From an uncultured Pseudomonadota bacterium (GTDB taxonomy: Bacteria > Pseudomonadota > Gammaproteobacteria > Steroidobacterales > Steroidobacteraceae): 64,000 bases of DNA. The stretch is from NCBI GenBank assembly GCA_903884105.1, contig CAISDJ010000082.1:1-64000 (forward strand), in the 5' to 3' direction. The position numbers were made by a program, and so were the translations under genes. Each line of letters opens with the position of its first letter. Within the stretch, counting starts at the first letter, position 1. Below are positions 1 through 64,000 of the stretch, piece by piece. The notes under the pieces were generated by a model. That model saw nothing but the letters and a program-made list of their open reading frames with translations. It was not told the origin of the DNA and made no database searches.

Positions 1-178
1 CTTCGAGCGCCTTGTCGGGTTCTTCGTTTAAGACGAAATTGAGGCCTTCGAGATACTCGACCTTGAGAGGCTTGGTGGGCGTATGCAGCTTCGGGTGCGA
101 CCGCCTCGCGAAGTACCAGCCGGCCGCGGCAGCGAGAAACAGCGCGATGACTTCAGCCGCAAAAAGATCAGGGAGCAT
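1..178 (-). CDS. lapB: LapB (YciM) N-terminus, cut by window edge
   Basis: Lipopolysaccharide assembly protein B, an inner-membrane-anchored TPR/rubredoxin protein that in E. coli controls LpxC turnover together with FtsH. Only the first 59 residues are present. They show one hydrophobic segment (about residues 4-22) followed by the family signature Y.EGLNFVLNEEPDKALE, the start of the TPR region. The ATG at 178 overlaps the end of lapA, so the two are probably translationally coupled, as is usual for the lapAB pair. The gene runs off the left edge, so the rubredoxin-like C-terminus cannot be checked. Confidence 0.87.
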   Translation of the reverse strand, partial: MLPDLFAAEVIALFLAAAAGWYFARRSHPKLHTPTKPLKVEYLEGLNFVLNEEPDKALE

Positions 179-455
179 GGGTACGGCTGTCGGCGGCTCG
201 AGCTTCGGCCTCAGCCATCCGCAAGGCTCGCCTCAGTCGCCCGCGTTCACTCAACAGGCTCGCGACCCAAGACACTCGCCACAACACGCCGAGCAGCATG
301 CCAGCCGCGAAGGCGGCAATCAGCACCACACCGATCGGCGCAGCAAAACGAACGAAAGCGAGTTCGACGGGGATTTTGCCTGGATTCAGGATGGCGAAGA
401 CGAGTGCCGCCCCTGCCACGAGAACCAGCAATCCGATCAGGGCCAGGCGCTTCAT
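168..455 (-). CDS. lapA: LapA, DUF1049 membrane protein
   Basis: Small inner-membrane protein of the LapA (DUF1049) family, which partners LapB in lipopolysaccharide assembly. It has 95 residues, with one hydrophobic segment at about 4-24, a short periplasmic loop containing NPGKIPVELAF, a second segment at about 40-63, then a charged C-terminal tail. The layout and size fit the family. It follows ihfB by about 30 bp and overlaps lapB, giving the conserved order rpsA-ihfB-lapA-lapB. Confidence 0.9.
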   Translation of the reverse strand: MKRLALIGLLVLVAGAALVFAILNPGKIPVELAFVRFAAPIGVVLIAAFAAGMLLGVLWRVSWVASLLSERGRLRRALRMAEAEARAADSRTHAP

Positions 456-485
456 TGCCCTGTGCTGGCGCGGCAGAGCCGCGGG

Positions 486-788
486 TCAGTCGCGAATCGG
501 GTTGTCGATGCCGGCGTTGACGCGCTCGCGCAGGTCCTTGCCGGGCTTGAAATGCGGCACGTACTTGCCTGACAACGCGACGGTCTCGCCGGTCTTCGGA
601 TTGCGTCCCTGGCGCGGCGGACGGAAATGCAGCGAGAAGCTGCCGAAGCCGCGAATCTCGATGCGGCTGCCCTGGGACAGAGCATCACCCATGATTTCGA
701 GGACCTGCTTGACGGCCAGCTCCACGTCCTTGGTTGGCAGATGCTGCTGCTTCGCCGCAATCAATTCGATGAGTTCCGACTTCGTCAT
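486..788 (-). CDS. ihfB: Integration host factor beta subunit
   Basis: Beta subunit of integration host factor, the heterodimer that bends DNA at specific sites in replication, recombination and transcription. It has 100 residues, the normal length. It opens with [11 protein letters not shown] and carries the beta-arm region [10 protein letters not shown] and the C-terminal [14 protein letters not shown] typical of IhfB. It lies downstream of rpsA, as in most Gammaproteobacteria, with a hairpin and a near-palindrome in the gap between them. Confidence 0.96.
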
Positions 789-832
789 GTCAGGCCCGAT
801 TCCGTGTCCAGTCCGATCCGCAGATTCCTTGA

Positions 833-848
833 GTCAACTCGAGTCGAC
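833..848. promoter_or_regulatory. Near-palindrome upstream of ihfB
   Basis: GTCAACTCGAGTCGAC is a 16-bp palindrome with one mismatched base pair, 45 bp upstream of the ihfB start. It could be an operator or simply part of the folded rpsA-ihfB intergenic RNA. No regulator can be assigned from sequence. Confidence 0.25.
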
Positions 849-851
849 ACC

Positions 852-881
852 TGTGGCCGGATCCTTGCGGTTCCGGCCACA
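852..881 (-). terminator. Hairpin just after rpsA
   Basis: A perfect 10-bp inverted repeat (TGTGGCCGGA / TCCGGCCACA) with a 10-nt loop begins 9 bases after the rpsA stop codon. There is no U-tract after it on the minus strand, so it is not a classical intrinsic terminator. It could be a transcript-end stabiliser, a processing site or a partial terminator that separates rpsA expression from ihfB. Confidence 0.5.
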
Positions 882-889
882 GCGCCTGC

Positions 890-2566
890 TTAAGTGTTGT
901 CCTGACCGGCGATGTGCTCTTTCAGCAAGTCGCCGAGGCTCGTGCCCGTAGAGGATTCCGTGCGGTAGCTCTGTACCGCCTCGTTCTCTTCGTGCATTTC
1001 CTTGGCCTTGATGGAGAGCGCAATCGTGCGGGTCTTGCGATCGACACCCGTGAACTTGGCTTCGACCTCATCGCCCACCTTGAGCTTCGTGCGGGCGTCT
1101 TCCACCCGCTCCTGCGACAGCTCGGAGGCACGCAGGTGACCGTCGATGCCGCTACCCAAGTCGATGATGGCACCCTTGGCGTCCACTTCCTTCACCGTAC
1201 CGCGGATGATCGTGCCCTTCGGGTTTTCTGCGATCCAGCCCGAGAACGGATCCTTCGCGAGCTGCTTGATGCCGAGCGAAATGCGCTCGCGCTCCGGGTC
1301 GATGGCGAGGATGACTGCCTCGATCGTCTGGCCCTTCTGATAACCGTGCACAGCCTCTTCCCCCGGGATCTCCCAGGAGATGTCGGAAAGGTGCACGAGC
1401 CCGTCGATGCCCCCTGGCAGACCGATGAAGATGCCGAAGTCGGTGATCGACTTGATCTGGCCTTCTACCTTGTCATCGCGGTTGTAGTTCTCGGTGAACT
1501 CCTTCCACGGGTTGATCTTGCACTGCTTGACGCCGAGCGAGATGCGGCGACGCTCTTCGTCGATGTCGAGCACCATGACTTCGACTTCAAGGCCGACATG
1601 GACCACCTTGCCGGGGTTCACGTTCTTGTTGGTCCAGTCCATCTCGGACACGTGGACCAGGCCTTCGACGCCTTCTTCGATTTCCACGAAGCAGCCGTAG
1701 TCGGCGATGTTCGTGACCTTGCCGAACAGGCGCGTGCCCGTCGGATAACGGCGGCCGATGCTCTGCCACGGATCGTTGCCGAGCTGCTTGATGCCGAGGC
1801 TCACGCGCTGACGCTCGCGGTCGAACTTCAGGATGCGGACATCGATCTCGTCGCCGACGTTGACGACTTCAGACGGATGCTTGACGCGCTTCCAGGCCAT
1901 GTCGGTGATGTGCAGCAAGCCGTCGATGCCGCCCAGGTCCACGAACGCACCGTAGTCGGTGAGGTTCTTGACCACGCCCTTGACAACCGTGCCTTCCTGC
2001 AGCTTCTCGAGCAGCTCCGAGCGTTCCGCGCTGCTTTCCTGTTCGACCACCGCGCGGCGGGACACCACGACGTTGTTGCGCTTCTGGTCAAGCTTGATGA
2101 CCTTGAACTCGAGCACCTTGCCTTCGAGATACGAGGGATCGCGCACGGGGCGCACATCGACCAGCGAACCGGGAAGGAAGGCACGGACGAAATCGATCTC
2201 GACCGTAAAGCCGCCCTTGACGCGGCCATTGATGATGCCCTTGATGATTTCCTGCTTCTCGAAGGCGGTTTCAAGTCGCGTCCACGTGCGGGCTCGCTTG
2301 GCCTTCTCGCGTGACAGACGGGTTTCGCCCGATCCGTCCTCGAAGCTGTCGAGCGCGACCTCGACGTCGTCGCCGACGCTGATTTCCAGCTCGCCACGCT
2401 CGTTCTTGAACTGCTCAATCGGAATGACCGCTTCGCTCTTCAGGCCGGCGTTGACCAGCACGACGTCGGACCCGATTTCCACGACGCGTCCCATGAGGAT
2501 CGTGCCCGGCTTGATCTTCTGGCTCGCCAGGCTCTCTTCGAACAGTTGCGCAAAACTCTCGGTCAT
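890..2566 (-). CDS. rpsA: 30S ribosomal protein S1
   Basis: Ribosomal protein S1, which binds mRNA leaders and delivers them to the 30S subunit. It has 558 residues, like the six-S1-domain form of E. coli. Repeated S1 motifs are visible, for example [41 protein letters not shown] and [23 protein letters not shown] chose the ATG at 2566 ([12 protein letters not shown]), preceded by GGAAG, over an in-frame upstream start 18 codons earlier because the family begins at this position. It lies 124 bp downstream of cmk; S1 is known to autoregulate through its leader, but no leader structure is obvious here. Confidence 0.97.
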
Positions 2567-2690
2567 GAGTACTTCCGGGGTCGATGCGACCCGCTTACCC
2601 TCACCGCCATCCAGGCGCACAAGGGGTTGTTAACTAGAACCGCGCGTCCTGCGCAGCACTTACCCAATCAAACTGGTCCCGTTCTCAGCG

Positions 2691-3371
2691 TCAACCGACT
2701 CGCTGACGCATGACCGACAACACCTGATCCACTACTTCTTCGATGGGCATCACCGTCGAATCGAGGATCAAGGCATCACTGGCTGGCACTAGCGGCGCAA
2801 CTGCACGACTCGAGTCGCGTCGGTCGCGTTCGGCGATCTCCCGCGAAAGGGCGGCAAGGCTAACATCTAGCCCCTTGTCTTTCAACTGCTTATGACGCCG
2901 ACGGGCCCTCTCCTCCGGGGTGGCGGTCAGGAAGATTTTGACCTCAGCCTCCGGGAAGATGACGGTCCCCATGTCCCGACCGTCCGCAACGAGCCCCGGC
3001 GACTGGGCAAAAGCCCGCTGACGCTCCAGGAGGGCACTCCGCACGGCCGGCATCACTGCGACGCGGGAGGCATCGTCCCCTGCTCGCTCCGTCCTGATCG
3101 CGGCGGTCACATCCTGGCCCGCAAGCCAGATCTGTTCCTCCCCGTCGGGCCTGCTGGAAAACCGGACGTCGAGGGTGGCAGCGCAGACCGCATGACCGGC
3201 CTCATCCATCGACTCAAGGCCTGTCGCCCGGGACGCCAGCGCCACGAGCCGGTACAACGCCCCGCTATCCAGCAGGTGCCACCCCAGACGCTCCGCCACC
3301 CGCCGGGCAACCGTCCCCTTTCCGGAGCCGCTCGGACCGTCAATCGTCAAAACGGGAATTCGGGCAGTCAC
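2691..3371 (-). CDS. cmk: Cytidylate kinase
   Basis: Phosphorylates CMP and dCMP with ATP in pyrimidine salvage. It has 226 residues, as in E. coli. The P-loop GPSGSGKGT is at residues 12-20, the nucleotide-binding DSGALYR follows, and DGRDMGTVIFPEA and the lid RARRRHKQL are present. It starts 8 bp after the aroA stop, so the two are co-transcribed, as in pseudomonads. Confidence 0.95.
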   Translation of the reverse strand: MTARIPVLTIDGPSGSGKGTVARRVAERLGWHLLDSGALYRLVALASRATGLESMDEAGHAVCAATLDVRFSSRPDGEEQIWLAGQDVTAAIRTERAGDDASRVAVMPAVRSALLERQRAFAQSPGLVADGRDMGTVIFPEAEVKIFLTATPEERARRRHKQLKDKGLDVSLAALSREIAERDRRDSSRAVAPLVPASDALILDSTVMPIEEVVDQVLSVMRQRVG

Positions 3372-3379
3372 TGGGTGGC

Positions 3380-4690
3380 TCAGGGGGCTGGAACGACTGC
3401 AAGGCCGGCCGACTGTGCGACTTCGACGAACCCGGGGAAAGACGTCGCCACGTTGGCCACGTCCAGAATTCGGATCTTGCCCGTCGCGCGGACGCTGGCC
3501 ATGGCGAACGCCATCGCAATGCGATGGTCGCCGTGGCTGTCGATCGTGCCACCCGAGAAGGGTCGCCCGGGCTGCCCCCGAAGGCGCATGCCGTCAGGAA
3601 GGACTTCGGCATCGATGCCGAGCGCGGCAAGCCCGGAAGCCATGGCTGCGAGGCGGTCACTTTCCTTGACCCTCAGTTCTTCGGCGCCGGTCACCACCGT
3701 TTCACCCGCAGCGCAGGCGGCGGCGATGAAGAAAGCCGGGAACTCGTCTATCGCAAGGGCGACGAGCCCTTCCGGCACATGAATCCCCTTGAGGTGGCTC
3801 GGACGGACCTCGATGTCCGCAACGGGCTCGGCGCCGGCTGAGCGGTGATTGACCAGGCGCAGGTCTGCTCCCATCAATCCGAGGATGTCGAGCAACCCCG
3901 TGCGCGTCGGGTTGATGCCTACGCCGCGGATGACCAGCAGCTCCTTCGCCGCAAGCAGTCCCGCCACAATGAAAAACGCAGCCGAAGAAAAATCAGCCGG
4001 CACTTCGAGTGATGAAGCCTCCAGGCGGGTGGGTGGAGTCAGACTGATGCGCCCCCGCACGGCGTCCACCCTGCACCCGAAAGTGAGCAGCATTCGCTCC
4101 GTGTGATCGCGCGTCACACCCGGCTCAACGACCGTGGTAACGCCGTCCGCATAGAGGCCGGCCAGCATGATGGCCGACTTGACTTGGGCGCTGGCGACCG
4201 GCAAGTCGTAGTGAATGCCCGTGAGCGACTGACCACCCTGAATACGCACAGGCGGCTTCCCGTCCAGGGTATCAATCCTGGCGCCCATCTGCCTGAGGGG
4301 CTTGGCCACCCGTTCCATGGGCCGGTTCATCAGCGACGAGTCGCCGACAAGCACGGAATCGAAAGCCTGTCCTGCCAGCAGACCGGTCATCAGCCGAATG
4401 GCGGTGCCGGAGTTGCCGAGATCGAGCGGCTTGCCGGCGGCTCGCAATCCCCGCATGCCCACGCCCTGCACCCGCAGCTCGGTTAGAGACGGCCGCTCGA
4501 TCTGCACGCCCATGGCCTGCATCGCCGCCATCGTGGAAAGGCAATCCTCGCTCGCGAGAAAACCCGTCACGTGCGTCCACCCTTCCGCCACGCTGCCAAG
4601 CATCAGCGAGCGGTGCGAGATGGATTTGTCCCCGGGAACCTTAAGTTCGCCGCCGACGTATTCAACGGGAGTAACGCTGTAGGAAGCCAT
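3380..4690 (-). CDS. aroA: 3-phosphoshikimate 1-carboxyvinyltransferase (EPSP synthase)
   Basis: Sixth step of the shikimate pathway: joins shikimate 3-phosphate and phosphoenolpyruvate. It has 436 residues. The family signatures are visible: PGDKSISHRSLMLGS near the N-terminus, LDLGNSGTAIRLMTGLLAG at about 90-110, and RVKESDRLAAMASGL and DHRIAMAFA near the C-terminus. I chose the ATG at 4690 (MASYSVTPVEYVGG) because upstream in-frame codons give unrelated sequence. In many Gammaproteobacteria tyrA lies between hisC and aroA or is fused to aroA; neither is seen here. Confidence 0.95.
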   Translation of the reverse strand: MASYSVTPVEYVGGELKVPGDKSISHRSLMLGSVAEGWTHVTGFLASEDCLSTMAAMQAMGVQIERPSLTELRVQGVGMRGLRAAGKPLDLGNSGTAIRLMTGLLAGQAFDSVLVGDSSLMNRPMERVAKPLRQMGARIDTLDGKPPVRIQGGQSLTGIHYDLPVASAQVKSAIMLAGLYADGVTTVVEPGVTRDHTERMLLTFGCRVDAVRGRISLTPPTRLEASSLEVPADFSSAAFFIVAGLLAAKELLVIRGVGINPTRTGLLDILGLMGADLRLVNHRSAGAEPVADIEVRPSHLKGIHVPEGLVALAIDEFPAFFIAAACAAGETVVTGAEELRVKESDRLAAMASGLAALGIDAEVLPDGMRLRGQPGRPFSGGTIDSHGDHRIAMAFAMASVRATGKIRILDVANVATSFPGFVEVAQSAGLAVVPAP

Positions 4691-4739
4691 CGGTCGTAAG
4701 CAGCCTTGAGTTGTCGCCAACGAGCAGAGATCGGGCGGA

Positions 4740-5864
4740 TCAGGAACCCTGCAGGATTTCCCTAAAGCCCGCAATCATCCGCTCATTCTGCTCGGCTGTC
4801 CCGATGGTGACGCGCAGATGGTTCGGCAGGCCATAGCCCCCGACCGGCCGCACGATCACGCCGCGACGGAGCAGCGACTCATAGACCGGCCCCGCCGGCT
4901 TGCCGCAGTCCACGAGCAGGAAATTGCAGGCCGATGGATACTGCCGTAGCTGGAGTCTCGCAAAAGCCGCTTGCAACTGTGCCATGCCCGCACGATTCAG
5001 TTCGACGGTACGCGCCAGATGCTCCTCGTCATCGAGCGCCGCCGCGGCCGCCGCGAGCGCCAGCGAATTCACGTTGAATGCCTGGCGCACCCGATTCAGC
5101 ACATCGGCCACTTCCGGGCTGGAGAGCGCATAGCCCACCCGCAGGCCAGCGAGACCGTAAGCCTTGGAGAAGGTGCGGCTCACGATCAGGTTCGGCATCT
5201 CGGCAACCCACTCTGCGACGTCCGGATAATTCGGGACGGATGCGTACTGCCGATATGCCTCGTCGACGACTACCAATACGTGGGGCGGGACCGATTCAAT
5301 GAAGCGACGCAGCGGTTCTGCTTCGAGCCACGTGCCGGTCGGGTTGTTGGGATTCGCGATGAAGACCAGACGCGTATCGGCATCGACGAGCTTGTACATC
5401 GCATCAAGGTCATGCCCGAGCGCCATGCGATGTCCTTCCGGATGCGCAGGCGCAGCGCGCTTCATCGCGCCGGTTGCGTGCGTGGCGATCGCGTAGATCG
5501 CGAATGCGTACTGCGAGTACACGGCAGACACCGCCGGCGTCAGGAACGCCTCGGCAATCATCACCAGCAACTCATTGGAGCCGTTGCCGAGCGTGATGCT
5601 CTCCATGGAGCAGCGGTGGTGACGCATCAGCGCCTGCTTGAGCGCAAAGCCATTGCCGTCCGGGTACAACCCGAGGTCACCGACGGCAGCCTGGATCGCC
5701 GCCCGCGCACTGGGTCCCGGGCCGAGCGGATTCTCGTTGGAGGCCAGCTTGATGCTGTCCGTCACGCCGTATTCACGCTCGAGCTCGCTGATGGGCTTTC
5801 CCGGTATGTACGGAGACAGCGACCTGACGGCAGGCGCGGCAAGGTCAAGCGCACGGAGCGTCAT
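4740..5864 (-). CDS. hisC: Histidinol-phosphate aminotransferase (HisC2 type)
   Basis: PLP-dependent fold-type I aminotransferase of 374 residues. The substrate-recognition start YIPGKPISELEREYG, the cofactor region NPNNPTGTWL and the Schiff-base lysine in SRTFSKAYGLAGLRVGY are all present. HisC-family enzymes lying beside pheA and aroA often act on aromatic amino acids (phenylpyruvate or hydroxyphenylpyruvate) as well as, or instead of, histidinol phosphate. That role is inferred from context and cannot be decided from the sequence alone. Confidence 0.92.
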   Translation of the reverse strand: MTLRALDLAAPAVRSLSPYIPGKPISELEREYGVTDSIKLASNENPLGPGPSARAAIQAAVGDLGLYPDGNGFALKQALMRHHRCSMESITLGNGSNELLVMIAEAFLTPAVSAVYSQYAFAIYAIATHATGAMKRAAPAHPEGHRMALGHDLDAMYKLVDADTRLVFIANPNNPTGTWLEAEPLRRFIESVPPHVLVVVDEAYRQYASVPNYPDVAEWVAEMPNLIVSRTFSKAYGLAGLRVGYALSSPEVADVLNRVRQAFNVNSLALAAAAAALDDEEHLARTVELNRAGMAQLQAAFARLQLRQYPSACNFLLVDCGKPAGPVYESLLRRGVIVRPVGGYGLPNHLRVTIGTAEQNERMIAGFREILQGS

Positions 5865-5868
5865 GGGA

Positions 5869-7041
5869 TTACAGCACCGCGCGAGGATAGGACCCGAGGA
5901 TGCGGAACAGCGTTGCCTGCTCCTTCAGGTCGTGTAACACGGATTTCAGTGGCTCGGAATCGACGTGTCCTTCTGCATCGATGAAGAACACGTAGTCCCA
6001 TTTCTTGCGCTTCGAAGGACGCGACTCGATGCGGGTCAGGCTGATGCTGCGTCGGGCGAAAGGTTCGAGCAACCGGTACAACGCGCCCGGCGAGTCCGTA
6101 TCCCCTGCTGACACCATCAGTGTCGTGCGATCATTGCCACTCGGATTGAAGAGCTTGCGACCGACGACAAAGAACCGCGTGGTGTTGTCCGCCTGGTCCT
6201 CGATGTTCGGAACGATGATGGAAAGCCCGTACACCTCAGCGGCAGCTTGCCCTGCAATCGCGGCAGTGCCCGCCTCATCACGGGCGCGGCGTGCCCCTTC
6301 CGCATTGCTGTTCACGGAAATCCGTTCGATACCCGGCAGGTTCTCGTCCAGCCACGAACGGCATTGCGCCAGCGACTGCTGGTGCGAGCAGATCCGCTTC
6401 ACCTTGGAGAGGTCCTGGCCCTTCCCCATGAGATGCTGCTGGATCCTGAGTTCAATCTCGCCGCAGATCTTGAGCGGCGACGAGATGAACATGTCGAGCG
6501 TGTTGTTGACGGTGCCTTCAGTTGAATTCTCGATCGGCACGACACCAAAATCGGCGTTGCCGGCCTGGACTTCATGGAACACTTCGTTGATCGCGCCGAG
6601 CGGCAGCGCACGGACAGAATGACCGAAGTGCTTGAAAACGGCCTGCTGCGAGAAGGTGCCCTCGGGCCCGAGAAACGCAATCTTGAGAGGCTCCTGTTGC
6701 GCGAGGCAGGCAGACATGATCTCGCGAAAGAGCCGCACGACTTCCTCGTTGCGCAGCGGTCCCTTGTTGCGCTCGAGCACGGCGCGCAGCACCTGCGCCT
6801 CACGCTCGGGACGATAGAAGTCGACCGTCTTGCCCTCGGCATTCTTCGAGAGCCCGACCTTCTTCGCGAGACCCGCACGCTCGTTCAGCAGTGACTGGAT
6901 GCGCTCATCGACAGAATCGATCTGCTTGCGGATCTCCAGCAGGCCCGTGGTCCTTTCCGCCTGCTGCAGCACCACAGGCGCCGGCGACTTGGTCGCTTTC
7001 CGACCCGGGCGCGACTTTTCCTTGGGTGCCTTTCTGGTCAT
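5869..7041 (-). CDS. pheA: Bifunctional chorismate mutase / prephenate dehydratase
   Basis: Makes phenylpyruvate from chorismate in phenylalanine synthesis. It has 390 residues. An N-terminal AroQ chorismate mutase helix bundle (about 35-120, starting LLEIRKQIDSVDERIQSLLNE) is followed by prephenate dehydratase (about 120-300, FLGPEGTFSQQA, VVPIENSTEGTVNNTLD) and a C-terminal ACT domain with the feedback-binding SRPSKRKKWDYVFFID. The first 30 residues are an unusual Lys/Arg/Pro-rich extension ahead of the mutase domain. Its start overlaps the serA stop by 4 bp, so the two are translationally coupled. Confidence 0.95.
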   Translation of the reverse strand: MTRKAPKEKSRPGRKATKSPAPVVLQQAERTTGLLEIRKQIDSVDERIQSLLNERAGLAKKVGLSKNAEGKTVDFYRPEREAQVLRAVLERNKGPLRNEEVVRLFREIMSACLAQQEPLKIAFLGPEGTFSQQAVFKHFGHSVRALPLGAINEVFHEVQAGNADFGVVPIENSTEGTVNNTLDMFISSPLKICGEIELRIQQHLMGKGQDLSKVKRICSHQQSLAQCRSWLDENLPGIERISVNSNAEGARRARDEAGTAAIAGQAAAEVYGLSIIVPNIEDQADNTTRFFVVGRKLFNPSGNDRTTLMVSAGDTDSPGALYRLLEPFARRSISLTRIESRPSKRKKWDYVFFIDAEGHVDSEPLKSVLHDLKEQATLFRILGSYPRAVL

Positions 7042-8213
7042 GCCGGAATCACCGACACCGTCAACACGCCAGGAATCGCGCGGATTGCTGCGACCACCGC
7101 GGGTGGCACCTGCCCGTCGACATCAATCAGCGTGTACGCAAGGCCGCCGCGAGACTTGTTCAGCAGGTCTGCAATATTCAGGTTGGCAGCCGCGAGCGTG
7201 CCGGTGATCTGTCCCACCATATTGGGCACGTTCTCGTTGGCGATGCCGACACGCGTGGCGCCGATCGTGCGCGGCAGGACGGCCTCCGGGAAGTTGACCG
7301 AATTGCGCACATTGCCCGTCTCAAGAAACTCCCGCAGCGTGTCCGCCACCATGATGGCGCAATTTTCTTCGGCTTCCTCGGTCGAGGCGCCGAGATGCGG
7401 CAGGGCAATGACCTTCGGATGATCCTTGCAGGCGTTGGTCGGAAAATCGCAGATGTAGCTGGCGATCTTGCCGGCATTGAGCGCATCGATCATTGCCGCT
7501 TCGTCGACGATACCGCCTCGGGCGAAATTCAGAATGACCCCGCTCGGCTTCATGAGCTTGAGGCGGGCCGCATTCACCATGGCCTTTGTCGCTTCCACCA
7601 GGGGGACATGCACAGTGATCATGTCGGCCCGCGAGAAGAGATCATCCAGCGACAGTGCCTGCTCGACACCTGACGAGAGCTGCCATGCGCGCTGCACGGT
7701 AATCTGCGGATCGAAACCCAGCACGCGCATGCCGAGTCCGTGGGCCGCATTGGCGACTTCCACGCCGATCGCGCCGAGCCCAACGACGCCGAGCGTCTTG
7801 CCGGGCAGTTCATAGCCGACATATTTCTTCTTGCCCTTCTCCACCGCCTCTTCCAGCGCATGGTCATCGCCCTCCAGGCCACGCACGTACTGCCATGCCT
7901 GGCAGACATTGCGGGCCGCAAGGAACATGCCGGCAATCACGAGTTCCTTCACTGCGTTGGCATTCGCACCCGGAGCATTGAACACTGGAATGCCCTGCTT
8001 CGACAGCTTGGCAACGGGAATGTTGTTGGTACCTGCACCGGCCCTGCCGATGGCGCGCACGGACGCCGGCAACACCATTTCATGCATGTCTGCAGACCGG
8101 ACCATGACCGCGTCGGGATGGCCGATATCCGAGGCCACCTCGAATCGATCACGCGGCAGGCGCTCAAGGCCCCGCACGGAGATATTGTTCAGCGTCTGGA
8201 TCTTGAATGGCAT
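7038..8213 (-). CDS. serA: D-3-phosphoglycerate dehydrogenase with ACT domain
   Basis: First step of serine synthesis. It has 391 residues: split substrate-binding domain, Rossmann domain with GVVGLGAIGVEVA, catalytic Arg in NFARGGIVDE, catalytic His in PHLGAST, and a C-terminal ACT domain (about 320-391). The position of the usual catalytic Glu reads CDFPTN, a variant I recognise from a compact SerA subfamily rather than a lesion. In pseudomonads serC, not serA, occupies this place next to pheA, so the first serine-pathway gene seems to have replaced the second in this cluster. Confidence 0.9.
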   Translation of the reverse strand: MPFKIQTLNNISVRGLERLPRDRFEVASDIGHPDAVMVRSADMHEMVLPASVRAIGRAGAGTNNIPVAKLSKQGIPVFNAPGANANAVKELVIAGMFLAARNVCQAWQYVRGLEGDDHALEEAVEKGKKKYVGYELPGKTLGVVGLGAIGVEVANAAHGLGMRVLGFDPQITVQRAWQLSSGVEQALSLDDLFSRADMITVHVPLVEATKAMVNAARLKLMKPSGVILNFARGGIVDEAAMIDALNAGKIASYICDFPTNACKDHPKVIALPHLGASTEEAEENCAIMVADTLREFLETGNVRNSVNFPEAVLPRTIGATRVGIANENVPNMVGQITGTLAAANLNIADLLNKSRGGLAYTLIDVDGQVPPAVVAAIRAIPGVLTVSVIPA

Positions 8214-8248
8214 GCGATAGCTTCGTCAGGCAGTAGGGGTAGTGAGTG

Positions 8249-10834
<2,586 letters not shown>

Positions 10835-11011
10835 ATTCTCGACTGCCAGGCCGCTGGGTCAGGAATGCAACAGCCCCCAAGGCCCTTGTCATGACCCGCT
10901 GTTCTTATGCTGTAGGGTGCAGACCCAAAGACCTAACTTGGGCCTGCGCATTTAAGTGAGGAATGGTACCACAGGAAGCCCGTTCGCCGAACTTCCATGA
11001 GGCCCCCGCGG

Positions 11012-11017
11012 TATACT
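11012..11017 (+). promoter_or_regulatory. Candidate -10 box for the MtaD-like/ubiG operon
   Basis: TATACT lies 26 bp before the ATG at 11044 in the gyrA-divergent gap. A transcript starting about 7 bp downstream would have a leader of roughly 20 nt. No good -35 hexamer is seen at 16-18 bp spacing, so the assignment is tentative. Confidence 0.35.
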
Positions 11018-11043
11018 CGCGCGAGCCGTAATCCAAACTCCCG

Positions 11044-12300
11044 ATGGAATCCGTCGATACACTCATCAACGCTCGCTGGGTGATCCCGATCGAGCCCGCG
11101 ACCAGCGTGCTGGAGCGGCATGCTGTTGCCATTCACCAAGGTCGGATCGTCGCGATCCTGCCTGCGGACGAGGCGGCCCGGCGGTACTCCGCACACGAAG
11201 TCCTGGACCGGCCCACCCATGCCCTTTTCCCCGGGCTCGTCAATGCATGTGCGGACGTCGGGACGCCTGCGGTGATGGCCGTCGATAACGGTTCCCCGGC
11301 CGGACCCTGGATGGATCCGGAGCGGGTCCGCGATACCGTGGAACTGGCCATGGCCAGGATGCTGGCTGGCGGCACAACGAGCTTTGCCGCCACCAGCCAG
11401 TTCCCGCAAATCGTTGCCCGGACGGCCGCCGACCTGCGCGTTCGCGCGTGCGTCGGCCTGCCGGTCCTCGAGCGGCCGACCGACTGGGCGGGCAGCGTCG
11501 ACGAATACCTGGAGAAAGCGGCGGCGCTGCACGACGACTACAGCGAGGACCCGCTGATCACGACAGCCTTCGCCACGAGTGACCCGTCGCACCTCACCGA
11601 CGAAACCCTGCAGCGCCTGCGACGGGCGGCCGATGAAATCGAACTGCCTATCCTGGTCCCGTTGCACGAACGCGAGCTTGCGGTAGCCCTGGCCGTAGAG
11701 CGTCTCGGTACCCGGCCTCTTGAGAGGCTCGAGAACCTCGGGCTGGCGACGCCGCAACTGGTCGGGCTCCACGCGACGGACCTGTCTGCATCGGATATCG
11801 ATATTCTCGCGCGCGCCGGGATGCACGTGATCGCGTGTCCCCGCACCAGCCTCCGCGGTGGAGGCATTCCCTGCCCAGTGGTCGGTCTCGACCATCGGCA
11901 CGTCAACGTCGGCTTTGGGACGGGCGATCAATCCAGTCTGGACCTGCAGGGGGAACTCCATCTCGCGAGCCTGCTTGGAGACCGCGATGCGTCCACGAGC
12001 CCCGTCCTGTCACCCCATCACGCCCTGCGGATGGCGACGCTGGGCGGCGCTCGCGCGCTAGGCCTGGCGGACACAACGGGATCGCTGCTCCCCGGCAAGT
12101 GGGCGGACCTGTGCTGTCTCGACCTGTCTCTGCTGCGAACCCAACCCGTGCGGGACGTTGTCAGTCAGATCGTGCGCCTCGCCGGCGCGGATCAGATATC
12201 CGACGTCTGGGTGGCCGGACGCGCCCTGATCGTGGCTGGCAGCTTTGTCCGTCTCGATTGCGCAGCCATCCTTGAGCGCGCTGCCCGCTGGCCTGCATGA
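11044..12300 (+). CDS. MtaD-like amidohydrolase, apparently catalytically dead
   Basis: Homologue of the 5'-methylthioadenosine/S-adenosylhomocysteine deaminases (TRZ/ATZ amidohydrolases), 418 residues and full length. The fold markers are kept: FPGLVNA (residue 62 on), AGGTTSFA, LGGARALGLADTTGSLLPGKWADLCCLDL. The metal site is largely lost. The HxH after strand 1 reads C69-A-D71; the strand 5 His is P206 (in VPLHERE); H243 of strand 6 is kept; the HCP motif reads ACP at 264; and the strand 8 Asp in GTDG reads GTGD at 292-295. In pseudomonads mtnA sits between gyrA and mtaD; here it is absent. The gene overlaps ubiG (ATGA), so it may persist for a structural or translational-coupling role. 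Confidence 0.85.
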   Translation: MESVDTLINARWVIPIEPATSVLERHAVAIHQGRIVAILPADEAARRYSAHEVLDRPTHALFPGLVNACADVGTPAVMAVDNGSPAGPWMDPERVRDTVELAMARMLAGGTTSFAATSQFPQIVARTAADLRVRACVGLPVLERPTDWAGSVDEYLEKAAALHDDYSEDPLITTAFATSDPSHLTDETLQRLRRAADEIELPILVPLHERELAVALAVERLGTRPLERLENLGLATPQLVGLHATDLSASDIDILARAGMHVIACPRTSLRGGGIPCPVVGLDHRHVNVGFGTGDQSSLDLQGELHLASLLGDRDASTSPVLSPHHALRMATLGGARALGLADTTGSLLPGKWADLCCLDLSLLRTQPVRDVVSQIVRLAGADQISDVWVAGRALIVAGSFVRLDCAAILERAARWPA

Positions 12301-13019
12301 ACAAGGCTGCCATGACCCACGACCCCGCTGAAATTGCCCGCTTCGAATCCACGGCGGCACGCTGGTGGGATCCCGAGGGAGAATTCCGGCCCCTCCATGA
12401 CCTCAATCCCGTCCGCCTCGCATTCATAGAGCAGCGCGCTCCGCTCGCGGGCCTCAAGGTCCTCGACGTCGGGTGTGGTGGCGGTTTGTTGAGCGAGGCC
12501 ATGGCCCGTCGTGGTGCCGAAGTCACCGGCATCGATCTTGGAAAGACAGCCATCGAGGTCGCGTCGTTGCATGCCCTCGAGGCTGGCGTGAAGGTGTGGT
12601 ATCGGGTGGAGTCAGCAGACGCCCACGTAGTCGCCAATGCCGGCACCTACGACGTCGTGACGTGCCTCGAAATGCTCGAGCACGTGCCCGAACCCGAGCA
12701 GATCATCGCGACATTGGCCAGCCTGGTCAGGCCGGGCGGCCACCTGTTCATGTCGACGCTGAACCGCACGCTGAAGGCTTACCTGCTTGCCATCGTGGGG
12801 GCCGAATACATTGCAAGGTTGCTCCCCAAGGGCACGCATACCTACGAACGCTTCATTCGTCCCGCCGAACTCGCAACCTGGTGCAGGTCAGCCGGTATCG
12901 ACGTGCGTGATCTGGCTGGCATCGAGTACCACCCGCTTGCACGGACCGCCCGACTGGTCACCGGCGTCGACACCAACTACATCATGCACGGCACTCGCAA
13001 CGAGGCGAACCCGGCGTGA
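12297..13019 (+). CDS. ubiG: Ubiquinone biosynthesis O-methyltransferase
   Basis: SAM-dependent methyltransferase that performs both O-methylations of ubiquinone synthesis. It has 240 residues. It has the N-terminal FESTAARWWDPEGEFRPLHD typical of UbiG, the SAM-binding motif VLDVGCGGGLLSEAMA at about 55-70, the acidic loop VTGIDLG, and EMLEHVP. Its start overlaps the MtaD-like stop and its stop overlaps the next start (GTGA), so the run is a translationally coupled operon. Confidence 0.95.
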   Translation: MNKAAMTHDPAEIARFESTAARWWDPEGEFRPLHDLNPVRLAFIEQRAPLAGLKVLDVGCGGGLLSEAMARRGAEVTGIDLGKTAIEVASLHALEAGVKVWYRVESADAHVVANAGTYDVVTCLEMLEHVPEPEQIIATLASLVRPGGHLFMSTLNRTLKAYLLAIVGAEYIARLLPKGTHTYERFIRPAELATWCRSAGIDVRDLAGIEYHPLARTARLVTGVDTNYIMHGTRNEANPA

Positions 13020-13696
13020 CTCGGCTGACTGCACTGCTCCTCGACCTCGACGGCACACTGCTCGATACGGCGCCGGAAATGGCCGCAGCCCTGAACATCC
13101 TGCGTGACGAAGAGCACCTCGCCCCTTTGCCTTTCCACCTGATCAGGCCCACCGTTTCCCATGGGTCGACCGGAATGCTCAACCTGGGATTCGGTGGCGT
13201 GACGGCGATGGAGTTCGAACGCCTGCGCGTGCGCTTTCTCGACATCTACCGCGCCAAGCTCGGCAGCAATACCCGCCTGTTCGACGGCTTTGATGCGGTA
13301 TTGGAGCACGTGAGCCAGAATGGCCTCGCGTGGGGTGTCGTGACCAACAAGCCCGGCTGGCTGACCGACCCCCTGCTGCAAATGATGCACATCACGCCGA
13401 CCAATGCCTGCATCGTCAGCGGCGATACCGTCGGTGAGCGCAAGCCGCATCCTTTGCCACTTCTGCATGCCGCCGGCCTGATTTCCAGGGAGCCCGCACA
13501 GTGCTTGTATGTCGGCGACGCCGAACGCGACATCACTGCCGGCCGCGCAGCAGGCATGACGACCGTCGTCGCTGGATGGGGATATCTGGGCAGCACCGAT
13601 GATCCCGCCAGTTGGCGCGCCGATGGCCTGGTCGCAGAGCCGATCGGGCTCGTTCCCTGGCTACACCCCAACCAGCCTCGAGTGGCCACCTCATGA
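13016..13696 (+). CDS. mupP: HAD phosphatase, MupP type
   Basis: HAD-superfamily phosphatase of 226 residues. The nucleophile motif DLDGTLLDT (Asp10, Asp12), motif II Thr in VTNKPG, and motif III/IV YVGDAERDITAGRAAGM are intact. In pseudomonads the enzyme at this place dephosphorylates N-acetylmuramic acid 6-phosphate in peptidoglycan recycling; phosphoglycolate phosphatase (Gph) is the close alternative. The position directly after ubiG favours MupP. Starts with GTG overlapping the ubiG stop. Confidence 0.85.
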   Translation: MTRLTALLLDLDGTLLDTAPEMAAALNILRDEEHLAPLPFHLIRPTVSHGSTGMLNLGFGGVTAMEFERLRVRFLDIYRAKLGSNTRLFDGFDAVLEHVSQNGLAWGVVTNKPGWLTDPLLQMMHITPTNACIVSGDTVGERKPHPLPLLHAAGLISREPAQCLYVGDAERDITAGRAAGMTTVVAGWGYLGSTDDPASWRADGLVAEPIGLVPWLHPNQPRVATS

Positions 13697-14991
13697 CTGT
13701 CGATCAACTGATTCTCGCGCTGGGAACGCTGCTGGTGGGCATCGTCACCGGCGGCCTGGCGGGTTTGTGGTGGGGCCACCGCCGCTCCCGCGAACTCGAC
13801 ATCAAGGCGGCGCTGCTCGAAGCCGGCATCAAGACGCAGGATCAGATCGAGAAGGAACGCGACGAGGCCCAGGAGCGCGCAATCGAAAAGATCCGCGCGA
13901 GTTTCGACGCCCTGGCGGGCGCGTCTCTTCGCTCCAACAGCGAAGTCTTCCTGCAACTCGCCCGCGAACACCTCGGGCAACACCAGCAGGCGGCCAGCAG
14001 CGTCCTGGCGGAGCGTGAAAAAGCCATCGAGTCCATGCTGCAGCCGATCAAGGAAGCGCTTGCCAAGACCGAGCGCCAGATCGGCAGCATAGAGAAGGAG
14101 CGCGCCGAGACGTTTGGTTCCCTCAAAGCCTCGCTCGAATCGGTCACGCTCGGGCAACAGGCGCTGCAGAAAGAGACGCGCACGCTCGTGAATTCGCTGC
14201 GCCGCCCGGAAGTGCGGGGCCAATGGGGCGAACTGACCCTCAAACGCCTCGCTGAACTCGCCGGGATGATCGAGCACTGCGACTTCACCGAGCAGCTGCA
14301 TGTCCGCAACGACGACGGCAACCTGCGTCCCGACATGGTCATCCACATGCCCGACGGACGCGATCTCGTCGTGGACGTCAAGACGCCGCTCGACGCGTAT
14401 CTCGAGGCGATAGAGGCTGCGACGGACGATGCCCGTGACATCGCCTTGCGACGGCATGCCCAGGCGATCGGCGAGCGAGTGCGGCAGCTCGGCGCCAAGA
14501 GCTACTGGTCCCAGTTCGAGAAGAGCCCCGACTTCGTGATCCTGTTCATACCGGGCGACCAGTTCCTGAGCGCGGCCCTTGCGGAGAACCCGTCCCTGCT
14601 CGAGGACGCCATCCGCCAGGACGTGATCATTGCCACGCCCACCAGCTTCATCGCGCTGCTGAAGGCCGTCGCCTACGGCTGGCGGCAGACTGCGCTGGCG
14701 GAAAACGCCGAGCTGATCCGCACGCTGGCGGAGGATCTCTACAAACGGCTCGCTGTCTTTGCGGGGCACCTCGGGAAGCTGGGCCGCAACCTGAGCGGCA
14801 GCGTGGAGGCATTCAACAGCGCCGTCGGCTCACTGGAGAGGCAGGTACTTCCAGGAGCGCGCAAGTTCACCGAGCTCGGAGTCCGGCCTCAAAAGCTCAT
14901 CGAACCGGTCGAGGCTGTCGACAAGCTGACGCGGACTGTCGACGCCGCCGCTCGCAGTCCCGACGACACGCCTGCCCCGACGGAACCCTGA
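13693..14991 (+). CDS. rmuC: DNA recombination protein RmuC
   Basis: RmuC-family protein of 432 residues. An N-terminal membrane anchor (about 4-22) is followed by a coiled coil (about 30-150, rich in Lys/Glu/Gln/Arg) and the RmuC nuclease-like domain with RGQWGELTLKRLAELAGM, DMVIHMPDGRDLVVDVKTPLDAY and FVILFIPGDQFLSAAL. The family limits inversions between short inverted repeats in E. coli. The ATG at 13693 overlaps the mupP stop (ATGA). This start also supplies the membrane segment, which favours it over an upstream in-frame codon. Confidence 0.93.
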   Translation: MTVDQLILALGTLLVGIVTGGLAGLWWGHRRSRELDIKAALLEAGIKTQDQIEKERDEAQERAIEKIRASFDALAGASLRSNSEVFLQLAREHLGQHQQAASSVLAEREKAIESMLQPIKEALAKTERQIGSIEKERAETFGSLKASLESVTLGQQALQKETRTLVNSLRRPEVRGQWGELTLKRLAELAGMIEHCDFTEQLHVRNDDGNLRPDMVIHMPDGRDLVVDVKTPLDAYLEAIEAATDDARDIALRRHAQAIGERVRQLGAKSYWSQFEKSPDFVILFIPGDQFLSAALAENPSLLEDAIRQDVIIATPTSFIALLKAVAYGWRQTALAENAELIRTLAEDLYKRLAVFAGHLGKLGRNLSGSVEAFNSAVGSLERQVLPGARKFTELGVRPQKLIEPVEAVDKLTRTVDAAARSPDDTPAPTEP

Positions 14992-15011
14992 ATCCCGGTG
15001 CCCGATCGCTC

Positions 15012-15884
15012 ATGACCTCCGTTCACGCCGAGCAGAACGCGGCCCGACTCGATGCGGCGCTCGTCAACCAGACAGTCCCGCCTGGCTCGATGCGGTACTA
15101 CGCCTTGCTGTACGCACCGCCGGAAAAACGTGACCTGCTGGTAGCGCTGCATCTGCTGGAAGACGAACTCACGACAACCGGCCGCAGCACGCATCACGAC
15201 GTTGCCCATACTCGCCTCAGTTGGTGGCACGACGAGCTGGATAGGCTGATCCAGGGCAAGCCCGCGCATCCCGCCACTCGGGCACTGCATGCAGCACGCC
15301 CGATGCTGGGCGCGGAATTTGCCAAGCTCAAAGGTCTCATCGATGCGGCTGCGATTGATCTGGCGCGCGTGACGTTCGCGGATGACAGCGAACTCGCAAG
15401 CTACTTCGATCGCGCCGGCGGCGTGACTGCCGAGCTCGCGGCTCGCTGGCTCCTTGCTCCCGGTGATGCGTCGGCAAGCACCACCCAGGCAGCCATCGGA
15501 ATTGGGGCGCTGATCCGCCGAGTGGAGGCGTTGCGTAGCCTCCGCGCGAATGCGCTCGTGGGCCGCATCCAGCTCCCGCTTGCCACGCTCGATGCCCTGG
15601 CCATCGATGCAGGCGAGCTCAGCAAGACCCCATGGTCGCCTGCCGTGCAGTCTCTGTTGCAGTCGTTCCGGACGTCCTTGCGGGCTGAACTCAACGCTGC
15701 GGAGACAAGCATCGCCCGCAGCGACCGTCCCGCGCTTCGCCCGCTGCTGGTGTCAGCACGATTGCACGCCCGATTGCTCGGGCGCATTGACGCGCAAATC
15801 AGCGCGGATACCCCGCTATGGCCGCAGCTGGGCCCATTTGAAAAGCTGATGACTGCATGGCTTGCTGCACGGTCGGCCCGTTGA
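15012..15884 (+). CDS. Squalene/phytoene synthase-like protein lacking Asp-rich motifs
   Basis: Member of the squalene/phytoene synthase fold, 290 residues, recognised from SMRYYALLYAPPEKRDLLVA, the WWHDELDRLIQGKPAHPATR segment and GRIQLP near residue 195. Both catalytic motifs are gone: the first DDxxD region reads HLLEDELTTTGR and the second, normally RDxxED, reads RRVEALRSLRAN. This resembles the non-catalytic NDUFAF6 branch known to help respiratory complex I assembly in mitochondria. It is therefore unlikely to make squalene; an assembly or scaffold role is inference. It sits between rmuC and yciK. Confidence 0.75.
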   Translation: MTSVHAEQNAARLDAALVNQTVPPGSMRYYALLYAPPEKRDLLVALHLLEDELTTTGRSTHHDVAHTRLSWWHDELDRLIQGKPAHPATRALHAARPMLGAEFAKLKGLIDAAAIDLARVTFADDSELASYFDRAGGVTAELAARWLLAPGDASASTTQAAIGIGALIRRVEALRSLRANALVGRIQLPLATLDALAIDAGELSKTPWSPAVQSLLQSFRTSLRAELNAAETSIARSDRPALRPLLVSARLHARLLGRIDAQISADTPLWPQLGPFEKLMTAWLAARSAR

Positions 15885-15955
15885 ACATCGTTAGAACCCG
15901 GGCATCACCCACTCTATACTTCGCAACCTGACCTCCACCGACGCGACTCTCCAGC

Positions 15956-16711
15956 ATGATTGACCCACGCAGCTATGTTCCCGCCCCGCAGGCACTTGCA
16001 GGGCGCGTCATCCTGATCACAGGCGCCGGCGACGGCATCGGGAAGGCACTCGCGCTCGGCTGTGCTGCAGCGGGCGCGACGGTGATCCTCCACGGACGCA
16101 GCGTCCGCAAGCTCGAGAAAGTGTACGACGAGATTGCGACCAACGGCGGTGCGCGACCGTCCCTGCTGCCACTCGATTTCGAAAAAGCCGGTCCGGCGGA
16201 ATACGAAGCACTGGCAGCCGCCATCACGAAGGAATTCGGGCGGCTGGACGGTCTCGTCCACAACGCGGGCATGCTCGGCGATCGCTCCCCCATCGAGCAT
16301 CACGACGTGCCGAAATGGATGCGCACGCTGCACGTGAACGTGAATGCTCCCTTTCTGCTCACCCGTTACTGCTTCCCGCTGTTGAAGTCGTCGACCGATG
16401 CATCCCTGATTTTCACGTCGAGCGGCATCGTGCGCCACCCGAAAGCGTACTGGGGCGCATACCTCGTATCGAAGTGGGCCACCGAGGGACTGATGCGCAT
16501 GCTCGCGGACGAAGTGGAGTCGTTGCCGCAACTGCGCGTCAACAGCATCAATCCGGGGAAGGTCCGCACGAACATGCGACTGCAGGCCTATCCGGGCGAA
16601 GACCGCGGCACGCTGCCGGAAGCCTCGTCCATCCTGCCGACCTATCTCTATTTATTGTGCCCAGACAGCCGCGGCATCACCGGCCAGAGCTTCGACTGCC
16701 AGGGCTCCTGA
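15956..16711 (+). CDS. yciK: YciK-type short-chain dehydrogenase
   Basis: NAD(P)-dependent short-chain dehydrogenase of 251 residues. Cofactor motif TGAGDGIGKALA at about residues 21-32, NAG in LVHNAGMLG, catalytic Ser in FTSSGIV and the YxxxK pair in AYLVSKWATEG. The opening DPRSYVPAPQALAGRVILITG is typical of YciK. Substrate unknown. Its place after ubiG-mupP-rmuC is conserved in related bacteria. Confidence 0.9.
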   Translation: MIDPRSYVPAPQALAGRVILITGAGDGIGKALALGCAAAGATVILHGRSVRKLEKVYDEIATNGGARPSLLPLDFEKAGPAEYEALAAAITKEFGRLDGLVHNAGMLGDRSPIEHHDVPKWMRTLHVNVNAPFLLTRYCFPLLKSSTDASLIFTSSGIVRHPKAYWGAYLVSKWATEGLMRMLADEVESLPQLRVNSINPGKVRTNMRLQAYPGEDRGTLPEASSILPTYLYLLCPDSRGITGQSFDCQGS

Positions 16712-16725
16712 ACCCGGAAGCGCCC

Positions 16726-17556
16726 CTAGCCCTTGCGGCCGCGGGGGCCGCCGCGGCGATCGGGGGGCGGCCGTGATCGCGACGCCTTCCTTGATATCGG
16801 CGTCGGTGTGACATCCGCCAATCCCACCAGCGTGTAGAGCGTGCCGACCTGATCGTTGGTAAGTTCCCTATTCCGGCCGCGCGGCAGATCTTCTGGCAAC
16901 TCGATGTTGCCGTAGCTCACCTGGATCAGGCGACTGACCTTGAATCCTTGGGCCTCGAACAAGCTGCGCACGGCGATGCGACGATCTGCATGCGCGGCGT
17001 CGACGCGATACCAGAGATTGGCACCTTCGCCACCGGTAAGCACCACGGCCGTGAATGCAACTTCGCGATCGTCATGCAGCACCCGTGATGCGATCTCGGG
17101 AACCTCTCCTTCCTCCCGTCCAGGTACGTGCACGCGCACCATGTACGAAGCAGGAATCGCGGGTGACCGGCGTTTGAGCGCATTGACCAGCCTGCCGTCG
17201 TTCGACAGCAGCAGCAGACCGGTATCGACTGCATTCATGGAGTTGATCGCGAGCCAGCGCGAACCGCGAATGGCGGGCAGCTTGTCGATCAGGCTCACGG
17301 CTTCTTCGCCTTCGACTGCGGCGAGCACTTCACCTACGGTCTTGTGGTACGCGATGACGCGCCCGGTCGACTCGACAGCCAGCTTGCCAGTGAGATCCCG
17401 ACCATCGACGACGAGGCGGTCTCCTGGCGTAAAGCGATCACCGAGCTGCGCGGGCTGCCCATTCAGCAGCACACGGCCCGCCGCGATCCAGTCTTCGATC
17501 TGACGACGGGAGCCGAGGCCATGGCGCGCAAGAAGTTTTTGCAGGCGCTCGCTCAT
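16726..17556 (-). CDS. rluB: RluB-like pseudouridine synthase with catalytic Asp replaced by Asn
   Basis: RsuA/RluB-family protein of 276 residues. The S4 RNA-binding domain is normal (MSERLQKLLARHGLGSRRQI, residues 1-20), as is RWLAI before the active site. The catalytic motif, GRLDxxTxGLLL in the family, reads NSMNAVDTGLLLLSNDG: the nucleophilic Asp is Asn108 and the Arg two residues before it is Ser106. GRNREVRRLWEAQG also reads DRRIAVRSLFEAQG, and the PEGE loop reads TVGE. The frame is intact and the C-terminal VSRLIQVSYGNIELPEDLPRG is well kept. RluB modifies 23S rRNA U2605; this copy is probably inactive, perhaps still binding rRNA. Start set at the ATG that opens the S4 domain. Confidence 0.85.
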   Translation of the reverse strand: MSERLQKLLARHGLGSRRQIEDWIAAGRVLLNGQPAQLGDRFTPGDRLVVDGRDLTGKLAVESTGRVIAYHKTVGEVLAAVEGEEAVSLIDKLPAIRGSRWLAINSMNAVDTGLLLLSNDGRLVNALKRRSPAIPASYMVRVHVPGREEGEVPEIASRVLHDDREVAFTAVVLTGGEGANLWYRVDAAHADRRIAVRSLFEAQGFKVSRLIQVSYGNIELPEDLPRGRNRELTNDQVGTLYTLVGLADVTPTPISRKASRSRPPPDRRGGPRGRKG

Positions 17557-17566
17557 CGGTTGAGTC

Positions 17567-18334
17567 CTATTCCCACGAGTCTCCACGTGAACCGCTTGCC
17601 GACGCTTCAAGCACCGGCTGTTCACTCAACCCCTCGCCCACCTCGTCAACCATCGTCGCCGCCTGCTGCTCGGGCGCAGTGCCCTCGTCCTCAGGCGCAT
17701 CGCTCGCCGCAACTGGCTCGCCTTGCAGATCAGGTTCTTTCGCCGCGGGCTCAGGCGACTCTGGCGCCATGTCACCGGAGGGCAATTCAAGCTGCACGCC
17801 GATGGTTTCCACGTCCTTGAGTTCAGCCAGCGACGGCAGCTGATCCAGCCCCTTCAGGCCGAAGTAGTCGAGGAACTCACGGGTCGTTCCGAGCAGCTCG
17901 GGATGTCCCGGCACCTCGCGGTGGCCGACGACGCGAATCCAGTTCCGTTCCTGCAGCGTTCGCATGATCGTTGAGCTGACGGTGACGCCCCGGATCTCCT
18001 CGATCTCGCCGCGCGTGATCGGCTGGCGGTAAGCAATCAGCGCGAGCGTCTCGAGCAATGCACGGGAGTACCGCGACGGACGCTCCTGCCACAGACGGGA
18101 CACCAGGTCGACGTACTTCGTACGCACCTGGATGCGCCAGCCGCTCGCCACTTCCTGCAGCTCGATTCCGCGATTCTCGTAATCGGCCGCGAGCTGCACC
18201 AGGGCCTCGCGCATCTGCTCGAGGCTCGGGCGCTCGCGCTCGTCGAAGAGATCGACGAGCTGCTGCGTGGTGACGGGGCGGCCCGCTGCCAGCAGCGTCG
18301 CTTCGATCAGTGAAGTCAGTTGCACATCGTTCAT
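17567..18334 (-). CDS. scpB: Segregation and condensation protein B
   Basis: Winged-helix kleisin-associated subunit of the SMC-ScpAB complex, which compacts and segregates the chromosome. It has 255 residues. Two winged-helix domains occupy about residues 1-170 (RYSRALLETLALIAYRQPITRGEIEEIRGV, GTTREFLDYFGL). The last 80 residues are an acidic Ala/Glu/Pro-rich tail that looks disordered. It lies between scpA and the rluB-like gene, the usual order. Confidence 0.94.
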   Translation of the reverse strand: MNDVQLTSLIEATLLAAGRPVTTQQLVDLFDERERPSLEQMREALVQLAADYENRGIELQEVASGWRIQVRTKYVDLVSRLWQERPSRYSRALLETLALIAYRQPITRGEIEEIRGVTVSSTIMRTLQERNWIRVVGHREVPGHPELLGTTREFLDYFGLKGLDQLPSLAELKDVETIGVQLELPSGDMAPESPEPAAKEPDLQGEPVAASDAPEDEGTAPEQQAATMVDEVGEGLSEQPVLEASASGSRGDSWE

Positions 18335-18365
18335 TGCAGGATTCCGTTGCGTTCAGTCATCGCAA

Positions 18366-19418
18366 TCAGGCTTGTGATTCATCCGTCGGCGGCGCGATCG
18401 TCTCGCTGCCAGCTTCTGCAGGCGGCTCCACAGCGGGCAGCTCGTGGGCAGGTTCGTCGTCCGGTTCATCGTTCTCGCCCGGGAGCACCGGCTGTGCCAG
18501 CGCGGCTTCATTCTCGGCATCGGCGCCGTCGTCCACAGCAAGCCCCCGCTTGTGTGCGCCGGAAGCCGGCCGAACGTGAATGGGCTGGTACACGTCGGCC
18601 TGGACGATCTCGATCAAGCCTTCACGCATCAGCTCGAGGATTGCGCTGAACGTCACCGTCACGCCCATCCGCCCTTCCTCCGCAGTGAAGAGCCCGACGA
18701 AGTCGATGAAGACATTGCCGTTCAGGCGGCTCAGGATGTCGGACATCCGCTGCCTCACGGACAACCGTTCCCGCTGCACGTGGTGACGGGCGAACATGGT
18801 CGCGCGCGACATCACGTCCTTGAGTGCATAGAGCATCTCCTGCAACGTCACCTGCGGCACCATCCGCACGACCTTGCGATCAACCAGCTCAGCCGTGGTC
18901 GACAACAGGTCGCGCTCGAGGCGCGGCAACCGATCGATGTCTTCCGCGGCCTTCTTGAAGCGCTCGTACTCCTGCAGTCGGCGGATCAGCTCGGCGCGCG
19001 GGTCGTCCTCCTCGTTGCTTTCCTCGGACTTGATCCGAGGCAACAGCATGCGCGACTTGATCTCTGCCAGCATCGCGGCCATCAGCAAGTACTCGCCGGC
19101 GAGCTCGAGCTGCAGGTTGTCCATCACGTCGATGTACTGCAGGTACTGCCGCGTCACTTCCGCGATGGGAATATCGAGGATGTCGAGGTTCTGCTTGCGG
19201 ATGAGATAGAGCAGCAGGTCGAGGGGGCCTTCGAAGGCCTCGAGAAACACCTGCAATGCGTCCGGCGGGATGTAGAGATCCTTCGGCATCTCGGTGATGG
19301 CTTCGCCATCCACCATTGCGAAAGGCATTTCGGCCTGCTGCGGTGCCGGGACCCGAACGACTTCCACTGCAGCCAGTTCGCTGCCGATGTCCTCGACCAG
19401 GGTGAGTTCGGGTTTCAT
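18366..19418 (-). CDS. scpA: Segregation and condensation protein A
   Basis: Kleisin subunit of the SMC-ScpAB condensin. It has 350 residues, longer than the usual 250-290. The conserved start of the kleisin domain, FEGPLDLLLYLIRKQNLDI, begins near residue 68. MAAMLAEIKSRMLLPR follows and the C-terminal winged helix ends around residue 270. The extra length is an N-terminal extension and an acidic, probably disordered C-terminal tail, like that of its neighbour ScpB. Confidence 0.94.
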   Translation of the reverse strand: MKPELTLVEDIGSELAAVEVVRVPAPQQAEMPFAMVDGEAITEMPKDLYIPPDALQVFLEAFEGPLDLLLYLIRKQNLDILDIPIAEVTRQYLQYIDVMDNLQLELAGEYLLMAAMLAEIKSRMLLPRIKSEESNEEDDPRAELIRRLQEYERFKKAAEDIDRLPRLERDLLSTTAELVDRKVVRMVPQVTLQEMLYALKDVMSRATMFARHHVQRERLSVRQRMSDILSRLNGNVFIDFVGLFTAEEGRMGVTVTFSAILELMREGLIEIVQADVYQPIHVRPASGAHKRGLAVDDGADAENEAALAQPVLPGENDEPDDEPAHELPAVEPPAEAGSETIAPPTDESQA

Positions 19419-19428
19419 GGGCGGGCGT

Positions 19429-20646
19429 TCAACGGTAATTCATGCCCATGGCCTGGTGCACTTCCTCGAGCGTCTTGCGCGCAAGGTCACGCGCCTTCTC
19501 GCAACCCTCGGCGACAATAGTCCGCACCATGTCCGGATTCTCTTCGTATTCCTGGGCCCGCTGGCGGATGACCGTGACTTCGGCGACCACCCGATCCACC
19601 AGTTTCTTCTTGCAGTCGAGACAGCCGATGCCGGCGGAACGGCAGCCTTCCTGCACCCAGGCCTGCGTGTGCGCGTCCGAATAGATCTTGTGGAGATCCC
19701 AGACTGGGCATTTGTCGGGATTGCCGGCATCGGTGCGACGGACGCGCGCAGGGTCGGTCTGCATGGTCCGCAGCTTCTTGCCAACCGAGTCGGGATCTTC
19801 CCTGAGGCCGATGGTGTTGCCGTAGGACTTGGACATCTTGCGGCCGTCGAGGCCCGGCACCTTCGGGGTCGCCGTGAGCAGCGCGTCCGGCTCGATCAGG
19901 ATGCTGCGACCCGTACCCTCGAGATAACCCTGCAACCGCTCGCGGTCAGCGAGTGTCAGCCTGGCATTGGCTTCCAGCATCGCACCCGCCTTCTCGAGCG
20001 CCGAGGCATCGCCCTGCTCCTGGTAGAGACGGCGCAATTCGCTGTATTGGGCGGCATTGCGACTGCCCAGGTTCTTGATGGCCTTCTCGACGCGGACCTC
20101 AAAATCCGCCTCGCGTCCATACAGATGGTTGAAGCGCCGCGCGACCTCACGCGTGACTTCAACATGCGCCACCTGGTCCTCGCCCACCGGCACGAAGTTT
20201 GGCTTGTAGAGCAGGATGTCGGCGCTCTGCAGCAGCGGATACCCCAGGAACCCGTACGTGGCCAGGTCCCGGTCCTTCAGTTGCTCCTGCTGGTCCTTGT
20301 ACGTCGGGACGCGCTCCAGCCACCCAAGGGGCGTGATCATCGACAGCAGCAGGTGCAGTTCCGAATGCTCGGGCACCCGGGACTGGATGAAAATGGTCGA
20401 GACGGAGGGGTTCAGGCCGGCGGCGAGCCAGTCGATGGCCATTTGCCACACAAAGGACTCGAGCCGCGAAGGATCCTCGTAACCCGTCGTGAGGGCGTGG
20501 ATGTCCGCGATGAAGAAGTAGCACTCGTATTGATACTGCAGCTCGGTCCACGACTTGAGCGCGCCATGGTAGTTGCCGAGATGCAGTTCGCCCGTGGGCC
20601 GCATACCGGACAAGACGCGTCGGTTGGAGGTCGTTGTCGAACTCAA
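19429..20646 (-). CDS. trpS: Tryptophanyl-tRNA synthetase
   Basis: Class I aminoacyl-tRNA synthetase that charges tRNA-Trp. It has 405 residues, on the long side for the family (about 330 in E. coli). The HIGH-like motif is GELHLGNYHGAL at 19-30 and the second signature is GRKMSKSYGN. A Cys-rich segment, CPVWDLHKIY...GCRSAGIGCLDCKK, contains spaced cysteines as in the longer proteobacterial TrpRS type. It lies 10 bp upstream of scpA. Confidence 0.95.
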   Translation of the reverse strand: MSSTTTSNRRVLSGMRPTGELHLGNYHGALKSWTELQYQYECYFFIADIHALTTGYEDPSRLESFVWQMAIDWLAAGLNPSVSTIFIQSRVPEHSELHLLLSMITPLGWLERVPTYKDQQEQLKDRDLATYGFLGYPLLQSADILLYKPNFVPVGEDQVAHVEVTREVARRFNHLYGREADFEVRVEKAIKNLGSRNAAQYSELRRLYQEQGDASALEKAGAMLEANARLTLADRERLQGYLEGTGRSILIEPDALLTATPKVPGLDGRKMSKSYGNTIGLREDPDSVGKKLRTMQTDPARVRRTDAGNPDKCPVWDLHKIYSDAHTQAWVQEGCRSAGIGCLDCKKKLVDRVVAEVTVIRQRAQEYEENPDMVRTIVAEGCEKARDLARKTLEEVHQAMGMNYR

Positions 20647-20843
20647 GACTTACCCTCGAAGAAGTACGGCCATTCGCGGTGGCTTCTGACTTCGGTTCTT
20701 TTGATATCAATATGTTGAAGCACCTTTATCAGGTGCCGCAGGAGCTTTAGCACTGCGGATCGAGCACGACTTCGCAGGCCGTCGGATTATACGCAGCTTT
20801 GGCGGCGGCCTGCCTCACGATACAGGCGTGCCGATCCCGGCTC

Positions 20844-21467
20844 TCACTCCAGCGCGCTCAGGTCTCCCTTGCCCCGACGCAGGATGATTGGCACTCCCGA
20901 CTCGAGATCGATGACGGACGTGGGCTCAAGGCCGCAATGCCCGCCGTCGATGACCGCGTCGACGACTTGGAACAACCGCTCCTGGATCTCGCGCGCCTCG
21001 GTCATGGGTAATTCATCCCCGGGCAACAGCAGCGTGGAGCTCATTAGCGGCTCGCCGAGTTCCTCCAGGATGAATTGCGGGACGGGATGATCGGGGACGC
21101 GGATCCCGATCGTGCGGCGCTTGGGATTCTGCAGGCGCTTGGGAACCTCCTTGGTCGCTTCCAGGATGAACGTATAAGGCCCCGGCGTCAGCATCTTGAG
21201 GAAGCGATACTGCTGGTTGTTCACCCGCGCGAATCTCGCGATCTCCGAGAGGTCACGGCAGACCAGCGTGAAGTGGTGGTGCTTGTCCGTTTCTCGGATC
21301 CGCGAGATGCGTTCCATCGCAGCCTTGTCCCCGATGTGGCACCCGAGTGCGTAGCAGGAATCCGTCGGGTAGACCACCACACCCCCATCCCGAATGAGCT
21401 CGACGGCTTGCCGGATGATGCGCGGCTGCGGGTTCTGCGGGTGGATCTCGAGGTAGCGGCTGGGCAT
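20844..21467 (-). CDS. yciO: YciO-family protein (TsaC/YrdC fold)
   Basis: YrdC-fold protein of 207 residues related to threonylcarbamoyl-AMP synthase. The RNA/nucleotide-binding features GGVVVYPTDSCYALGC, LTPGPYTFIL and IGIRVPDHP are present. The segment MSSTLLLPGDE replaces the SAN motif of TsaC, as in E. coli YciO, so it is more likely YciO than the main TsaC. YciO function remains uncertain; weak or no t6A activity has been described for this branch. Confidence 0.88.
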   Translation of the reverse strand: MPSRYLEIHPQNPQPRIIRQAVELIRDGGVVVYPTDSCYALGCHIGDKAAMERISRIRETDKHHHFTLVCRDLSEIARFARVNNQQYRFLKMLTPGPYTFILEATKEVPKRLQNPKRRTIGIRVPDHPVPQFILEELGEPLMSSTLLLPGDELPMTEAREIQERLFQVVDAVIDGGHCGLEPTSVIDLESGVPIILRRGKGDLSALE

Positions 21468-21607
21468 GGGGGAGCATCAGGCAGGGACGAGCGGAACGAT
21501 GGCGGGGACCGGATTTTGCATCCTGGCCGGCCCCCTGAGTGGCGTCTTCTGTATTCCAGTATGATACTTCGAGCCCTACCCTTTCAGGATTCCACCAAGC
21601 ACCCCAC

Positions 21608-22150
21608 ATGCAGCTGCTGTTCGACTTCTTCCCCGTCATTGCGTTTTTCGTGGCCTACAAGCTGGCAGACATCTATGTCGCCACCGGCGTCATCATCGCC
21701 GCCGTCATCATTCAGGTCGCCGTGCAATGGTTCCGTCACCGCAAAGTCAGCCCGATGACGCTGATCTCGGGCGCGCTGGTCCTGATTTTCGGGACGATCA
21801 CGTTGCTGGTCCACGACAAGAGTTTCATTCAATGGAAGCCGACCGTACTGAACTGGCTTTTCGGTGCCGGCTTCCTGGTGAGCCAGTTCTTCGGCGAGCA
21901 GCCGGTCATTCAGCGGCTGATGGGTGCCAACCTCACGCTCGAACGACCCCTCTGGATCAAGCTGAACATGATGTGGGTCGCCTTCTTTTTCGTGATGGGC
22001 GCGCTCAATCTCTACGTCGCGTTCTCCTTCGAGGAGAGCACCTGGGTCAACTTCAAGCTGTTCGGCATGCTTGGCCTGACGATGGTGTTCGCGCTGCTGC
22101 AGGGCGCGTGGCTCTCGTCGAAGATGCCCGCCGACGAGGCGCAGAAGTAG
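21608..22150 (+). CDS. yciB: YciB inner-membrane protein (IspZ/septation protein A family)
   Basis: Integral membrane protein of 180 residues with about five hydrophobic segments. The family start MQLLFDFFPVIAFFVAYKLADIYVATGV and the internal KPTVLNWLFGAGFLVSQ are clear. YciB is involved in envelope integrity and cell-length control in E. coli. I chose the ATG at 21608 because upstream in-frame codons do not match the family. It heads a short plus-strand run with a YciI-like gene and a BolA-like gene. Confidence 0.93.
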   Translation: MQLLFDFFPVIAFFVAYKLADIYVATGVIIAAVIIQVAVQWFRHRKVSPMTLISGALVLIFGTITLLVHDKSFIQWKPTVLNWLFGAGFLVSQFFGEQPVIQRLMGANLTLERPLWIKLNMMWVAFFFVMGALNLYVAFSFEESTWVNFKLFGMLGLTMVFALLQGAWLSSKMPADEAQK

Positions 22151-22179
22151 CGCTGCCCCGCGAACATCGAGATAACGCC

Positions 22180-22479
22180 GTGTTGTACATGATCATCGGC
22201 CGGGACGTTCCCGGCAGCACTCCCCTTCGGGCCCGCGTCCGTCCCGCCCATCTGGCCCGCCTGCAGGTCCTGCTCGACGATGGGCGACTGATCCTCGCCG
22301 GACCCAATCCCGCAGCCGACAGCCCCGAGCCCGGCCCGGGCGGCACAGCCGGTAGCCTGATCGTGGCGGAGTTTGCGTCGCTCGAAGCGGCCCAGGCGTG
22401 GGTTGCCGGCGACCCGTATGTCACCGAAGGGATCTTCGCTTCGACGGAAGTCCGCCCCTTCCTGAAGGTGCTGCCATGA
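22180..22479 (+). CDS. YciI-like protein
   Basis: Small ferredoxin-fold protein of the YciI family, 99 residues from a GTG start. The pattern LYMIIGRDVPGSTPLRARVRPAHL, then GRLILAGPNPAAD, SLIVAEFASLEAAQAWVAGDPY and the closing VEVRPFLKVL-type strand (TEVRPFLKVLP) fits the family well. The conserved His-Asp pair of the family appears as PAHL and GDPY. Role unknown; YciI proteins bind small molecules or act as domains of other enzymes. An alternative ATG is at 22189. The stop overlaps the next start (ATGA). Confidence 0.88.
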   Translation: MLYMIIGRDVPGSTPLRARVRPAHLARLQVLLDDGRLILAGPNPAADSPEPGPGGTAGSLIVAEFASLEAAQAWVAGDPYVTEGIFASTEVRPFLKVLP

Positions 22480-22781
22480 CCGCCACGCGCCTCGAGCGGA
22501 TCAGGGCAAGCCTGACGGCAGGATTGCAGCCGGACACCCTGGAACTGACAGATGACAGCCACCTGCATGCCGGCCACGCCGGTGCCCGGGACGGTCGCGG
22601 GCACTTTCGCGTCTACATCGTCTCCAAGCGATTCGCTACCATGCGCCCGTTGCAGCGACATCAACTGGTCTACCGGACGCTGGGCGACCTGATGCAAACC
22701 GATATCCATGCCCTGAGTATTTCGACCTTTACACCGGACGAAGCGCAAACCCGCCAGCCCGGTCACTTCAACCCTCGCTAA
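22476..22781 (+). CDS. BolA-family protein
   Basis: BolA-like protein of 101 residues with the class II KH-like fold. The motif DDSHLHAGHAGARDGRGHFRV is followed by SKRFATMRPLQRHQLVYRTLGDLMQTDIHALSI, with the conserved HALSI near the C-terminus. BolA proteins partner monothiol glutaredoxins in iron-sulfur trafficking and can bind DNA. The ATG at 22476 overlaps the stop of the YciI-like gene, so the pair is coupled. Confidence 0.92.
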   Translation: MTATRLERIRASLTAGLQPDTLELTDDSHLHAGHAGARDGRGHFRVYIVSKRFATMRPLQRHQLVYRTLGDLMQTDIHALSISTFTPDEAQTRQPGHFNPR

Positions 22782-22789
22782 GGACCTTT

Positions 22790-23629
22790 ATGAAACATCG
22801 TCAAATCGCCGTGGGGCTCGCCGCCTCGCTGCTCCTGCTCACCGCCTGCGGTCAGGCCGGCACTCCGGGTGCTGCCGAGAGCGGGCCTGCCGCTGTCACC
22901 GTGAACGGCCAGGCTATCAGCACAACGGTCTTCGACCTCTACCTCGGCACGGTGTCGCAGCAGCCTGCAGAGAGCATTCCCGCCGAACAGAAAGTCCAGC
23001 TTCTCGACCAGCTGGTTGCCATGCACCTGGCCGCGGAAGCAGCCCAGAAGGCCGGCCTCGACAAGGGCAAGGATGTCCAGGCGCAGCTTGAGCTGACCCG
23101 CCTGAATGTTCTGGCGGATGCGCAGTTCAAGAAGATGATTGCCGATGCTCCCGTGACGGACGCTGACGTGCAGGCTGAGTACGACACCCAGGTTGCTGCC
23201 ATGCCGAAGGCCGGTGGCACTGAATACAACGCCAGCCACATTCTCGTGGACAGCAAGGCGACGGCAGATGCGCTCGTCGCGGAGCTGAAGAAGGGTGGCG
23301 ACTTCGCCAAGCTCGCCAAGGAAAAGTCCAAGGACGGCTCCAAGGACAACGGCGGCAACCTCGGCTGGTTCACGCCTGAGACGATGGTCAAGCCCTTTGC
23401 CGATGCCGTGGTTGCCTTGCAGAAGGGCAAGTACACCGAGACCCCGGTGGAATCGCAGTTCGGCTGGCATGTGATCCTGCTGCACGATTCGCGCGCGGGC
23501 TCGCCGCCGCCGCCGCCGCCCGCTCTCGCAGATGTGCGCGACCAGGTCGTGCAGCTCGTGCAGCGCAAGCGCTTGCAGGCCTACCTGGACGGTTTGCGGA
23601 AGGCCGCCAAGATCGAAAAGACGGGCTAA
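22790..23629 (+). CDS. Periplasmic parvulin peptidyl-prolyl isomerase, lipoprotein
   Basis: Peptidyl-prolyl cis-trans isomerase of the PpiC/SurA type, 279 residues. The N-terminus is a lipoprotein signal peptide with lipobox LLTAC, acylated Cys at about residue 19. The parvulin domain occupies about 145-235 (ASHILVDSKATADALVAELK, NGGNLGWFTPETMVKPFADAV, ESQFGWHVILLHDSR). The start is marked by AAGGA five bases before the ATG. It likely helps fold periplasmic or outer-membrane proteins. A run of six prolines precedes the C-terminal helix. Confidence 0.92.
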   Translation: MKHRQIAVGLAASLLLLTACGQAGTPGAAESGPAAVTVNGQAISTTVFDLYLGTVSQQPAESIPAEQKVQLLDQLVAMHLAAEAAQKAGLDKGKDVQAQLELTRLNVLADAQFKKMIADAPVTDADVQAEYDTQVAAMPKAGGTEYNASHILVDSKATADALVAELKKGGDFAKLAKEKSKDGSKDNGGNLGWFTPETMVKPFADAVVALQKGKYTETPVESQFGWHVILLHDSRAGSPPPPPPALADVRDQVVQLVQRKRLQAYLDGLRKAAKIEKTG

Positions 23630-23655
23630 GTGTCAAGTCGATTTTTTCGCCTTTT

Positions 23656-23693
23656 CTCCAATTAGACGATTTGTTTCCTTCGACTAATTGGAG
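23656..23693. repeat. Perfect 10-bp inverted repeat, AT-rich
   Basis: CTCCAATTAG (23656-23665) and CTAATTGGAG (23684-23693) are exact reverse complements around an 18-nt loop. It lies 26 bp after the parvulin stop. No U-tract follows, and it is more AT-rich than surrounding DNA, so it may be a terminator stem, an operator or an edge of inserted DNA. Confidence 0.45.
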
Positions 23694-23705
23694 TTGATCC
23701 CCGCT

Positions 23706-23739
23706 CTTCCCGTGGTCACTTCGCGGTGGCCACGGGAAG
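23706..23739 (+). terminator. Strong 14-bp hairpin after the parvulin gene
   Basis: CTTCCCGTGG pairs with CCACGGGAAG, and TCAC/GTGG extends the stem to 14 bp (one G-U pair) closed by a six-base TTCGCG loop. A second small hairpin, GTGCCT-CAC-AGGCAC (23740-23754), follows directly, then TTTCCC. It is probably the transcript end of the yciB-to-parvulin run, although the U-tract is poor. Confidence 0.5.
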
Positions 23740-23964
23740 GTGCCTCACAGGCACTTTCCCGCGCTGCGCATGCAGCCCTCTTCCGACCTCCCCGACCGCT
23801 CTCACCTGGCTATCAAACGGCCTCGGTCGGCGCTTGTACTTCGATTTTTTTCACTGGAATCTCCTCGGGTTACATTACGAGAAAATCCCACTTCTGACCT
23901 CGGCTGTTTAGTGGGGGGATTACCAATTCATTTAGACCCTAAGCCTGCGCCAGCCATCTCTCAA

Positions 23965-24786
23965 TTATCGTTTTGGAACGTCGAAGAAATACACACCCAC
24001 TCCAATCTCGGATCCAGACTTCTTGTCCTCCGAGATTCGGATTGGCTTCTCGTTCTTCTTGAGCCAGGCATCAAAAAACTCAAGGAAAGATTGCCCCCGA
24101 TCGGCTACCAGTTCCCTGAATTTCTTTGTCATGCTTTCTGGTAGATAGTTGCTCCACGCATACCGCTCGAAGCGCGGCTCACCCTCGGTGGCCGGCGATG
24201 CGTTACACGCAATCGTTGAAATCAAGTTGTGGATAGAGGTCGCGCCAGAAGCAAAAAGCTGCCCATTAACGTTAGGCGGAATGAAGCTGTTCCCCACAGG
24301 CCGAAAGCGCCCAGACTTGGTGCGTTCAACGAGGCCAATACGCTCCATCTGAAGGATTACTGCGCCCACCGGCAGATCACCAGCATAGCGCCTGACCAAG
24401 TCAGTAAGATTTGGCGATTTGCCATCGATTGCGAGTGCAACAGGGTTGCCAACCGATGAAAGGAACAGAGGATCGCTATACCAACCTCGAAGCACAATAG
24501 AGGGAGGGTTGAGTCCCTGGCTCGTTTGCACCCCACTTTCAGAAGCGATCTTGTCACGAACCTTCTTGGTTTCTTTTCTGCTCAATCCCGTGATTACAGC
24601 CACCTTCGATAGATTTGCCGGGCGACCGCGAATTCCATAGTCCTTGGTAGCAACATCCACAAAAGCAGACTTGCATACCTCGGAAAATTCGCGGTACCCG
24701 ATTCCGTACCGCAACAACAGCCGCGCGAGTGGCACAATCAGATGGCGACAAGCCGCTAGTATTGCGGCGTGAGTATCTACTCGCAT
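23965..24786 (-). CDS. DUF6502 family protein
   Basis: Protein of 273 residues that I recognise as DUF6502-like. An N-terminal helix-rich region (LIVPLARLLLRYGIGYREFSEVCKSAFV) is followed by a helix-turn-helix-like segment (ANLSKVAVITGLSRKETKKVRDKI, about 58-82) and a middle WYSDPLFLSSVGNPVALAI stretch. The C-terminus, IGVGVYFFDVP, is typical of the family. A DNA-binding role is suggested by the helix-turn-helix but is not established. Its base composition is clearly lower in GC than its neighbours, and it stands alone, both signs of horizontal acquisition. GAAGG lies nine bases before the ATG. Confidence 0.75.
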   Translation of the reverse strand: MRVDTHAAILAACRHLIVPLARLLLRYGIGYREFSEVCKSAFVDVATKDYGIRGRPANLSKVAVITGLSRKETKKVRDKIASESGVQTSQGLNPPSIVLRGWYSDPLFLSSVGNPVALAIDGKSPNLTDLVRRYAGDLPVGAVILQMERIGLVERTKSGRFRPVGNSFIPPNVNGQLFASGATSIHNLISTIACNASPATEGEPRFERYAWSNYLPESMTKKFRELVADRGQSFLEFFDAWLKKNEKPIRISEDKKSGSEIGVGVYFFDVPKR

Positions 24787-25108
24787 TAGACAGTACCTTC
24801 AAAACATTGAGTGGACACGACGTGTTTTTGACTGGATGGACTACTCATTGCCTGATCGCTCGAAGTGTTCAACATTGCAGTGAAGGACAGGAAGCCACCA
24901 CATCCGAGTCTGTTATCTCAATGCTTCTCGCCTGATCATAAACCGCCGACCTAAATCCCGATTAAACGCAAACCATGCGTTCGCGTCGACCGGCGCGCCA
25001 CTTCGGCTACTCCGTCGCGGTCCCCTCCCCCCACATGCAGTGCCGCACACCCCCGGTCGCAAGGCATAATCGGGACAACGGCGCGGCCATTTGCACCGCG
25101 GAGAGCCC
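24787..25108. other. Gap between DUF6502 and unknown gene
   Basis: 322 bp between two divergent genes. I see no gene. The left part is AT-richer and holds an 11-bp palindrome, ACACGACGTGT (24815-24825), just upstream of the DUF6502 start; this could be an autoregulatory site, as is common for helix-turn-helix proteins. The right part returns to high GC near 24985. Confidence 0.5.
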
Positions 25109-25867
25109 ATGACGTCAGCGGACAAGCGAATGATGGAACTGCTCGACAGGTGGCTGACGAGCCTCGAGCTGCACCTGAAATACGCTGCCCTGACGGACGC
25201 GGACTATTTTGCCGTGCAGCCGTGGCCAACGCACGACCGGCCGACGCGCTGGATCCTCGAACTGGCCAGGCAAAAGACCCAGGAGCTGCGTACCCACCTG
25301 GAATCCCGGGTCGCAATGGGCGACAGCAAGTTCTCGGAATCCCTCGAGTTGATGGGTTTTTTGTCGAATCTCGTGGGTTCCCAGCATGTAGAGCGGTTCA
25401 TTCCACTGGCTGAACCGGACAAGGAACAGGAACCCAGCCTACGCACCCCCAAACCTCAGTCGCAGTCGAACTCCGCGGCAAAAGCCAATGGGCATGCGAA
25501 ATCCGTGGCGCCAGCACGAGACGAACTGGACTCGACTCGGGAGATGCCAAGGGTCGCCGCGCCGAGCAAGGCGCCCACCGAGCTGGCACCGGCCGGAAAG
25601 CCTCCGGCCGCGACCAAGCTCCCTCCCAAGACAGCCAGGAAGGCACCGGCGATGCCGGCTCCGGCAGCAAAGGCGCCCGCCTCCGCCGCTGCAGTCCAGA
25701 AGAAGGTAATGGCGGATGCCGTCCGACTGCTCAAATGGGGCAAGGACTGGCACGAACTGGTCGACCTGATTGCCCGGATCGCGGACCGCCCGCCCGCAGC
25801 GGAGATCAGGCGCATCCTGCGAAGCCACAAGGCTGAAATCGAGATGCAGGCCGAGGGAGACGAGTAA
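25109..25867 (+). CDS. Unrecognised protein with Pro/Ala linker
   Basis: No family recognised. 252 residues. The N-terminal part (about 1-105) looks folded and helical, with aromatic-rich YFAVQPWPTHDRPTRWILEL. The middle (about 110-200) is a low-complexity Ala/Pro/Lys/Ser linker, probably disordered. The C-terminal part (about 200-252) is again folded: VMADAVRLLKWGKDWHELVDLIARIADRPP. The ATG at 25109 follows GGAGAG and is preferred to a TTG six codons upstream. Coding is supported by the amino-acid pattern and by the ordered-linker-ordered layout. No signal peptide or membrane segment. Confidence 0.75.
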   Translation: MTSADKRMMELLDRWLTSLELHLKYAALTDADYFAVQPWPTHDRPTRWILELARQKTQELRTHLESRVAMGDSKFSESLELMGFLSNLVGSQHVERFIPLAEPDKEQEPSLRTPKPQSQSNSAAKANGHAKSVAPARDELDSTREMPRVAAPSKAPTELAPAGKPPAATKLPPKTARKAPAMPAPAAKAPASAAAVQKKVMADAVRLLKWGKDWHELVDLIARIADRPPAAEIRRILRSHKAEIEMQAEGDE

Positions 25868-25917
25868 CCCGTCTGAGTGCAACTGGGCGTCCTTGCCCGG
25901 CACCCTTGGCGCTCCCG

Positions 25918-26526
25918 CTACTTCTTCTTGCGGGCGACCTTGCGGACTGCCTTGGTGACTTTCCGCTTCACGCCTTTTGCTTTGGCTGCCACCTTCTTGC
26001 CGACGGCCTTGCCTCGCGCCTTGACCTTGCGTCCCAGTGCTTTGGCCCGCTTCACAACTTTCTTGCGAACCGCCACCACCTTCGCCTTCACACCGGCAGC
26101 CTTCTTCTTGCTACCAGCGGCCTTCTTCTTCTTTCCAGCTGGCTTCCTGCTGGCTTTGGGGACGGGCTTCCGGGCAACCGGCTTCTTCTTGCGAGCGGGC
26201 TTCCGGGGAGCCTTCTCCCGCAGCTTCTCCTGCACCTGGGCGGCCAGAGCGGCCGCGGCTGACTGCAGGGATCCCCACGCATGCTCGGCGCTGGCGCCCA
26301 TTTCATGCCATGCGTCCTCGGTAGACGCGCTCACACGATTCAACTGCTCCCGCCCCTGCGCGATGAGTTCGCCGACCTGCTTGGCGCGTTGCTGATAGGT
26401 CACCTGGGCATCGCCGCGCATCTGTGCTGCGTTCGCGAGCGCCTGATCCTCCAGCTGCTTCGCCCACTGAGCCCATACATTCAGCTGATCCTGGAGCTGG
26501 CGCAGATAGTCACTACGATCGGCCAT
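25918..26526 (-). CDS. Coiled-coil protein with histone H1-like Lys-rich tail
   Basis: 202 residues in two parts. Residues 1-95 form an amphipathic coiled coil (DYLRQLQDQLNVWAQWAKQL, ending SEDAW-like STEDAWHEMGASAEHAWGSL) that resembles the sll1863-type stress coiled-coil proteins. Residues 100-202 are a Lys/Ala/Arg/Val tail with repeated KKxAxxK and AKxVxRKV units, like histone H1 or the tails of AlgP and PhaF. A nucleoid-binding or granule-DNA tethering role is inferred. A near-perfect ribosome site precedes the ATG at 26526. Nearest alternatives: AlgP-type regulator or phasin PhaF. Confidence 0.8.
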   Translation of the reverse strand: MADRSDYLRQLQDQLNVWAQWAKQLEDQALANAAQMRGDAQVTYQQRAKQVGELIAQGREQLNRVSASTEDAWHEMGASAEHAWGSLQSAAAALAAQVQEKLREKAPRKPARKKKPVARKPVPKASRKPAGKKKKAAGSKKKAAGVKAKVVAVRKKVVKRAKALGRKVKARGKAVGKKVAAKAKGVKRKVTKAVRKVARKKK

Positions 26527-26532
26527 GATGAG

Positions 26533-26541
26533 CACCTCCTT
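26533..26541 (-). promoter_or_regulatory. Strong Shine-Dalgarno site
   Basis: AAGGAGGTG on the minus strand ends six bases before the ATG at 26526. It is the strongest ribosome site I saw in the window and fixes the start, ruling out in-frame upstream starts. It suggests the histone-tailed protein is abundant. Confidence 0.8.
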
Positions 26542-26780
26542 CATATAAGTGGTTCGTCGATTCGGCGGATCCACTATAGCCGCGGTCCGCTTGACAACAC
26601 AGCAATGCTTAAAAAAAATCCCCGCCTGGCGAACCACTCAGACGACAATAGCTTCCATCCGGGTAGGCAGCGGTCCAGAGAACAACGGCCAGCGCTGCGT
26701 CGACCACCGACGCGGAACCCAGCTCACGGCATCACTGTCATATCGCCCGTTGCAGCGCAGCGGCATTGCTTGAGGTCACG

Positions 26781-27509
26781 ATGATCGAGGTCAACCAGCT
26801 CACCAAGCGCTACGGTCCGCTGACCGCAGTCGACGGCATCTCTTTCCGGGTCGAAGCAGGCGAAGTCCTCGGCTTTCTGGGGCCGAATGGCGCCGGCAAG
26901 TCCACCACCATGAAGATGATCGCGGGATTCCTCGCGCCCACGTCCGGCAGCGTATCGGTCTGCGGCCATGACGTGGTTGGGGAACCCATCGCCGCCAAGT
27001 CCGTGATGGGCTATCTGCCCGAGGGTGCCCCGAGCTATGCCGAGATGACGGTGGCCGGCTTCCTGGAGTTCATCGCAAACGTGAGGGGACTGACAGGAGC
27101 CAACCGCCGTGGCCGTTTCGATGATGTCGTTGCCCGGTTGGCGCTCGGGAAGGTCCTGAACCAGCCGATCGAGACGCTATCGAAGGGCTACAAGCGCCGC
27201 GTGGGACTTGCCCAGGCCATCCTGCACGACCCCAAGGTGCTGGTCCTCGACGAGCCTACAGACGGCCTCGATCCCAACCAGAAGCATGAGGTCCGAACCC
27301 TCATCGACGCCATGGCCAAGGACAAGATCATCATCATCTCCACCCACATCCTCGAGGAGGTGGACGCGGTGTGTACCCGCGCCATCATCATCGCCAACGG
27401 GCGGATCCTGGCAGACGACACCCCCGGGAATCTCGAGTCCCGCGCGCCTTCCGGTCGTCTTGAGGACGTGTTCCGCTCGATTACCCTGGGCACCGCGACC
27501 CATGCGTAA
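26781..27509 (+). CDS. GldA-like ABC transporter ATPase
   Basis: ATP-binding subunit of an ABC-2 type exporter, 242 residues. Walker A GPNGAGKST at about 34-42, signature LSKGYKRRVGLAQA near 134, Walker B VLVLDEPTDGLDP near 155, and the switch His in IISTHILEE. It resembles GldA and other gliding-type ATPases. The permease, a GldG-like protein and a DUF4340 protein follow without gaps, so the four form one operon. Cargo unknown. Confidence 0.92.
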   Translation: MIEVNQLTKRYGPLTAVDGISFRVEAGEVLGFLGPNGAGKSTTMKMIAGFLAPTSGSVSVCGHDVVGEPIAAKSVMGYLPEGAPSYAEMTVAGFLEFIANVRGLTGANRRGRFDDVVARLALGKVLNQPIETLSKGYKRRVGLAQAILHDPKVLVLDEPTDGLDPNQKHEVRTLIDAMAKDKIIIISTHILEEVDAVCTRAIIIANGRILADDTPGNLESRAPSGRLEDVFRSITLGTATHA

Positions 27510-28236
27510 CGCCGTCATCGTGTTTCGCCGCGAGCTGGCCAGCTATTTCGCCACGCCACTGGCCTTCGTCTTCATCGTCATCTTTCTGGTGCTGGCGGGG
27601 GCGTTTGCGTTCTACCTCGGCAATTTCTTCGAGCGGGGACAGGCCGATCTCACGCCGTTCTTCTCGTTCCACCCCTGGCTGTATCTGTTCCTGATTCCCG
27701 CGCTGTCCATGCGACTGTGGGCCGAAGAACGGAAGTCGGGCAGCCTCGAGCTGCTGATGACGCTGCCCATCACGCTCTGGCAGGCGGTCGTCGGGAAATT
27801 CGCAGCGGCCTGGGCGTTTGCGGGCCTGGCGCTGATGCTCACCTTCCCGATCTGGATCACCGTGAACTACCTGGGCGATCCCGACAACGGCGCCATCCTG
27901 GCCGCGTATTTCGGCAGCTTTCTGCTGGCCGGCGGCTTCCTAGCCATCGGCGCGTGCCTGTCGGCCACTACGCGCAATCAGGTCATCGCGTTCATCGTGA
28001 CAGTCGTCGTCTGCTTCGCCTTCCTGCTCTCCGGCATGCCGATGGTGCTCGGACTGTTCCAGGGTTGGGCGCCACAGGTACTCGTCGATGCCATTGCATC
28101 GTTCTCGTTCCTCACCCATTTCAACTCCATCGCCAAGGGCGTCATCGACGTCAAGGACCTGGTGTTTTTCGCCGCCCTGATCGCCGCATGGCTCTGCGCC
28201 AACGCGATCGTGCTCGACATGAAGAAGGCGGATTGA
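27502..28236 (+). CDS. GldF-like ABC-2 permease
   Basis: Membrane subunit of the same exporter, 244 residues with six hydrophobic segments. The conserved RELASYFATPLAFVFIVIFL start and LWAEERKSGSLELLMTLPI loop identify the GldF/ABC-2 permease family. Its ATG overlaps the end of the ATPase gene by 8 bp, showing translational coupling. The start used here (MRNAVIVFRREL) lies within a longer open frame whose upstream part only shadows the ATPase gene. Confidence 0.92.
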   Translation: MRNAVIVFRRELASYFATPLAFVFIVIFLVLAGAFAFYLGNFFERGQADLTPFFSFHPWLYLFLIPALSMRLWAEERKSGSLELLMTLPITLWQAVVGKFAAAWAFAGLALMLTFPIWITVNYLGDPDNGAILAAYFGSFLLAGGFLAIGACLSATTRNQVIAFIVTVVVCFAFLLSGMPMVLGLFQGWAPQVLVDAIASFSFLTHFNSIAKGVIDVKDLVFFAALIAAWLCANAIVLDMKKAD

Positions 28237-28237
28237 C

Positions 28238-30172
28238 GTGGTTGCCATGAACACCGACACCCCACCCTCTTCCACCCCCAATACCGGCACCCGCCGAGCC
28301 CTGGGTGCATCCGCCCTCGTCGCGCTCGCGGTCGCCTTCGTGGCAGTGACGATCTTGAGCAGCTTTGCACTGCGAGGGATTCGTCTCGACCTGACGGAGA
28401 ACCGCCTGTATTCGATCGCATCGGGCACGGAGAAGATCCTCGCCGGCATCAACGAACCGATCACGCTGTATTTCTTCTTCTCGGAACAGCCGAGCCGCGA
28501 CACCCCGGACCTGCGCGCCTACGCGGAACGGGTGCGCGAACTGCTCGAGGAAATGGCACAGCGCTCATCCGGCAAGCTCCATCTCACCGTCATCGACCCG
28601 CAGCCGTTCTCGGAAGAAGAAGACCGTGCCAACGGTTTCGGCTTGTCTCCCGTCCCCGTCGGCGGGCGCGGCGATTCCCTGTTCTTCGGCCTCGCCGGCA
28701 CCAACTCCACCGACGGCCACGAAACGATTGGCTTCTTCCAGCCGGACAAGGAAGAGTTCCTCGAGTACGACATCGCCAGCCTCATCTACCGACTGGCACA
28801 TCCGCGACGCCCGGTAGTCGGCCTGGTTTCGAGCCTGCCCCTTGCGGGTGCGCCGGCTTCGGCCACGGGGCCTGGCAGGCCTGCATGGGCAGGCATCGCC
28901 CAGCTCAGCGGCTTGTTCGACGTGAAGCCCCTCGGCGAAGGATTCACGAACATTGCAAAGGACATCGATGTCCTGTTGCTCGTACACCCAAAGCAGCTCG
29001 CTGCCCCCTCGCTCTACGCCATCGACCAGTTCGTGCTTGGAGGAGGCAAAGTCCTAGCAATGGTCGATCCGCAGGCTGAGCAGGACGCGACCAGGTCTCC
29101 GGAAGGTCAACCGGGCGCGGGCCGCTCTTCGGATCTCTCACCGCTGCTCGCTTCCTGGGGTGTCGAGTACGACAGCAGCGAAGTGCTGGGCGATGCGCGC
29201 AAAGCGCTCAGCGTCACGCTCAGGCCGAACCAGCCTGCCGTCCGCCATCTGGGCGTCCAGGCCTTCACGCGCGAGGACTTCAATGCCGGCGACGTGGTAA
29301 CCGCCGGACTTGACGCAATCAACTTCATGACCTCGGGCGTCCTCAAGCCCGAGGCAGGATCCGGACTGACCTTTGAACCACTCATCCAGTCGAGCGATCA
29401 GGCAGCGCTGCTCTCGTCTGCTCGCTTTACCGTGCTCGATGACCCGACGACGCTGCTCGATGGGTTCAAGGCCACAGGCGAGCGCTATGTCGTGGCGGCC
29501 CGAATCCGGGGCGACATCAAGACGGCCTTTCCGGCGGGCCCACCCGCAGGCGCAGAGGCAGGCGCAGGATTGAAGACCAGCACGACCCCCGCCAACCTGA
29601 TCGTCATTGCAGATACGGACATGCTGTCGGACCTGCTCTGGGTGCGAACGCAGGACATGTTCGGCCAGCGTGCCGTCGTGGCCTGGGCCAACAACGGCGA
29701 CTTCATTGCCAACGTGCTCGACAATCTCACGGGCAGTGCGGACCTCATCAGTATCCGTGGGCGGCAGAGCTTCTTCCGGCCGTTCATCCGCGTCGATGGA
29801 ATCCGGCAGCAGGCCGACGTGCGGCTGCGCTCCAAGGAGCAGGAACTCGACATGCAGCTGCAGGAAACCGAAGCCAACCTGCAGGAACTGGACACCGCGA
29901 AGAACGACCGCACGTCATTGGTAATGACGCCGGAGCAGGAAGCCGAGGTGAAGCACTTTCAGGAAGAGCGCACCCGCATCCGCAAGGAACTTCGCGACGT
30001 CCGCCGCAGCCTCGACGTGGACATCAATACCCTCGGCACGACGCTGAAAGTGGTCAATATCGTGCTGGTGCCGGCGTTGCTGACCGTGGGCGTGCTGATC
30101 GCAGCGCTGTTGCGTCGACGTAGACGTGCCGCCAGGCTCGCGACACCCCAGCCGATGGGAGCCGTTCCCTGA
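28238..30172 (+). CDS. GldG-like ABC transporter auxiliary protein
   Basis: 644 residues with a membrane segment at about 24-46, a large extracytoplasmic GldG-like domain (RLDLTENRLYSIASGTEKIL, then ITLYFFFSEQ), a coiled coil at about 530-595 (KEQELDMQLQETEANLQELD) and a second membrane segment at about 600-622 before an Arg-rich tail. This type II topology is typical of GldG. A GTG at 28238 is used, with an ATG three codons later as alternative. In Bacteroidetes GldG works with GldA and GldF in gliding; in proteobacteria the role is unclear. Confidence 0.88.
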   Translation: MVAMNTDTPPSSTPNTGTRRALGASALVALAVAFVAVTILSSFALRGIRLDLTENRLYSIASGTEKILAGINEPITLYFFFSEQPSRDTPDLRAYAERVRELLEEMAQRSSGKLHLTVIDPQPFSEEEDRANGFGLSPVPVGGRGDSLFFGLAGTNSTDGHETIGFFQPDKEEFLEYDIASLIYRLAHPRRPVVGLVSSLPLAGAPASATGPGRPAWAGIAQLSGLFDVKPLGEGFTNIAKDIDVLLLVHPKQLAAPSLYAIDQFVLGGGKVLAMVDPQAEQDATRSPEGQPGAGRSSDLSPLLASWGVEYDSSEVLGDARKALSVTLRPNQPAVRHLGVQAFTREDFNAGDVVTAGLDAINFMTSGVLKPEAGSGLTFEPLIQSSDQAALLSSARFTVLDDPTTLLDGFKATGERYVVAARIRGDIKTAFPAGPPAGAEAGAGLKTSTTPANLIVIADTDMLSDLLWVRTQDMFGQRAVVAWANNGDFIANVLDNLTGSADLISIRGRQSFFRPFIRVDGIRQQADVRLRSKEQELDMQLQETEANLQELDTAKNDRTSLVMTPEQEAEVKHFQEERTRIRKELRDVRRSLDVDINTLGTTLKVVNIVLVPALLTVGVLIAALLRRRRRAARLATPQPMGAVP

Positions 30173-31233
30173 TGGCGGGAAGGCAAACACGCCGGGCTGT
30201 CATTGCGGCCGTGGTCGTCGTGCTGCTGGTCGGGGCCGCCCTCTGGGTGGGCACGCGCGACCGCTCGGAAAAGGTCGTCTCGTCGCTGTTGTATCCAGCA
30301 CTAGCAGAGCAGGTCAAAGCCGCCGAGCGAGTCCAGGTTTTCGCCTCCGGCGAGCAACTCACGCTCGACCTCCGACGTAGCGGTGATCGCTGGTCCATCG
30401 CACAACGCGACGGCTATCCGGCTGACGTCGGCAAAGTCGGTGTGCTGCTGCAGAACCTCGCGGAACTCAAGATCCTGGAGGCCAAGACCGCGGACCCGGC
30501 CAACTACGCTGCAATCGGCGTCGAAGACCTTTCAGCCCCGAATGCACAAGGGGCGCGATTGGTCGTCACCGGCCCAGGCAATGCGGAACTCACCAACCTG
30601 ATCGTGGGCAAGTCGGCATCGGGCCTGGAAGCCACCTATGTGCGCAAAGCCGGGGAAAGCGCCAGTTGGCTCGTGAATCGACTGCCCCTGACGCGAACAC
30701 CGGGCACCTGGCTATCCCCGCTTGTCATCCACGTGGACACCGATCGCATCCAGCAGGCCACGATCAGGATCGCCGGCAAGCCAGAAGTCGTCCTCACCAA
30801 GGCAGAACGTGGCACCCCGAATTTTGCAGCCTCAGGCAAGCCCCTCTCCGCTCCGTCCGCAGCAAACGGGGTGGCTGCCGGCCTGATCGCCGTCGAAGCT
30901 GAGGATGTGCAGCAAAGCACCGCGCTCGCGAACCAGACTGCGGCCGCGCGAGCCACTTACCGGATGTTCGACGGACTGGAGCTGGAACTGACCGGCTGGA
31001 TCATTGACGGCAACTACTGGCTTGCCGTCGCACCGTCCTTCAATGAGAAGCTGGCGCGGCGATTCGCGAACGACCAGCTGCCCGAGAACGCCAACACGGC
31101 ATTTTCGCGCACGCCGGACCAGGCCAGGCAGGAAGCCGAGCGTGTCGGCGAGCGGGTGACGAGCTGGGTGTACCGCATTGCCTCGTACCGATACGAAGGG
31201 ATCTTTCCCAATGCAGAGGACTGGCGGCGGTAA
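30172..31233 (+). CDS. DUF4340 domain protein
   Basis: 353 residues: one N-terminal membrane anchor (about 9-27), then periplasmic DUF4340 repeats (LDLRRSGDRWSIAQRDGYPADVGKV, LLQNLAELKILEAKTADPANYAAIGVEDL). The start overlaps the last base of the GldG-like stop. DUF4340 proteins routinely end GldAFG-like operons, which suggests they are part of the transporter complex. Function not known. Confidence 0.88.
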   Translation: MAGRQTRRAVIAAVVVVLLVGAALWVGTRDRSEKVVSSLLYPALAEQVKAAERVQVFASGEQLTLDLRRSGDRWSIAQRDGYPADVGKVGVLLQNLAELKILEAKTADPANYAAIGVEDLSAPNAQGARLVVTGPGNAELTNLIVGKSASGLEATYVRKAGESASWLVNRLPLTRTPGTWLSPLVIHVDTDRIQQATIRIAGKPEVVLTKAERGTPNFAASGKPLSAPSAANGVAAGLIAVEAEDVQQSTALANQTAAARATYRMFDGLELELTGWIIDGNYWLAVAPSFNEKLARRFANDQLPENANTAFSRTPDQARQEAERVGERVTSWVYRIASYRYEGIFPNAEDWRR

Positions 31234-31265
31234 GGCCACGTCCTGGCAAGCAGCCGCTGCATACC

Positions 31266-31724
31266 TTATTGCTGCTTGAGCTCGACGACCACGCGCAAGT
31301 GCGTCAGTCGGTCATGCCAGGCCAGTCGATCACGATCGACCAGCACCCACAGGTACCCTAGGCCCACTGGCAACCAAGACAGGCACGCTGCAGCCAGGCG
31401 CTTCAGTGCATCAGCCCACGTCAGCCTGCAGCCATCGTCTCGTTCCAGCCTCAGGCGCCACGCCGCCATGCCCAGGGTCTGGCCTCGGCGCGTCCAGAAC
31501 AGTCCGAAATAGCCGACGACGAGGACCAGCAGCAAGACACGATAAAAATAGTACACGACAGGCCCGACCACCCCGAGCGATACCCCCTCTCCTCCGGTGA
31601 ATGGCAGGAAGAGCGCCGTGCACACCATCAGTACGGCGATGACGAGCAGCAAGTCGTAGACCATCGCGGCCAGGCGACGCCACAGACCCGCAGTCGGGTT
31701 GGAAGCCGGTGACGCAGTGCTCAT
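31266..31724 (-). CDS. RDD family membrane protein
   Basis: 152 residues with three to four hydrophobic segments and the RDD signature: LWRRLAAMVYDLLLVIAVL (here R-M-Y-D in place of R-D-D), then GQTLGMAAWRLRLERDDG and a C-terminal DRDRLAWHDRLTHLRVV. In other proteobacteria this protein lies after LptG or near leucyl aminopeptidase. Some RDD proteins act as Na+/H+ antiporters; this one has no assigned role. Its ATG overlaps the lptG stop by 4 bp. Confidence 0.85.
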   Translation of the reverse strand: MSTASPASNPTAGLWRRLAAMVYDLLLVIAVLMVCTALFLPFTGGEGVSLGVVGPVVYYFYRVLLLVLVVGYFGLFWTRRGQTLGMAAWRLRLERDDGCRLTWADALKRLAAACLSWLPVGLGYLWVLVDRDRLAWHDRLTHLRVVVELKQQ

Positions 31725-32797
31725 CGGGTCCGGGCGATCGCAATGCTGACTGTCAGTGCGAGCAGCACCGTCGGACCCCAGGCAATGACGATCGGATCAA
31801 GGCCGAATACCTGCCCCCCATTCTCCAGCAACTGCGCCAACAGGAAGAACGCGGCGCCCAGCAAGATACCCACCACCATCCGGGCTCCCGCACCCGAGGT
31901 CCGGAGCGAGCCGAACGAGAACGGCACTGCAAGCATGACCACGATGATCAACGAGGCCGTGCGCGCAATCCGCGCCCAGAAGGCGGTTTCGAACACGGAC
32001 GAATCAAGTCCGTTCCGCTTGAGGTGGCTGACATAGGCAAAGAGGTCACGACTCGTCAGCTGGCTCGGCCTGACGGAGGCCAGGCCCAGGAATTCCGGCG
32101 CGAGACGGGTGTTGAGCACTTCCTCGGCCTCGCGACGCACCTTGAGCCCATCGGTCGTAAAGGCAGTCTCCGTATAGTTTTCGAGTACCCACTCGTTGTT
32201 GGCGCCCACCTTGGCCGTACTCGCGCGCCCCAGGCTTCGCAAATGGCGATCGGCATCGAAATGGAACACGTAGATTCCCGAGAACTGGTTCTCCGCCGAC
32301 TGCTGCTGGACGGAAATGAACGTGTCGCCATCCTTCGCCCACGCCCCGCGGGTGCCCGCCCGCGCGAACTGCTGGAAGCGTTTCATGGTCTTGAGCTCCT
32401 GCCCATAGGTTTCAAGCTGCGGAGCGACATACTCCCCGAGGACCCAGGTCCCCGCCGCCAGGATGATCCCGGCGAGGCCGACCCATGCCGCGATTCGCGC
32501 CACGGAAACGCCGGCCGAGCGCATGACGATCAGCTCGCTTGACCGCGCCAGATTGCCCAGGCCGAGCAGCGCGCCGATCAGTGCACCAATGGGCAATAGC
32601 TCGAAGGCGTTCTGCGGCAGGTTGAGCGCGACGAAGAAGAAGGCATCCACCACCTGGTAGTCGCCGGTACCAATATCGTCCTGTTGGGTGATGAACAGGT
32701 ACAGGCCCGTCAGGATCATCAGCACGGCCATGACAAGGAGCGTGTACTTGAGTACCGCCCCAATGATGTAACGCGCCATCACAGGAAGAAGCGTCAC
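31721..32797 (-). CDS. lptG: LPS export permease LptG
   Basis: Inner-membrane permease of the LptBFGC lipopolysaccharide exporter, 358 residues. It has membrane segments at both ends (LKYTLLVMAVLMILTGLYLF near the start, AFFLLAQLLENGGQVFGL near the end) around a periplasmic beta-jellyroll. I chose the GTG at 32797, which overlaps the lptF stop (GTGA) and follows GGAGG; the ATG at 32779 is the alternative. The longer open frame upstream merely shadows lptF. Confidence 0.93.
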   Translation of the reverse strand: MTLLPVMARYIIGAVLKYTLLVMAVLMILTGLYLFITQQDDIGTGDYQVVDAFFFVALNLPQNAFELLPIGALIGALLGLGNLARSSELIVMRSAGVSVARIAAWVGLAGIILAAGTWVLGEYVAPQLETYGQELKTMKRFQQFARAGTRGAWAKDGDTFISVQQQSAENQFSGIYVFHFDADRHLRSLGRASTAKVGANNEWVLENYTETAFTTDGLKVRREAEEVLNTRLAPEFLGLASVRPSQLTSRDLFAYVSHLKRNGLDSSVFETAFWARIARTASLIIVVMLAVPFSFGSLRTSGAGARMVVGILLGAAFFLLAQLLENGGQVFGLDPIVIAWGPTVLLALTVSIAIARTR

Positions 32798-33885
32798 GCG
32801 GTGGCCCTCCGCGCCGGCCACCAGCTCATGCCGGGGTACTCGCGCGACAGGAGCCATAGCACGCCCACAAGCATGCCTGCATGGACCCACCACATGCCAA
32901 GCGCACTCGGGATGGTCTCTTTCTCGATCCACACGCGGGCGGCCGCCAGCAGGTTCGCGTAGGCGAAGTAGATCAGGATCCCGAGGCCCATTCGGCCGTA
33001 GCGACCCTGTCTGGGACGGAGGCGCGCCATCGGCACGGCCAGCAACATGAGCACGAACGTCATCACCGGCACCGACAATCGCCAGTGCAGCTCGGCTAGG
33101 TCTCCCAGATCGGCTGACCGCCACAAGTCCGGCGTCGAACGCTGCTCCCTGCGACTGGCCGTGGCTTCCTGGCCCGGCAAGCGGATCGGGATGCCATGCT
33201 CGGCGAACTGGATCATGCGGAACTCACCGCCACCGGGAACGCCCTCATACCGTTCACCGTCGAACAGGATGAAGGTCTGGTCTGCCTCTCCTACCCCCCG
33301 CTGCTCCGCCCGCGCCGCCGTAACGATCTCGGTTTTTTCGCTGGTGTGCCGCTCCACGAAAACGTTGTGGAGCATGCCATCGGCATCGACCCGCTCGGCG
33401 TAGAAGACAATCTGCCCCCCCGCAAAACTGCGGAAACGGCCGGGTTCAAGGCTGCCGAACTGAGCCTGGCGCACGGCATCGGTGCGGATCTCCTGCACCC
33501 GGGCGGCCGCGGTCGGGGCTCCAAGGAAGGCGAGCCACCCCAGGAACACCACGACGCCCAATGCGAACAGCCCGATGGGGATGTACAGCCGGACAATGCC
33601 AACCCCGCAAGCTTGCATCGCCGCCATCTCGCTCTCCTGGTAGAGCCGACCCAGCGACAACATGATGGCGAGGAACAGCCCGATGGGGATCAGGACCGAC
33701 AGGTTCTGCAACGACGTGAGCGCCAGCAGGGACAGGATCGTGGTGCGGGGAAACCCGCCGGCCGCGGCCTCGCCCAGCACGCGAGCAAGCTGGCTGAACA
33801 TCAGGATCACGAGCAGGACGCCCGTGACCGCCACCCAGGTCAGGACGACTTCGCGCAGGACGTAGCGATCAAGTATCCGCAACAA
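32794..33885 (-). CDS. lptF: LPS export permease LptF
   Basis: Partner of LptG, 363 residues. Family features: ILDRYVLREVVLTWVAVTGVL at the start, GLFLAIMLSLGRLYQESEMAAMQACGVG, a central periplasmic jellyroll with FYAERVDADGMLHNVFV, and final membrane segments. Translation appears to start at TTG 33885, seven bases after GAGGG. The pair is divergent from pepA, the standard gammaproteobacterial arrangement. Confidence 0.94.
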   Translation of the reverse strand: MLRILDRYVLREVVLTWVAVTGVLLVILMFSQLARVLGEAAAGGFPRTTILSLLALTSLQNLSVLIPIGLFLAIMLSLGRLYQESEMAAMQACGVGIVRLYIPIGLFALGVVVFLGWLAFLGAPTAAARVQEIRTDAVRQAQFGSLEPGRFRSFAGGQIVFYAERVDADGMLHNVFVERHTSEKTEIVTAARAEQRGVGEADQTFILFDGERYEGVPGGGEFRMIQFAEHGIPIRLPGQEATASRREQRSTPDLWRSADLGDLAELHWRLSVPVMTFVLMLLAVPMARLRPRQGRYGRMGLGILIYFAYANLLAAARVWIEKETIPSALGMWWVHAGMLVGVLWLLSREYPGMSWWPARRATA

Positions 33886-34161
33886 TCCAGACCCTCGTTG
33901 AGCCGCCCCGGATGGCGCCCCGCCGGCTGCGATCGACGCGCTCGTCGCGGGGCGAATCAGTTAAACTGCGCCGCAACCAATCGGTTCGCCGACAGGCCGG
34001 GAATGGGCAGTGCGGCTGATTGACGGGCGGGCCGGTCAAGTGTAACGACCCACGGGGTTCCGTAAACCTTTTTTTCCGCCACGTCGTCGGCCGGTCCAGA
34101 CCCTGCACCGACGGCACCAGGCGGATCGCATTTGTGTGTTGGTCAATCAGAGGTTCCGAAG

Positions 34162-35649
34162 ATGGAATTGTTTGCAGTCAGCGGCTCTGCAGTCACCCAG
34201 CGTACCGAGTGCGCGATCGTCGGCGTGTTCGAGAAGGGAGCGCTCTCGCATGCGGCACAGGAATTCGATGGCAAGCTCGATGGCAAGCTGTCGCGGCTTG
34301 CCAAACACGGCGACTTGCCGACCAAGCTTGGCGAAGTGTTGCTGCTGCCCGAACAGAAGGGCATCGGCGCGGAACGGCTGCTGCTGGTCGGACTCGGGTC
34401 AAAGTCCGGTCTTGGCCGCAAGCAGTACCGTCGGGCGCTGACCTCCGCACTTGCGGCGGTAGGCCGCACTGGTGCGAAGAGCGCCGTGAGCTTCCTGTCG
34501 CAGGAAGATGTCGACGGCACCGATGACTACTACCTTGGGCGTGCCGCCGCTGAAGTGGCTGGCGCGGCCCAGTACCGTATCCCCAACCTCAAGACGTCGA
34601 AGAAGCCGCCGAAGCCCGCCCTGCAGAAGTTCAGCATCGCCGTGCTCGAACGCTCAGGCAAGACGGCTGCACAGAAGGGTCTCGATCATGGCCAGGGGAT
34701 CTTCTCCGGCATGACGCTGACCCGCGATCTCGCCAATCTTCCCGGCAACGTCTGCACCCCGACCTATCTCGCAAATGCCGCGAAGGAACTCGGTCGCCAA
34801 TACCGCTCGCTGAAGGTACAGGTCTTCGGTGAGCCGGAGATCAAGAAACTCAAGATGGGCTCGTTCCTGTCGGTCACCGCAGGCTCGGATGAACCCGCCA
34901 AGCTGATCGTCATCGAGTACCGCGGCGCGGATCGCAGCAAGGCGCCCGTCGCCCTCGTCGGCAAGGGCGTCACGTTCGACACGGGTGGTATTTCGTTGAA
35001 ACAGCCGCCTGCCATGGACGAGATGAAATTCGACATGACGGGTGCTGCCAGCGTGCTGGGTGCGCTCAAGGCAGTGGCGGAGCTCAAGCTGGCGATCAAC
35101 CTCGTCGTGGTCGTGCCCACCTGTGAAAACATGCCGAGCGGCAGCGCAACGAAGCCGGGCGACGTCGTCACGAGCATGTCCGGCCAGACCATCGAAGTGC
35201 TGAACACGGATGCCGAAGGCAGGTTGATCCTGTGCGATGCGCTGACCTACGTCCGGCGCTTCAAGCCGGCCACGGTCATCGATGTGGCGACACTGACCGG
35301 CGCCTGCGTCATCGCCCTGGGCTCTCACCTGAGCGGCCTGTTCAGCAACGACGACGAACTGGCCGTCTCGCTCAATGCCGCGGGCCTGCGTGCCGACGAC
35401 CGCGCCTGGCACATGCCCATCGGCGAAGAATATGCCGAGCAACTCAAGAGCAACTTTGCCGACATGGCCAACGTCGCAGGCAGGGAAGGCGGTGCGATCA
35501 CCGCCGCCTCGTTCCTGTCGAAGTTCACGCAAGGCCTGAAGTGGGCGCATCTCGACATCGCGGGCACCGCATGGCTGTCGGGCGCGCAGAAGGGCTGCAC
35601 CGGTCGCCCGGTCCCGCTGCTGGTCGACTATCTGCTGAACTACCGCTGA
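34162..35649 (+). CDS. pepA: Leucyl aminopeptidase (cytosol aminopeptidase, M17)
   Basis: Two-metal aminopeptidase of 495 residues. The metal-binding and catalytic motifs are intact: GKGVTFDTGGISLK, MKFDMTGAASVLG and NTDAEGRLILCDALTY. In E. coli PepA also binds DNA and acts in plasmid resolution and carAB control. The ATG at 34162 is preceded by AGAGG with eight-base spacing. It precedes holC and valS, as in E. coli. Confidence 0.96.
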   Translation: MELFAVSGSAVTQRTECAIVGVFEKGALSHAAQEFDGKLDGKLSRLAKHGDLPTKLGEVLLLPEQKGIGAERLLLVGLGSKSGLGRKQYRRALTSALAAVGRTGAKSAVSFLSQEDVDGTDDYYLGRAAAEVAGAAQYRIPNLKTSKKPPKPALQKFSIAVLERSGKTAAQKGLDHGQGIFSGMTLTRDLANLPGNVCTPTYLANAAKELGRQYRSLKVQVFGEPEIKKLKMGSFLSVTAGSDEPAKLIVIEYRGADRSKAPVALVGKGVTFDTGGISLKQPPAMDEMKFDMTGAASVLGALKAVAELKLAINLVVVVPTCENMPSGSATKPGDVVTSMSGQTIEVLNTDAEGRLILCDALTYVRRFKPATVIDVATLTGACVIALGSHLSGLFSNDDELAVSLNAAGLRADDRAWHMPIGEEYAEQLKSNFADMANVAGREGGAITAASFLSKFTQGLKWAHLDIAGTAWLSGAQKGCTGRPVPLLVDYLLNYR

Positions 35650-35660
35650 CCGACGTCGCC

Positions 35661-36095
35661 ATGCCAAGGGTCGATTTCTACGTGCTCAGCGAGGTGGGCA
35701 CCCAGGCACAGCACCGTTACGCCTGCAAGCTCGCCGAACAGGCGTTCGCAGCGGGAACGCGCATGTACCTGCGCACGGCGACGCCTGCGGAGTCGGTGGC
35801 ACTCGACGAGCTGCTGTGGACCTACAGCGATCGCGCGTTCCTGCCGCATGAAATCGCAACGAATGGCGCGCCGTTGCATGCGCGCGTTGCCGCTGTCATC
35901 GGCAACGACGTCGCGCCTTCCGGCTATCGTCAACTGCTCATCAACACTGCAGCGGCGATGCCGGATGATGCGGCCGAGTTCGAACAGATCGCCGAAGTGG
36001 TCGACGGCGACCCCGGACGCAAGCAGCTCGCGCGCGAGCGCTTCCGGCAGTACCGAGAGCGCGGCTGGACGCTGGAATCCCACAATGTCACCTGA
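35661..36095 (+). CDS. holC: DNA polymerase III chi subunit
   Basis: Clamp-loader accessory subunit that connects the holoenzyme to single-stranded DNA-binding protein. It has 144 residues, close to the 147 of E. coli. The start [11 protein letters not shown], then [21 protein letters not shown], the [14 protein letters not shown] helix and FRQYRERGW near the C-terminus are typical. It lies 11 bp after pepA. Confidence 0.94.
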
Positions 36096-36268
36096 GACCG
36101 GGAAGCACGGAAGCACGGAAGCTTGGAAGCGCGGAAGCCGAGCCCTATTGGTTCGACTTTCAAGTCTCTGACTTCCTGACTTCCCGGCTTCCTGACTTCC
36201 CAGCTTCCCGTCTTCCCGGCTTCCGTCACTTCCGATCAGCAACGCTCCAAGGTCTGGCTTACTTCGCA
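36096..36268. repeat. GGAAGC / GCTTCC octamer repeat pair (copy 1)
   Basis: The holC-valS gap holds a left array of GGAAGCAC-like octamers (about 36099-36143) and a right array of GCTTCCCG/GACTTCC-like octamers (about 36168-36235), with a short spacer. The arrays are roughly complementary and could fold into a long imperfect hairpin. The same architecture occurs at two other gaps in the window. Confidence 0.8.
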
Positions 36269-39046
36269 ATGGACAAAACGTACGCCCCGAGCAGCATCGA
36301 ACAGCGCCTGTACCAGCAATGGGAGGCGGCGGGCTGGTTTGCGCCCTCGGGCCAGGGCAAGCCGTACTGCATCATGATCCCGCCGCCGAACGTTACCGGC
36401 ACGCTGCACATGGGCCATGCGTTCCAGCACACGCTGATGGATGCCCTCACCCGCTTCCACCGCATGGAAGGCGACAACACGTTGTGGCAGCCCGGCACTG
36501 ATCACGCGGGCATTGCCACGCAGATGGTGGTCGAGCGGCAGCTGAACGCGGCCGGCACGAATCGACGCGATATCGGTCGCGAGGAATTCCTGAAGCGCGT
36601 TTGGGAGTGGAAAGAGCAATCAGGCGACACGATCTCGCGCCAGATGCGCCGCCTCGGCAATTCAGTCGACTGGACCCGCGACCGCTTCACGATGGACGCG
36701 GGGCTGTCCGAAGCCGTCACCGAGGTATTTGTCAGCTTGTTCGAGCAAGGGCTGATCTACCGCGGCAAGCGTCTCGTGAACTGGGACCCCGTGCTGCACA
36801 CCGCGCTTTCGGATCTCGAAGTCCTCGCCGAGCCTGAGAAGGGCAGCCTGTGGCACTTCCGCTATCCCCTTGCGGACGGCTCAGGCCAACTCGTCGTGGC
36901 CACCACTCGCCCCGAAACCATGTTTGGTGATACCGCGGTCGCGGTACATCCGGAGGATGAGCGCTACCGTCACCTCATCGGGCAACAGATCCGCCTGCCG
37001 CTCACCGACCGCCTGATCCCGATCATCGGCGACGACTATGTCGACCGCGAGTTCGGCACCGGCTGCGTGAAGATCACGCCCGGACACGACTTCAACGACT
37101 ACGAGATCGGCAAGCGGCACCAGCTGCCGCTGATCAACATCCTCGATGCCAGCGCCGTCCTCAATGACGCAGTGCCCGCGGCCTATCGCGGCCTCGATCG
37201 GGTCGCCGCACGCAAGCGCGTCATCCTCGATCTCGAAGCCTTGGGCCTCGTCGACAAGATCGACCCGCATACATTGCCAGTCCCGCGCGGTGATCGCAGC
37301 GGCGCCGTGCTCGAGCCGTGGCTCACCGACCAGTGGTACGTCCGCATTGCACCTCTGGCTGCGCCTGCCATCAAGGCCGTGGAAGATGGCCGCATCCGCT
37401 TCGTCCCCGACAACTGGAGCAAGACGTATTACCAGTGGATGAACAACATCCAGGACTGGTGCATCAGCCGCCAGCTGTGGTGGGGTCATCGCGTGCCCGC
37501 GTGGTACGACAACGACGGCAACGCGTATGTGGCGCGCACCCTCGCCGATGCACAGAGCCAGGCACGCGGGAAGCAGGGCAAGGAGGTCGCACTGACGCAG
37601 GATGACGACGTGCTCGATACGTGGTTCTCATCCGCACTGTGGCCATTCTCCACGCTCGGCTGGCCAGAGCAGACACCGGCACTCAAGACCTTCTACCCGA
37701 CCAACGTGCTGGTCACGGGGTTCGACATCATCTTCTTCTGGGTGGCCCGGATGATCATGATGGGCCTCAAGTTTACTGACGAGGTCCCGTTCCGCGAGGT
37801 GTACATCACCGGCCTCATCCGTGACGAGAACGGCGACAAGATGTCGAAGTCGAAGGGCAACATCATCGACCCGCTCGACCTGATCGACGGCATCGAACTC
37901 GAAGCGCTGGTCGCCAAACGCACCAGCGGCATGATGCAACCGCACCTCAAGGAACGCATCGAGAAAGCCACGAGAAAGCAGTTTCCGCAGGGCATTCCGG
38001 CCTATGGCACCGACGCGGTGCGATTCACGTTCGCGGCGCTCGCGACGATGGGCCGCGACATTCGCTTCGACCTGGGACGAGTCGAGGGCTATCGCAACTT
38101 CTGCAACAAGCTATGGAATGCGGCTCGATTCGTTCTGATGAATACCGAAGGCCAGGACTGCGGCACCGGCGGCCCGGTGGAGCTGTCGACTCCCGATCGC
38201 TGGATTCGCGCGAGGCTGGGCGCGACAGTCGAGGAAGTCCGCGGCCGTTTCGCGGAATACCGCTTTGATCTGGCCGCGCAATCGCTCTACGAGTTTGCAT
38301 GGTATGAATACTGCGACTGGTACCTCGAACTGACCAAGCCCGTGATGCTGTCGGACAGCTACTCTGCCGCGCAGAAGCGCGGCGCGCGGCAGACGCTGGT
38401 GCAGGTTCTCGAGACCTATTTGCGGCTGTTGCATCCGCTGATGCCCTTCGTTACGGAGGAAATCTGGCAAGCAGTGGCCCCGCTCGCGGGCCGTAGCGGC
38501 CCGACCATCATGCTGCAGGCCTACCCGGCACGCGCCGATTTTCCTGCGGATGCTGAAGCCGAACTCGCGATTGGCCCCATCAAGGCGGCCGTGCTGGCCC
38601 CGCGCCAGATCCGCGGCCAGCTCGACGTTCCACAGTCCCGCAAGGTGCCGCTGTTCATGAAGACGGCGAGCGCTGCAGACCGCGCCGTGGTCGATGCAAA
38701 TGCGGAACTGATCCGTTCCGTCGCCAGCGTCAGCGAGATCACGCTGATCACCGATGAAGCCACGCTGCCGCTGGTCTCGATGACCATCGTGGAAGGCCGG
38801 ACGTTTTACGTTCCGCTCGCCACGCTGATCGACGATGTCGATGCCGAGCTCGCCCGCATCGCCAAGCGCAAGGCCAGGACCGCGCAGGAACTCGCCAAAT
38901 GCGAGGCCAAGCTGGCCAATCCCAACTTTGCGGCGAATGCACCCGCCGAGGTCGTTGCGCAGGAACGGGGGCGGATCGCCGATTTCCGCAGCGAGCTTGC
39001 GCAGCTGGAAGAGCAGGCGGCGCGCGTGACCTCGCTGCGCGGTTGA
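36269..39046 (+). CDS. valS: Valyl-tRNA synthetase
   Basis: Class I synthetase of 925 residues, close to 951 in E. coli. HIGH-like motif [17 protein letters not shown] near residue 36, the editing (CP1) domain with [17 protein letters not shown], the KMSKS motif DKMSKSKGN, and a C-terminal coiled-coil arm ([20 protein letters not shown]) that contacts tRNA. There is no strong Shine-Dalgarno before the ATG at 36269; it directly follows the repeat-filled gap. Confidence 0.97.
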
Positions 39047-39131
39047 GCGTATTGTCCTATCTGTGACCCGGTTGCTGATCGGGTTGCAGAGGTTGGTTAA
39101 GGTTCGGCTATTCGACCACTGAAGAAGCGCC

Positions 39132-40082
39132 ATGGATGCTCCGACACCCGTTCCTACCGCCGATGCCGCGCCGCTTGCCACCAACACGGTCAAGCAGCTG
39201 AGCCGCATCATCCTCGGCAAGGAACACCAGATCCGCTTAGGTGTAGCCTGCCTGCTGGCCCGTGGCCACCTGCTCATCGAAGACATTCCCGGGGTCGGCA
39301 AGACCACACTGGCGCATGCACTGGCGCAGGCGCTCGGCCTCAGTTACCAGCGTATCCAGTTCACGAGCGACCTGCTGCCGGCAGACATCATCGGTGTATC
39401 GATCTTCGACCGGAACACCAGCTCGTTCCGCTTTCACAAGGGCCCGATCTTCTCGCAGCTCGTGCTGGCCGATGAAGTGAACCGCGCCACGCCAAAAGCG
39501 CAGAGCGCACTGCTTGAAGCCATGGAAGAACACCAGGTGACGGCAGATGGCCAGACATATCCCCTCGCCGCCCCGTTCTTCGTCATCGCAACGCAGAACC
39601 CTGCGTACCAGATCGGCACGTATCCGTTGCCAGAATCGCAGCTGGATCGCTTCCTGATGCGCATCGAGCTCGGATTCCCCGATGCAGTTCTTGAGCGGCA
39701 GTTGCTGCTCGGCCAGGACCGTCGCGACATGCTCGCCACCTTCACGGCGACCATCACTCCGCAGCAGTTGCTGATCCTGCAGCACGCCGTACCACGCGTG
39801 CATGTTTCCGAGGCGCTGCTCGACTACGTCCAGGCCATCGTCCGGTACACGCGCGAGGCACCGGCGTTCGAGTCCGGTCTTTCGACCCGTGCGGCCATCG
39901 GACTGCTGCGCGCAGCACAAGCCTGGGCGCTCATTCATGATCATGCGGGCGTGCTGCCGGAAGACCTGCAGGCGGTCCTGCCGGCTGTGGTCGGCCACCG
40001 CATCAAGTTCAAGGACGATAGCGCTGCCCGCACGCCGGCGGAGATCGGCCGTCTCGTTCTCGAGGCCGTGCCGGTACCCTGA
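39132..40082 (+). CDS. MoxR-family AAA+ ATPase
   Basis: AAA+ chaperone-like ATPase of 316 residues. Walker A EDIPGVGKTTLAHALA near 48-63, Walker B LVLADEVNRATPKAQSALLEAMEE, sensor FVIATQNPAYQIGTYPLPESQLDRFL. It heads an operon with a DUF58 protein and a TgpA-like transglutaminase; such triads are widespread and are thought to insert metals or help assemble protein complexes, but the client is unknown. Confidence 0.94.
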   Translation: MDAPTPVPTADAAPLATNTVKQLSRIILGKEHQIRLGVACLLARGHLLIEDIPGVGKTTLAHALAQALGLSYQRIQFTSDLLPADIIGVSIFDRNTSSFRFHKGPIFSQLVLADEVNRATPKAQSALLEAMEEHQVTADGQTYPLAAPFFVIATQNPAYQIGTYPLPESQLDRFLMRIELGFPDAVLERQLLLGQDRRDMLATFTATITPQQLLILQHAVPRVHVSEALLDYVQAIVRYTREAPAFESGLSTRAAIGLLRAAQAWALIHDHAGVLPEDLQAVLPAVVGHRIKFKDDSAARTPAEIGRLVLEAVPVP

Positions 40083-40087
40083 CCGCG

Positions 40088-41068
40088 ATGGCGCTCTTCA
40101 GCCGCCTGCTAGAACCGCTTCGCCAGCGCATGCGCGGCTGGATGCGAAAGCGGCAAGGCGACGATCCCGATCCGGTGGTCCTCGGTTCCAGACGCATCTA
40201 TATCCTGCCCACGGCGCTCGGGCTCGGCTTTGCAGGAATGCTGTTCCTGATGATGATCGGCGCGATGAACTACGCGAACAATCTCGCGCTTGGCCTTGCG
40301 TTCCTGCTCGGCTCGCTCGGAATCGTTGCCATGCATCACTGCCATCGCACGCTCGCGGGACTCAAATTCGCCCTGGCCACCACCCATCCTGTCTTTGCCG
40401 GCCAGCGCGCCCGTTTTGCGATCGCGCTCATCAACGAATCACGGCAGCCGCGTCCGGAACTGGAACTGACTGACGATAGCCTCACTTCGGAGCCTGTGCG
40501 ACTGGATGCGGCCGTCGGCGAACCCACCCGTGCCGTGGTCGAGATCGGCCATCCCGCCGAGCGACGCGGAAAAGTCCGCCTCGACCGCTTTGAAGTCGGC
40601 ACGCGGCACCCGTTCGGCCTGTTTCGTGCGTGGGCCGTGCTGCACATGGACCTCGAATGCATCGTGTATCCACGCCCAAGCGAGCGTGGCTTGAGTCCTC
40701 CGCCCCATGAAACCGATGTGGGCGGCGCTCAGGACGGTCCGAGGGGTGACGAGGAATTTGCCGGCCTGCGTCCCTTCCATGCAGGCGACTCCCCGCGACG
40801 CATTGCGTGGAAGGCCTATGCCCGTGGCCGGGGACTGCAGACCAAGCAGTTCGCCGGGACCACCGTCATCTCCCACGTATTCGACTGGGACAGCCTCGAA
40901 GGTCTTGGTGTCGAGGCAAGGCTGTCACAGCTGTGTCGCTGGATCCTCGATGCCCACGCCGCGGAACGCGCGTACGGACTCAAGCTTCCCGGCGTGAACG
41001 TTCCACCGAACGTCGGCGACGCCCACCGGCAGCACTGCCTCACTGCCCTCGCTCTGTTTTCCGGCTGA
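40088..41068 (+). CDS. DUF58 domain protein
   Basis: 326 residues. Two membrane segments (about 40-85) are followed by the DUF58 region with GDEEFAGLRPFHAGDSPRRIAWKAYARG-type sequence. DUF58 proteins have a von Willebrand A-like fold and accompany MoxR ATPases. The Arg-rich N-terminus (RQRMRGWMRKRQGDD) is cytoplasmic. It starts 5 bp after the MoxR stop. Confidence 0.92.
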   Translation: MALFSRLLEPLRQRMRGWMRKRQGDDPDPVVLGSRRIYILPTALGLGFAGMLFLMMIGAMNYANNLALGLAFLLGSLGIVAMHHCHRTLAGLKFALATTHPVFAGQRARFAIALINESRQPRPELELTDDSLTSEPVRLDAAVGEPTRAVVEIGHPAERRGKVRLDRFEVGTRHPFGLFRAWAVLHMDLECIVYPRPSERGLSPPPHETDVGGAQDGPRGDEEFAGLRPFHAGDSPRRIAWKAYARGRGLQTKQFAGTTVISHVFDWDSLEGLGVEARLSQLCRWILDAHAAERAYGLKLPGVNVPPNVGDAHRQHCLTALALFSG

Positions 41069-41071
41069 CGC

Positions 41072-43036
41072 ATGAACCACTTCATTCGCCAGCTGGATGA
41101 CCAGACACAGCGGCTGCTGTGGGTGGTGAGTGCGTTGGCCTTGTCACTGCTGCCGCACGTGACCCATGTTCCGATCTGGATCGTCCTGTTCGCGGCGGCA
41201 ACGGCTGCCTGGCGTATCGCCGCCCAGATGCGAGGCTGGCGCCTGCCACCCAAGTGGCTGCGCATCGTAGTCGTGGTGCTGGCCGTCGTCAGTGTGCTGG
41301 CTGGTTATCGCACGCTCAACGGCCTCGAGGCAGGTACAGCACTGCTGGTGCTGATGGCCGCCAGCAAACTGCTGGAGACCAAGGACCGGCGCGACCTCAC
41401 CGTGCTGATCTTCATATCTTTCGTGTTGTTGTTCGCTGCCCTGCTGTATGAGCAGGGACTGCTGCAACTCCCTTACATGCTGGTCGCGGTGTGGCTGCTG
41501 ACCACGATGCTGATGCGGGTTCACCAGACCACCTCCCGCATGGCGATGGGCGAAGCCATGCGCATGACCGCAAAGATGCTGTTGCTGTCGTTGCCACTTG
41601 GCGTCGCCTTCTTCGTGTTGTTCCCCCGGCTGCCCGGTCAGTTCTGGGCCCTGCCCGCACGCGCGGGCGCCACGTCCGGCATCAGCGACGAAATTTCCCC
41701 GGGCGATGTCTCGGAACTCAGCCTGTCCTCGGGCATCGCGTTCCGAGTGACGTTTACCGGGTCCGCGCCGCCGCCGGCCGAGCGTTACTGGCGCGGTATC
41801 GTGCTGCACGACTTTGACGGGCGCACTTGGCGGCGAGCCCGCGGTCGGTTCTCCACCACGCCGAGCGTCGAAGCTTCGGGTCCGGAGTACGACTATCGCA
41901 TCACGCTCGAGCCCAACAACCGCAACTGGCTGTTCTCGCTTGACCTGCCCACGCGCTGGCCTGTGACACGCGCTTTCCAGTCCTATGACTTCCAGCTGCT
42001 CTCGCCGGAGACCATCAGTTCGCCCACGTCGTATCGGGTTCGTTCACACACGCAGTACACGATGACCAGTGATCTGCCGACGATGCAGCAGAACATGGAC
42101 ACCGCACTTCCCGGCGAGCGCAATCCACGTACCCGTGAACTCGCACGAGCTCTCAAGACCGAGCACCCGGATACGCTCGAATTCGTGCAGGCCGTCCTGC
42201 AGAAGTTCCGGAACGAGGAGTACTTCTACACGCTCGAACCCCCGCGGCTTGAAGCAGACTCGGTGGACGACTTCCTCTTCAATACCCGCCGCGGTTTCTG
42301 CGAACACTTTGCCTCCGCCTTCACTGCGCTCATGCGGGCCGGGGGCGTACCCGCCCGCATCGTCGCGGGTTACCAGGGCGGGCAGTACAACCCCATGGGC
42401 GACTATTTTATCGTGCGGCAATCCGATGCGCACGCGTGGTCGGAGGTGTGGGTTGAAGGCCGGGGCTGGGTGCGCGTGGACCCGACGGCTGCGGTTGCGC
42501 CGGAACGCATCGAGCAGGGCCTGGATGCCGCAGTCCCCGAGGACGAACCCGTGCCGGGCCGGTTCTTCGGTGGCAACGGCATGGTGTTGAACCTGCAACT
42601 CGCATGGGATGCGCTGAATTCGGGCTGGCAGAACAACGTGGTCGAGTACAACGATACGCTGCAGCGCTCGCTGTTCTCGAATTTGGGCATCGACGACATT
42701 GACTGGCGGTCGCTCGGGCTGCTGCTCACCGCGAGCCTGGCCGTCTTCTTTGTTGCCCTGTCCGGCTGGCTGGCCTTGAGGTTCAAGCCCCGCCCGAAAG
42801 ACCCGGCCGCCCAGGCGTACGCACACCTTTGTCGAAAGCTCGGGAGTGGGAATCTGGTCCGGCGGCCCCATGAAGGTCCGGTCGACTACCTGACCCGGGT
42901 CGGCACCGCCCGACCCGAGTTGCGTGCGGACCTGGACGAACTGCGCGCCCTGTATGTCAGCCTGCGCTACGGCCCGCTGCCGATGTCGGCGCAGCTCAGT
43001 CGCTTCCGGTTCCTGGTCAACCGACTGAAACTCTAG
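41072..43036 (+). CDS. TgpA-like membrane transglutaminase
   Basis: 654 residues: DUF3488 membrane domain with five or six segments (about 15-195), a periplasmic transglutaminase core, a further membrane segment (about 547-568) and a cytoplasmic tail. The catalytic triad is present: C410 in GFCEHFASAF, H454 in SDAHAWSEVW and D470 in RVDPTAAV. The family is essential for viability in Pseudomonas aeruginosa (TgpA). It follows the DUF58 gene by 3 bp, so is co-transcribed with moxR. Confidence 0.93.
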   Translation: MNHFIRQLDDQTQRLLWVVSALALSLLPHVTHVPIWIVLFAAATAAWRIAAQMRGWRLPPKWLRIVVVVLAVVSVLAGYRTLNGLEAGTALLVLMAASKLLETKDRRDLTVLIFISFVLLFAALLYEQGLLQLPYMLVAVWLLTTMLMRVHQTTSRMAMGEAMRMTAKMLLLSLPLGVAFFVLFPRLPGQFWALPARAGATSGISDEISPGDVSELSLSSGIAFRVTFTGSAPPPAERYWRGIVLHDFDGRTWRRARGRFSTTPSVEASGPEYDYRITLEPNNRNWLFSLDLPTRWPVTRAFQSYDFQLLSPETISSPTSYRVRSHTQYTMTSDLPTMQQNMDTALPGERNPRTRELARALKTEHPDTLEFVQAVLQKFRNEEYFYTLEPPRLEADSVDDFLFNTRRGFCEHFASAFTALMRAGGVPARIVAGYQGGQYNPMGDYFIVRQSDAHAWSEVWVEGRGWVRVDPTAAVAPERIEQGLDAAVPEDEPVPGRFFGGNGMVLNLQLAWDALNSGWQNNVVEYNDTLQRSLFSNLGIDDIDWRSLGLLLTASLAVFFVALSGWLALRFKPRPKDPAAQAYAHLCRKLGSGNLVRRPHEGPVDYLTRVGTARPELRADLDELRALYVSLRYGPLPMSAQLSRFRFLVNRLKL

Positions 43037-43060
43037 ATCCAACACCCCAAGGACGCCTCG

Positions 43061-43936
43061 ATGATCGTGTTTGTTGTCCTGATCATCGCGGCCCTGGCGA
43101 CTGCCGCGTGGCTCACGGTCGAGCCGTCGCTGATCCGCCGCCGACGGCGGCGACTGATGGGTGCGCCCACCCCTGCTCAATGGCATCAGTGGATCGCCAC
43201 CCACGTGCCATTGGTCAAATACTTGCCTCCCGAGTTGCTCGAACGCGTGCTCGCGCTCACGCGGATCTTCGTGAATGACAAGCGCTTCGTCGGCTGCAAC
43301 GGCCTCACCGTGACTGACGAGATGCGGGTCGTCATCGGCTTTCAGGCCAGCCTGCTGGTCGTGAACCGTCCCGGCGTGCCCATCGACGCCTTCTACGACG
43401 AGCTCGAATCGATCCTCGTCTACCCGGCGGCCTTCCTGGTCGAAGAGACGCAGCACCTCGGCCACGGCCTCGTGACCACCGGGCGCCGCGCGCTGTCGGG
43501 CCAGGCTTGGGAAGCACGGCGCATGATCCTGTCGTGGGATGACATCGAACACCGACCGCCCGCCAGCAACGTCGTGCTGCACGAGTTCGCGCATTACCTC
43601 GACATGGAGAACGACTCGATGGACGGCGCGCCGGTGCTGCAGAATGCGCTCGCGTACGCCCGGTGGTCGCAGGCCTTCTGGGAAGAATATCGCCGCCTGC
43701 ACGAAGACCTCCAGGCAGGACTTCCCACGTTGCTCGACCCTTACGCAGCTACGCAGCCGGCCGAGTTCTTTGCCGTCGTGACAGAGGTGTTCTTCGAGCG
43801 TCCGGCTCCGCTGCTGCTCGAGCACCCCGGCGTCTACAACGAACTCAAGGGCTACTACCGGCTTGATCCAGCCGCCTGGCCTGGAGTGGCGCCCTTGCAC
43901 CCTTCCACCCTCACCGGGTTGGACCCCGCAAATTGA
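43061..43936 (+). CDS. mtfA: MtfA-like zinc peptidase
   Basis: M90-family peptidase of 291 residues. The zinc site HEFAHYLDMEND is at 174-185, with the downstream Glu-rich LDPYAATQPAEFFAVVTEVFFERP. In E. coli MtfA binds the Mlc repressor and adjusts glucose PTS expression. This version has an N-terminal membrane-like segment (about 2-18) that E. coli MtfA lacks, so it may be membrane-attached. It starts 25 bp after the transglutaminase. Confidence 0.92.
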   Translation: MIVFVVLIIAALATAAWLTVEPSLIRRRRRRLMGAPTPAQWHQWIATHVPLVKYLPPELLERVLALTRIFVNDKRFVGCNGLTVTDEMRVVIGFQASLLVVNRPGVPIDAFYDELESILVYPAAFLVEETQHLGHGLVTTGRRALSGQAWEARRMILSWDDIEHRPPASNVVLHEFAHYLDMENDSMDGAPVLQNALAYARWSQAFWEEYRRLHEDLQAGLPTLLDPYAATQPAEFFAVVTEVFFERPAPLLLEHPGVYNELKGYYRLDPAAWPGVAPLHPSTLTGLDPAN

Positions 43937-44273
43937 ATGGAACACCGCTGTGCTGAGTGGTGCCGACGCAGGCCTCGCTCAGGCGCAATGCACACTCGTG
44001 GGGCTCCACGACCGGAAAGGGATCGTAGAAGTGATGCAGCAGCGTTCGCCACTGCTGGTAACGGGCGGAACCTCGAAAGCCCACCGTGTGATCCTCGAGA
44101 TGCTCCCAGCGAACCAGCAGCAGATAACGATGGCACGCTTCGATGCAGCGATGGAGCTCGAGCGACACGAAACCCGGCAGCGACGCAATGATGTGCTTGG
44201 CTTCGCCGAATGCCATCTCGAATGCGGCTTCCTGCCCCGGCTTCACGTCGAGCGCTGCGGATTCCAGGATCAA
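43911..44273 (-). CDS. Antibiotic biosynthesis monooxygenase-domain protein
   Basis: 120 residues, ABM fold (dimeric ferredoxin-like barrel). The pattern MILESAALDVKPGQEAAFE, GFVSLELHRCIEACHRYLLLVRWEHLEDHTVGFRG-type and a final FYDPFPVVEP fits the family. I place the start at TTG 44273, since AGGAGG lies six bases upstream and the family begins at this residue. Its stop overlaps the end of mtfA by 26 bp tail-to-tail. Such proteins can be heme-degrading or cofactor-free oxygenases; no substrate can be inferred. Confidence 0.85.
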   Translation of the reverse strand: MILESAALDVKPGQEAAFEMAFGEAKHIIASLPGFVSLELHRCIEACHRYLLLVRWEHLEDHTVGFRGSARYQQWRTLLHHFYDPFPVVEPHECALRLSEACVGTTQHSGVPFNLRGPTR

Positions 44274-44295
44274 GGAACGCCTCCTGCCGTGCCGG

Positions 44296-44742
44296 TCAGG
44301 CGGTGATCCCGCCCGGCGTCCCTGACGATCCATGCCAGAAGAACAGGTACGCGGGAAAGGCCACCGCAGCCAGCAGGCCCAGAACGAGCAGTCCTATGAC
44401 GAGGATGAAGCCCCAGATCGACCAGAGTCGCTGGACCCGGTTGAAGTGCTCGACACTGTCCCAGCTCGCGTTCTTCCACGCCCATTCCCGGCCCTTGATG
44501 CCCAGAATGATTGCCATGATGAAGCCAAGATAGGGAACAAGCGCGAGCAAGCCGATCCAGGTACGGTTGCCGATCGCCCAGATCCAGCTCAGGAAGAACG
44601 CGCCCCACGACCAGCCGCGGATGCCCTCGGGAAGGCCGTCGCCAATCTGGATGACTACGCTTTGCTGCGAGCCACAGTGCGGACAGTGTTTCGCCGTTTC
44701 GTCGATCTCACGGCCACACCCCCGACAGAACACCATGCCCAT
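44296..44742 (-). CDS. Zinc-ribbon membrane protein
   Basis: About 148 residues. An N-terminal double zinc ribbon (FCRGCGREIDETAKHCPHCG, four Cys) is followed by about three hydrophobic segments (WGAFFLSWIWAIGNRTWIGLL, ALVPYLGFIMAIILGIKG, and FILVIGLLVLGLLAAVAFPAYLFF). This is a widespread architecture without assigned function. Short in-frame ATGs at 44742 and 44736 both precede the ribbon. Confidence 0.8.
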   Translation of the reverse strand: MGMVFCRGCGREIDETAKHCPHCGSQQSVVIQIGDGLPEGIRGWSWGAFFLSWIWAIGNRTWIGLLALVPYLGFIMAIILGIKGREWAWKNASWDSVEHFNRVQRLWSIWGFILVIGLLVLGLLAAVAFPAYLFFWHGSSGTPGGITA

Positions 44743-44810
44743 GGATTTCCCCTGCAACGTGAGGCCGAGGATAGCCCTTGCGTTGCCGGGGGTCCATGTT
44801 CACGGGCCGC

Positions 44811-45029
44811 TCAGTCGTCGACCTCTTCCTCGACTTCTGCTTCCACGGCAGGCGTCGACTTGTCGTTGTCAGCCAGGTGGCTGCCTTCGAGGTCCTTCGC
44901 ATTGTCGGCATTGTCTTTGCGCAGGAGGTCGATCTGCTCGGTTTTGCCCTGCTGGTCCTGCACGACGGCCACTTCGACCTTAGTGACGGCGCGACGACGG
45001 CTCCGGTTCCGCCTCTGACTCTGAACCAC
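44811..45029 (-). CDS. Small hypothetical protein with acidic tail
   Basis: Possible gene of 72 residues beginning at GTG. No family recognised. The N-terminus is Arg-rich (MVQSQRRNRSRRRAVTKVEV) and the C-terminus strongly acidic (EAEVEEEVDD). The composition looks protein-like rather than a shadow frame, and no competing gene occupies this DNA. It lies directly downstream of a good intrinsic terminator, so it would need its own promoter, which I did not find. Moderate to low confidence. Confidence 0.4.
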   Translation of the reverse strand: MVQSQRRNRSRRRAVTKVEVAVVQDQQGKTEQIDLLRKDNADNAKDLEGSHLADNDKSTPAVEAEVEEEVDD

Positions 45030-45040
45030 GCGCAGCGCCC

Positions 45041-45074
45041 AAAAGAAAAGGGAGGAGCACGCGAGTGCTCCTCC
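45041..45074 (-). terminator. Intrinsic terminator with GNRA-type loop
   Basis: Read on the minus strand: GGAGGAGCAC, four-base loop TCGC (GCGA on the plus strand), GTGCTCCTCC, then CTTTTCTTTT. A perfect 10-bp stem followed by a U-rich run makes a classical Rho-independent terminator for the dienelactone hydrolase gene, which ends 24 bp upstream. Confidence 0.85.
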
Positions 45075-45097
45075 CCTTCTTCAACCCAAACCCAACC

Positions 45098-46009
45098 TCA
45101 GACGAGGTGCTTCTTCCAGAACGCGATCGTGCGATCCCACGACAGCTTCGCCTGCGCCTCGCTGTAACGCGGCGTCGAGTTGTTGTGGAAGCCGTGCTGC
45201 GTGCCTTCGTAGAAGAACACTTCGTACGGCGTCTTGTTGGCCTTCAGCGCGGCCTCGTAAGCGGGCCACATCGCGTTGATGCGCTCGTCTGTGCCGGCGT
45301 AGTTGATCAACAGCGGCGTCTTCACCTTCGCCATGTCTTCGGCGGCCGGAGCGGCCCCGTAGTACGGCACGCCTGCCGACAGCTCGCTGCCGAGCGCCAC
45401 GGCCAGGTTGTTCACCATGCCACCACCCCAGCAGAAGCCGGTCGCACCCAGCTTGCCGTTGCTCTGCGCATGCGCTTTCACCCAGCGGGCGCTGTTCACC
45501 ATGTCCTGGCGCAGCTTGGCCTGGTCGAGCTTTGACTGCAGGTCGCGACCGGCATCGTCGTTGCCGGGATAGCCGCCGACCGGTGCGAGACCATCTGGCG
45601 CGAGCGCCAGGAAGCCCGCGACAGCGGCCCGACGGGCCACGTCTTCAACGTAAGGATTCAGGCCGCGGTTCTCGTGGATCACGAGCACTGTCGGGAACGG
45701 TCCTGCGCCAGCCGGCGTAGCAAGATAGCCGCGCATCTTGCCGGATGTGCCACCCGGAGAGGGATACTCGACATACAGGCCTTTCACGCGTTCGTCAGTG
45801 AACGAAATCGTCTGCGCCTGCGCATAGCGCGGCATCAGCGCCTGCGCCATCACGAGGGCAGAGCCGCCCACCACGGACATCACCGTCGCGCGACGGAAGA
45901 ATTCACGGCGATCGATCTGCCCATGGCAGTACTCGTCGTACAGGTCGTACACCTTCTGGTCGATGTCCTGCGGATTGATCTGCGGTTCGTTGATCTTGGG
46001 TTGCATCAT
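45098..46009 (-). CDS. Dienelactone hydrolase family protein, Tat-exported
   Basis: Alpha/beta hydrolase of 303 residues. The catalytic Cys is in GFCWGGGM, Asp in GTDERI and His in GTQHGFHN; the regulatory Glu of HENRG is also kept. A twin-arginine signal (DRREFFRRATVM, about 35-46) and hydrophobic stretch up to YAQAQ suggest Tat export to the periplasm, unlike classical cytosolic dienelactone hydrolases. The ATG at 46009 follows AGGAG. The chloroaromatic pathway is not implied by any neighbour. Confidence 0.9.
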   Translation of the reverse strand: MMQPKINEPQINPQDIDQKVYDLYDEYCHGQIDRREFFRRATVMSVVGGSALVMAQALMPRYAQAQTISFTDERVKGLYVEYPSPGGTSGKMRGYLATPAGAGPFPTVLVIHENRGLNPYVEDVARRAAVAGFLALAPDGLAPVGGYPGNDDAGRDLQSKLDQAKLRQDMVNSARWVKAHAQSNGKLGATGFCWGGGMVNNLAVALGSELSAGVPYYGAAPAAEDMAKVKTPLLINYAGTDERINAMWPAYEAALKANKTPYEVFFYEGTQHGFHNNSTPRYSEAQAKLSWDRTIAFWKKHLV

Positions 46010-46198
46010 CGCTGTAGGCTCCTGCTGAAAAGGGCGTTGGTATTGACTTCTGGTTGACAAGCTTCGCGTGCCGCAGCGCAACAACCGCAGCTCTCGAGTC
46101 CTGGAGAGCGCCGAATATAGGGTGCCCGCCGAGAACAGACAACGATCACCGTGTGAAGTTTTTTGAAGACGGCAGATTCCGCCTGGAGCCTGTCCCCA

Positions 46199-47464
46199 CT
46201 ACGGGTTGCGGGCACTGCGTGCAGCAAGGACCAGCAGCCAGCCACCGCCGATGAAGAGGATCACGAGCGACAGCAGCGACTGCCGCGAGCTGCCGGTGAC
46301 CAGCGCCGTGATCCCCATCAGGAACGGACCCAAAACGGCAGCGAACTTGCCCATCATGTTGTAGAAGCCGAAGAACTCGCCCGGCTTGTCGACCGGGATC
46401 AGGCCGCCGAAGTACGACCGGCTCAGGCTCTGGATCGCACCCTGCACCAGGCCGATGGCCACCGCCATGCCGTAGAATTCGCGGACGTCACTCATGGTCA
46501 CGGCCCAGAGGGTCACGAGCGTGTAGACGCCGATGCCGATGAAGATGCCACCAAGCGTATTGGTCCGCTGCCCCAGCCAGCCAAAGAACAGTGCGGCCGG
46601 AAAGCCGACAAACTGCGTGATCAGCAGCGCAATGATCAGGCTGTTGGTCGGGAAGCCCAGCGCCATGCCGTAATCCACCGCCATCTTCATGATGGTGTTC
46701 ACGCCGTCGATGTACAGCCAGTACGCGAGCAGGAATAGCGCGAGGGCCCGGTACCTGCGGATCTCGTGGAACGTGCCGACGAGCTGGGTCACCCCTTCCC
46801 TGATCGCGCGCCATGCACCGGGATGCGGCGCGCCCGGCCGCTCGCCCACGAACAGGAACAGCGGGATCGCGAACAGCGCCCACCACATGCCGACCATCTG
46901 AAACGACAGGCGTACCGCGTCCGTTGGCGACGCGAGACCGAAGCGGCCAGGATCGAGCGTCATCCAGACGTTCGCGGCAAACAGCACGCCGCCGCCGAGA
47001 TAGCCCAGGCTGTACCCGTACCCGGAGACGAGGTCGTACTGCTCGCGCGGCGAGACGTCGATAAGCAACGAATCGTAGAAGATCATGCCGCCCCAGAACC
47101 CGAGCGACGCCCCGACGTACAGGAGTGCCGCCCATTGCCAGGCACCCTGTTCGACGAAGTACAGGGCCACGGTCATCACGACGCCCAAGGCGGTGAAGAC
47201 GGCAAGGAACCTGATGCGGGCTCCGCCGCGATCGGCAATGGCGCCGAGCAAAGGCGCAAGCACCGCAAGAATGAAACTGGCCGTGCCATTGGCCACGCCC
47301 AGCCGGAACGTGGTGAGCGTCGCCTCGGCGCCAGCGCTCCAGTACTGCCGGAAGAAGATCGGGAAGAAGCCCGCCATGACCGTCGTCGCGAAGGCCGAGT
47401 TCGCCCAGTCGTACAGCGCCCACGCCAGGACGGGTCGGGAGCGAAGGATGGCGAAAGTGGACAT
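46199..47464 (-). CDS. MFS transporter, UMF1/Atg22-like
   Basis: Major-facilitator permease of 421 residues with about 12 membrane segments. The opening LAWALYDWANSAFATTVMAGFFPIFF is typical of the UMF1 (Atg22-like) branch. Substrate unknown; some fungal relatives export amino acids from vacuoles. It lies downstream of prfC on the same strand, but the gap is full of tandem repeats that may end or pause transcription. Confidence 0.9.
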   Translation of the reverse strand: MSTFAILRSRPVLAWALYDWANSAFATTVMAGFFPIFFRQYWSAGAEATLTTFRLGVANGTASFILAVLAPLLGAIADRGGARIRFLAVFTALGVVMTVALYFVEQGAWQWAALLYVGASLGFWGGMIFYDSLLIDVSPREQYDLVSGYGYSLGYLGGGVLFAANVWMTLDPGRFGLASPTDAVRLSFQMVGMWWALFAIPLFLFVGERPGAPHPGAWRAIREGVTQLVGTFHEIRRYRALALFLLAYWLYIDGVNTIMKMAVDYGMALGFPTNSLIIALLITQFVGFPAALFFGWLGQRTNTLGGIFIGIGVYTLVTLWAVTMSDVREFYGMAVAIGLVQGAIQSLSRSYFGGLIPVDKPGEFFGFYNMMGKFAAVLGPFLMGITALVTGSSRQSLLSLVILFIGGGWLLVLAARSARNP

Positions 47465-47469
47465 GGCGT

Positions 47470-47511
47470 GGTGGTCGGTGACTGGTGGCTGGTGGTCGGT
47501 GACTGGTGGCT
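47470..47511. repeat. Two perfect copies of a 21-bp (3x7) repeat
   Basis: The 21-mer GGTGGTCGGTGACTGGTGGCT occurs twice in tandem (47470-47490 and 47491-47511) and is itself three related heptamers (GGTGGTC, GGTGACT, GGTGGCT). It lies just upstream of the MFS gene and forms the G-rich side of this gap. The same heptamer family, reverse complemented, fills 60915-60984. Confidence 0.85.
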
Positions 47512-47555
47512 CATGCCGGCCGCTGGATGAACGTCACCTCTCTTCCTTACTCACT

Positions 47556-47622
47556 ATCCCCTATCCCCTATCCCCTATCCCCTATCCCCTATCCCCCAGC
47601 CCCCATCCCCTGTCCCCTATCC
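47556..47622 (-). repeat. CCCCTAT heptamer array, G-quadruplex candidate on minus strand
   Basis: Nine runs of four or more C between 47558 and 47617, most separated by TAT. On the minus strand this is GGGG with three-base ATA loops, a canonical G-quadruplex pattern. It begins 10 bases after the prfC stop and lies on the coding strand of both prfC and the MFS gene, so the RNA would also carry it. Confidence 0.85.
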
Positions 47623-47631
47623 ATTTTCCGT

Positions 47632-49227
47632 TCACGCCGCCGACGCCAGATGTTCCCGGGTCTCGCGGAAGTCGAGATCCGGCCAGCGTTCGATGGTGAG
47701 CTGCAGATTCACACGAGTGGGCGCGAGATACACCGCCGCCCCCGAGTGGTCCGTGGCCAGGTTGTCATGGGCCTTGGTGCGGAACTCGCCCATCTTCTTC
47801 GCGTCCTGCCCGTAGACCCACCGCGCGGTGTACACGTTGACGGTGTCGAATGAGCATTGCACGCCGTACTCGTCCTGCAGGCGGAATGCCACGACCTCGA
47901 ACTGCAACTGCCCGACCGCGCCCAGGATCAGGTCGTTGTTGCGTAGAGGCCGGAACACCTGCGTGGCACCCTCCTCGCACAACTGGTCGAGGCCCTTCTG
48001 CAACGCCTTCATGCGCAGCGGATCCTTGAGCACCACGCGGCGGAACATTTCCGGCGCGAAGTTCGGGATACCCGTGAACGTCAGCACCTCGCCCTCGGTA
48101 AACGTGTCGCCGATGTTGATCGTGCCGTGGTTGTGCAGCCCGAGGATGTCACCTGCAAAGGCTTCGTCGGTATGCTGGCGATCCGCGGCCATGAAGGTCA
48201 CGGCATCGCTGATGCGCATCTCCTTGCCCAGGCGGGAATGGAAGAAGCGCATGCCTTTGCTGTACCGACCAGAGCAGATGCGCATGAACGCAATCCGGTC
48301 GCGGTGTCCCGGGTCCATGTTCGCCTGGATCTTGAAGACGAAGCCCGTCATGGCCGCTTCTGCCGGCTCGACTGCCCGCGTCGTCGTCTCCCGCTGCAGC
48401 GGTGACGGCGCATGTTCAACGAATCCCGAGAGCAACTCGGCCACGCCGAAGTTGTTGATGGCGGAGCCGAAGAACACCGGTGTCTGCCGACCGGCCAGGT
48501 ATTCGTTGCGATCGAAGGGAGCCGTTGCGCCCCGCACGAGCTCGACTTCCTCGCGGAAGCGCTTGGCGCGGTCGCCCAGGAACTCGTTCGCGGCGTCGCT
48601 GCTCAGCCCGTCGATGGTCTCATGCGTACCCGCCCGGCCCTTCTCGCCCGGCGTGTAGATGTAAATGCGGTCTTCGTGGATGTGGTACACGCCCTTGAGA
48701 TCGTGGCCCATGCCGATCGGCCAGCTCATCGGCGTGCAGACGATCTTGAGCACCTTCTCGATTTCGTCCAGCAGGTCGAGCGGCTCGCGGCCTTCGCGGT
48801 CCAGCTTGTTGATGAACGTCATGATCGGCGTGTCGCGCAGGCGGCACACCTCCATCAGCTTGATCGTGCGGGTTTCAACGCCCTTCGCGCAGTCGATGAC
48901 CATCAACGCGGAGTCCACGGCGGTCAGCGTGCGATACGTATCCTCGGAGAAGTCCTCGTGCCCGGGGGTATCGAGCAGGTTGACGATACGATCCTTGTAC
49001 GGGAACTGCATGACCGAGGAGGTCACGGAGATGCCACGCTGCTGCTCAAGCGCCATCCAGTCGGACGTAGCATGACGCGTCGCCTTGCGGCCTTTCACGG
49101 TGCCTGCGAGCTGGATCGCGCCGCCGAACAGCAGCAGCTTTTCTGTGAGCGTGGTCTTGCCGGCGTCCGGATGCGAGATGATCGCAAACGTGCGGCGGCG
49201 GGCAATTTCTTCGTTCAGATCGGTCAT
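47632..49227 (-). CDS. prfC: Peptide chain release factor 3
   Basis: GTPase that recycles RF1 and RF2 from the ribosome. It has 531 residues, as in E. coli (529). G1 [16 protein letters not shown]2/G3 region [17 protein letters not shown]4 [18 protein letters not shown] and the C-terminal domain [17 protein letters not shown] are typical. Both flanking gaps contain unusual short tandem repeats. Confidence 0.96.
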
Positions 49228-49415
49228 GGAAGTCGATGCGTTACGGCGGGCGGCGCGATTGTAGCCGATAGGGAAAGTCGGGGAAGCACAAGGAAGCTAG
49301 GAAGCCGGGAAGCCGGGAAGCCGGGAAGCCAGACCATGGCGCCGCCTGGCGACGTTTCCTCCTGAAATCTGGCTTCCTCGCTTCCCTGGCTTGCTTGCTT
49401 CCTTCTGCTTCCCTT
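49228..49415. repeat. GGGAAGCC / GGCTTCCC octamer repeat pair (copy 2)
   Basis: The rimI-prfC gap holds a left array with exact tandem GGGAAGCC units (about 49270-49331) and a right array of GGCTTCCTC/GCTTCCC units (about 49368-49415), separated by a 36-bp spacer. The arms are largely complementary. Architecture matches copies at 36096 and 53927. Confidence 0.85.
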
Positions 49416-49892
49416 TCAGAGCGGCAGCCGGTACACCAGCGCGTCCTCACGACCGGCAAAAGCCTGATAGTAGGCCTTGCGGACCCCGACCCGCTCGAAC
49501 CCCATCGCCTCGTAGACCCGGATGGCTGCCGGGTTGGACGGGCGCACTTCGAGGAACATGTCCGTGATCCCGTGCTTCCGCGCATGGTCGATCAACTGCT
49601 CCACGATGCGCCGCCCGACACCCTTGCGGCGGATGTCGCTGCGAATGCAGAGATTGAGCAGGTGGGCCTCCCCTGCGCCCATCGTCATGATGCCGTAGCC
49701 GACGATCCGGCCGGCCAGTTCCACCACGCGGCACACATAGCCCACCCGGACGCAGTCCCGGAAGATTCCCTCGGTCCAAGGGAAATCATAGGACGCCCGC
49801 TCGACGGCCATGACGGCCGGCGTGTCCGCCACCGTCATGTTGCGAAACAGGATCTTCGTGGGTGACGCGGGCTGTTCCAGTTCGGCGCTCAT
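49416..49892 (-). CDS. rimI: Ribosomal protein S18 alanine N-acetyltransferase
   Basis: GNAT acetyltransferase of 158 residues. Acetyl-CoA loop [21 protein letters not shown], the catalytic Glu before HLLNLCI and the Tyr in [20 protein letters not shown] match RimI. E. coli RimI acetylates the N-terminal Ala of S18. Lies between a uracil-DNA glycosylase gene and prfC on the same strand; tsaB, a common neighbour elsewhere, is not here. Confidence 0.92.
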
Positions 49893-49908
49893 GACACTCG
49901 CGGCCCCG

Positions 49909-50619
49909 TCAGGCAGACGGCGCCAATCCCTCGGCGGTGTTCATCGCAAACACGAGGTCGGCCCAGGCCTTGCGCTTTTCGCCGGGACTGCGCAGCAGGT
50001 AGGCCGGGTGGTAGGTCACGACGACCGGGCGTTCCGTGCCCGGCAAACGATGCAGCTGCCCACGCAGTTTGCCGATGGGTGTGTCCGTTTCGAGCAGGCT
50101 CTGCGCCGCAATCCGCCCCACGCACAGGATCAGGCGCGGATTGACGAGCTCGATCTGCTGCTTGAGGTATGGCATGCAGTGAGCAACCTCTTCCGGCTTC
50201 GGGTCGCGATTCCCGGGAGGCCGGCATTTCAGGATGTTCGCGATGAACACCTGTTCCCGCTCGAGGCCCATCGCCTTCAGCATGGACGTCAGCAGCTGGC
50301 CAGCCCGACCGACGAACGGTTCACCTTCGCGGTCCTCATCGGCGCCGGGAGCTTCGCCGATGACCATCCACTGCGCCGTGCGATCCCCGACGCCAAAGAC
50401 GGTCTGGGTCCGCGACTCGCTGAGTGCGCAGAGCGTACAGCCGCGGACCGCGGATTCGAGCGCAGTCCAATCGGGATTGGCCGCAGTTTCCCCTGCCACA
50501 GCCGCGATTGTCACCGCTGCGCGAATGGGCACCGACTCAACCACAGGCTCGGCCCCTTCGCGCCGCCGCCAGACGTCGATGTCGAGAGCCTTCAGGTACT
50601 GCAGACGGCGAGCGTCCAT
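49909..50619 (-). CDS. Uracil-DNA glycosylase, family 4
   Basis: Iron-sulfur uracil-DNA glycosylase of 236 residues. Cluster cysteines C61 and C64 (CTLC) and two further Cys in LKCRPPGNR and HCMPYL; active-site motif [17 protein letters not shown]; second motif HPAYLLRSP. The first 50 residues form a variable extension. It excises uracil from DNA in base-excision repair. The start lies 15 bp after the pssA stop, so the two genes are likely co-transcribed. Confidence 0.93.
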
Positions 50620-50634
50620 GGCAGCAAGGGCAAC

Positions 50635-51456
50635 CTAGTGGGTGGACGAGCCGGGGTTGGCGGGAGGATGCGCTGGCGGGTGATGGCGCTTGCGACGAAT
50701 CCTGCGCCACGCCCAATACAAGGGCGCCGATGCGGCATAGATGCCGAACAGACCGAACAGCGTCTCGGGTGGACGCAGCGAGATCACGACGTAAGCGAGC
50801 GGCACCAGCATGGCGTAGGCCCACGGCACCCTGCCCCGCAGGTTCAATTCCTTGCCGCTCCAGTACGAGAACCGGCTGACCATCAGCGCACCGATCAGCA
50901 CCGTGACCAGGAAGGCCAGCACCAGCGCCGGCAGTCCGGACAGGCCGAAGTCGCTGGCAAGCCAGATAAAGCCTGCCACGGTGGCCGCCGCGGACGGGCT
51001 CGGCAGGCCCTCGAAATACCGCTTGTCGGTGGCGCTGTTGGTCCGGGCGTTGAAGCGAGCGAGGCGCAGAGCGGCGGCGACCGCATAGAAGAAGGTTGCC
51101 AGCCAGCCGAGGCGGCCCCAGAGCCGGCCATACTCGTAAATGCCTGCGATGCCCCATTGGTACACCACGATGGCGGGTGCGAGGCCGAAAGCCACCATGT
51201 CCGACAGGCTGTCGTACTGCTTGCCGAATTCGCTCTGGGTGTTGGTCCAGCGGGCCACGCGCCCGTCGAGTCCGTCAAAGATCATGGCCACGAACACGGC
51301 GATGCCGGCCCGGGTGAAGTTGCCGTCGATGGCTGCAACGATTGCATAGAAGCCGGAGAACAGCGTGCCGGTGGTCAGCAGGTTCGGCAGCAGGTAGACA
51401 CCGCGGCTTCGCAGCGGGGCATCTGGCTCGTTATCGGCGGGGCTTTCGTGGGGCAT
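50635..51456 (-). CDS. pssA: CDP-diacylglycerol-serine O-phosphatidyltransferase
   Basis: Makes phosphatidylserine, the precursor of phosphatidylethanolamine. It has 273 residues and about seven membrane segments. The CDP-alcohol phosphotransferase motif [20 protein letters not shown], continuing to YDSLSD, is intact (DGxxARxxxxxxxxGxxxDSxxD), and [19 protein letters not shown] marks the membrane-bound PssA type. I chose the ATG at 51456; the upstream extension is not conserved-looking. Confidence 0.93.
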
Positions 51457-51633
51457 CGGGCATCGGGATCCAAAGACAACCGGGGGCGACTTTACCCCAC
51501 ATTGACGGGCACGTACGCTGCCCAAGGCACTATCATAACGGCTTTAGGCCAAGGGCCCCGTCACGGACGCTCCGAACGCCCTGATTTATCGGCCCTCCAA
51601 CCCGTCCCTCCAGCCTCTGCAGTCAAGAAAATA

Positions 51634-53343
51634 ATGCGCGTTTCAGCCTACCCGATCGTCACCCTCCGCGATGTACCCGCCGATGCGGAAGTCGTCAGCC
51701 ACCAGCTCATGTTGCGCGCAGGCCTGATCCGCCGGCTGGCCGGAGGCCTCTTTACCTGGATGCCGATGGGTCTCAAGGTGCTGCGCAAGGCCGAGAAGAT
51801 CATTCGTGAGGAAATGGACCGTGCCGGCGCGCTCGAGCTGCTGATGCCGACCGTGCAGCCCGCCGAGCTGTGGCAGGAGTCCGGTCGCTGGGAGCAGTTC
51901 GGGCCCGAACTGCTCCGGATCAAGGACCGTCACGACCGGCTGTACTGCTACGGCCGGACGCACGAGGAAGTGATCTCCGAGGTCGCCCGCAAGGAACTGC
52001 GCAGCTACAAGCAGCTGCCCGTGCACTTCTACCCGGTGCAGATCAAGTTCCGCGACGAGATCCGCCCGCGTTTCGGCGTGATGCGCTCGCGCGAGTTCCT
52101 GATGAAGGATGCCTATTCCTTCCATCTCGACCCTGCCTCTCTCTCGGAAGGCTACAACCGCATGTACGACGCCTACACGCGGATCTTCTTGCGGATGCAG
52201 CTCACCTTCCGCGCGGTGGATGCGGACACGGGTTCAATCGGCGGTAATCGCTCGCAGGAATTCCACGTGCTGGCCGACTCGGGTGAAGACGCCATCGCGT
52301 TCTCGGACGGCGATGAGTATGCCGCCAACCTTGAAATGGCCGTGGCGCTCCCGCCCGCCGCCGGCCGCGCTGCGGCATCACAAGCGATGACTGAAGTGCG
52401 CACGCCAGGCACCAAGACCATCGCCGACGTGGCCTCGTTCCTGAAAGTTACGGCCGACCGCTGCATGAAGACGCTGCTGGTCGAAGGCACGGACGGCAGC
52501 GTCGTCGCTGTCGTCGTCCGCGGCGATCACGAACTCAATGCGGTCAAGGCACAGAAGCTGCCCGGCGTCGCGACGCCGCTCAAGATGGCGTCCGCAGCGC
52601 AAGTCGCGGAAGCCACCGGCTGCGAACCCGGCTTCATCGGCCCTGTCGGCCTCAAGATCAAGGTCTATGCGGACCATTCAGCGGTGGCGCTGGCCGATTG
52701 CGTCTGCGGCGCCAACAAGGCGGACCATCACCTGACGGGCGTAAACTGGGGCCGCGACCTGCCCGAGGCGGAAGCGGTCGATGTCCGCAATGTCGTGGCA
52801 GGGGACCCGAGCCCCACGGGCAAGGGCACGCTCAGGCTGGCCCGCGGCATCGAGGTCGGGCACATCTTCCAGCTGGGCCGCAAGTACAGCGAGGCCATGC
52901 AGGCCACCGTACTCGACGAACAGGGCAAGTCCGTCACGATGTGGATGGGCTGCTATGGCATCGGCGTGACGCGCGTCGTCGCGGCGGCCATCGAACAGAA
53001 CCACGATGAGCGCGGCATCATCTGGCCTGATGCCCTCGCCCCTTTCCAGGTATCACTCGTGCCCATCAACCTGCAACGCTCCGACCGGGTCCGCGAGACA
53101 GCCGAAAAGCTGTACGCAGAGCTGACTGCGGCTGGCATCGAAGTGATGTTTGACGACCGTGATGCCCGTCCCGGCGTCAAGTTCGCGGACGACGAGCTGC
53201 TCGGCATCCCGCACCGGATCGTCGTGGGTGAGAAATCGCTGGACCGCGGCGTGCTGGAGTATCGCCACCGTCGCGCTGCCGCGAGCGAGGAATGCCCGCT
53301 CGACGACGTCATCGGCTTCTTGCGTGGACGGATGCAAAGCTGA
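51634..53343 (+). CDS. proS: Prolyl-tRNA synthetase with editing domain
   Basis: Class II synthetase of 569 residues, matching E. coli ProS (572). Motif region [38 protein letters not shown], motif 2 [26 protein letters not shown], the inserted editing (INS) domain with [16 protein letters not shown], and the C-terminal anticodon domain. The ATG at 51634 begins the conserved [19 protein letters not shown]; a far longer in-frame extension upstream only shadows other genes. Confidence 0.96.
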
Positions 53344-53344
53344 C

Positions 53345-53926
53345 ATGAACCGGCTGCTGGACCTTGCTCGAATCGGCTTCGCAGTTGCCCTGCTCGGGCT
53401 GCTGTCGCCGCTCGCGCAGGCGCAGGGTCAGCGGGAACCGGAACTCAAGGGCCTGATCGAACGGGCCATGCAGCAGACGGATTGCTTCGCGGACAAGTTC
53501 GAACAGCAGGTGTGGTTCGTCGCGATGCAGCCGCAGCTCGCCAAGCTGGTCAAGGACCAGGCCGAGCGCGAAGACATCCTCACTCACGTGCAATGCGAAG
53601 CCAAGCGGCTCGGCCTGCCACCTGCACTGGTCATGGCCGTCATTGACGTGGAGAGCCGCTTCGATCGCTGGGCCGTGTCGTCGGCCGGTGCCGTGGGTCT
53701 CATGCAGGTCATGCCGTTCTGGCCGCAGCAGCTCGGCATGAAAAACGAGCAGCTCGTGCACATCCCGCAGAACATCCGCATGGGTTGCACGATCCTGAAG
53801 TTCTACCTCGACCGGGAAAAAGGCGACTACACGAAGGCGCTCGCCCGCTACAACGGCAGCATCGGCCGCCGCAACTATGCCGATCTGGTGCTGACCCGCC
53901 TCGCGAACCGCTGGCAGTTCCAGTAA
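53345..53926 (+). CDS. Lytic transglycosylase (SLT domain)
   Basis: Periplasmic murein hydrolase of 193 residues. A cleavable signal peptide ends near AQAQG (residue 28). The catalytic Glu is E103 in VIDVESRFDRWA, followed by GAVGLMQVMPFW and NIRMGCTILKFYLDREKGDYTKALARYNGS. It cleaves peptidoglycan glycan strands to anhydro-muropeptides. Pairing with proS is conserved in pseudomonads. It starts one base after the proS stop. Confidence 0.93.
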   Translation: MNRLLDLARIGFAVALLGLLSPLAQAQGQREPELKGLIERAMQQTDCFADKFEQQVWFVAMQPQLAKLVKDQAEREDILTHVQCEAKRLGLPPALVMAVIDVESRFDRWAVSSAGAVGLMQVMPFWPQQLGMKNEQLVHIPQNIRMGCTILKFYLDREKGDYTKALARYNGSIGRRNYADLVLTRLANRWQFQ

Positions 53927-54224
53927 GGTCAAGCTTGGGAAGCCGGGGAAGCGAGGAAGCACCGGAAGCCAGATGCGGAGGCGGACAGACTGCCCTCACC
54001 TGCTGCCTCCGCCCGATCCGCTCCTCTCAGGCTTCCAGGCTTCCAGGCTTCCCGGCTTCCCGGCATCCCAGCTTCCCGGCTTCCCAGCTTCCCAGCTTCC
54101 CGGCTTCCCAGCTTCCCAGCTTCCCAGCTTCCCGGCTTCCCAGCTTCCCAGCTTCCCGGCTTCCTTAGCTTCCTTAGGCTTCCTAGGCTTCCTTAGGCTT
54201 CCGGACCCCATCAGCTTGCCATTG
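53927..54224. repeat. GGAAGCC / CTTCCCAG octamer repeat pair (copy 3, largest)
   Basis: The convergent gap between the lytic transglycosylase and acylphosphatase genes holds a short left array of GGGAAGCC-like units (about 53936-53970) and a right array of about 20 octamers of type CTTCCCAG or CTTCCCGG (54028-54203). The spacer itself contains GCGGAGGC and GCCTCCGC, an inner inverted repeat. The right array is far longer than the left, so it has expanded as a tandem repeat. Confidence 0.85.
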
Positions 54225-54506
54225 TCAGCGCACATGGAAGCCGTCCGGTACCTCGACCATCTCGATCTCGAGTACGTCCACGTGATCAACCCGTGCCGAC
54301 GGAGGCCCCTGGTTGAGCCATGCGAGCAGCTGTAGAACGGGATCTTGCGGACCGACTACCAGCACTTCCACCCGGCCATCGTCCAGGTTGCGGGCATGCC
54401 CCAGCAGATTGAGCAGTCGGGCCTGATCACGGGTGCTGGCGCGGAAATATACGCCCTGGACACGGCCGCTGATGTAGCAGCGGCGGGCAACGAACCCCTC
54501 ACTCAA
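54225..54506 (-). CDS. acyP: Acylphosphatase
   Basis: Hydrolyses acyl phosphates. It has 93 residues, the normal size. The signature GRVQGVYFRASTRDQA contains the phosphate-binding Arg22, and the catalytic Asn40 lies in HARNLDDGRVEVLV. The stop faces the large octamer repeat. Its start overlaps the end of the lipoprotein gene by 4 bp. Confidence 0.94.
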   Translation of the reverse strand: MSEGFVARRCYISGRVQGVYFRASTRDQARLLNLLGHARNLDDGRVEVLVVGPQDPVLQLLAWLNQGPPSARVDHVDVLEIEMVEVPDGFHVR

Positions 54507-54820
54507 GGGGTGGCGCGCTTGGCAGCCTGGGCGGCTTCCAGGGCTTCATGGGCAATGCGGCGGGCCTCGCTCGCCTCATCCCGCGCCTGGCGGAACAGCC
54601 GCTGATGCATGCTGGCTTCCGCGCGCGCGAGGTACCCTTGAGCCTTCTCGATTTCGCCAGGGGCGGCCTTCGCAGCGCCTGCGTCCTGGGCTGCCCGGAT
54701 GGCCTGCCGGGCATTGCTCATCTCCTGCGCCGGAATCCCCGCGCACGCGGAGAGCCCAAGCAGCACCGCGCCGACCAGGACGGCGACAGGGAAACGGCGG
54801 CGGACAAGCCAATTGATCAT
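54503..54820 (-). CDS. DUF4398 lipoprotein
   Basis: 105 residues. Lipoprotein signal peptide with lipobox LSAC (Cys at about 26), followed by a helical Ala/Arg/Glu-rich domain (EMSNARQAIRAAQDAGAAKAAPGEIEKAQGYLARAE) typical of DUF4398, likely a coiled coil in the periplasm attached to a membrane. Function unknown; relatives often sit next to OmpA-like proteins, which is not the case here. Confidence 0.88.
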   Translation of the reverse strand: MINWLVRRRFPVAVLVGAVLLGLSACAGIPAQEMSNARQAIRAAQDAGAAKAAPGEIEKAQGYLARAEASMHQRLFRQARDEASEARRIAHEALEAAQAAKRATP

Positions 54821-54963
54821 TGCAACCCGTTATCGCAAGGGCGATCTTCAAGTGACGCTAACAACGGACTGGCCCCGGGGTCAAGCATCGTCTGCAGTAC
54901 GTCCCTGCACCCCGGCCCGGCTGCCTTACACTGTGCGCCGCCCTGCCCACTCAAGGTCATCCC

Positions 54964-55569
54964 ATGGCTGAAATTCTGGTCCTGTACTACTCCCGCGGCG
55001 GCAGCACTGCCGAACTCGCCCGCCAGGTCGCGCGCGGCATCGAAAGCGTCCCCGGAGCCCGCTGCCGCCTGCGGACGGTCCCGGCCGTCAGTCCGGTGGT
55101 GAGCGTGCCGGAATCCGCGGTTCCGGACAGTGGCCCGCCGTACGCAACGCATGAGGATCTGGTGGAATGTCAGGGCCTCATCCTCGGCAGCCCAACCCGC
55201 TTCGGCAACATGGCCGCTCCACTCAAGCACTTCCTGGATGGGACGAGCGCCCTCTGGTTGAGCGGCGCCTTGGCCGGCAAGCCCGCTGCCGTCTTTACTT
55301 CCACGCAGACCATGCATGGCGGCCAGGAATCGACGCTGCTGACCATGATGTTGCCATTGCTCCACCACGGCATGTATCTGGTGGGCCTGCCGTTCACCGA
55401 GGCCGCGCTGACGTCGACGCGCAGCGGGGGGTCGCCGTATGGCGCGAGCCACGTAGGTGGCGTCGCCTCTCAACCGGGGCAGCTCTCGAACGACGAGCGA
55501 CACCTGGCGCAGCAGCTTGGGCGGCGAGTGGCGGATCTCGCCATCAAGATCCAGACCGTCAAGCCGTGA
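54964..55569 (+). CDS. wrbA: NAD(P)H:quinone oxidoreductase WrbA
   Basis: Flavodoxin-fold FMN enzyme that reduces quinones by two electrons. It has 201 residues. FMN-binding YYSRGGSTAELARQVARGI at the N-terminus, GSPTRFGNMAAPLKHFLD and STQTMHGGQESTLLTMMLPL follow the family. It overlaps the next start by 4 bp (GTGA), forming the wrbA-DUF2069 pair seen in pseudomonads. Confidence 0.94.
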   Translation: MAEILVLYYSRGGSTAELARQVARGIESVPGARCRLRTVPAVSPVVSVPESAVPDSGPPYATHEDLVECQGLILGSPTRFGNMAAPLKHFLDGTSALWLSGALAGKPAAVFTSTQTMHGGQESTLLTMMLPLLHHGMYLVGLPFTEAALTSTRSGGSPYGASHVGGVASQPGQLSNDERHLAQQLGRRVADLAIKIQTVKP

Positions 55570-55916
55570 GCAACCCGGCTCTCAGTGCACGCCTGGGCGT
55601 ACTGACCACTCACGGGCTGTTGCTGGCGACTGTAGTGGGCTGGCAGTTGAGTGTTCGACCATCCCTGGCAGGACTCGGTCTCGCGTTCTTGTCGTCCATC
55701 CCGTTGCTGGCACCGTGGTCAGGCCTGCTGCGCGCCCATCGCTTCACGCATGTGTGGGCGACGCTGTGCGTCATGCCGTATCTCATCATGGGTGTGATGG
55801 AGGCGATTGCCGATCCCGGGCAACGCCCCTGGGCGAGTAGCTGCGTTGCATTCGCGCTGGCGTTCTTCGCCGCACTGATCCTCTATCTCAGGGTGACTCG
55901 CCCGCAGCCGATTTGA
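55566..55916 (+). CDS. DUF2069 membrane protein
   Basis: 116 residues from a GTG start with about four hydrophobic segments (LLLATVVGWQLSV, LGLAFLSSIPLLAPW, VWATLCVMPYLIMGVMEAI, SSCVAFALAFFAALILYLRV). The LLAPWSGLLRAHRFTHVWATL-type core and GVMEAIADPGQR are typical of DUF2069. Function unknown. Its last 29 bp overlap the 3' end of hda on the opposite strand. Confidence 0.9.
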   Translation: MSNPALSARLGVLTTHGLLLATVVGWQLSVRPSLAGLGLAFLSSIPLLAPWSGLLRAHRFTHVWATLCVMPYLIMGVMEAIADPGQRPWASSCVAFALAFFAALILYLRVTRPQPI

Positions 55917-56604
55917 GAAAGGCGCTCACGAACGGCACGGTGAGGCGCCGCTGCGCGACGAGCGCGGCTGCATCCAGCGTATCGAGGAACGCACACAGCG
56001 AGTGCATGTCGCGCGGCAGGCGGTTCAGCAGGAACGACGCCGTCTCGTCCGGCAGTTCGAGTCCACGCTGGGCGACATGCAGCCGCAAGGCCTCCAGTCG
56101 ATCACCTTCTCCAAGCGGCTGCAACTTCAGCACAGTGCCGCCGACGAACCGGGAGGCGAGATCCTGCAGCTGGAAAGCCACGCGGGCCGGCGGCGAAGGC
56201 GCCGTGACGATCAGCCGGCCGCCGCTGTCCCAGAGCTCCGTATGCAGCGCAAACAGCGCTCTCTCCCACACCGCGTTGCCGGCCAGCATCGCGACATCAT
56301 CCAGGCACACCCAGTTGAGACGCCCACACCCGGCGAGTACCTCGGGACCCAGGTCGCGCATGTCGCGAAGCGGCAGGTACGCCGCAGAATGCCCGGCCTC
56401 TCCCGCACGGGCACACACTGCCTGCAGCAGGTGGGTCTTGCCGGTGCCGTCGGGTCCGAACAGCCAGATTGAAGGTCGATGCGGTTCCGCGTGCAACGTA
56501 CGCAGCGTCTCGACGACCAGCGTATTGCTGCCGGCGTGGAAGCTGGCGAAGACGGAGCTGTCACGCAGCCGCACCTCGAGAGGGAGCTGCCGTGGCCCAG
56601 GCAT
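55888..56604 (-). CDS. hda: DnaA regulatory inactivator Hda
   Basis: AAA+ protein that, bound to the sliding clamp, stimulates ATP hydrolysis by DnaA to prevent re-initiation. It has 238 residues. The clamp-binding motif QLPLEV is at residues 6-11, Walker A FGPDGTGKTHLLQA near 49-62, Walker B-like WVCLDDVAML, and the DnaA-type sensor region. It lies upstream of nothing but overlaps the pgsA stop by one base, so it is downstream in that operon. Confidence 0.93.
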   Translation of the reverse strand: MPGPRQLPLEVRLRDSSVFASFHAGSNTLVVETLRTLHAEPHRPSIWLFGPDGTGKTHLLQAVCARAGEAGHSAAYLPLRDMRDLGPEVLAGCGRLNWVCLDDVAMLAGNAVWERALFALHTELWDSGGRLIVTAPSPPARVAFQLQDLASRFVGGTVLKLQPLGEGDRLEALRLHVAQRGLELPDETASFLLNRLPRDMHSLCAFLDTLDAAALVAQRRLTVPFVSAFLKSAAGESP

Positions 56605-57164
56605 CAGCGGCCCACCCGCTCACGATACAGCGCGCTGGCGCGCGATGCATAGCGAAGCACATAGTCGAGGCCACTGACGACCGTCGTCACCATGACGAGC
56701 GCGCCGAGCACGATGACCACGGTCCCGGAAACCCCGAGGCCCGCGGCCTTGGCCGTCACGGCCAGCACGAACAGGATCTGGCACAACGTATTGAGCTTGC
56801 TCACCGGCGTGGGCCGACCGTCCAGGTCACCGAAGTTCAAGTGGAACAGCAACGCACCGCCTGCGATCACGACATCGCGCGCTACCACCAGCACCGTGAG
56901 CCACACCGGCGCGAAGCCAAGCGCACTCAGCGTGATGAACATGGCGACGAGCAGCAGCTTGTCGGCCAGCGGATCCAGCACTTTGCCGAGCTCGGAGGTC
57001 CAGCCGAACCGCTTGGCCAGCAGCCCGTCGACCGCATCGGTCACGGCGGCGATCGCAAAGCCGATCAACGTTCGGGGATAGTCCGCGTGCAGGAGAAACC
57101 AGACGACCGGGCCGATCAGCAGAATGCGCAGGACCGTGAGCGCGTTGGGCAGGTGGCGCAGCAA
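56604..57164 (-). CDS. pgsA: CDP-alcohol phosphatidyltransferase (PgsA-like)
   Basis: 186 residues, about four to five membrane segments. The signature DAVDGLLAKRFGWTSELGKV, continuing to LDPLADK, is the CDP-alcohol phosphatidyltransferase motif in its PgsA/cardiolipin-synthase form; the DxxDG and LDPLADK elements are complete. Phosphatidylglycerophosphate synthase is the likeliest role; another CDP-alcohol acceptor cannot be excluded. In pseudomonads a PerM-like AI-2E family permease occupies this position between hda and the DUF2066 gene. Confidence 0.88.
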   Translation of the reverse strand: MLRHLPNALTVLRILLIGPVVWFLLHADYPRTLIGFAIAAVTDAVDGLLAKRFGWTSELGKVLDPLADKLLLVAMFITLSALGFAPVWLTVLVVARDVVIAGGALLFHLNFGDLDGRPTPVSKLNTLCQILFVLAVTAKAAGLGVSGTVVIVLGALVMVTTVVSGLDYVLRYASRASALYRERVGR

Positions 57165-57176
57165 AGGAGCTCTGAC

Positions 57177-58241
57177 TCAGTTGGTCGCCGCGGGCTGGTA
57201 GCGCAACGCCAGCCGGTCTGCCGCCACGACGCCATCGCCTTGCTCCGGGGCAAGCCTGGTGCCGAGGCGCACGGCACGGGCCAGCAACCCCGCATCGCCG
57301 CGCACCTGCAGCCGGAACCTTACCGTATCGCCGTTCACGTGCTCGACCGCCGCGGAGCGAACCAGCGTGAGGCTCTCCAGATAGTTCAGCGTCTCGGCAT
57401 AGGCCTTGAGGTCAGTCACCGCAGCCACGTCGACAATGAGCGATTGTTCCGCGCCATTCGCGGCGGCGAAGAGGCCGGCCAGCTGGTCTGCCGCGAAATG
57501 CACTCCTTCAGGCACCGAACCTGACGCGTCCGCATTCGTGGCACCGAAATGCAGGGTCCAGCGAACTGCGAGGTCGTTGCCGGTACCGCGACGGGCACGC
57601 CCGACCAGCACCGCATCCGCCCGATAGCGGGAGGCCAGCGTCGCGAGGCGCGTGTCGGCCTGGTCGGGATTGCCAAGGGCAGCGGCGAGCTGACGGTCTT
57701 CCGCATCCATCACCGGCCACACGAGCGGCAAGCCACGCAGGTCCGCGACCTGCTGCAGCACCCGGCTCTCGGGCATGACGGTCTGCGAGCCCACCCAGTT
57801 CTGCTGGCCGTTGGCTTCTTCAATGGACAGCCACACCAGCGTCACGGGGCGCTCGCTGCCCCAGACGGGCAAGTCGTTCTGGGCCAGCAGGCGGTCGATG
57901 GAAGTGCGGTCGAAACCGACCTGCAGGGTGCCATCGGGATTGTCGCCGAAGCGCTGCACGAGCCGGCCGGCGTCAGCCAAAGCGGCCGAACTCAGGCGTT
58001 CGCCCGCATCGCGTCGGCCGCTCGTCCGGACCGCTACCGTCTTGAGGGCAGCAGCAAAGGCGGCCTTGCGGGCCGGGTCCCTTGGGCCGCCCGAGGGCGC
58101 AGACGCTTCGTACAGGCGCGGGACGACGACGGCCGCCGACGCTGGCATCACGACGAATGCCAAGGCGGCGGCGAGCGAACAGGCCCAAAGGCCCGGGAGT
58201 GTGTGCCGCAACGGCAGCAGGTAGGCAGGGGTCAGCGTCAT
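57177..58241 (-). CDS. DUF2066 exported protein
   Basis: 354 residues from ATG 58241. An N-terminal signal peptide ([19 protein letters not shown]) precedes the DUF2066 region: [60 protein letters not shown]. The protein lies between purM (divergent) and pgsA-hda, a conserved arrangement. Function unknown. An alternative ATG at 58283 would add 14 residues without the signal peptide changing. Confidence 0.88.
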
Positions 58242-58371
58242 GGGTCCCTGGGAGGATGCGGCGCAGTGGCGCTCAATTCGCATGAGGTCTGGTCAACTAG
58301 CCTGTGTAAAATACCACACGACCCGCCCAGCGGCCCCGAATCCCCGTCCCGTCCCAAGCGACCGCCTGCCC

Positions 58372-59403
58372 ATGACCTCACCTTCCCTGACCTATCGCGA
58401 TGCCGGCGTCGATATCGACGCAGGCGATGAACTCATCGAGCGCATCAAACCCCACGTCCGCCGCTCCATGCGCCCGGAAGTGATGGGAGGCCTCGGCGGA
58501 TTCGGTGCCCTGGTCGAAGTGCCGGTGGACCGCTACCGCCGTCCCGTGCTGGTTTCTGGCACCGATGGCGTGGGCACCAAGCTGCGCCTTGCCATCGAGA
58601 CCGGCCGCCACGACACCATCGGCATCGACCTGGTCGCCATGTGCGCCAACGACGTCGTCGTGCAGGGGGCCGAGCCGCTCTACTTCCTGGACGACTACGC
58701 CACGGGCAAGCTTGAAGTGGACACGGCGGAATCCGTCATCAAGGGCATCGTCGAGGGCTGCGTGCAGGCCGGCGCCGCGCTGGTCGGCGGCGAAACCGCA
58801 GAGATGCCCGGCATGTACACCGAAGGCGATTACGACCTGGCCGGGTTCTGCGTTGGCGTCGTCGAAAAGGACCTGATCATCGACGGCAGCAAGACCCGCC
58901 CCGGCGACGTCATCATCGGTCTCGCCTCGTCCGGTCCGCACTCGAACGGCTACTCGCTGATCCGCAAGCTCATCAAGGTCTCGAACAGCACGGCCGACAC
59001 CCGTCTCGGGACTGGCCTGCTGTACGACGCGCTCCTGAAGCCCACCCGCATCTACGTGAAGTCGCTGTTGGCATTGTTCAATGTCGTCCCCGTCCACGGC
59101 CTCGCCCACATCACGGGCGGCGGCATCACCGGCAACCTGCCCCGGGTCATTCCCGACGGACTCGAAGCCGTGATCAACGCAAACTCATGGGAGCGCGGCC
59201 CGGTGTTCGACTGGCTGCAGCGCGCTGGCAACATCGCCGCCGACGAGATGTATCGCACGTTCAACTGCGGCATCGGCATGACCGTGACGGTGGCACCGGG
59301 AAACGTCGACAAGGCCCTCGCCAGCCTGCGCTTGAGCGGCGAGACTGCGGCCGTCATCGGCGCAATCCGCACGGGCACGAACGGCGTCGTCATCATTGCA
59401 TGA
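58372..59403 (+). CDS. purM: Phosphoribosylformylglycinamidine cyclo-ligase
   Basis: AIR synthetase in purine synthesis, 343 residues (E. coli 345). Start [24 protein letters not shown] region [41 protein letters not shown] and [15 protein letters not shown] are all present. The ATG at 58372 begins the conserved N-terminus. purN starts 9 bp downstream, the standard purMN operon. Confidence 0.96.
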
Positions 59404-59412
59404 CCGCCGCGC

Positions 59413-60087
59413 ATGACCGCTAGCGCACATCGCACCGGTCGTCTGCCTGTTGTCATCCTGATTTCGGGCACAGGCAGCAACATGCGGGTCATCGCCGAGC
59501 GCGCTGCGCGAGGCGAACTGCCCATCGACGTCCGCGCAGTAATCTCCGACCGCGCGGACGCCCGGGGCCTCGAGACGGCGGCCTCAATGGGCATTCCCGT
59601 GGCCTCGCTTTCCCCCAAGGACTTTCCGGACCGCCCGTCGTTCGACTCTGCACTCGCCAGGCTGATCGATCAGTACCAGCCCGGCCTGCTCATCCTGGCC
59701 GGATTCATGCGCATTCTCGGCGGCGCGTTCACATCCCACTTCAACGGGCGCACGCTCAACATCCACCCGTCCCTCCTGCCGAAATACCGGGGCTTGCACA
59801 CCCACCGCCGCGCGCTGGAAGCCGGCGACGCACACCACGGTGTCAGCGTTCACTTCGTCACCGAGGAACTCGACGGCGGGCCGGTGGTCATTCAGGCACG
59901 GGTCCCGGTGTTGCCGGACGACACGGAAGCCACGCTGATCGAACGGGTTCAGCATCAGGAGCACAGCATCTACCCGGAAGTGGTTGGCTGGTTTGCAAGC
60001 GGCAGGCTCGTCTGCCGGGACGGTGAAGCCTGGCTCGACGGCTCGCCGCTCAAGAACCCCGTCATTCGCGAGGCATCGATCACGTGA
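59413..60087 (+). CDS. purN: Phosphoribosylglycinamide formyltransferase
   Basis: Uses 10-formyl-tetrahydrofolate to formylate GAR in purine synthesis. It has 224 residues. Phosphate-binding ISGTGSNMRVI, folate and catalytic region NIHPSLLPKYRGLHTHRRAL (Asn, His) and the catalytic Asp in ELDGGPVVIQARV. Its stop overlaps the DUF3108 start (GTGA). Confidence 0.95.
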   Translation: MTASAHRTGRLPVVILISGTGSNMRVIAERAARGELPIDVRAVISDRADARGLETAASMGIPVASLSPKDFPDRPSFDSALARLIDQYQPGLLILAGFMRILGGAFTSHFNGRTLNIHPSLLPKYRGLHTHRRALEAGDAHHGVSVHFVTEELDGGPVVIQARVPVLPDDTEATLIERVQHQEHSIYPEVVGWFASGRLVCRDGEAWLDGSPLKNPVIREASIT

Positions 60088-60830
60088 CAAATCTGGCCGG
60101 GACACTGACTCGATGGGCTGCGACCGCACTGGTTGCAGCGGCTGCCGCGGGTCCGGCCATCGCGGCAAGCGCGTCGGGACCGTCTGTATTCCAGCCGTCC
60201 AAGGTGACGTTCAAGGCCGAATACCGAGGCATCACTGCCGGCACCATCACCCTCTCCCTGCTCGACGTGGGCCAGGGCAAGTACATCTACGAGACTCGTG
60301 CGAATGCCGGCGGACTCGCCAAACTCATCGTCCACCACGAGATTCGCGAAGCAAGCACGTTTACCGTCGAGAACAACCAGATCCGGCCGCTGTCCTATGT
60401 GCTTGACGACGGTTCCCCGGACACGTCGAAGGACACTCGCCTCGAATTCGACTGGAAGGCGGGGGTGGCGCGGGGCCAGCACGAAGACCAGCCAGTCGAA
60501 CTGCCGCTGAAAGCGGACCTGCAGGATCGCATGTCCGTGCAGGTGTGGATCATGCAGATGCTCGCGGCCGGCGAGCCCATTCCGAGCATCGAGTTCATCG
60601 ACCGTGACGAGATCAAGGCCTACCTGTACACGAACGAGGGGACCGCAAAGCTCAAGACTGCCATCGGTGAAATCGACACGGTCATCTATTCGAGCACGCG
60701 ACCGGACTCGACCCGCGTCAGCCGGTTCTGGTACGCCCCGTCACTCGGGTTCCTGCCGGTGCGCGCCGAGCAGCAGCGCAAAGGCAAGGTCGAGACGGTG
60801 CTGTCGGTCCTGAAGGTGGAAAGGCCGTAG
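60084..60830 (+). CDS. DUF3108 exported protein
   Basis: 248 residues from a GTG start coupled to purN. N-terminal signal peptide (LVAAAAAGPAIAASA), then a beta-rich DUF3108 domain: VTFKAEYRGITAGTITLSLL, LEFDWKAGVARGQ, DLQDRMSVQVWIMQMLAAGE and the closing FWYAPSLGFLPVRAEQQRKG. A periplasmic or outer-membrane-associated role is likely, but the function is unknown. purMN-DUF3108 is conserved in related bacteria. Confidence 0.9.
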   Translation: MTNLAGTLTRWAATALVAAAAAGPAIAASASGPSVFQPSKVTFKAEYRGITAGTITLSLLDVGQGKYIYETRANAGGLAKLIVHHEIREASTFTVENNQIRPLSYVLDDGSPDTSKDTRLEFDWKAGVARGQHEDQPVELPLKADLQDRMSVQVWIMQMLAAGEPIPSIEFIDRDEIKAYLYTNEGTAKLKTAIGEIDTVIYSSTRPDSTRVSRFWYAPSLGFLPVRAEQQRKGKVETVLSVLKVERP

Positions 60831-60840
60831 GGAATAAGGG

Positions 60841-60874
60841 GTCGGTGGTCGGTGGTCGGTGGTCGGTGGTCGGC
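60841..60874. repeat. GGTCGGT heptamer array
   Basis: Four exact copies of GGTCGGT plus a partial fifth, 10 bases after the DUF3108 stop. It is the G-rich left array of a two-array structure whose C-rich partner lies at 60915-60984. The sequence just before it, GGGAATAAGGGG, resembles the GGGGATA units of the array at 47556 read on the other strand. Confidence 0.85.
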
Positions 60875-60914
60875 CAGCATGCGGCAGTTCACCCTGAACT
60901 GCCCGCTTCCGAAT

Positions 60915-60984
60915 CACTAGCCACTAATCACCGGTCACCAGTCACCGGTCACCGGCCACTCATCACTGGTCACCGGCCACCCTC
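60915..60984. repeat. TCACCGG heptamer array
   Basis: Ten consecutive heptamers of consensus TCACCGG (for example TCACCGG, TCACCAG, TCACTGG, CCACTCA). Read on the minus strand this is CCGGTGA, the same family as the 21-bp repeat at 47470-47511. It lies in the gap between two convergent genes (DUF3108 and dcd) and could form a structured transcript end. Confidence 0.85.
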
Positions 60985-60987
60985 CGC

Positions 60988-61554
60988 CTATGCCTTCGGC
61001 AGCGTGACGCCCTGCTGGCCCTGGTACTTGCCGCCACGATCGCGGTACGACGTTTCGCAGACCTCATCCGACTCGAAGAACAGCATCTGGGCCACGCCTT
61101 CGTTCGCGTAGATCTTGGCGGGCAGCGTCGTGGTGTTCGAGAACTCGAGGGTGACGTGCCCTTCCCATTCCGGCTCGAGTGGCGTGACGTTCACGATGAT
61201 GCCGCAACGGGCATACGTGGACTTGCCGAGGCACACCGTCAGCACGCTACGCGGAATACGGAAGTACTCGACCGTGCGCGCCAGCGCAAAGGAATTCGGC
61301 GGGATGATGCAAACGTCCGCCTTCAGATCCACGAAGCTGCCCGAGTCGAAGTTCTTCGGATCGACGATGGTCGAATTGATGTTCGTGAAGATCTTGAACT
61401 CGTTGGCACAGCGGACGTCGTAGCCGTAGCTCGACGTGCCGTACGAGATCATCTTGCCCGAGGGCCCGACGCGCACCTGTTCGGGTGCAAACGGCTCGAT
61501 CATGCGGTGTTCGGTGGCCTGGCGGCGGATCCAGCGGTCGGACTTGATGCTCAT
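60988..61554 (-). CDS. dcd: dCTP deaminase
   Basis: Trimeric dUTPase-fold enzyme that deaminates dCTP to dUTP. It has 188 residues. [13 protein letters not shown] start, the [16 protein letters not shown] segment, [20 protein letters not shown] and the catalytic Glu in [18 protein letters not shown] are present. The ATG at 61554 gives the conserved N-terminus. Its stop faces the heptamer repeats. Confidence 0.95.
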
Positions 61555-61582
61555 GGGGACTCGTTGGGATAAGGAATCGGGT

Positions 61583-62677
61583 TCAGGTGTCTTCGACTTC
61601 GATGGCAGGCAGCATCGTGCCCCCACCGGTACTCAGCAAGGCCAATCGCGCCGCCGTCCGCCGCGCCATCGCGAGATACGCTTCGCCCAGGGCGCTGTCC
61701 GGCGCGTGGACCACAGTGGGGCGTCCGCCGTCAGCCTGTTCGCGAATGCGGATGTCGAGTGGCAGTTCTGCCAGCAGGTCGACGCCATACTGTTCCGCCA
61801 TGGCACGGCCCCCGCCGGCGCCGAAGATGTGCTCTTCGTGCCCGCAGCGGGAACAGACATGCGTGCTCATGTTCTCGACGATCCCGAGCACCGGGACCTC
61901 GACCTTCTGGAACATCTTGAGGCCTTTGCGGGCGTCGAGCAGCGCGATGTCCTGCGGCGTCGTGACGATGACCGCACCCGTGACAGGCACCCGCTGCGAG
62001 AGCGTCAGCTGGATATCGCCTGTGCCCGGCGGCATGTCGACGATCAGGTAATCGAGCTCGCCCCAGTTCGAGTTGTCGAGCAGCTGCGTCAGCGCCTGCG
62101 TGACCATCGGGCCACGCCATGCCATGGGCTGCTCGTCGTCAATCAGGAGGCCGATGGACATGACCTTCACGCCGTACGCGACGGGCGGATCGATGGTCTT
62201 GCCGTCGCGGCTCGTGGGCCGCTCTCGCCCAAGGCCCATCATTCGGCCCTGACTAGGGCCGTAGATATCGGCATCCAGCAAGCCGACAGCCGCACCATCA
62301 TGGGCCAGCGCCAGCGCCAGGTTGGCCGCCGTGGTGGACTTGCCGACGCCGCCTTTGCCCGATGCCACTGCAACGATGTTCTTGATGCCCTTGAGCGGCT
62401 TCAGGCTCTGCTTGACGGTACCCGGGGCCACGGCCCATCCGACTGCGACATCGGCGTGCCCGACTCCCGCTTCCTTCTCCAGCCGGGCCTTGACCCACGC
62501 AGCCAGGACCGGCGCGTAGTGGCTGGCCGGGTACCCGAGCTCAATCTCGACGCGCACGCCCCCGTTCACGGGACGGACGCCCTTCACGACGCCGGCCGTC
62601 ACCAGGTCGATGCCATAGTGCGGCTCCACGATCGAGCCCAGGCAAGTGGTGACAGCAGTCTCGGGCGACGCGTTCAT
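61583..62677 (-). CDS. apbC: Iron-sulfur cluster carrier ATPase ApbC/Mrp
   Basis: 364 residues. An N-terminal MIP18/DUF59 domain (about 1-90) precedes the Mrp P-loop ATPase. The deviant Walker [23 protein letters not shown] is near 108-129, followed by [16 protein letters not shown] and the cluster-binding CxxC in [12 protein letters not shown]. It carries iron-sulfur clusters to apoproteins. Its ATG is at 62677 and dcd follows 28 bp after its stop, a common pair. Confidence 0.94.
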
Positions 62678-62982
62678 GGCGGGCAAGTGGGCTCCATCAG
62701 TTAAGGAATTGCGCGGGGGCGGCATTGTATCCGGCCGGCAGGCGGCAGGCGAACGCCTCCGCGTCGCGACGAAACAGGGCGGGCCCCTCAAACGCCCGGC
62801 GGCACCCAAGGGATTTCCCAAGGGAGTCCCCGGCGCGGCAGGATGGCATGGCATAATGCCGAGAGTGCCTCGTTCATTGGGGAGCTGTGGTTGCCAGCGC
62901 TGGCAAGCGCTGGCAAGCGGGGAACTTGTTGCCGGGAAAACGCCGACGCAGCCCCGTCATGGAGAGATAACGAGACGATTTG
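62678..62982. other. Divergent intergenic region with palindrome
   Basis: 305 bp between the divergent apbC and HEAT-repeat genes, with no supportable gene. It contains a perfect 16-bp palindrome and tandem decamers listed separately, and GGCATAATGCC about 30 bp before it. It presumably holds promoters for both directions; I cannot place -35/-10 pairs with confidence. Confidence 0.55.
62891..62906. promoter_or_regulatory. Perfect 16-bp palindrome with overlapping decamer repeat
   Basis: TTGCCAGCGCTGGCAA is exactly self-complementary. Its right half continues into a second AGCGCTGGCA copy, so two palindrome-like half-sites overlap (62895-62918). It lies about 80 bp before the HEAT-repeat gene start and is a plausible operator for a dimeric regulator. 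The regulator is unknown. Confidence 0.45.
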
Positions 62983-64000
62983 ATGAGTTTTTTTGCCAAT
63001 TTCAGAGCGGATTCCCTGATCGAGAAGATCAGGGCGTTAGGCGATCCCGGTCACCCAGAGGCTCAGGGTGCCTTTGCCAAGCTCCTGAAGCTCGGTCCGA
63101 GCGCGATCCCGAAAATCGTCGAGGCGTTGGCCACCGCCGACAAGAACGAAACCCTCGCCTACGTCGATGTCCTGACCCGGATGATCGACAACAAGACCTT
63201 CCTGGTGGTGGCTGAAGGCCTGAGCAACGACAATCCGCGCGCCGTGAAGGCCATTGCCTGGGCGCTGACTTCCAGCCGCAATTACACCCCGCAACTGCTG
63301 CTCGATCTGCTGACGAAACCGGGTATTTCAAAGCCCGCCGTCATGGACATCCTGGCCTCGCAGAAGGGACGCCTGAGCGTCCGTGAACTGCTGAACCACG
63401 CCTACAACCAGGAAGCGGGCGAAAAGGCTTCCCTGTTCCGCATCATCGGCGAAATCGCGGACGAGAGCTCGGTGCTCGAGCTGATCAGCCGGGTCGAGGG
63501 CAAGGACCCCATCGCCCGCATGCACATCATCAACATCCTCGCGCGATTCAACCGCGCGGACGTCGCCAAGGCAATCCAGACGCAGCTCAAGGACCCGAAC
63601 AAGTTCATCCGCCAGGCGGCGCTGAATGCGCTGCTGAAGATGGACGGCCCCCTCGATGTGGGGCCGGTCTGCGAGCTGCTGCGCGACGCGGACATGGAAG
63701 TCCAGGCCCGTGCGGTCGATGTGGTGATTCGCGCCCGCAACCCGGACACGATGAAGCACCTGGTGCCCGTACTCAAGGACGAGAACGAATACGCGCGCCG
63801 CGCCGCCGTCGAGGTCCTGAACGAACTCGGCACGGCACGCGACATCAAGCACCTGCTGCAGGTGATCCGCGATGACGACTGGTGGGTGCGCAGCCGCGCA
63901 GCGGATGCGCTTGGCAAGATTGGCGGCCCGCGTGTCGTGGATGCGGTGCTTGAGCTCGTGCGTGACGAAGACGAGGAAGTCCGTCGCGCCGCGATCGAGA
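62983..64000 (+). CDS. HEAT-repeat protein, N-terminal part, cut by window edge
   Basis: At least 339 residues, open at the right edge. The sequence is a regular array of HEAT/PBS-lyase repeats with period of about 31 residues: for example IRQAALNALLKM, YARRAAVEVLNEL, WVRSRAADALGKI and EVRRAAIE. The start MSFFANFRADSLIEKIRALGD is conserved in gammaproteobacterial proteins that, as I recall, carry a C-terminal Ser/Thr protein kinase domain after the HEAT array; that part would lie outside the window, so it is unproven here. Confidence 0.85.
   Translation, partial: MSFFANFRADSLIEKIRALGDPGHPEAQGAFAKLLKLGPSAIPKIVEALATADKNETLAYVDVLTRMIDNKTFLVVAEGLSNDNPRAVKAIAWALTSSRNYTPQLLLDLLTKPGISKPAVMDILASQKGRLSVRELLNHAYNQEAGEKASLFRIIGEIADESSVLELISRVEGKDPIARMHIINILARFNRADVAKAIQTQLKDPNKFIRQAALNALLKMDGPLDVGPVCELLRDADMEVQARAVDVVIRARNPDTMKHLVPVLKDENEYARRAAVEVLNELGTARDIKHLLQVIRDDDWWVRSRAADALGKIGGPRVVDAVLELVRDEDEEVRRAAIE

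Follow-up and report, generated by a model that had tools for sequence, protein, structure and literature searches.

The window, a 64,000-nucleotide stretch of DNA from an uncultured member of the Steroidobacteraceae, carries an MtaD-like gene of the amidohydrolase superfamily at 11044..12300 (+ strand; 418 codons plus stop). The slot it occupies is marked by its divergent neighbour gyrA (8249..10834, - strand). Downstream are the methyltransferase gene ubiG (12297..13019, + strand), whose name derives from a preliminary description of this DNA together with gene order and whose domain was assigned by Pfam, and a HAD-like (gph-like) hydrolase gene (13016..13696, + strand). The preliminary description of a frame open for all 418 residues and overlapping ubiG was borne out from the sequence, the last four bases of the MtaD-like gene also being the first four of ubiG, which starts at 12297. 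An open frame alone is weak evidence here because the genome is GC-rich and another frame, antisense to gyrA, stays open for 851 codons. No Rfam family matched at gathering scores in the window, and a scan of 10780-12400 for promoters and terminators found none.

The same four-base overlap is present in the congener (G001) and in G065, G128 and G145; elsewhere, gaps of up to 153 bases separate the MtaD-like gene from ubiG. Among 43 outgroup loci tested (30 from the class and 13 from the order), whose copies were picked without regard to gene order, 35 have ubiG in the fetched flank. Linkage to ubiG is therefore ancestral, and adjacency at the window locus is no sign of a new partnership with UbiG. 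A second ubiG-like gene occurs in G155 and G161, with 46% and 47% identity to the window UbiG, respectively. The window genome (G000; 3.73 Mb, completeness 99.29%) yields 11 amidohydrolase matches, the MtaD-like gene itself included. A search of this genome for another mtaD returned no close copy; a close second MtaD was rejected because the next best match to the window protein is only 31% identical (E 1.9e-10).

Metal site, pocket and predicted fold

In mononuclear amidohydrolase deaminases, the metal is held by an HxH pair, a strand-5 His and a strand-8 Asp. Alignment of the window protein with MtaD relatives and solved structures placed four changed residues on these ligand columns. C69 and D71 occupy the HxH place of strand 1 (codons 69-71, 11248..11256; this and the following codons are on the + strand). 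At the strand-5 HxHE place (codons 206-209, 11659..11670), P206 replaces the ligand while H208 and E209 are kept, and at the strand-8 Asp place G294 is followed by D295 in the motif GTGD (codons 294-295, 11923..11928). The strand-6 His, H243 (codon 243, 11770..11772), is kept. The preliminary description had counted four of five ligands as altered. Its residue assignments (C69, D71, P206, H243 and the GTGD motif) hold, but we take H243 and E209, the Glu of HxxE, to be catalytic residues rather than ligands, so that the count becomes four of four. By this alignment, the window protein has lost every metal ligand and kept two catalytic residues, E209 and H243.

Other changes accompany those at the ligand columns. 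Alignment with relatives indicates that D116, S268 and N269 (the SN pair) and the His of the strand-4 FAPH motif are also replaced, and the loop after strand 1 (codons 76-92, 11269..11319) is about 12 residues shorter than in 4dzh and canonical copies. The congener has lost three of the four ligand columns; D71, P206 and G294 are common to both species, and these losses therefore predate their split. An assembly error in the window is unlikely, since the congener has three of the four same losses and other clades share theirs. Across intact and outgroup copies, 54 positions are conserved, of which 16 are kept by fewer than 60% of the 24 most degraded copies. These 16 include the four ligands, E209, D116, S268 and N269, and the poorly kept positions appear to line the pocket. 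At the remaining 38, the residue is retained in no fewer than 60% of these copies, and at many it is retained in all 24 (among them R134, D164, T332, G351, K352, A354, D355 and G392).

The window protein scores 111.1 bits against PF01979 (Amidohydro_1), above the curated cut-off of 25, and 377.6 bits against NF006549, a TRZ/ATZ hydrolase model that is the MtaD equivalog, below the curated cut-off of 540. The mononuclear metal site of MtaD (HxH, strand-5 His and strand-8 Asp) is lacking. By sequence, the closest solved structures are 4dzh, 4dyk, 4gbd, 4f0r and 3lnp, most of which are titled adenosine deaminases with bound zinc. Structure prediction gave a model with pLDDT of 91.5 and pTM of 0.92, in which only residues 76-86, within the shortened loop, fall below 50. 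Compared through this model with VIA, the protein matches 4dzh with Z of 58.1 and rmsd of 1.4 over 418 residues; Foldseek also ranks 4dzh first. The barrel plus beta-sandwich of MtaD is present in the model, and the window fold is confidently predicted to be a copy of MtaD. An independently degraded g7-type copy (L092) was predicted with pLDDT of 89.7 and pTM of 0.92, values that, as for the window protein, speak to compatibility with the fold and not to stability because the input alignments of both include intact relatives.

Distribution and site loss among relatives

A search of 160 Steroidobacteraceae genomes located ubiG in 145, and we analysed 142 loci, comprising 140 fetched loci plus those of the window genome and its congener, with G024, G120 and G170 left out. 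An MtaD-like gene lies between gyrA and ubiG in 57 of the 142 and is absent from 80, with five not settled. In the 80 genomes without the gene, which form 18 maximal clades on the species tree, gyrA and ubiG are adjacent and 31-403 bases apart (median 123). Any retained role is therefore dispensable in many relatives. Among the 57 copies, four ligands are kept in 21, three in 12 and two or fewer in 24; one or more ligands are thus missing from 36, and two or more from 24. Such losses are spread over 9 of the 14 gene-bearing genera. Many of the genomes are drafts, and some of the single-ligand cases may be errors or substitutions that the protein tolerates. The reading frame is uninterrupted in 56 of the 57 slot copies. 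The exception, G034 (L163, about 6503-7977), has intact ligands and a frame break near the C-terminus, with the last 59 residues in another frame about 100 bases on.

The replacements differ among lineages. HxR replaces the strand-1 pair in g2, g5, g22 and most of g18, three g19 copies have Pro or Gln on strand 5, and near-complete loss of the site is seen in g14 and parts of g7. Five related g4 copies (L104, L105, L107, L110 and L112) have Gly at the strand-8 Asp with a short gap after it; among degraded sets, ML omega is also lowest in this one. In the g14 copies (L194, L232 and L233), the HxH positions are occupied by Glu and Asp, and the strand-5 and strand-6 motifs have disappeared. These copies are very divergent, with a branch length of 1.02 changes per column; in the MtaD tree, the window genus also sits on a long branch (0.71 changes per column).

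Outside the family, the site is uniformly intact in the copies examined. Of 185 genomes of the class, 134 gave a match to a canonical copy, and all 90 of the 134 that were examined (the best 30, the next 20 and 40 lower ones including the weakest match), which come from other families, retain four ligands. The same holds for all 13 copies taken from other families in the order. Ligand loss in 36 of 57 versus 0 of 90 copies gives a Fisher p of 8e-20, uncorrected for relatedness. On a gyrA plus ubiG tree (FastTree), with loss taken as irreversible, the degraded copies form 13 maximal all-degraded clades. A MtaD tree built with the site columns left out requires 11 changes, or 8 when only copies with two or fewer ligands are counted as degraded, and placing all 36 degraded copies in one clade was rejected (p-AU 2.04e-07). 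We estimate about 11-13 separate losses in Steroidobacteraceae, an approximate number, since certain forks are weakly supported and some of the single-ligand losses called in draft genomes may be errors.

The preliminary description had also drawn attention to a missing mtnA. Searches of the whole window genome gave no match for mtnA with TIGR00512, mtnP with TIGR01694 or mtnN with TIGR01704; ahcY is present. Given this combination, no obvious route for disposing of MTA can be seen in the window genome. One Pseudomonas study describes deamination of MTA followed by phosphorolysis (PMC6302742). Absence of mtnA is confirmed but carries no weight as an explanation. Counting a partial below-cut-off match in G092, mtnA is present alongside 8 of the 21 intact copies and 11 of the 36 degraded ones (Fisher p 0.57), several genomes being incomplete. 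For mtnP the figures are 7 of 21 and 7 of 36 (p 0.34), a count that includes partial below-cut-off matches in G061 and G134 and omits a weak one in G066 (87 bits). Lack of mtnA or mtnP as the cause of ligand loss was rejected, there being no association among the 57 copies.

Constraint on degraded copies

Between the two species of the window genus, 418 codons have diverged without indels to a dS of 0.89. The pS is 0.52 and the pN 0.145 (Fisher p about 1e-39, from rounded values), and NG86 omega is 0.18, far from 1. Neutral simulation at a divergence of 0.89 produced a mean of 3.9 or 7.1 stops, depending on base composition, and zero stops in at most 1.5% of runs; none is observed. The window gene is not simply decaying. 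ML omega in six other all-degraded sets was 0.083 (five g4 copies), 0.148 (g2), 0.204 and 0.175 (two g7 sets), 0.151 (g14) and 0.157 (four g18 copies), and in five intact sets 0.089-0.136. A ubiG ML omega of 0.008 for the intact g19 set, with a tree length of 28.9, is an artefact.

Pairwise NG86 omega is high in the degraded pairs G113/G091 (0.60), G033/G072 (0.45) and G007/G097 (0.38), and spans 0.108-0.254 in six intact pairs. In the same three degraded pairs ubiG omega is also raised (0.335, 0.321 and 0.262, respectively), and synonymous change is depressed because third positions are about 90% GC. The nonsynonymous rate relative to ubiG has a median of about 1.4 in 14 degraded pairs versus about 1.0 in 6 intact pairs (p 0.04), the ratios (medians about 1.44 and 0.96) coming from 20 pairs that are not independent. 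Constraint on degraded copies is present but milder than on intact ones.

These data bear on an explanation by relaxed selection toward deletion, under which deamination is unneeded, the active site drifts first and the gene is finally deleted, with any residual constraint reflecting only the cost of toxic misfolding or the recency of the loss. Deletion in 18 maximal species-tree clades (80 of 142 genomes), the faster change of degraded copies relative to ubiG and the several degraded pairs with NG86 omega of 0.3-0.6 are as this explanation would have it. It accounts poorly for the low ML omega of all six degraded sets, for the window genus (omega 0.18, with no indels at dS 0.89), for open frames in 56 of 57 copies and for scaffold positions kept in 24 of the 24 most degraded copies. 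We regard relaxation alone as rather unlikely, though deserving of serious consideration.

Interpretation and known systems

On balance, we read the window protein as a recurrent pseudoenzyme in which catalysis has been lost and the fold is selected for another role, a view we hold with moderate confidence. Judging from the lost site, catalysis is very likely absent; a selected non-catalytic role is probable. The preliminary description had arrived at selection for something other than deamination, and the omega of 0.18 without indels, the six degraded sets at 0.083-0.204 and the predicted intact fold support it in this. Like other pseudoenzymes, the protein is an enzyme homologue without the conserved catalytic residues, with E209 and H243 still kept, and it is conserved by selection rather than decaying, under a constraint milder than that on intact copies.

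Conceivably, the window genus instead has a rewired metalloenzyme, its site moved to C/H69, D71, H208, E209, H243 and D295 and its reaction either the same or new. D71, H208, E209, H243 and D295 are identical in both species, and position 69 carries either Cys or His, residues that often bind zinc. Identity between the two proteins rises to 90% in strand 5 and 89% in strand 6 versus 75% overall, and a review describes migrated catalytic residues in some pseudoenzymes (PMC10211241). H208, E209 and H243 are ancestral, however, which leaves only D71 and D295 as new, and identity is low in strands 8 and 4 (55% each) and in the loop that follows strand 1 (35%). Such a site would also not cover g14 or part of g18, both of which lack these residues. 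We consider it improbable. A gene that serves only as a translated leader, coupling translation of ubiG through the four-base overlap seen in the window and four other genomes, is highly implausible, since coupling keeps a frame open and not the amino acids, which are constrained here, and since gaps reach 153 bases elsewhere and 80 genomes do without the gene.

If the window protein is indeed a pseudoenzyme, its ubiG-linked MtaD ancestor probably combined deamination with a second role, either structural or in binding a ligand. Within Steroidobacteraceae, deamination would have become dispensable and been lost many times; purifying selection for the second role would have maintained the scaffold in some lineages, and others would have discarded the gene altogether. 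The catalytic metal would no longer be held in the ancestral way, and the protein would be kept for its non-catalytic role. That the selected role existed in the ancestral enzyme is probable because loss recurs in a gene that, in the window genome, has no close second copy. The likeliest role may be that of a protein partner to a neighbouring or pathway enzyme. With the two genes remaining neighbours, UbiG comes first among the candidates; this is a guess based on gene order, and we regard it as doubtful. More speculative still is the broader proposal that the ubiG-linked MtaD of Gammaproteobacteria is two-functional, with an old non-catalytic constraint, probably in support of UbiG or a ubiquinone-making complex, that some 11-13 site losses with the scaffold kept have exposed. 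If true, the same hidden function would be carried by intact MtaD of other bacteria. The window gene also provides a warning for annotation, as it still matches deaminase and amidohydrolase models. Among the matches listed, titles and abstract openings in the open-licence literature contain no degraded MtaD-like proteins and no role for MtaD with UbiG.

The window protein resembles MtaD (4dzh, 4dyk, 4gbd and 4f0r; NF006549) in the full-length fold of its predicted model (Z 56-58), in 36-40% identity to these chains and in its place before ubiG, as in most outgroup loci. It differs in the replacement of all four ligands, the FAPH His, D116 and the SN pair, and in its shorter loop after strand 1. 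The nearest precedent in the superfamily is the Pseudomonas pseudo-dihydroorotase (pDHO, PyrC'), which is reported to be inactive and needed for ATCase activity (PMC7053772). As an inactive homologue that supports aspartate transcarbamoylase, pDHO offers an analogy for the role proposed here. It belongs to another subfamily and has a known partner, whereas the window protein has a candidate partner, UbiG, suggested by gene adjacency; moreover, the MtaD-like loss recurs within one family in which many relatives have no gene. CRMP and dihydropyrimidinase-like proteins are amidohydrolase folds thought to act via protein contacts without a catalytic metal. These are animal proteins of another subfamily. 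The best-known pseudoenzymes tend to be old and fixed, either paralogues or domains that sit next to an active copy. In the present case, by contrast, the gene keeps to one operon slot, the window genome shows no close second copy of it, and within a single family the metal site has apparently been lost again and again, with intact relatives and clean deletions alongside the degraded copies. Relatives thus form a series running from all four ligands, through none, to absence of the gene, along which a non-catalytic function hidden in a metabolic enzyme becomes testable, including in cultured Steroidobacter.
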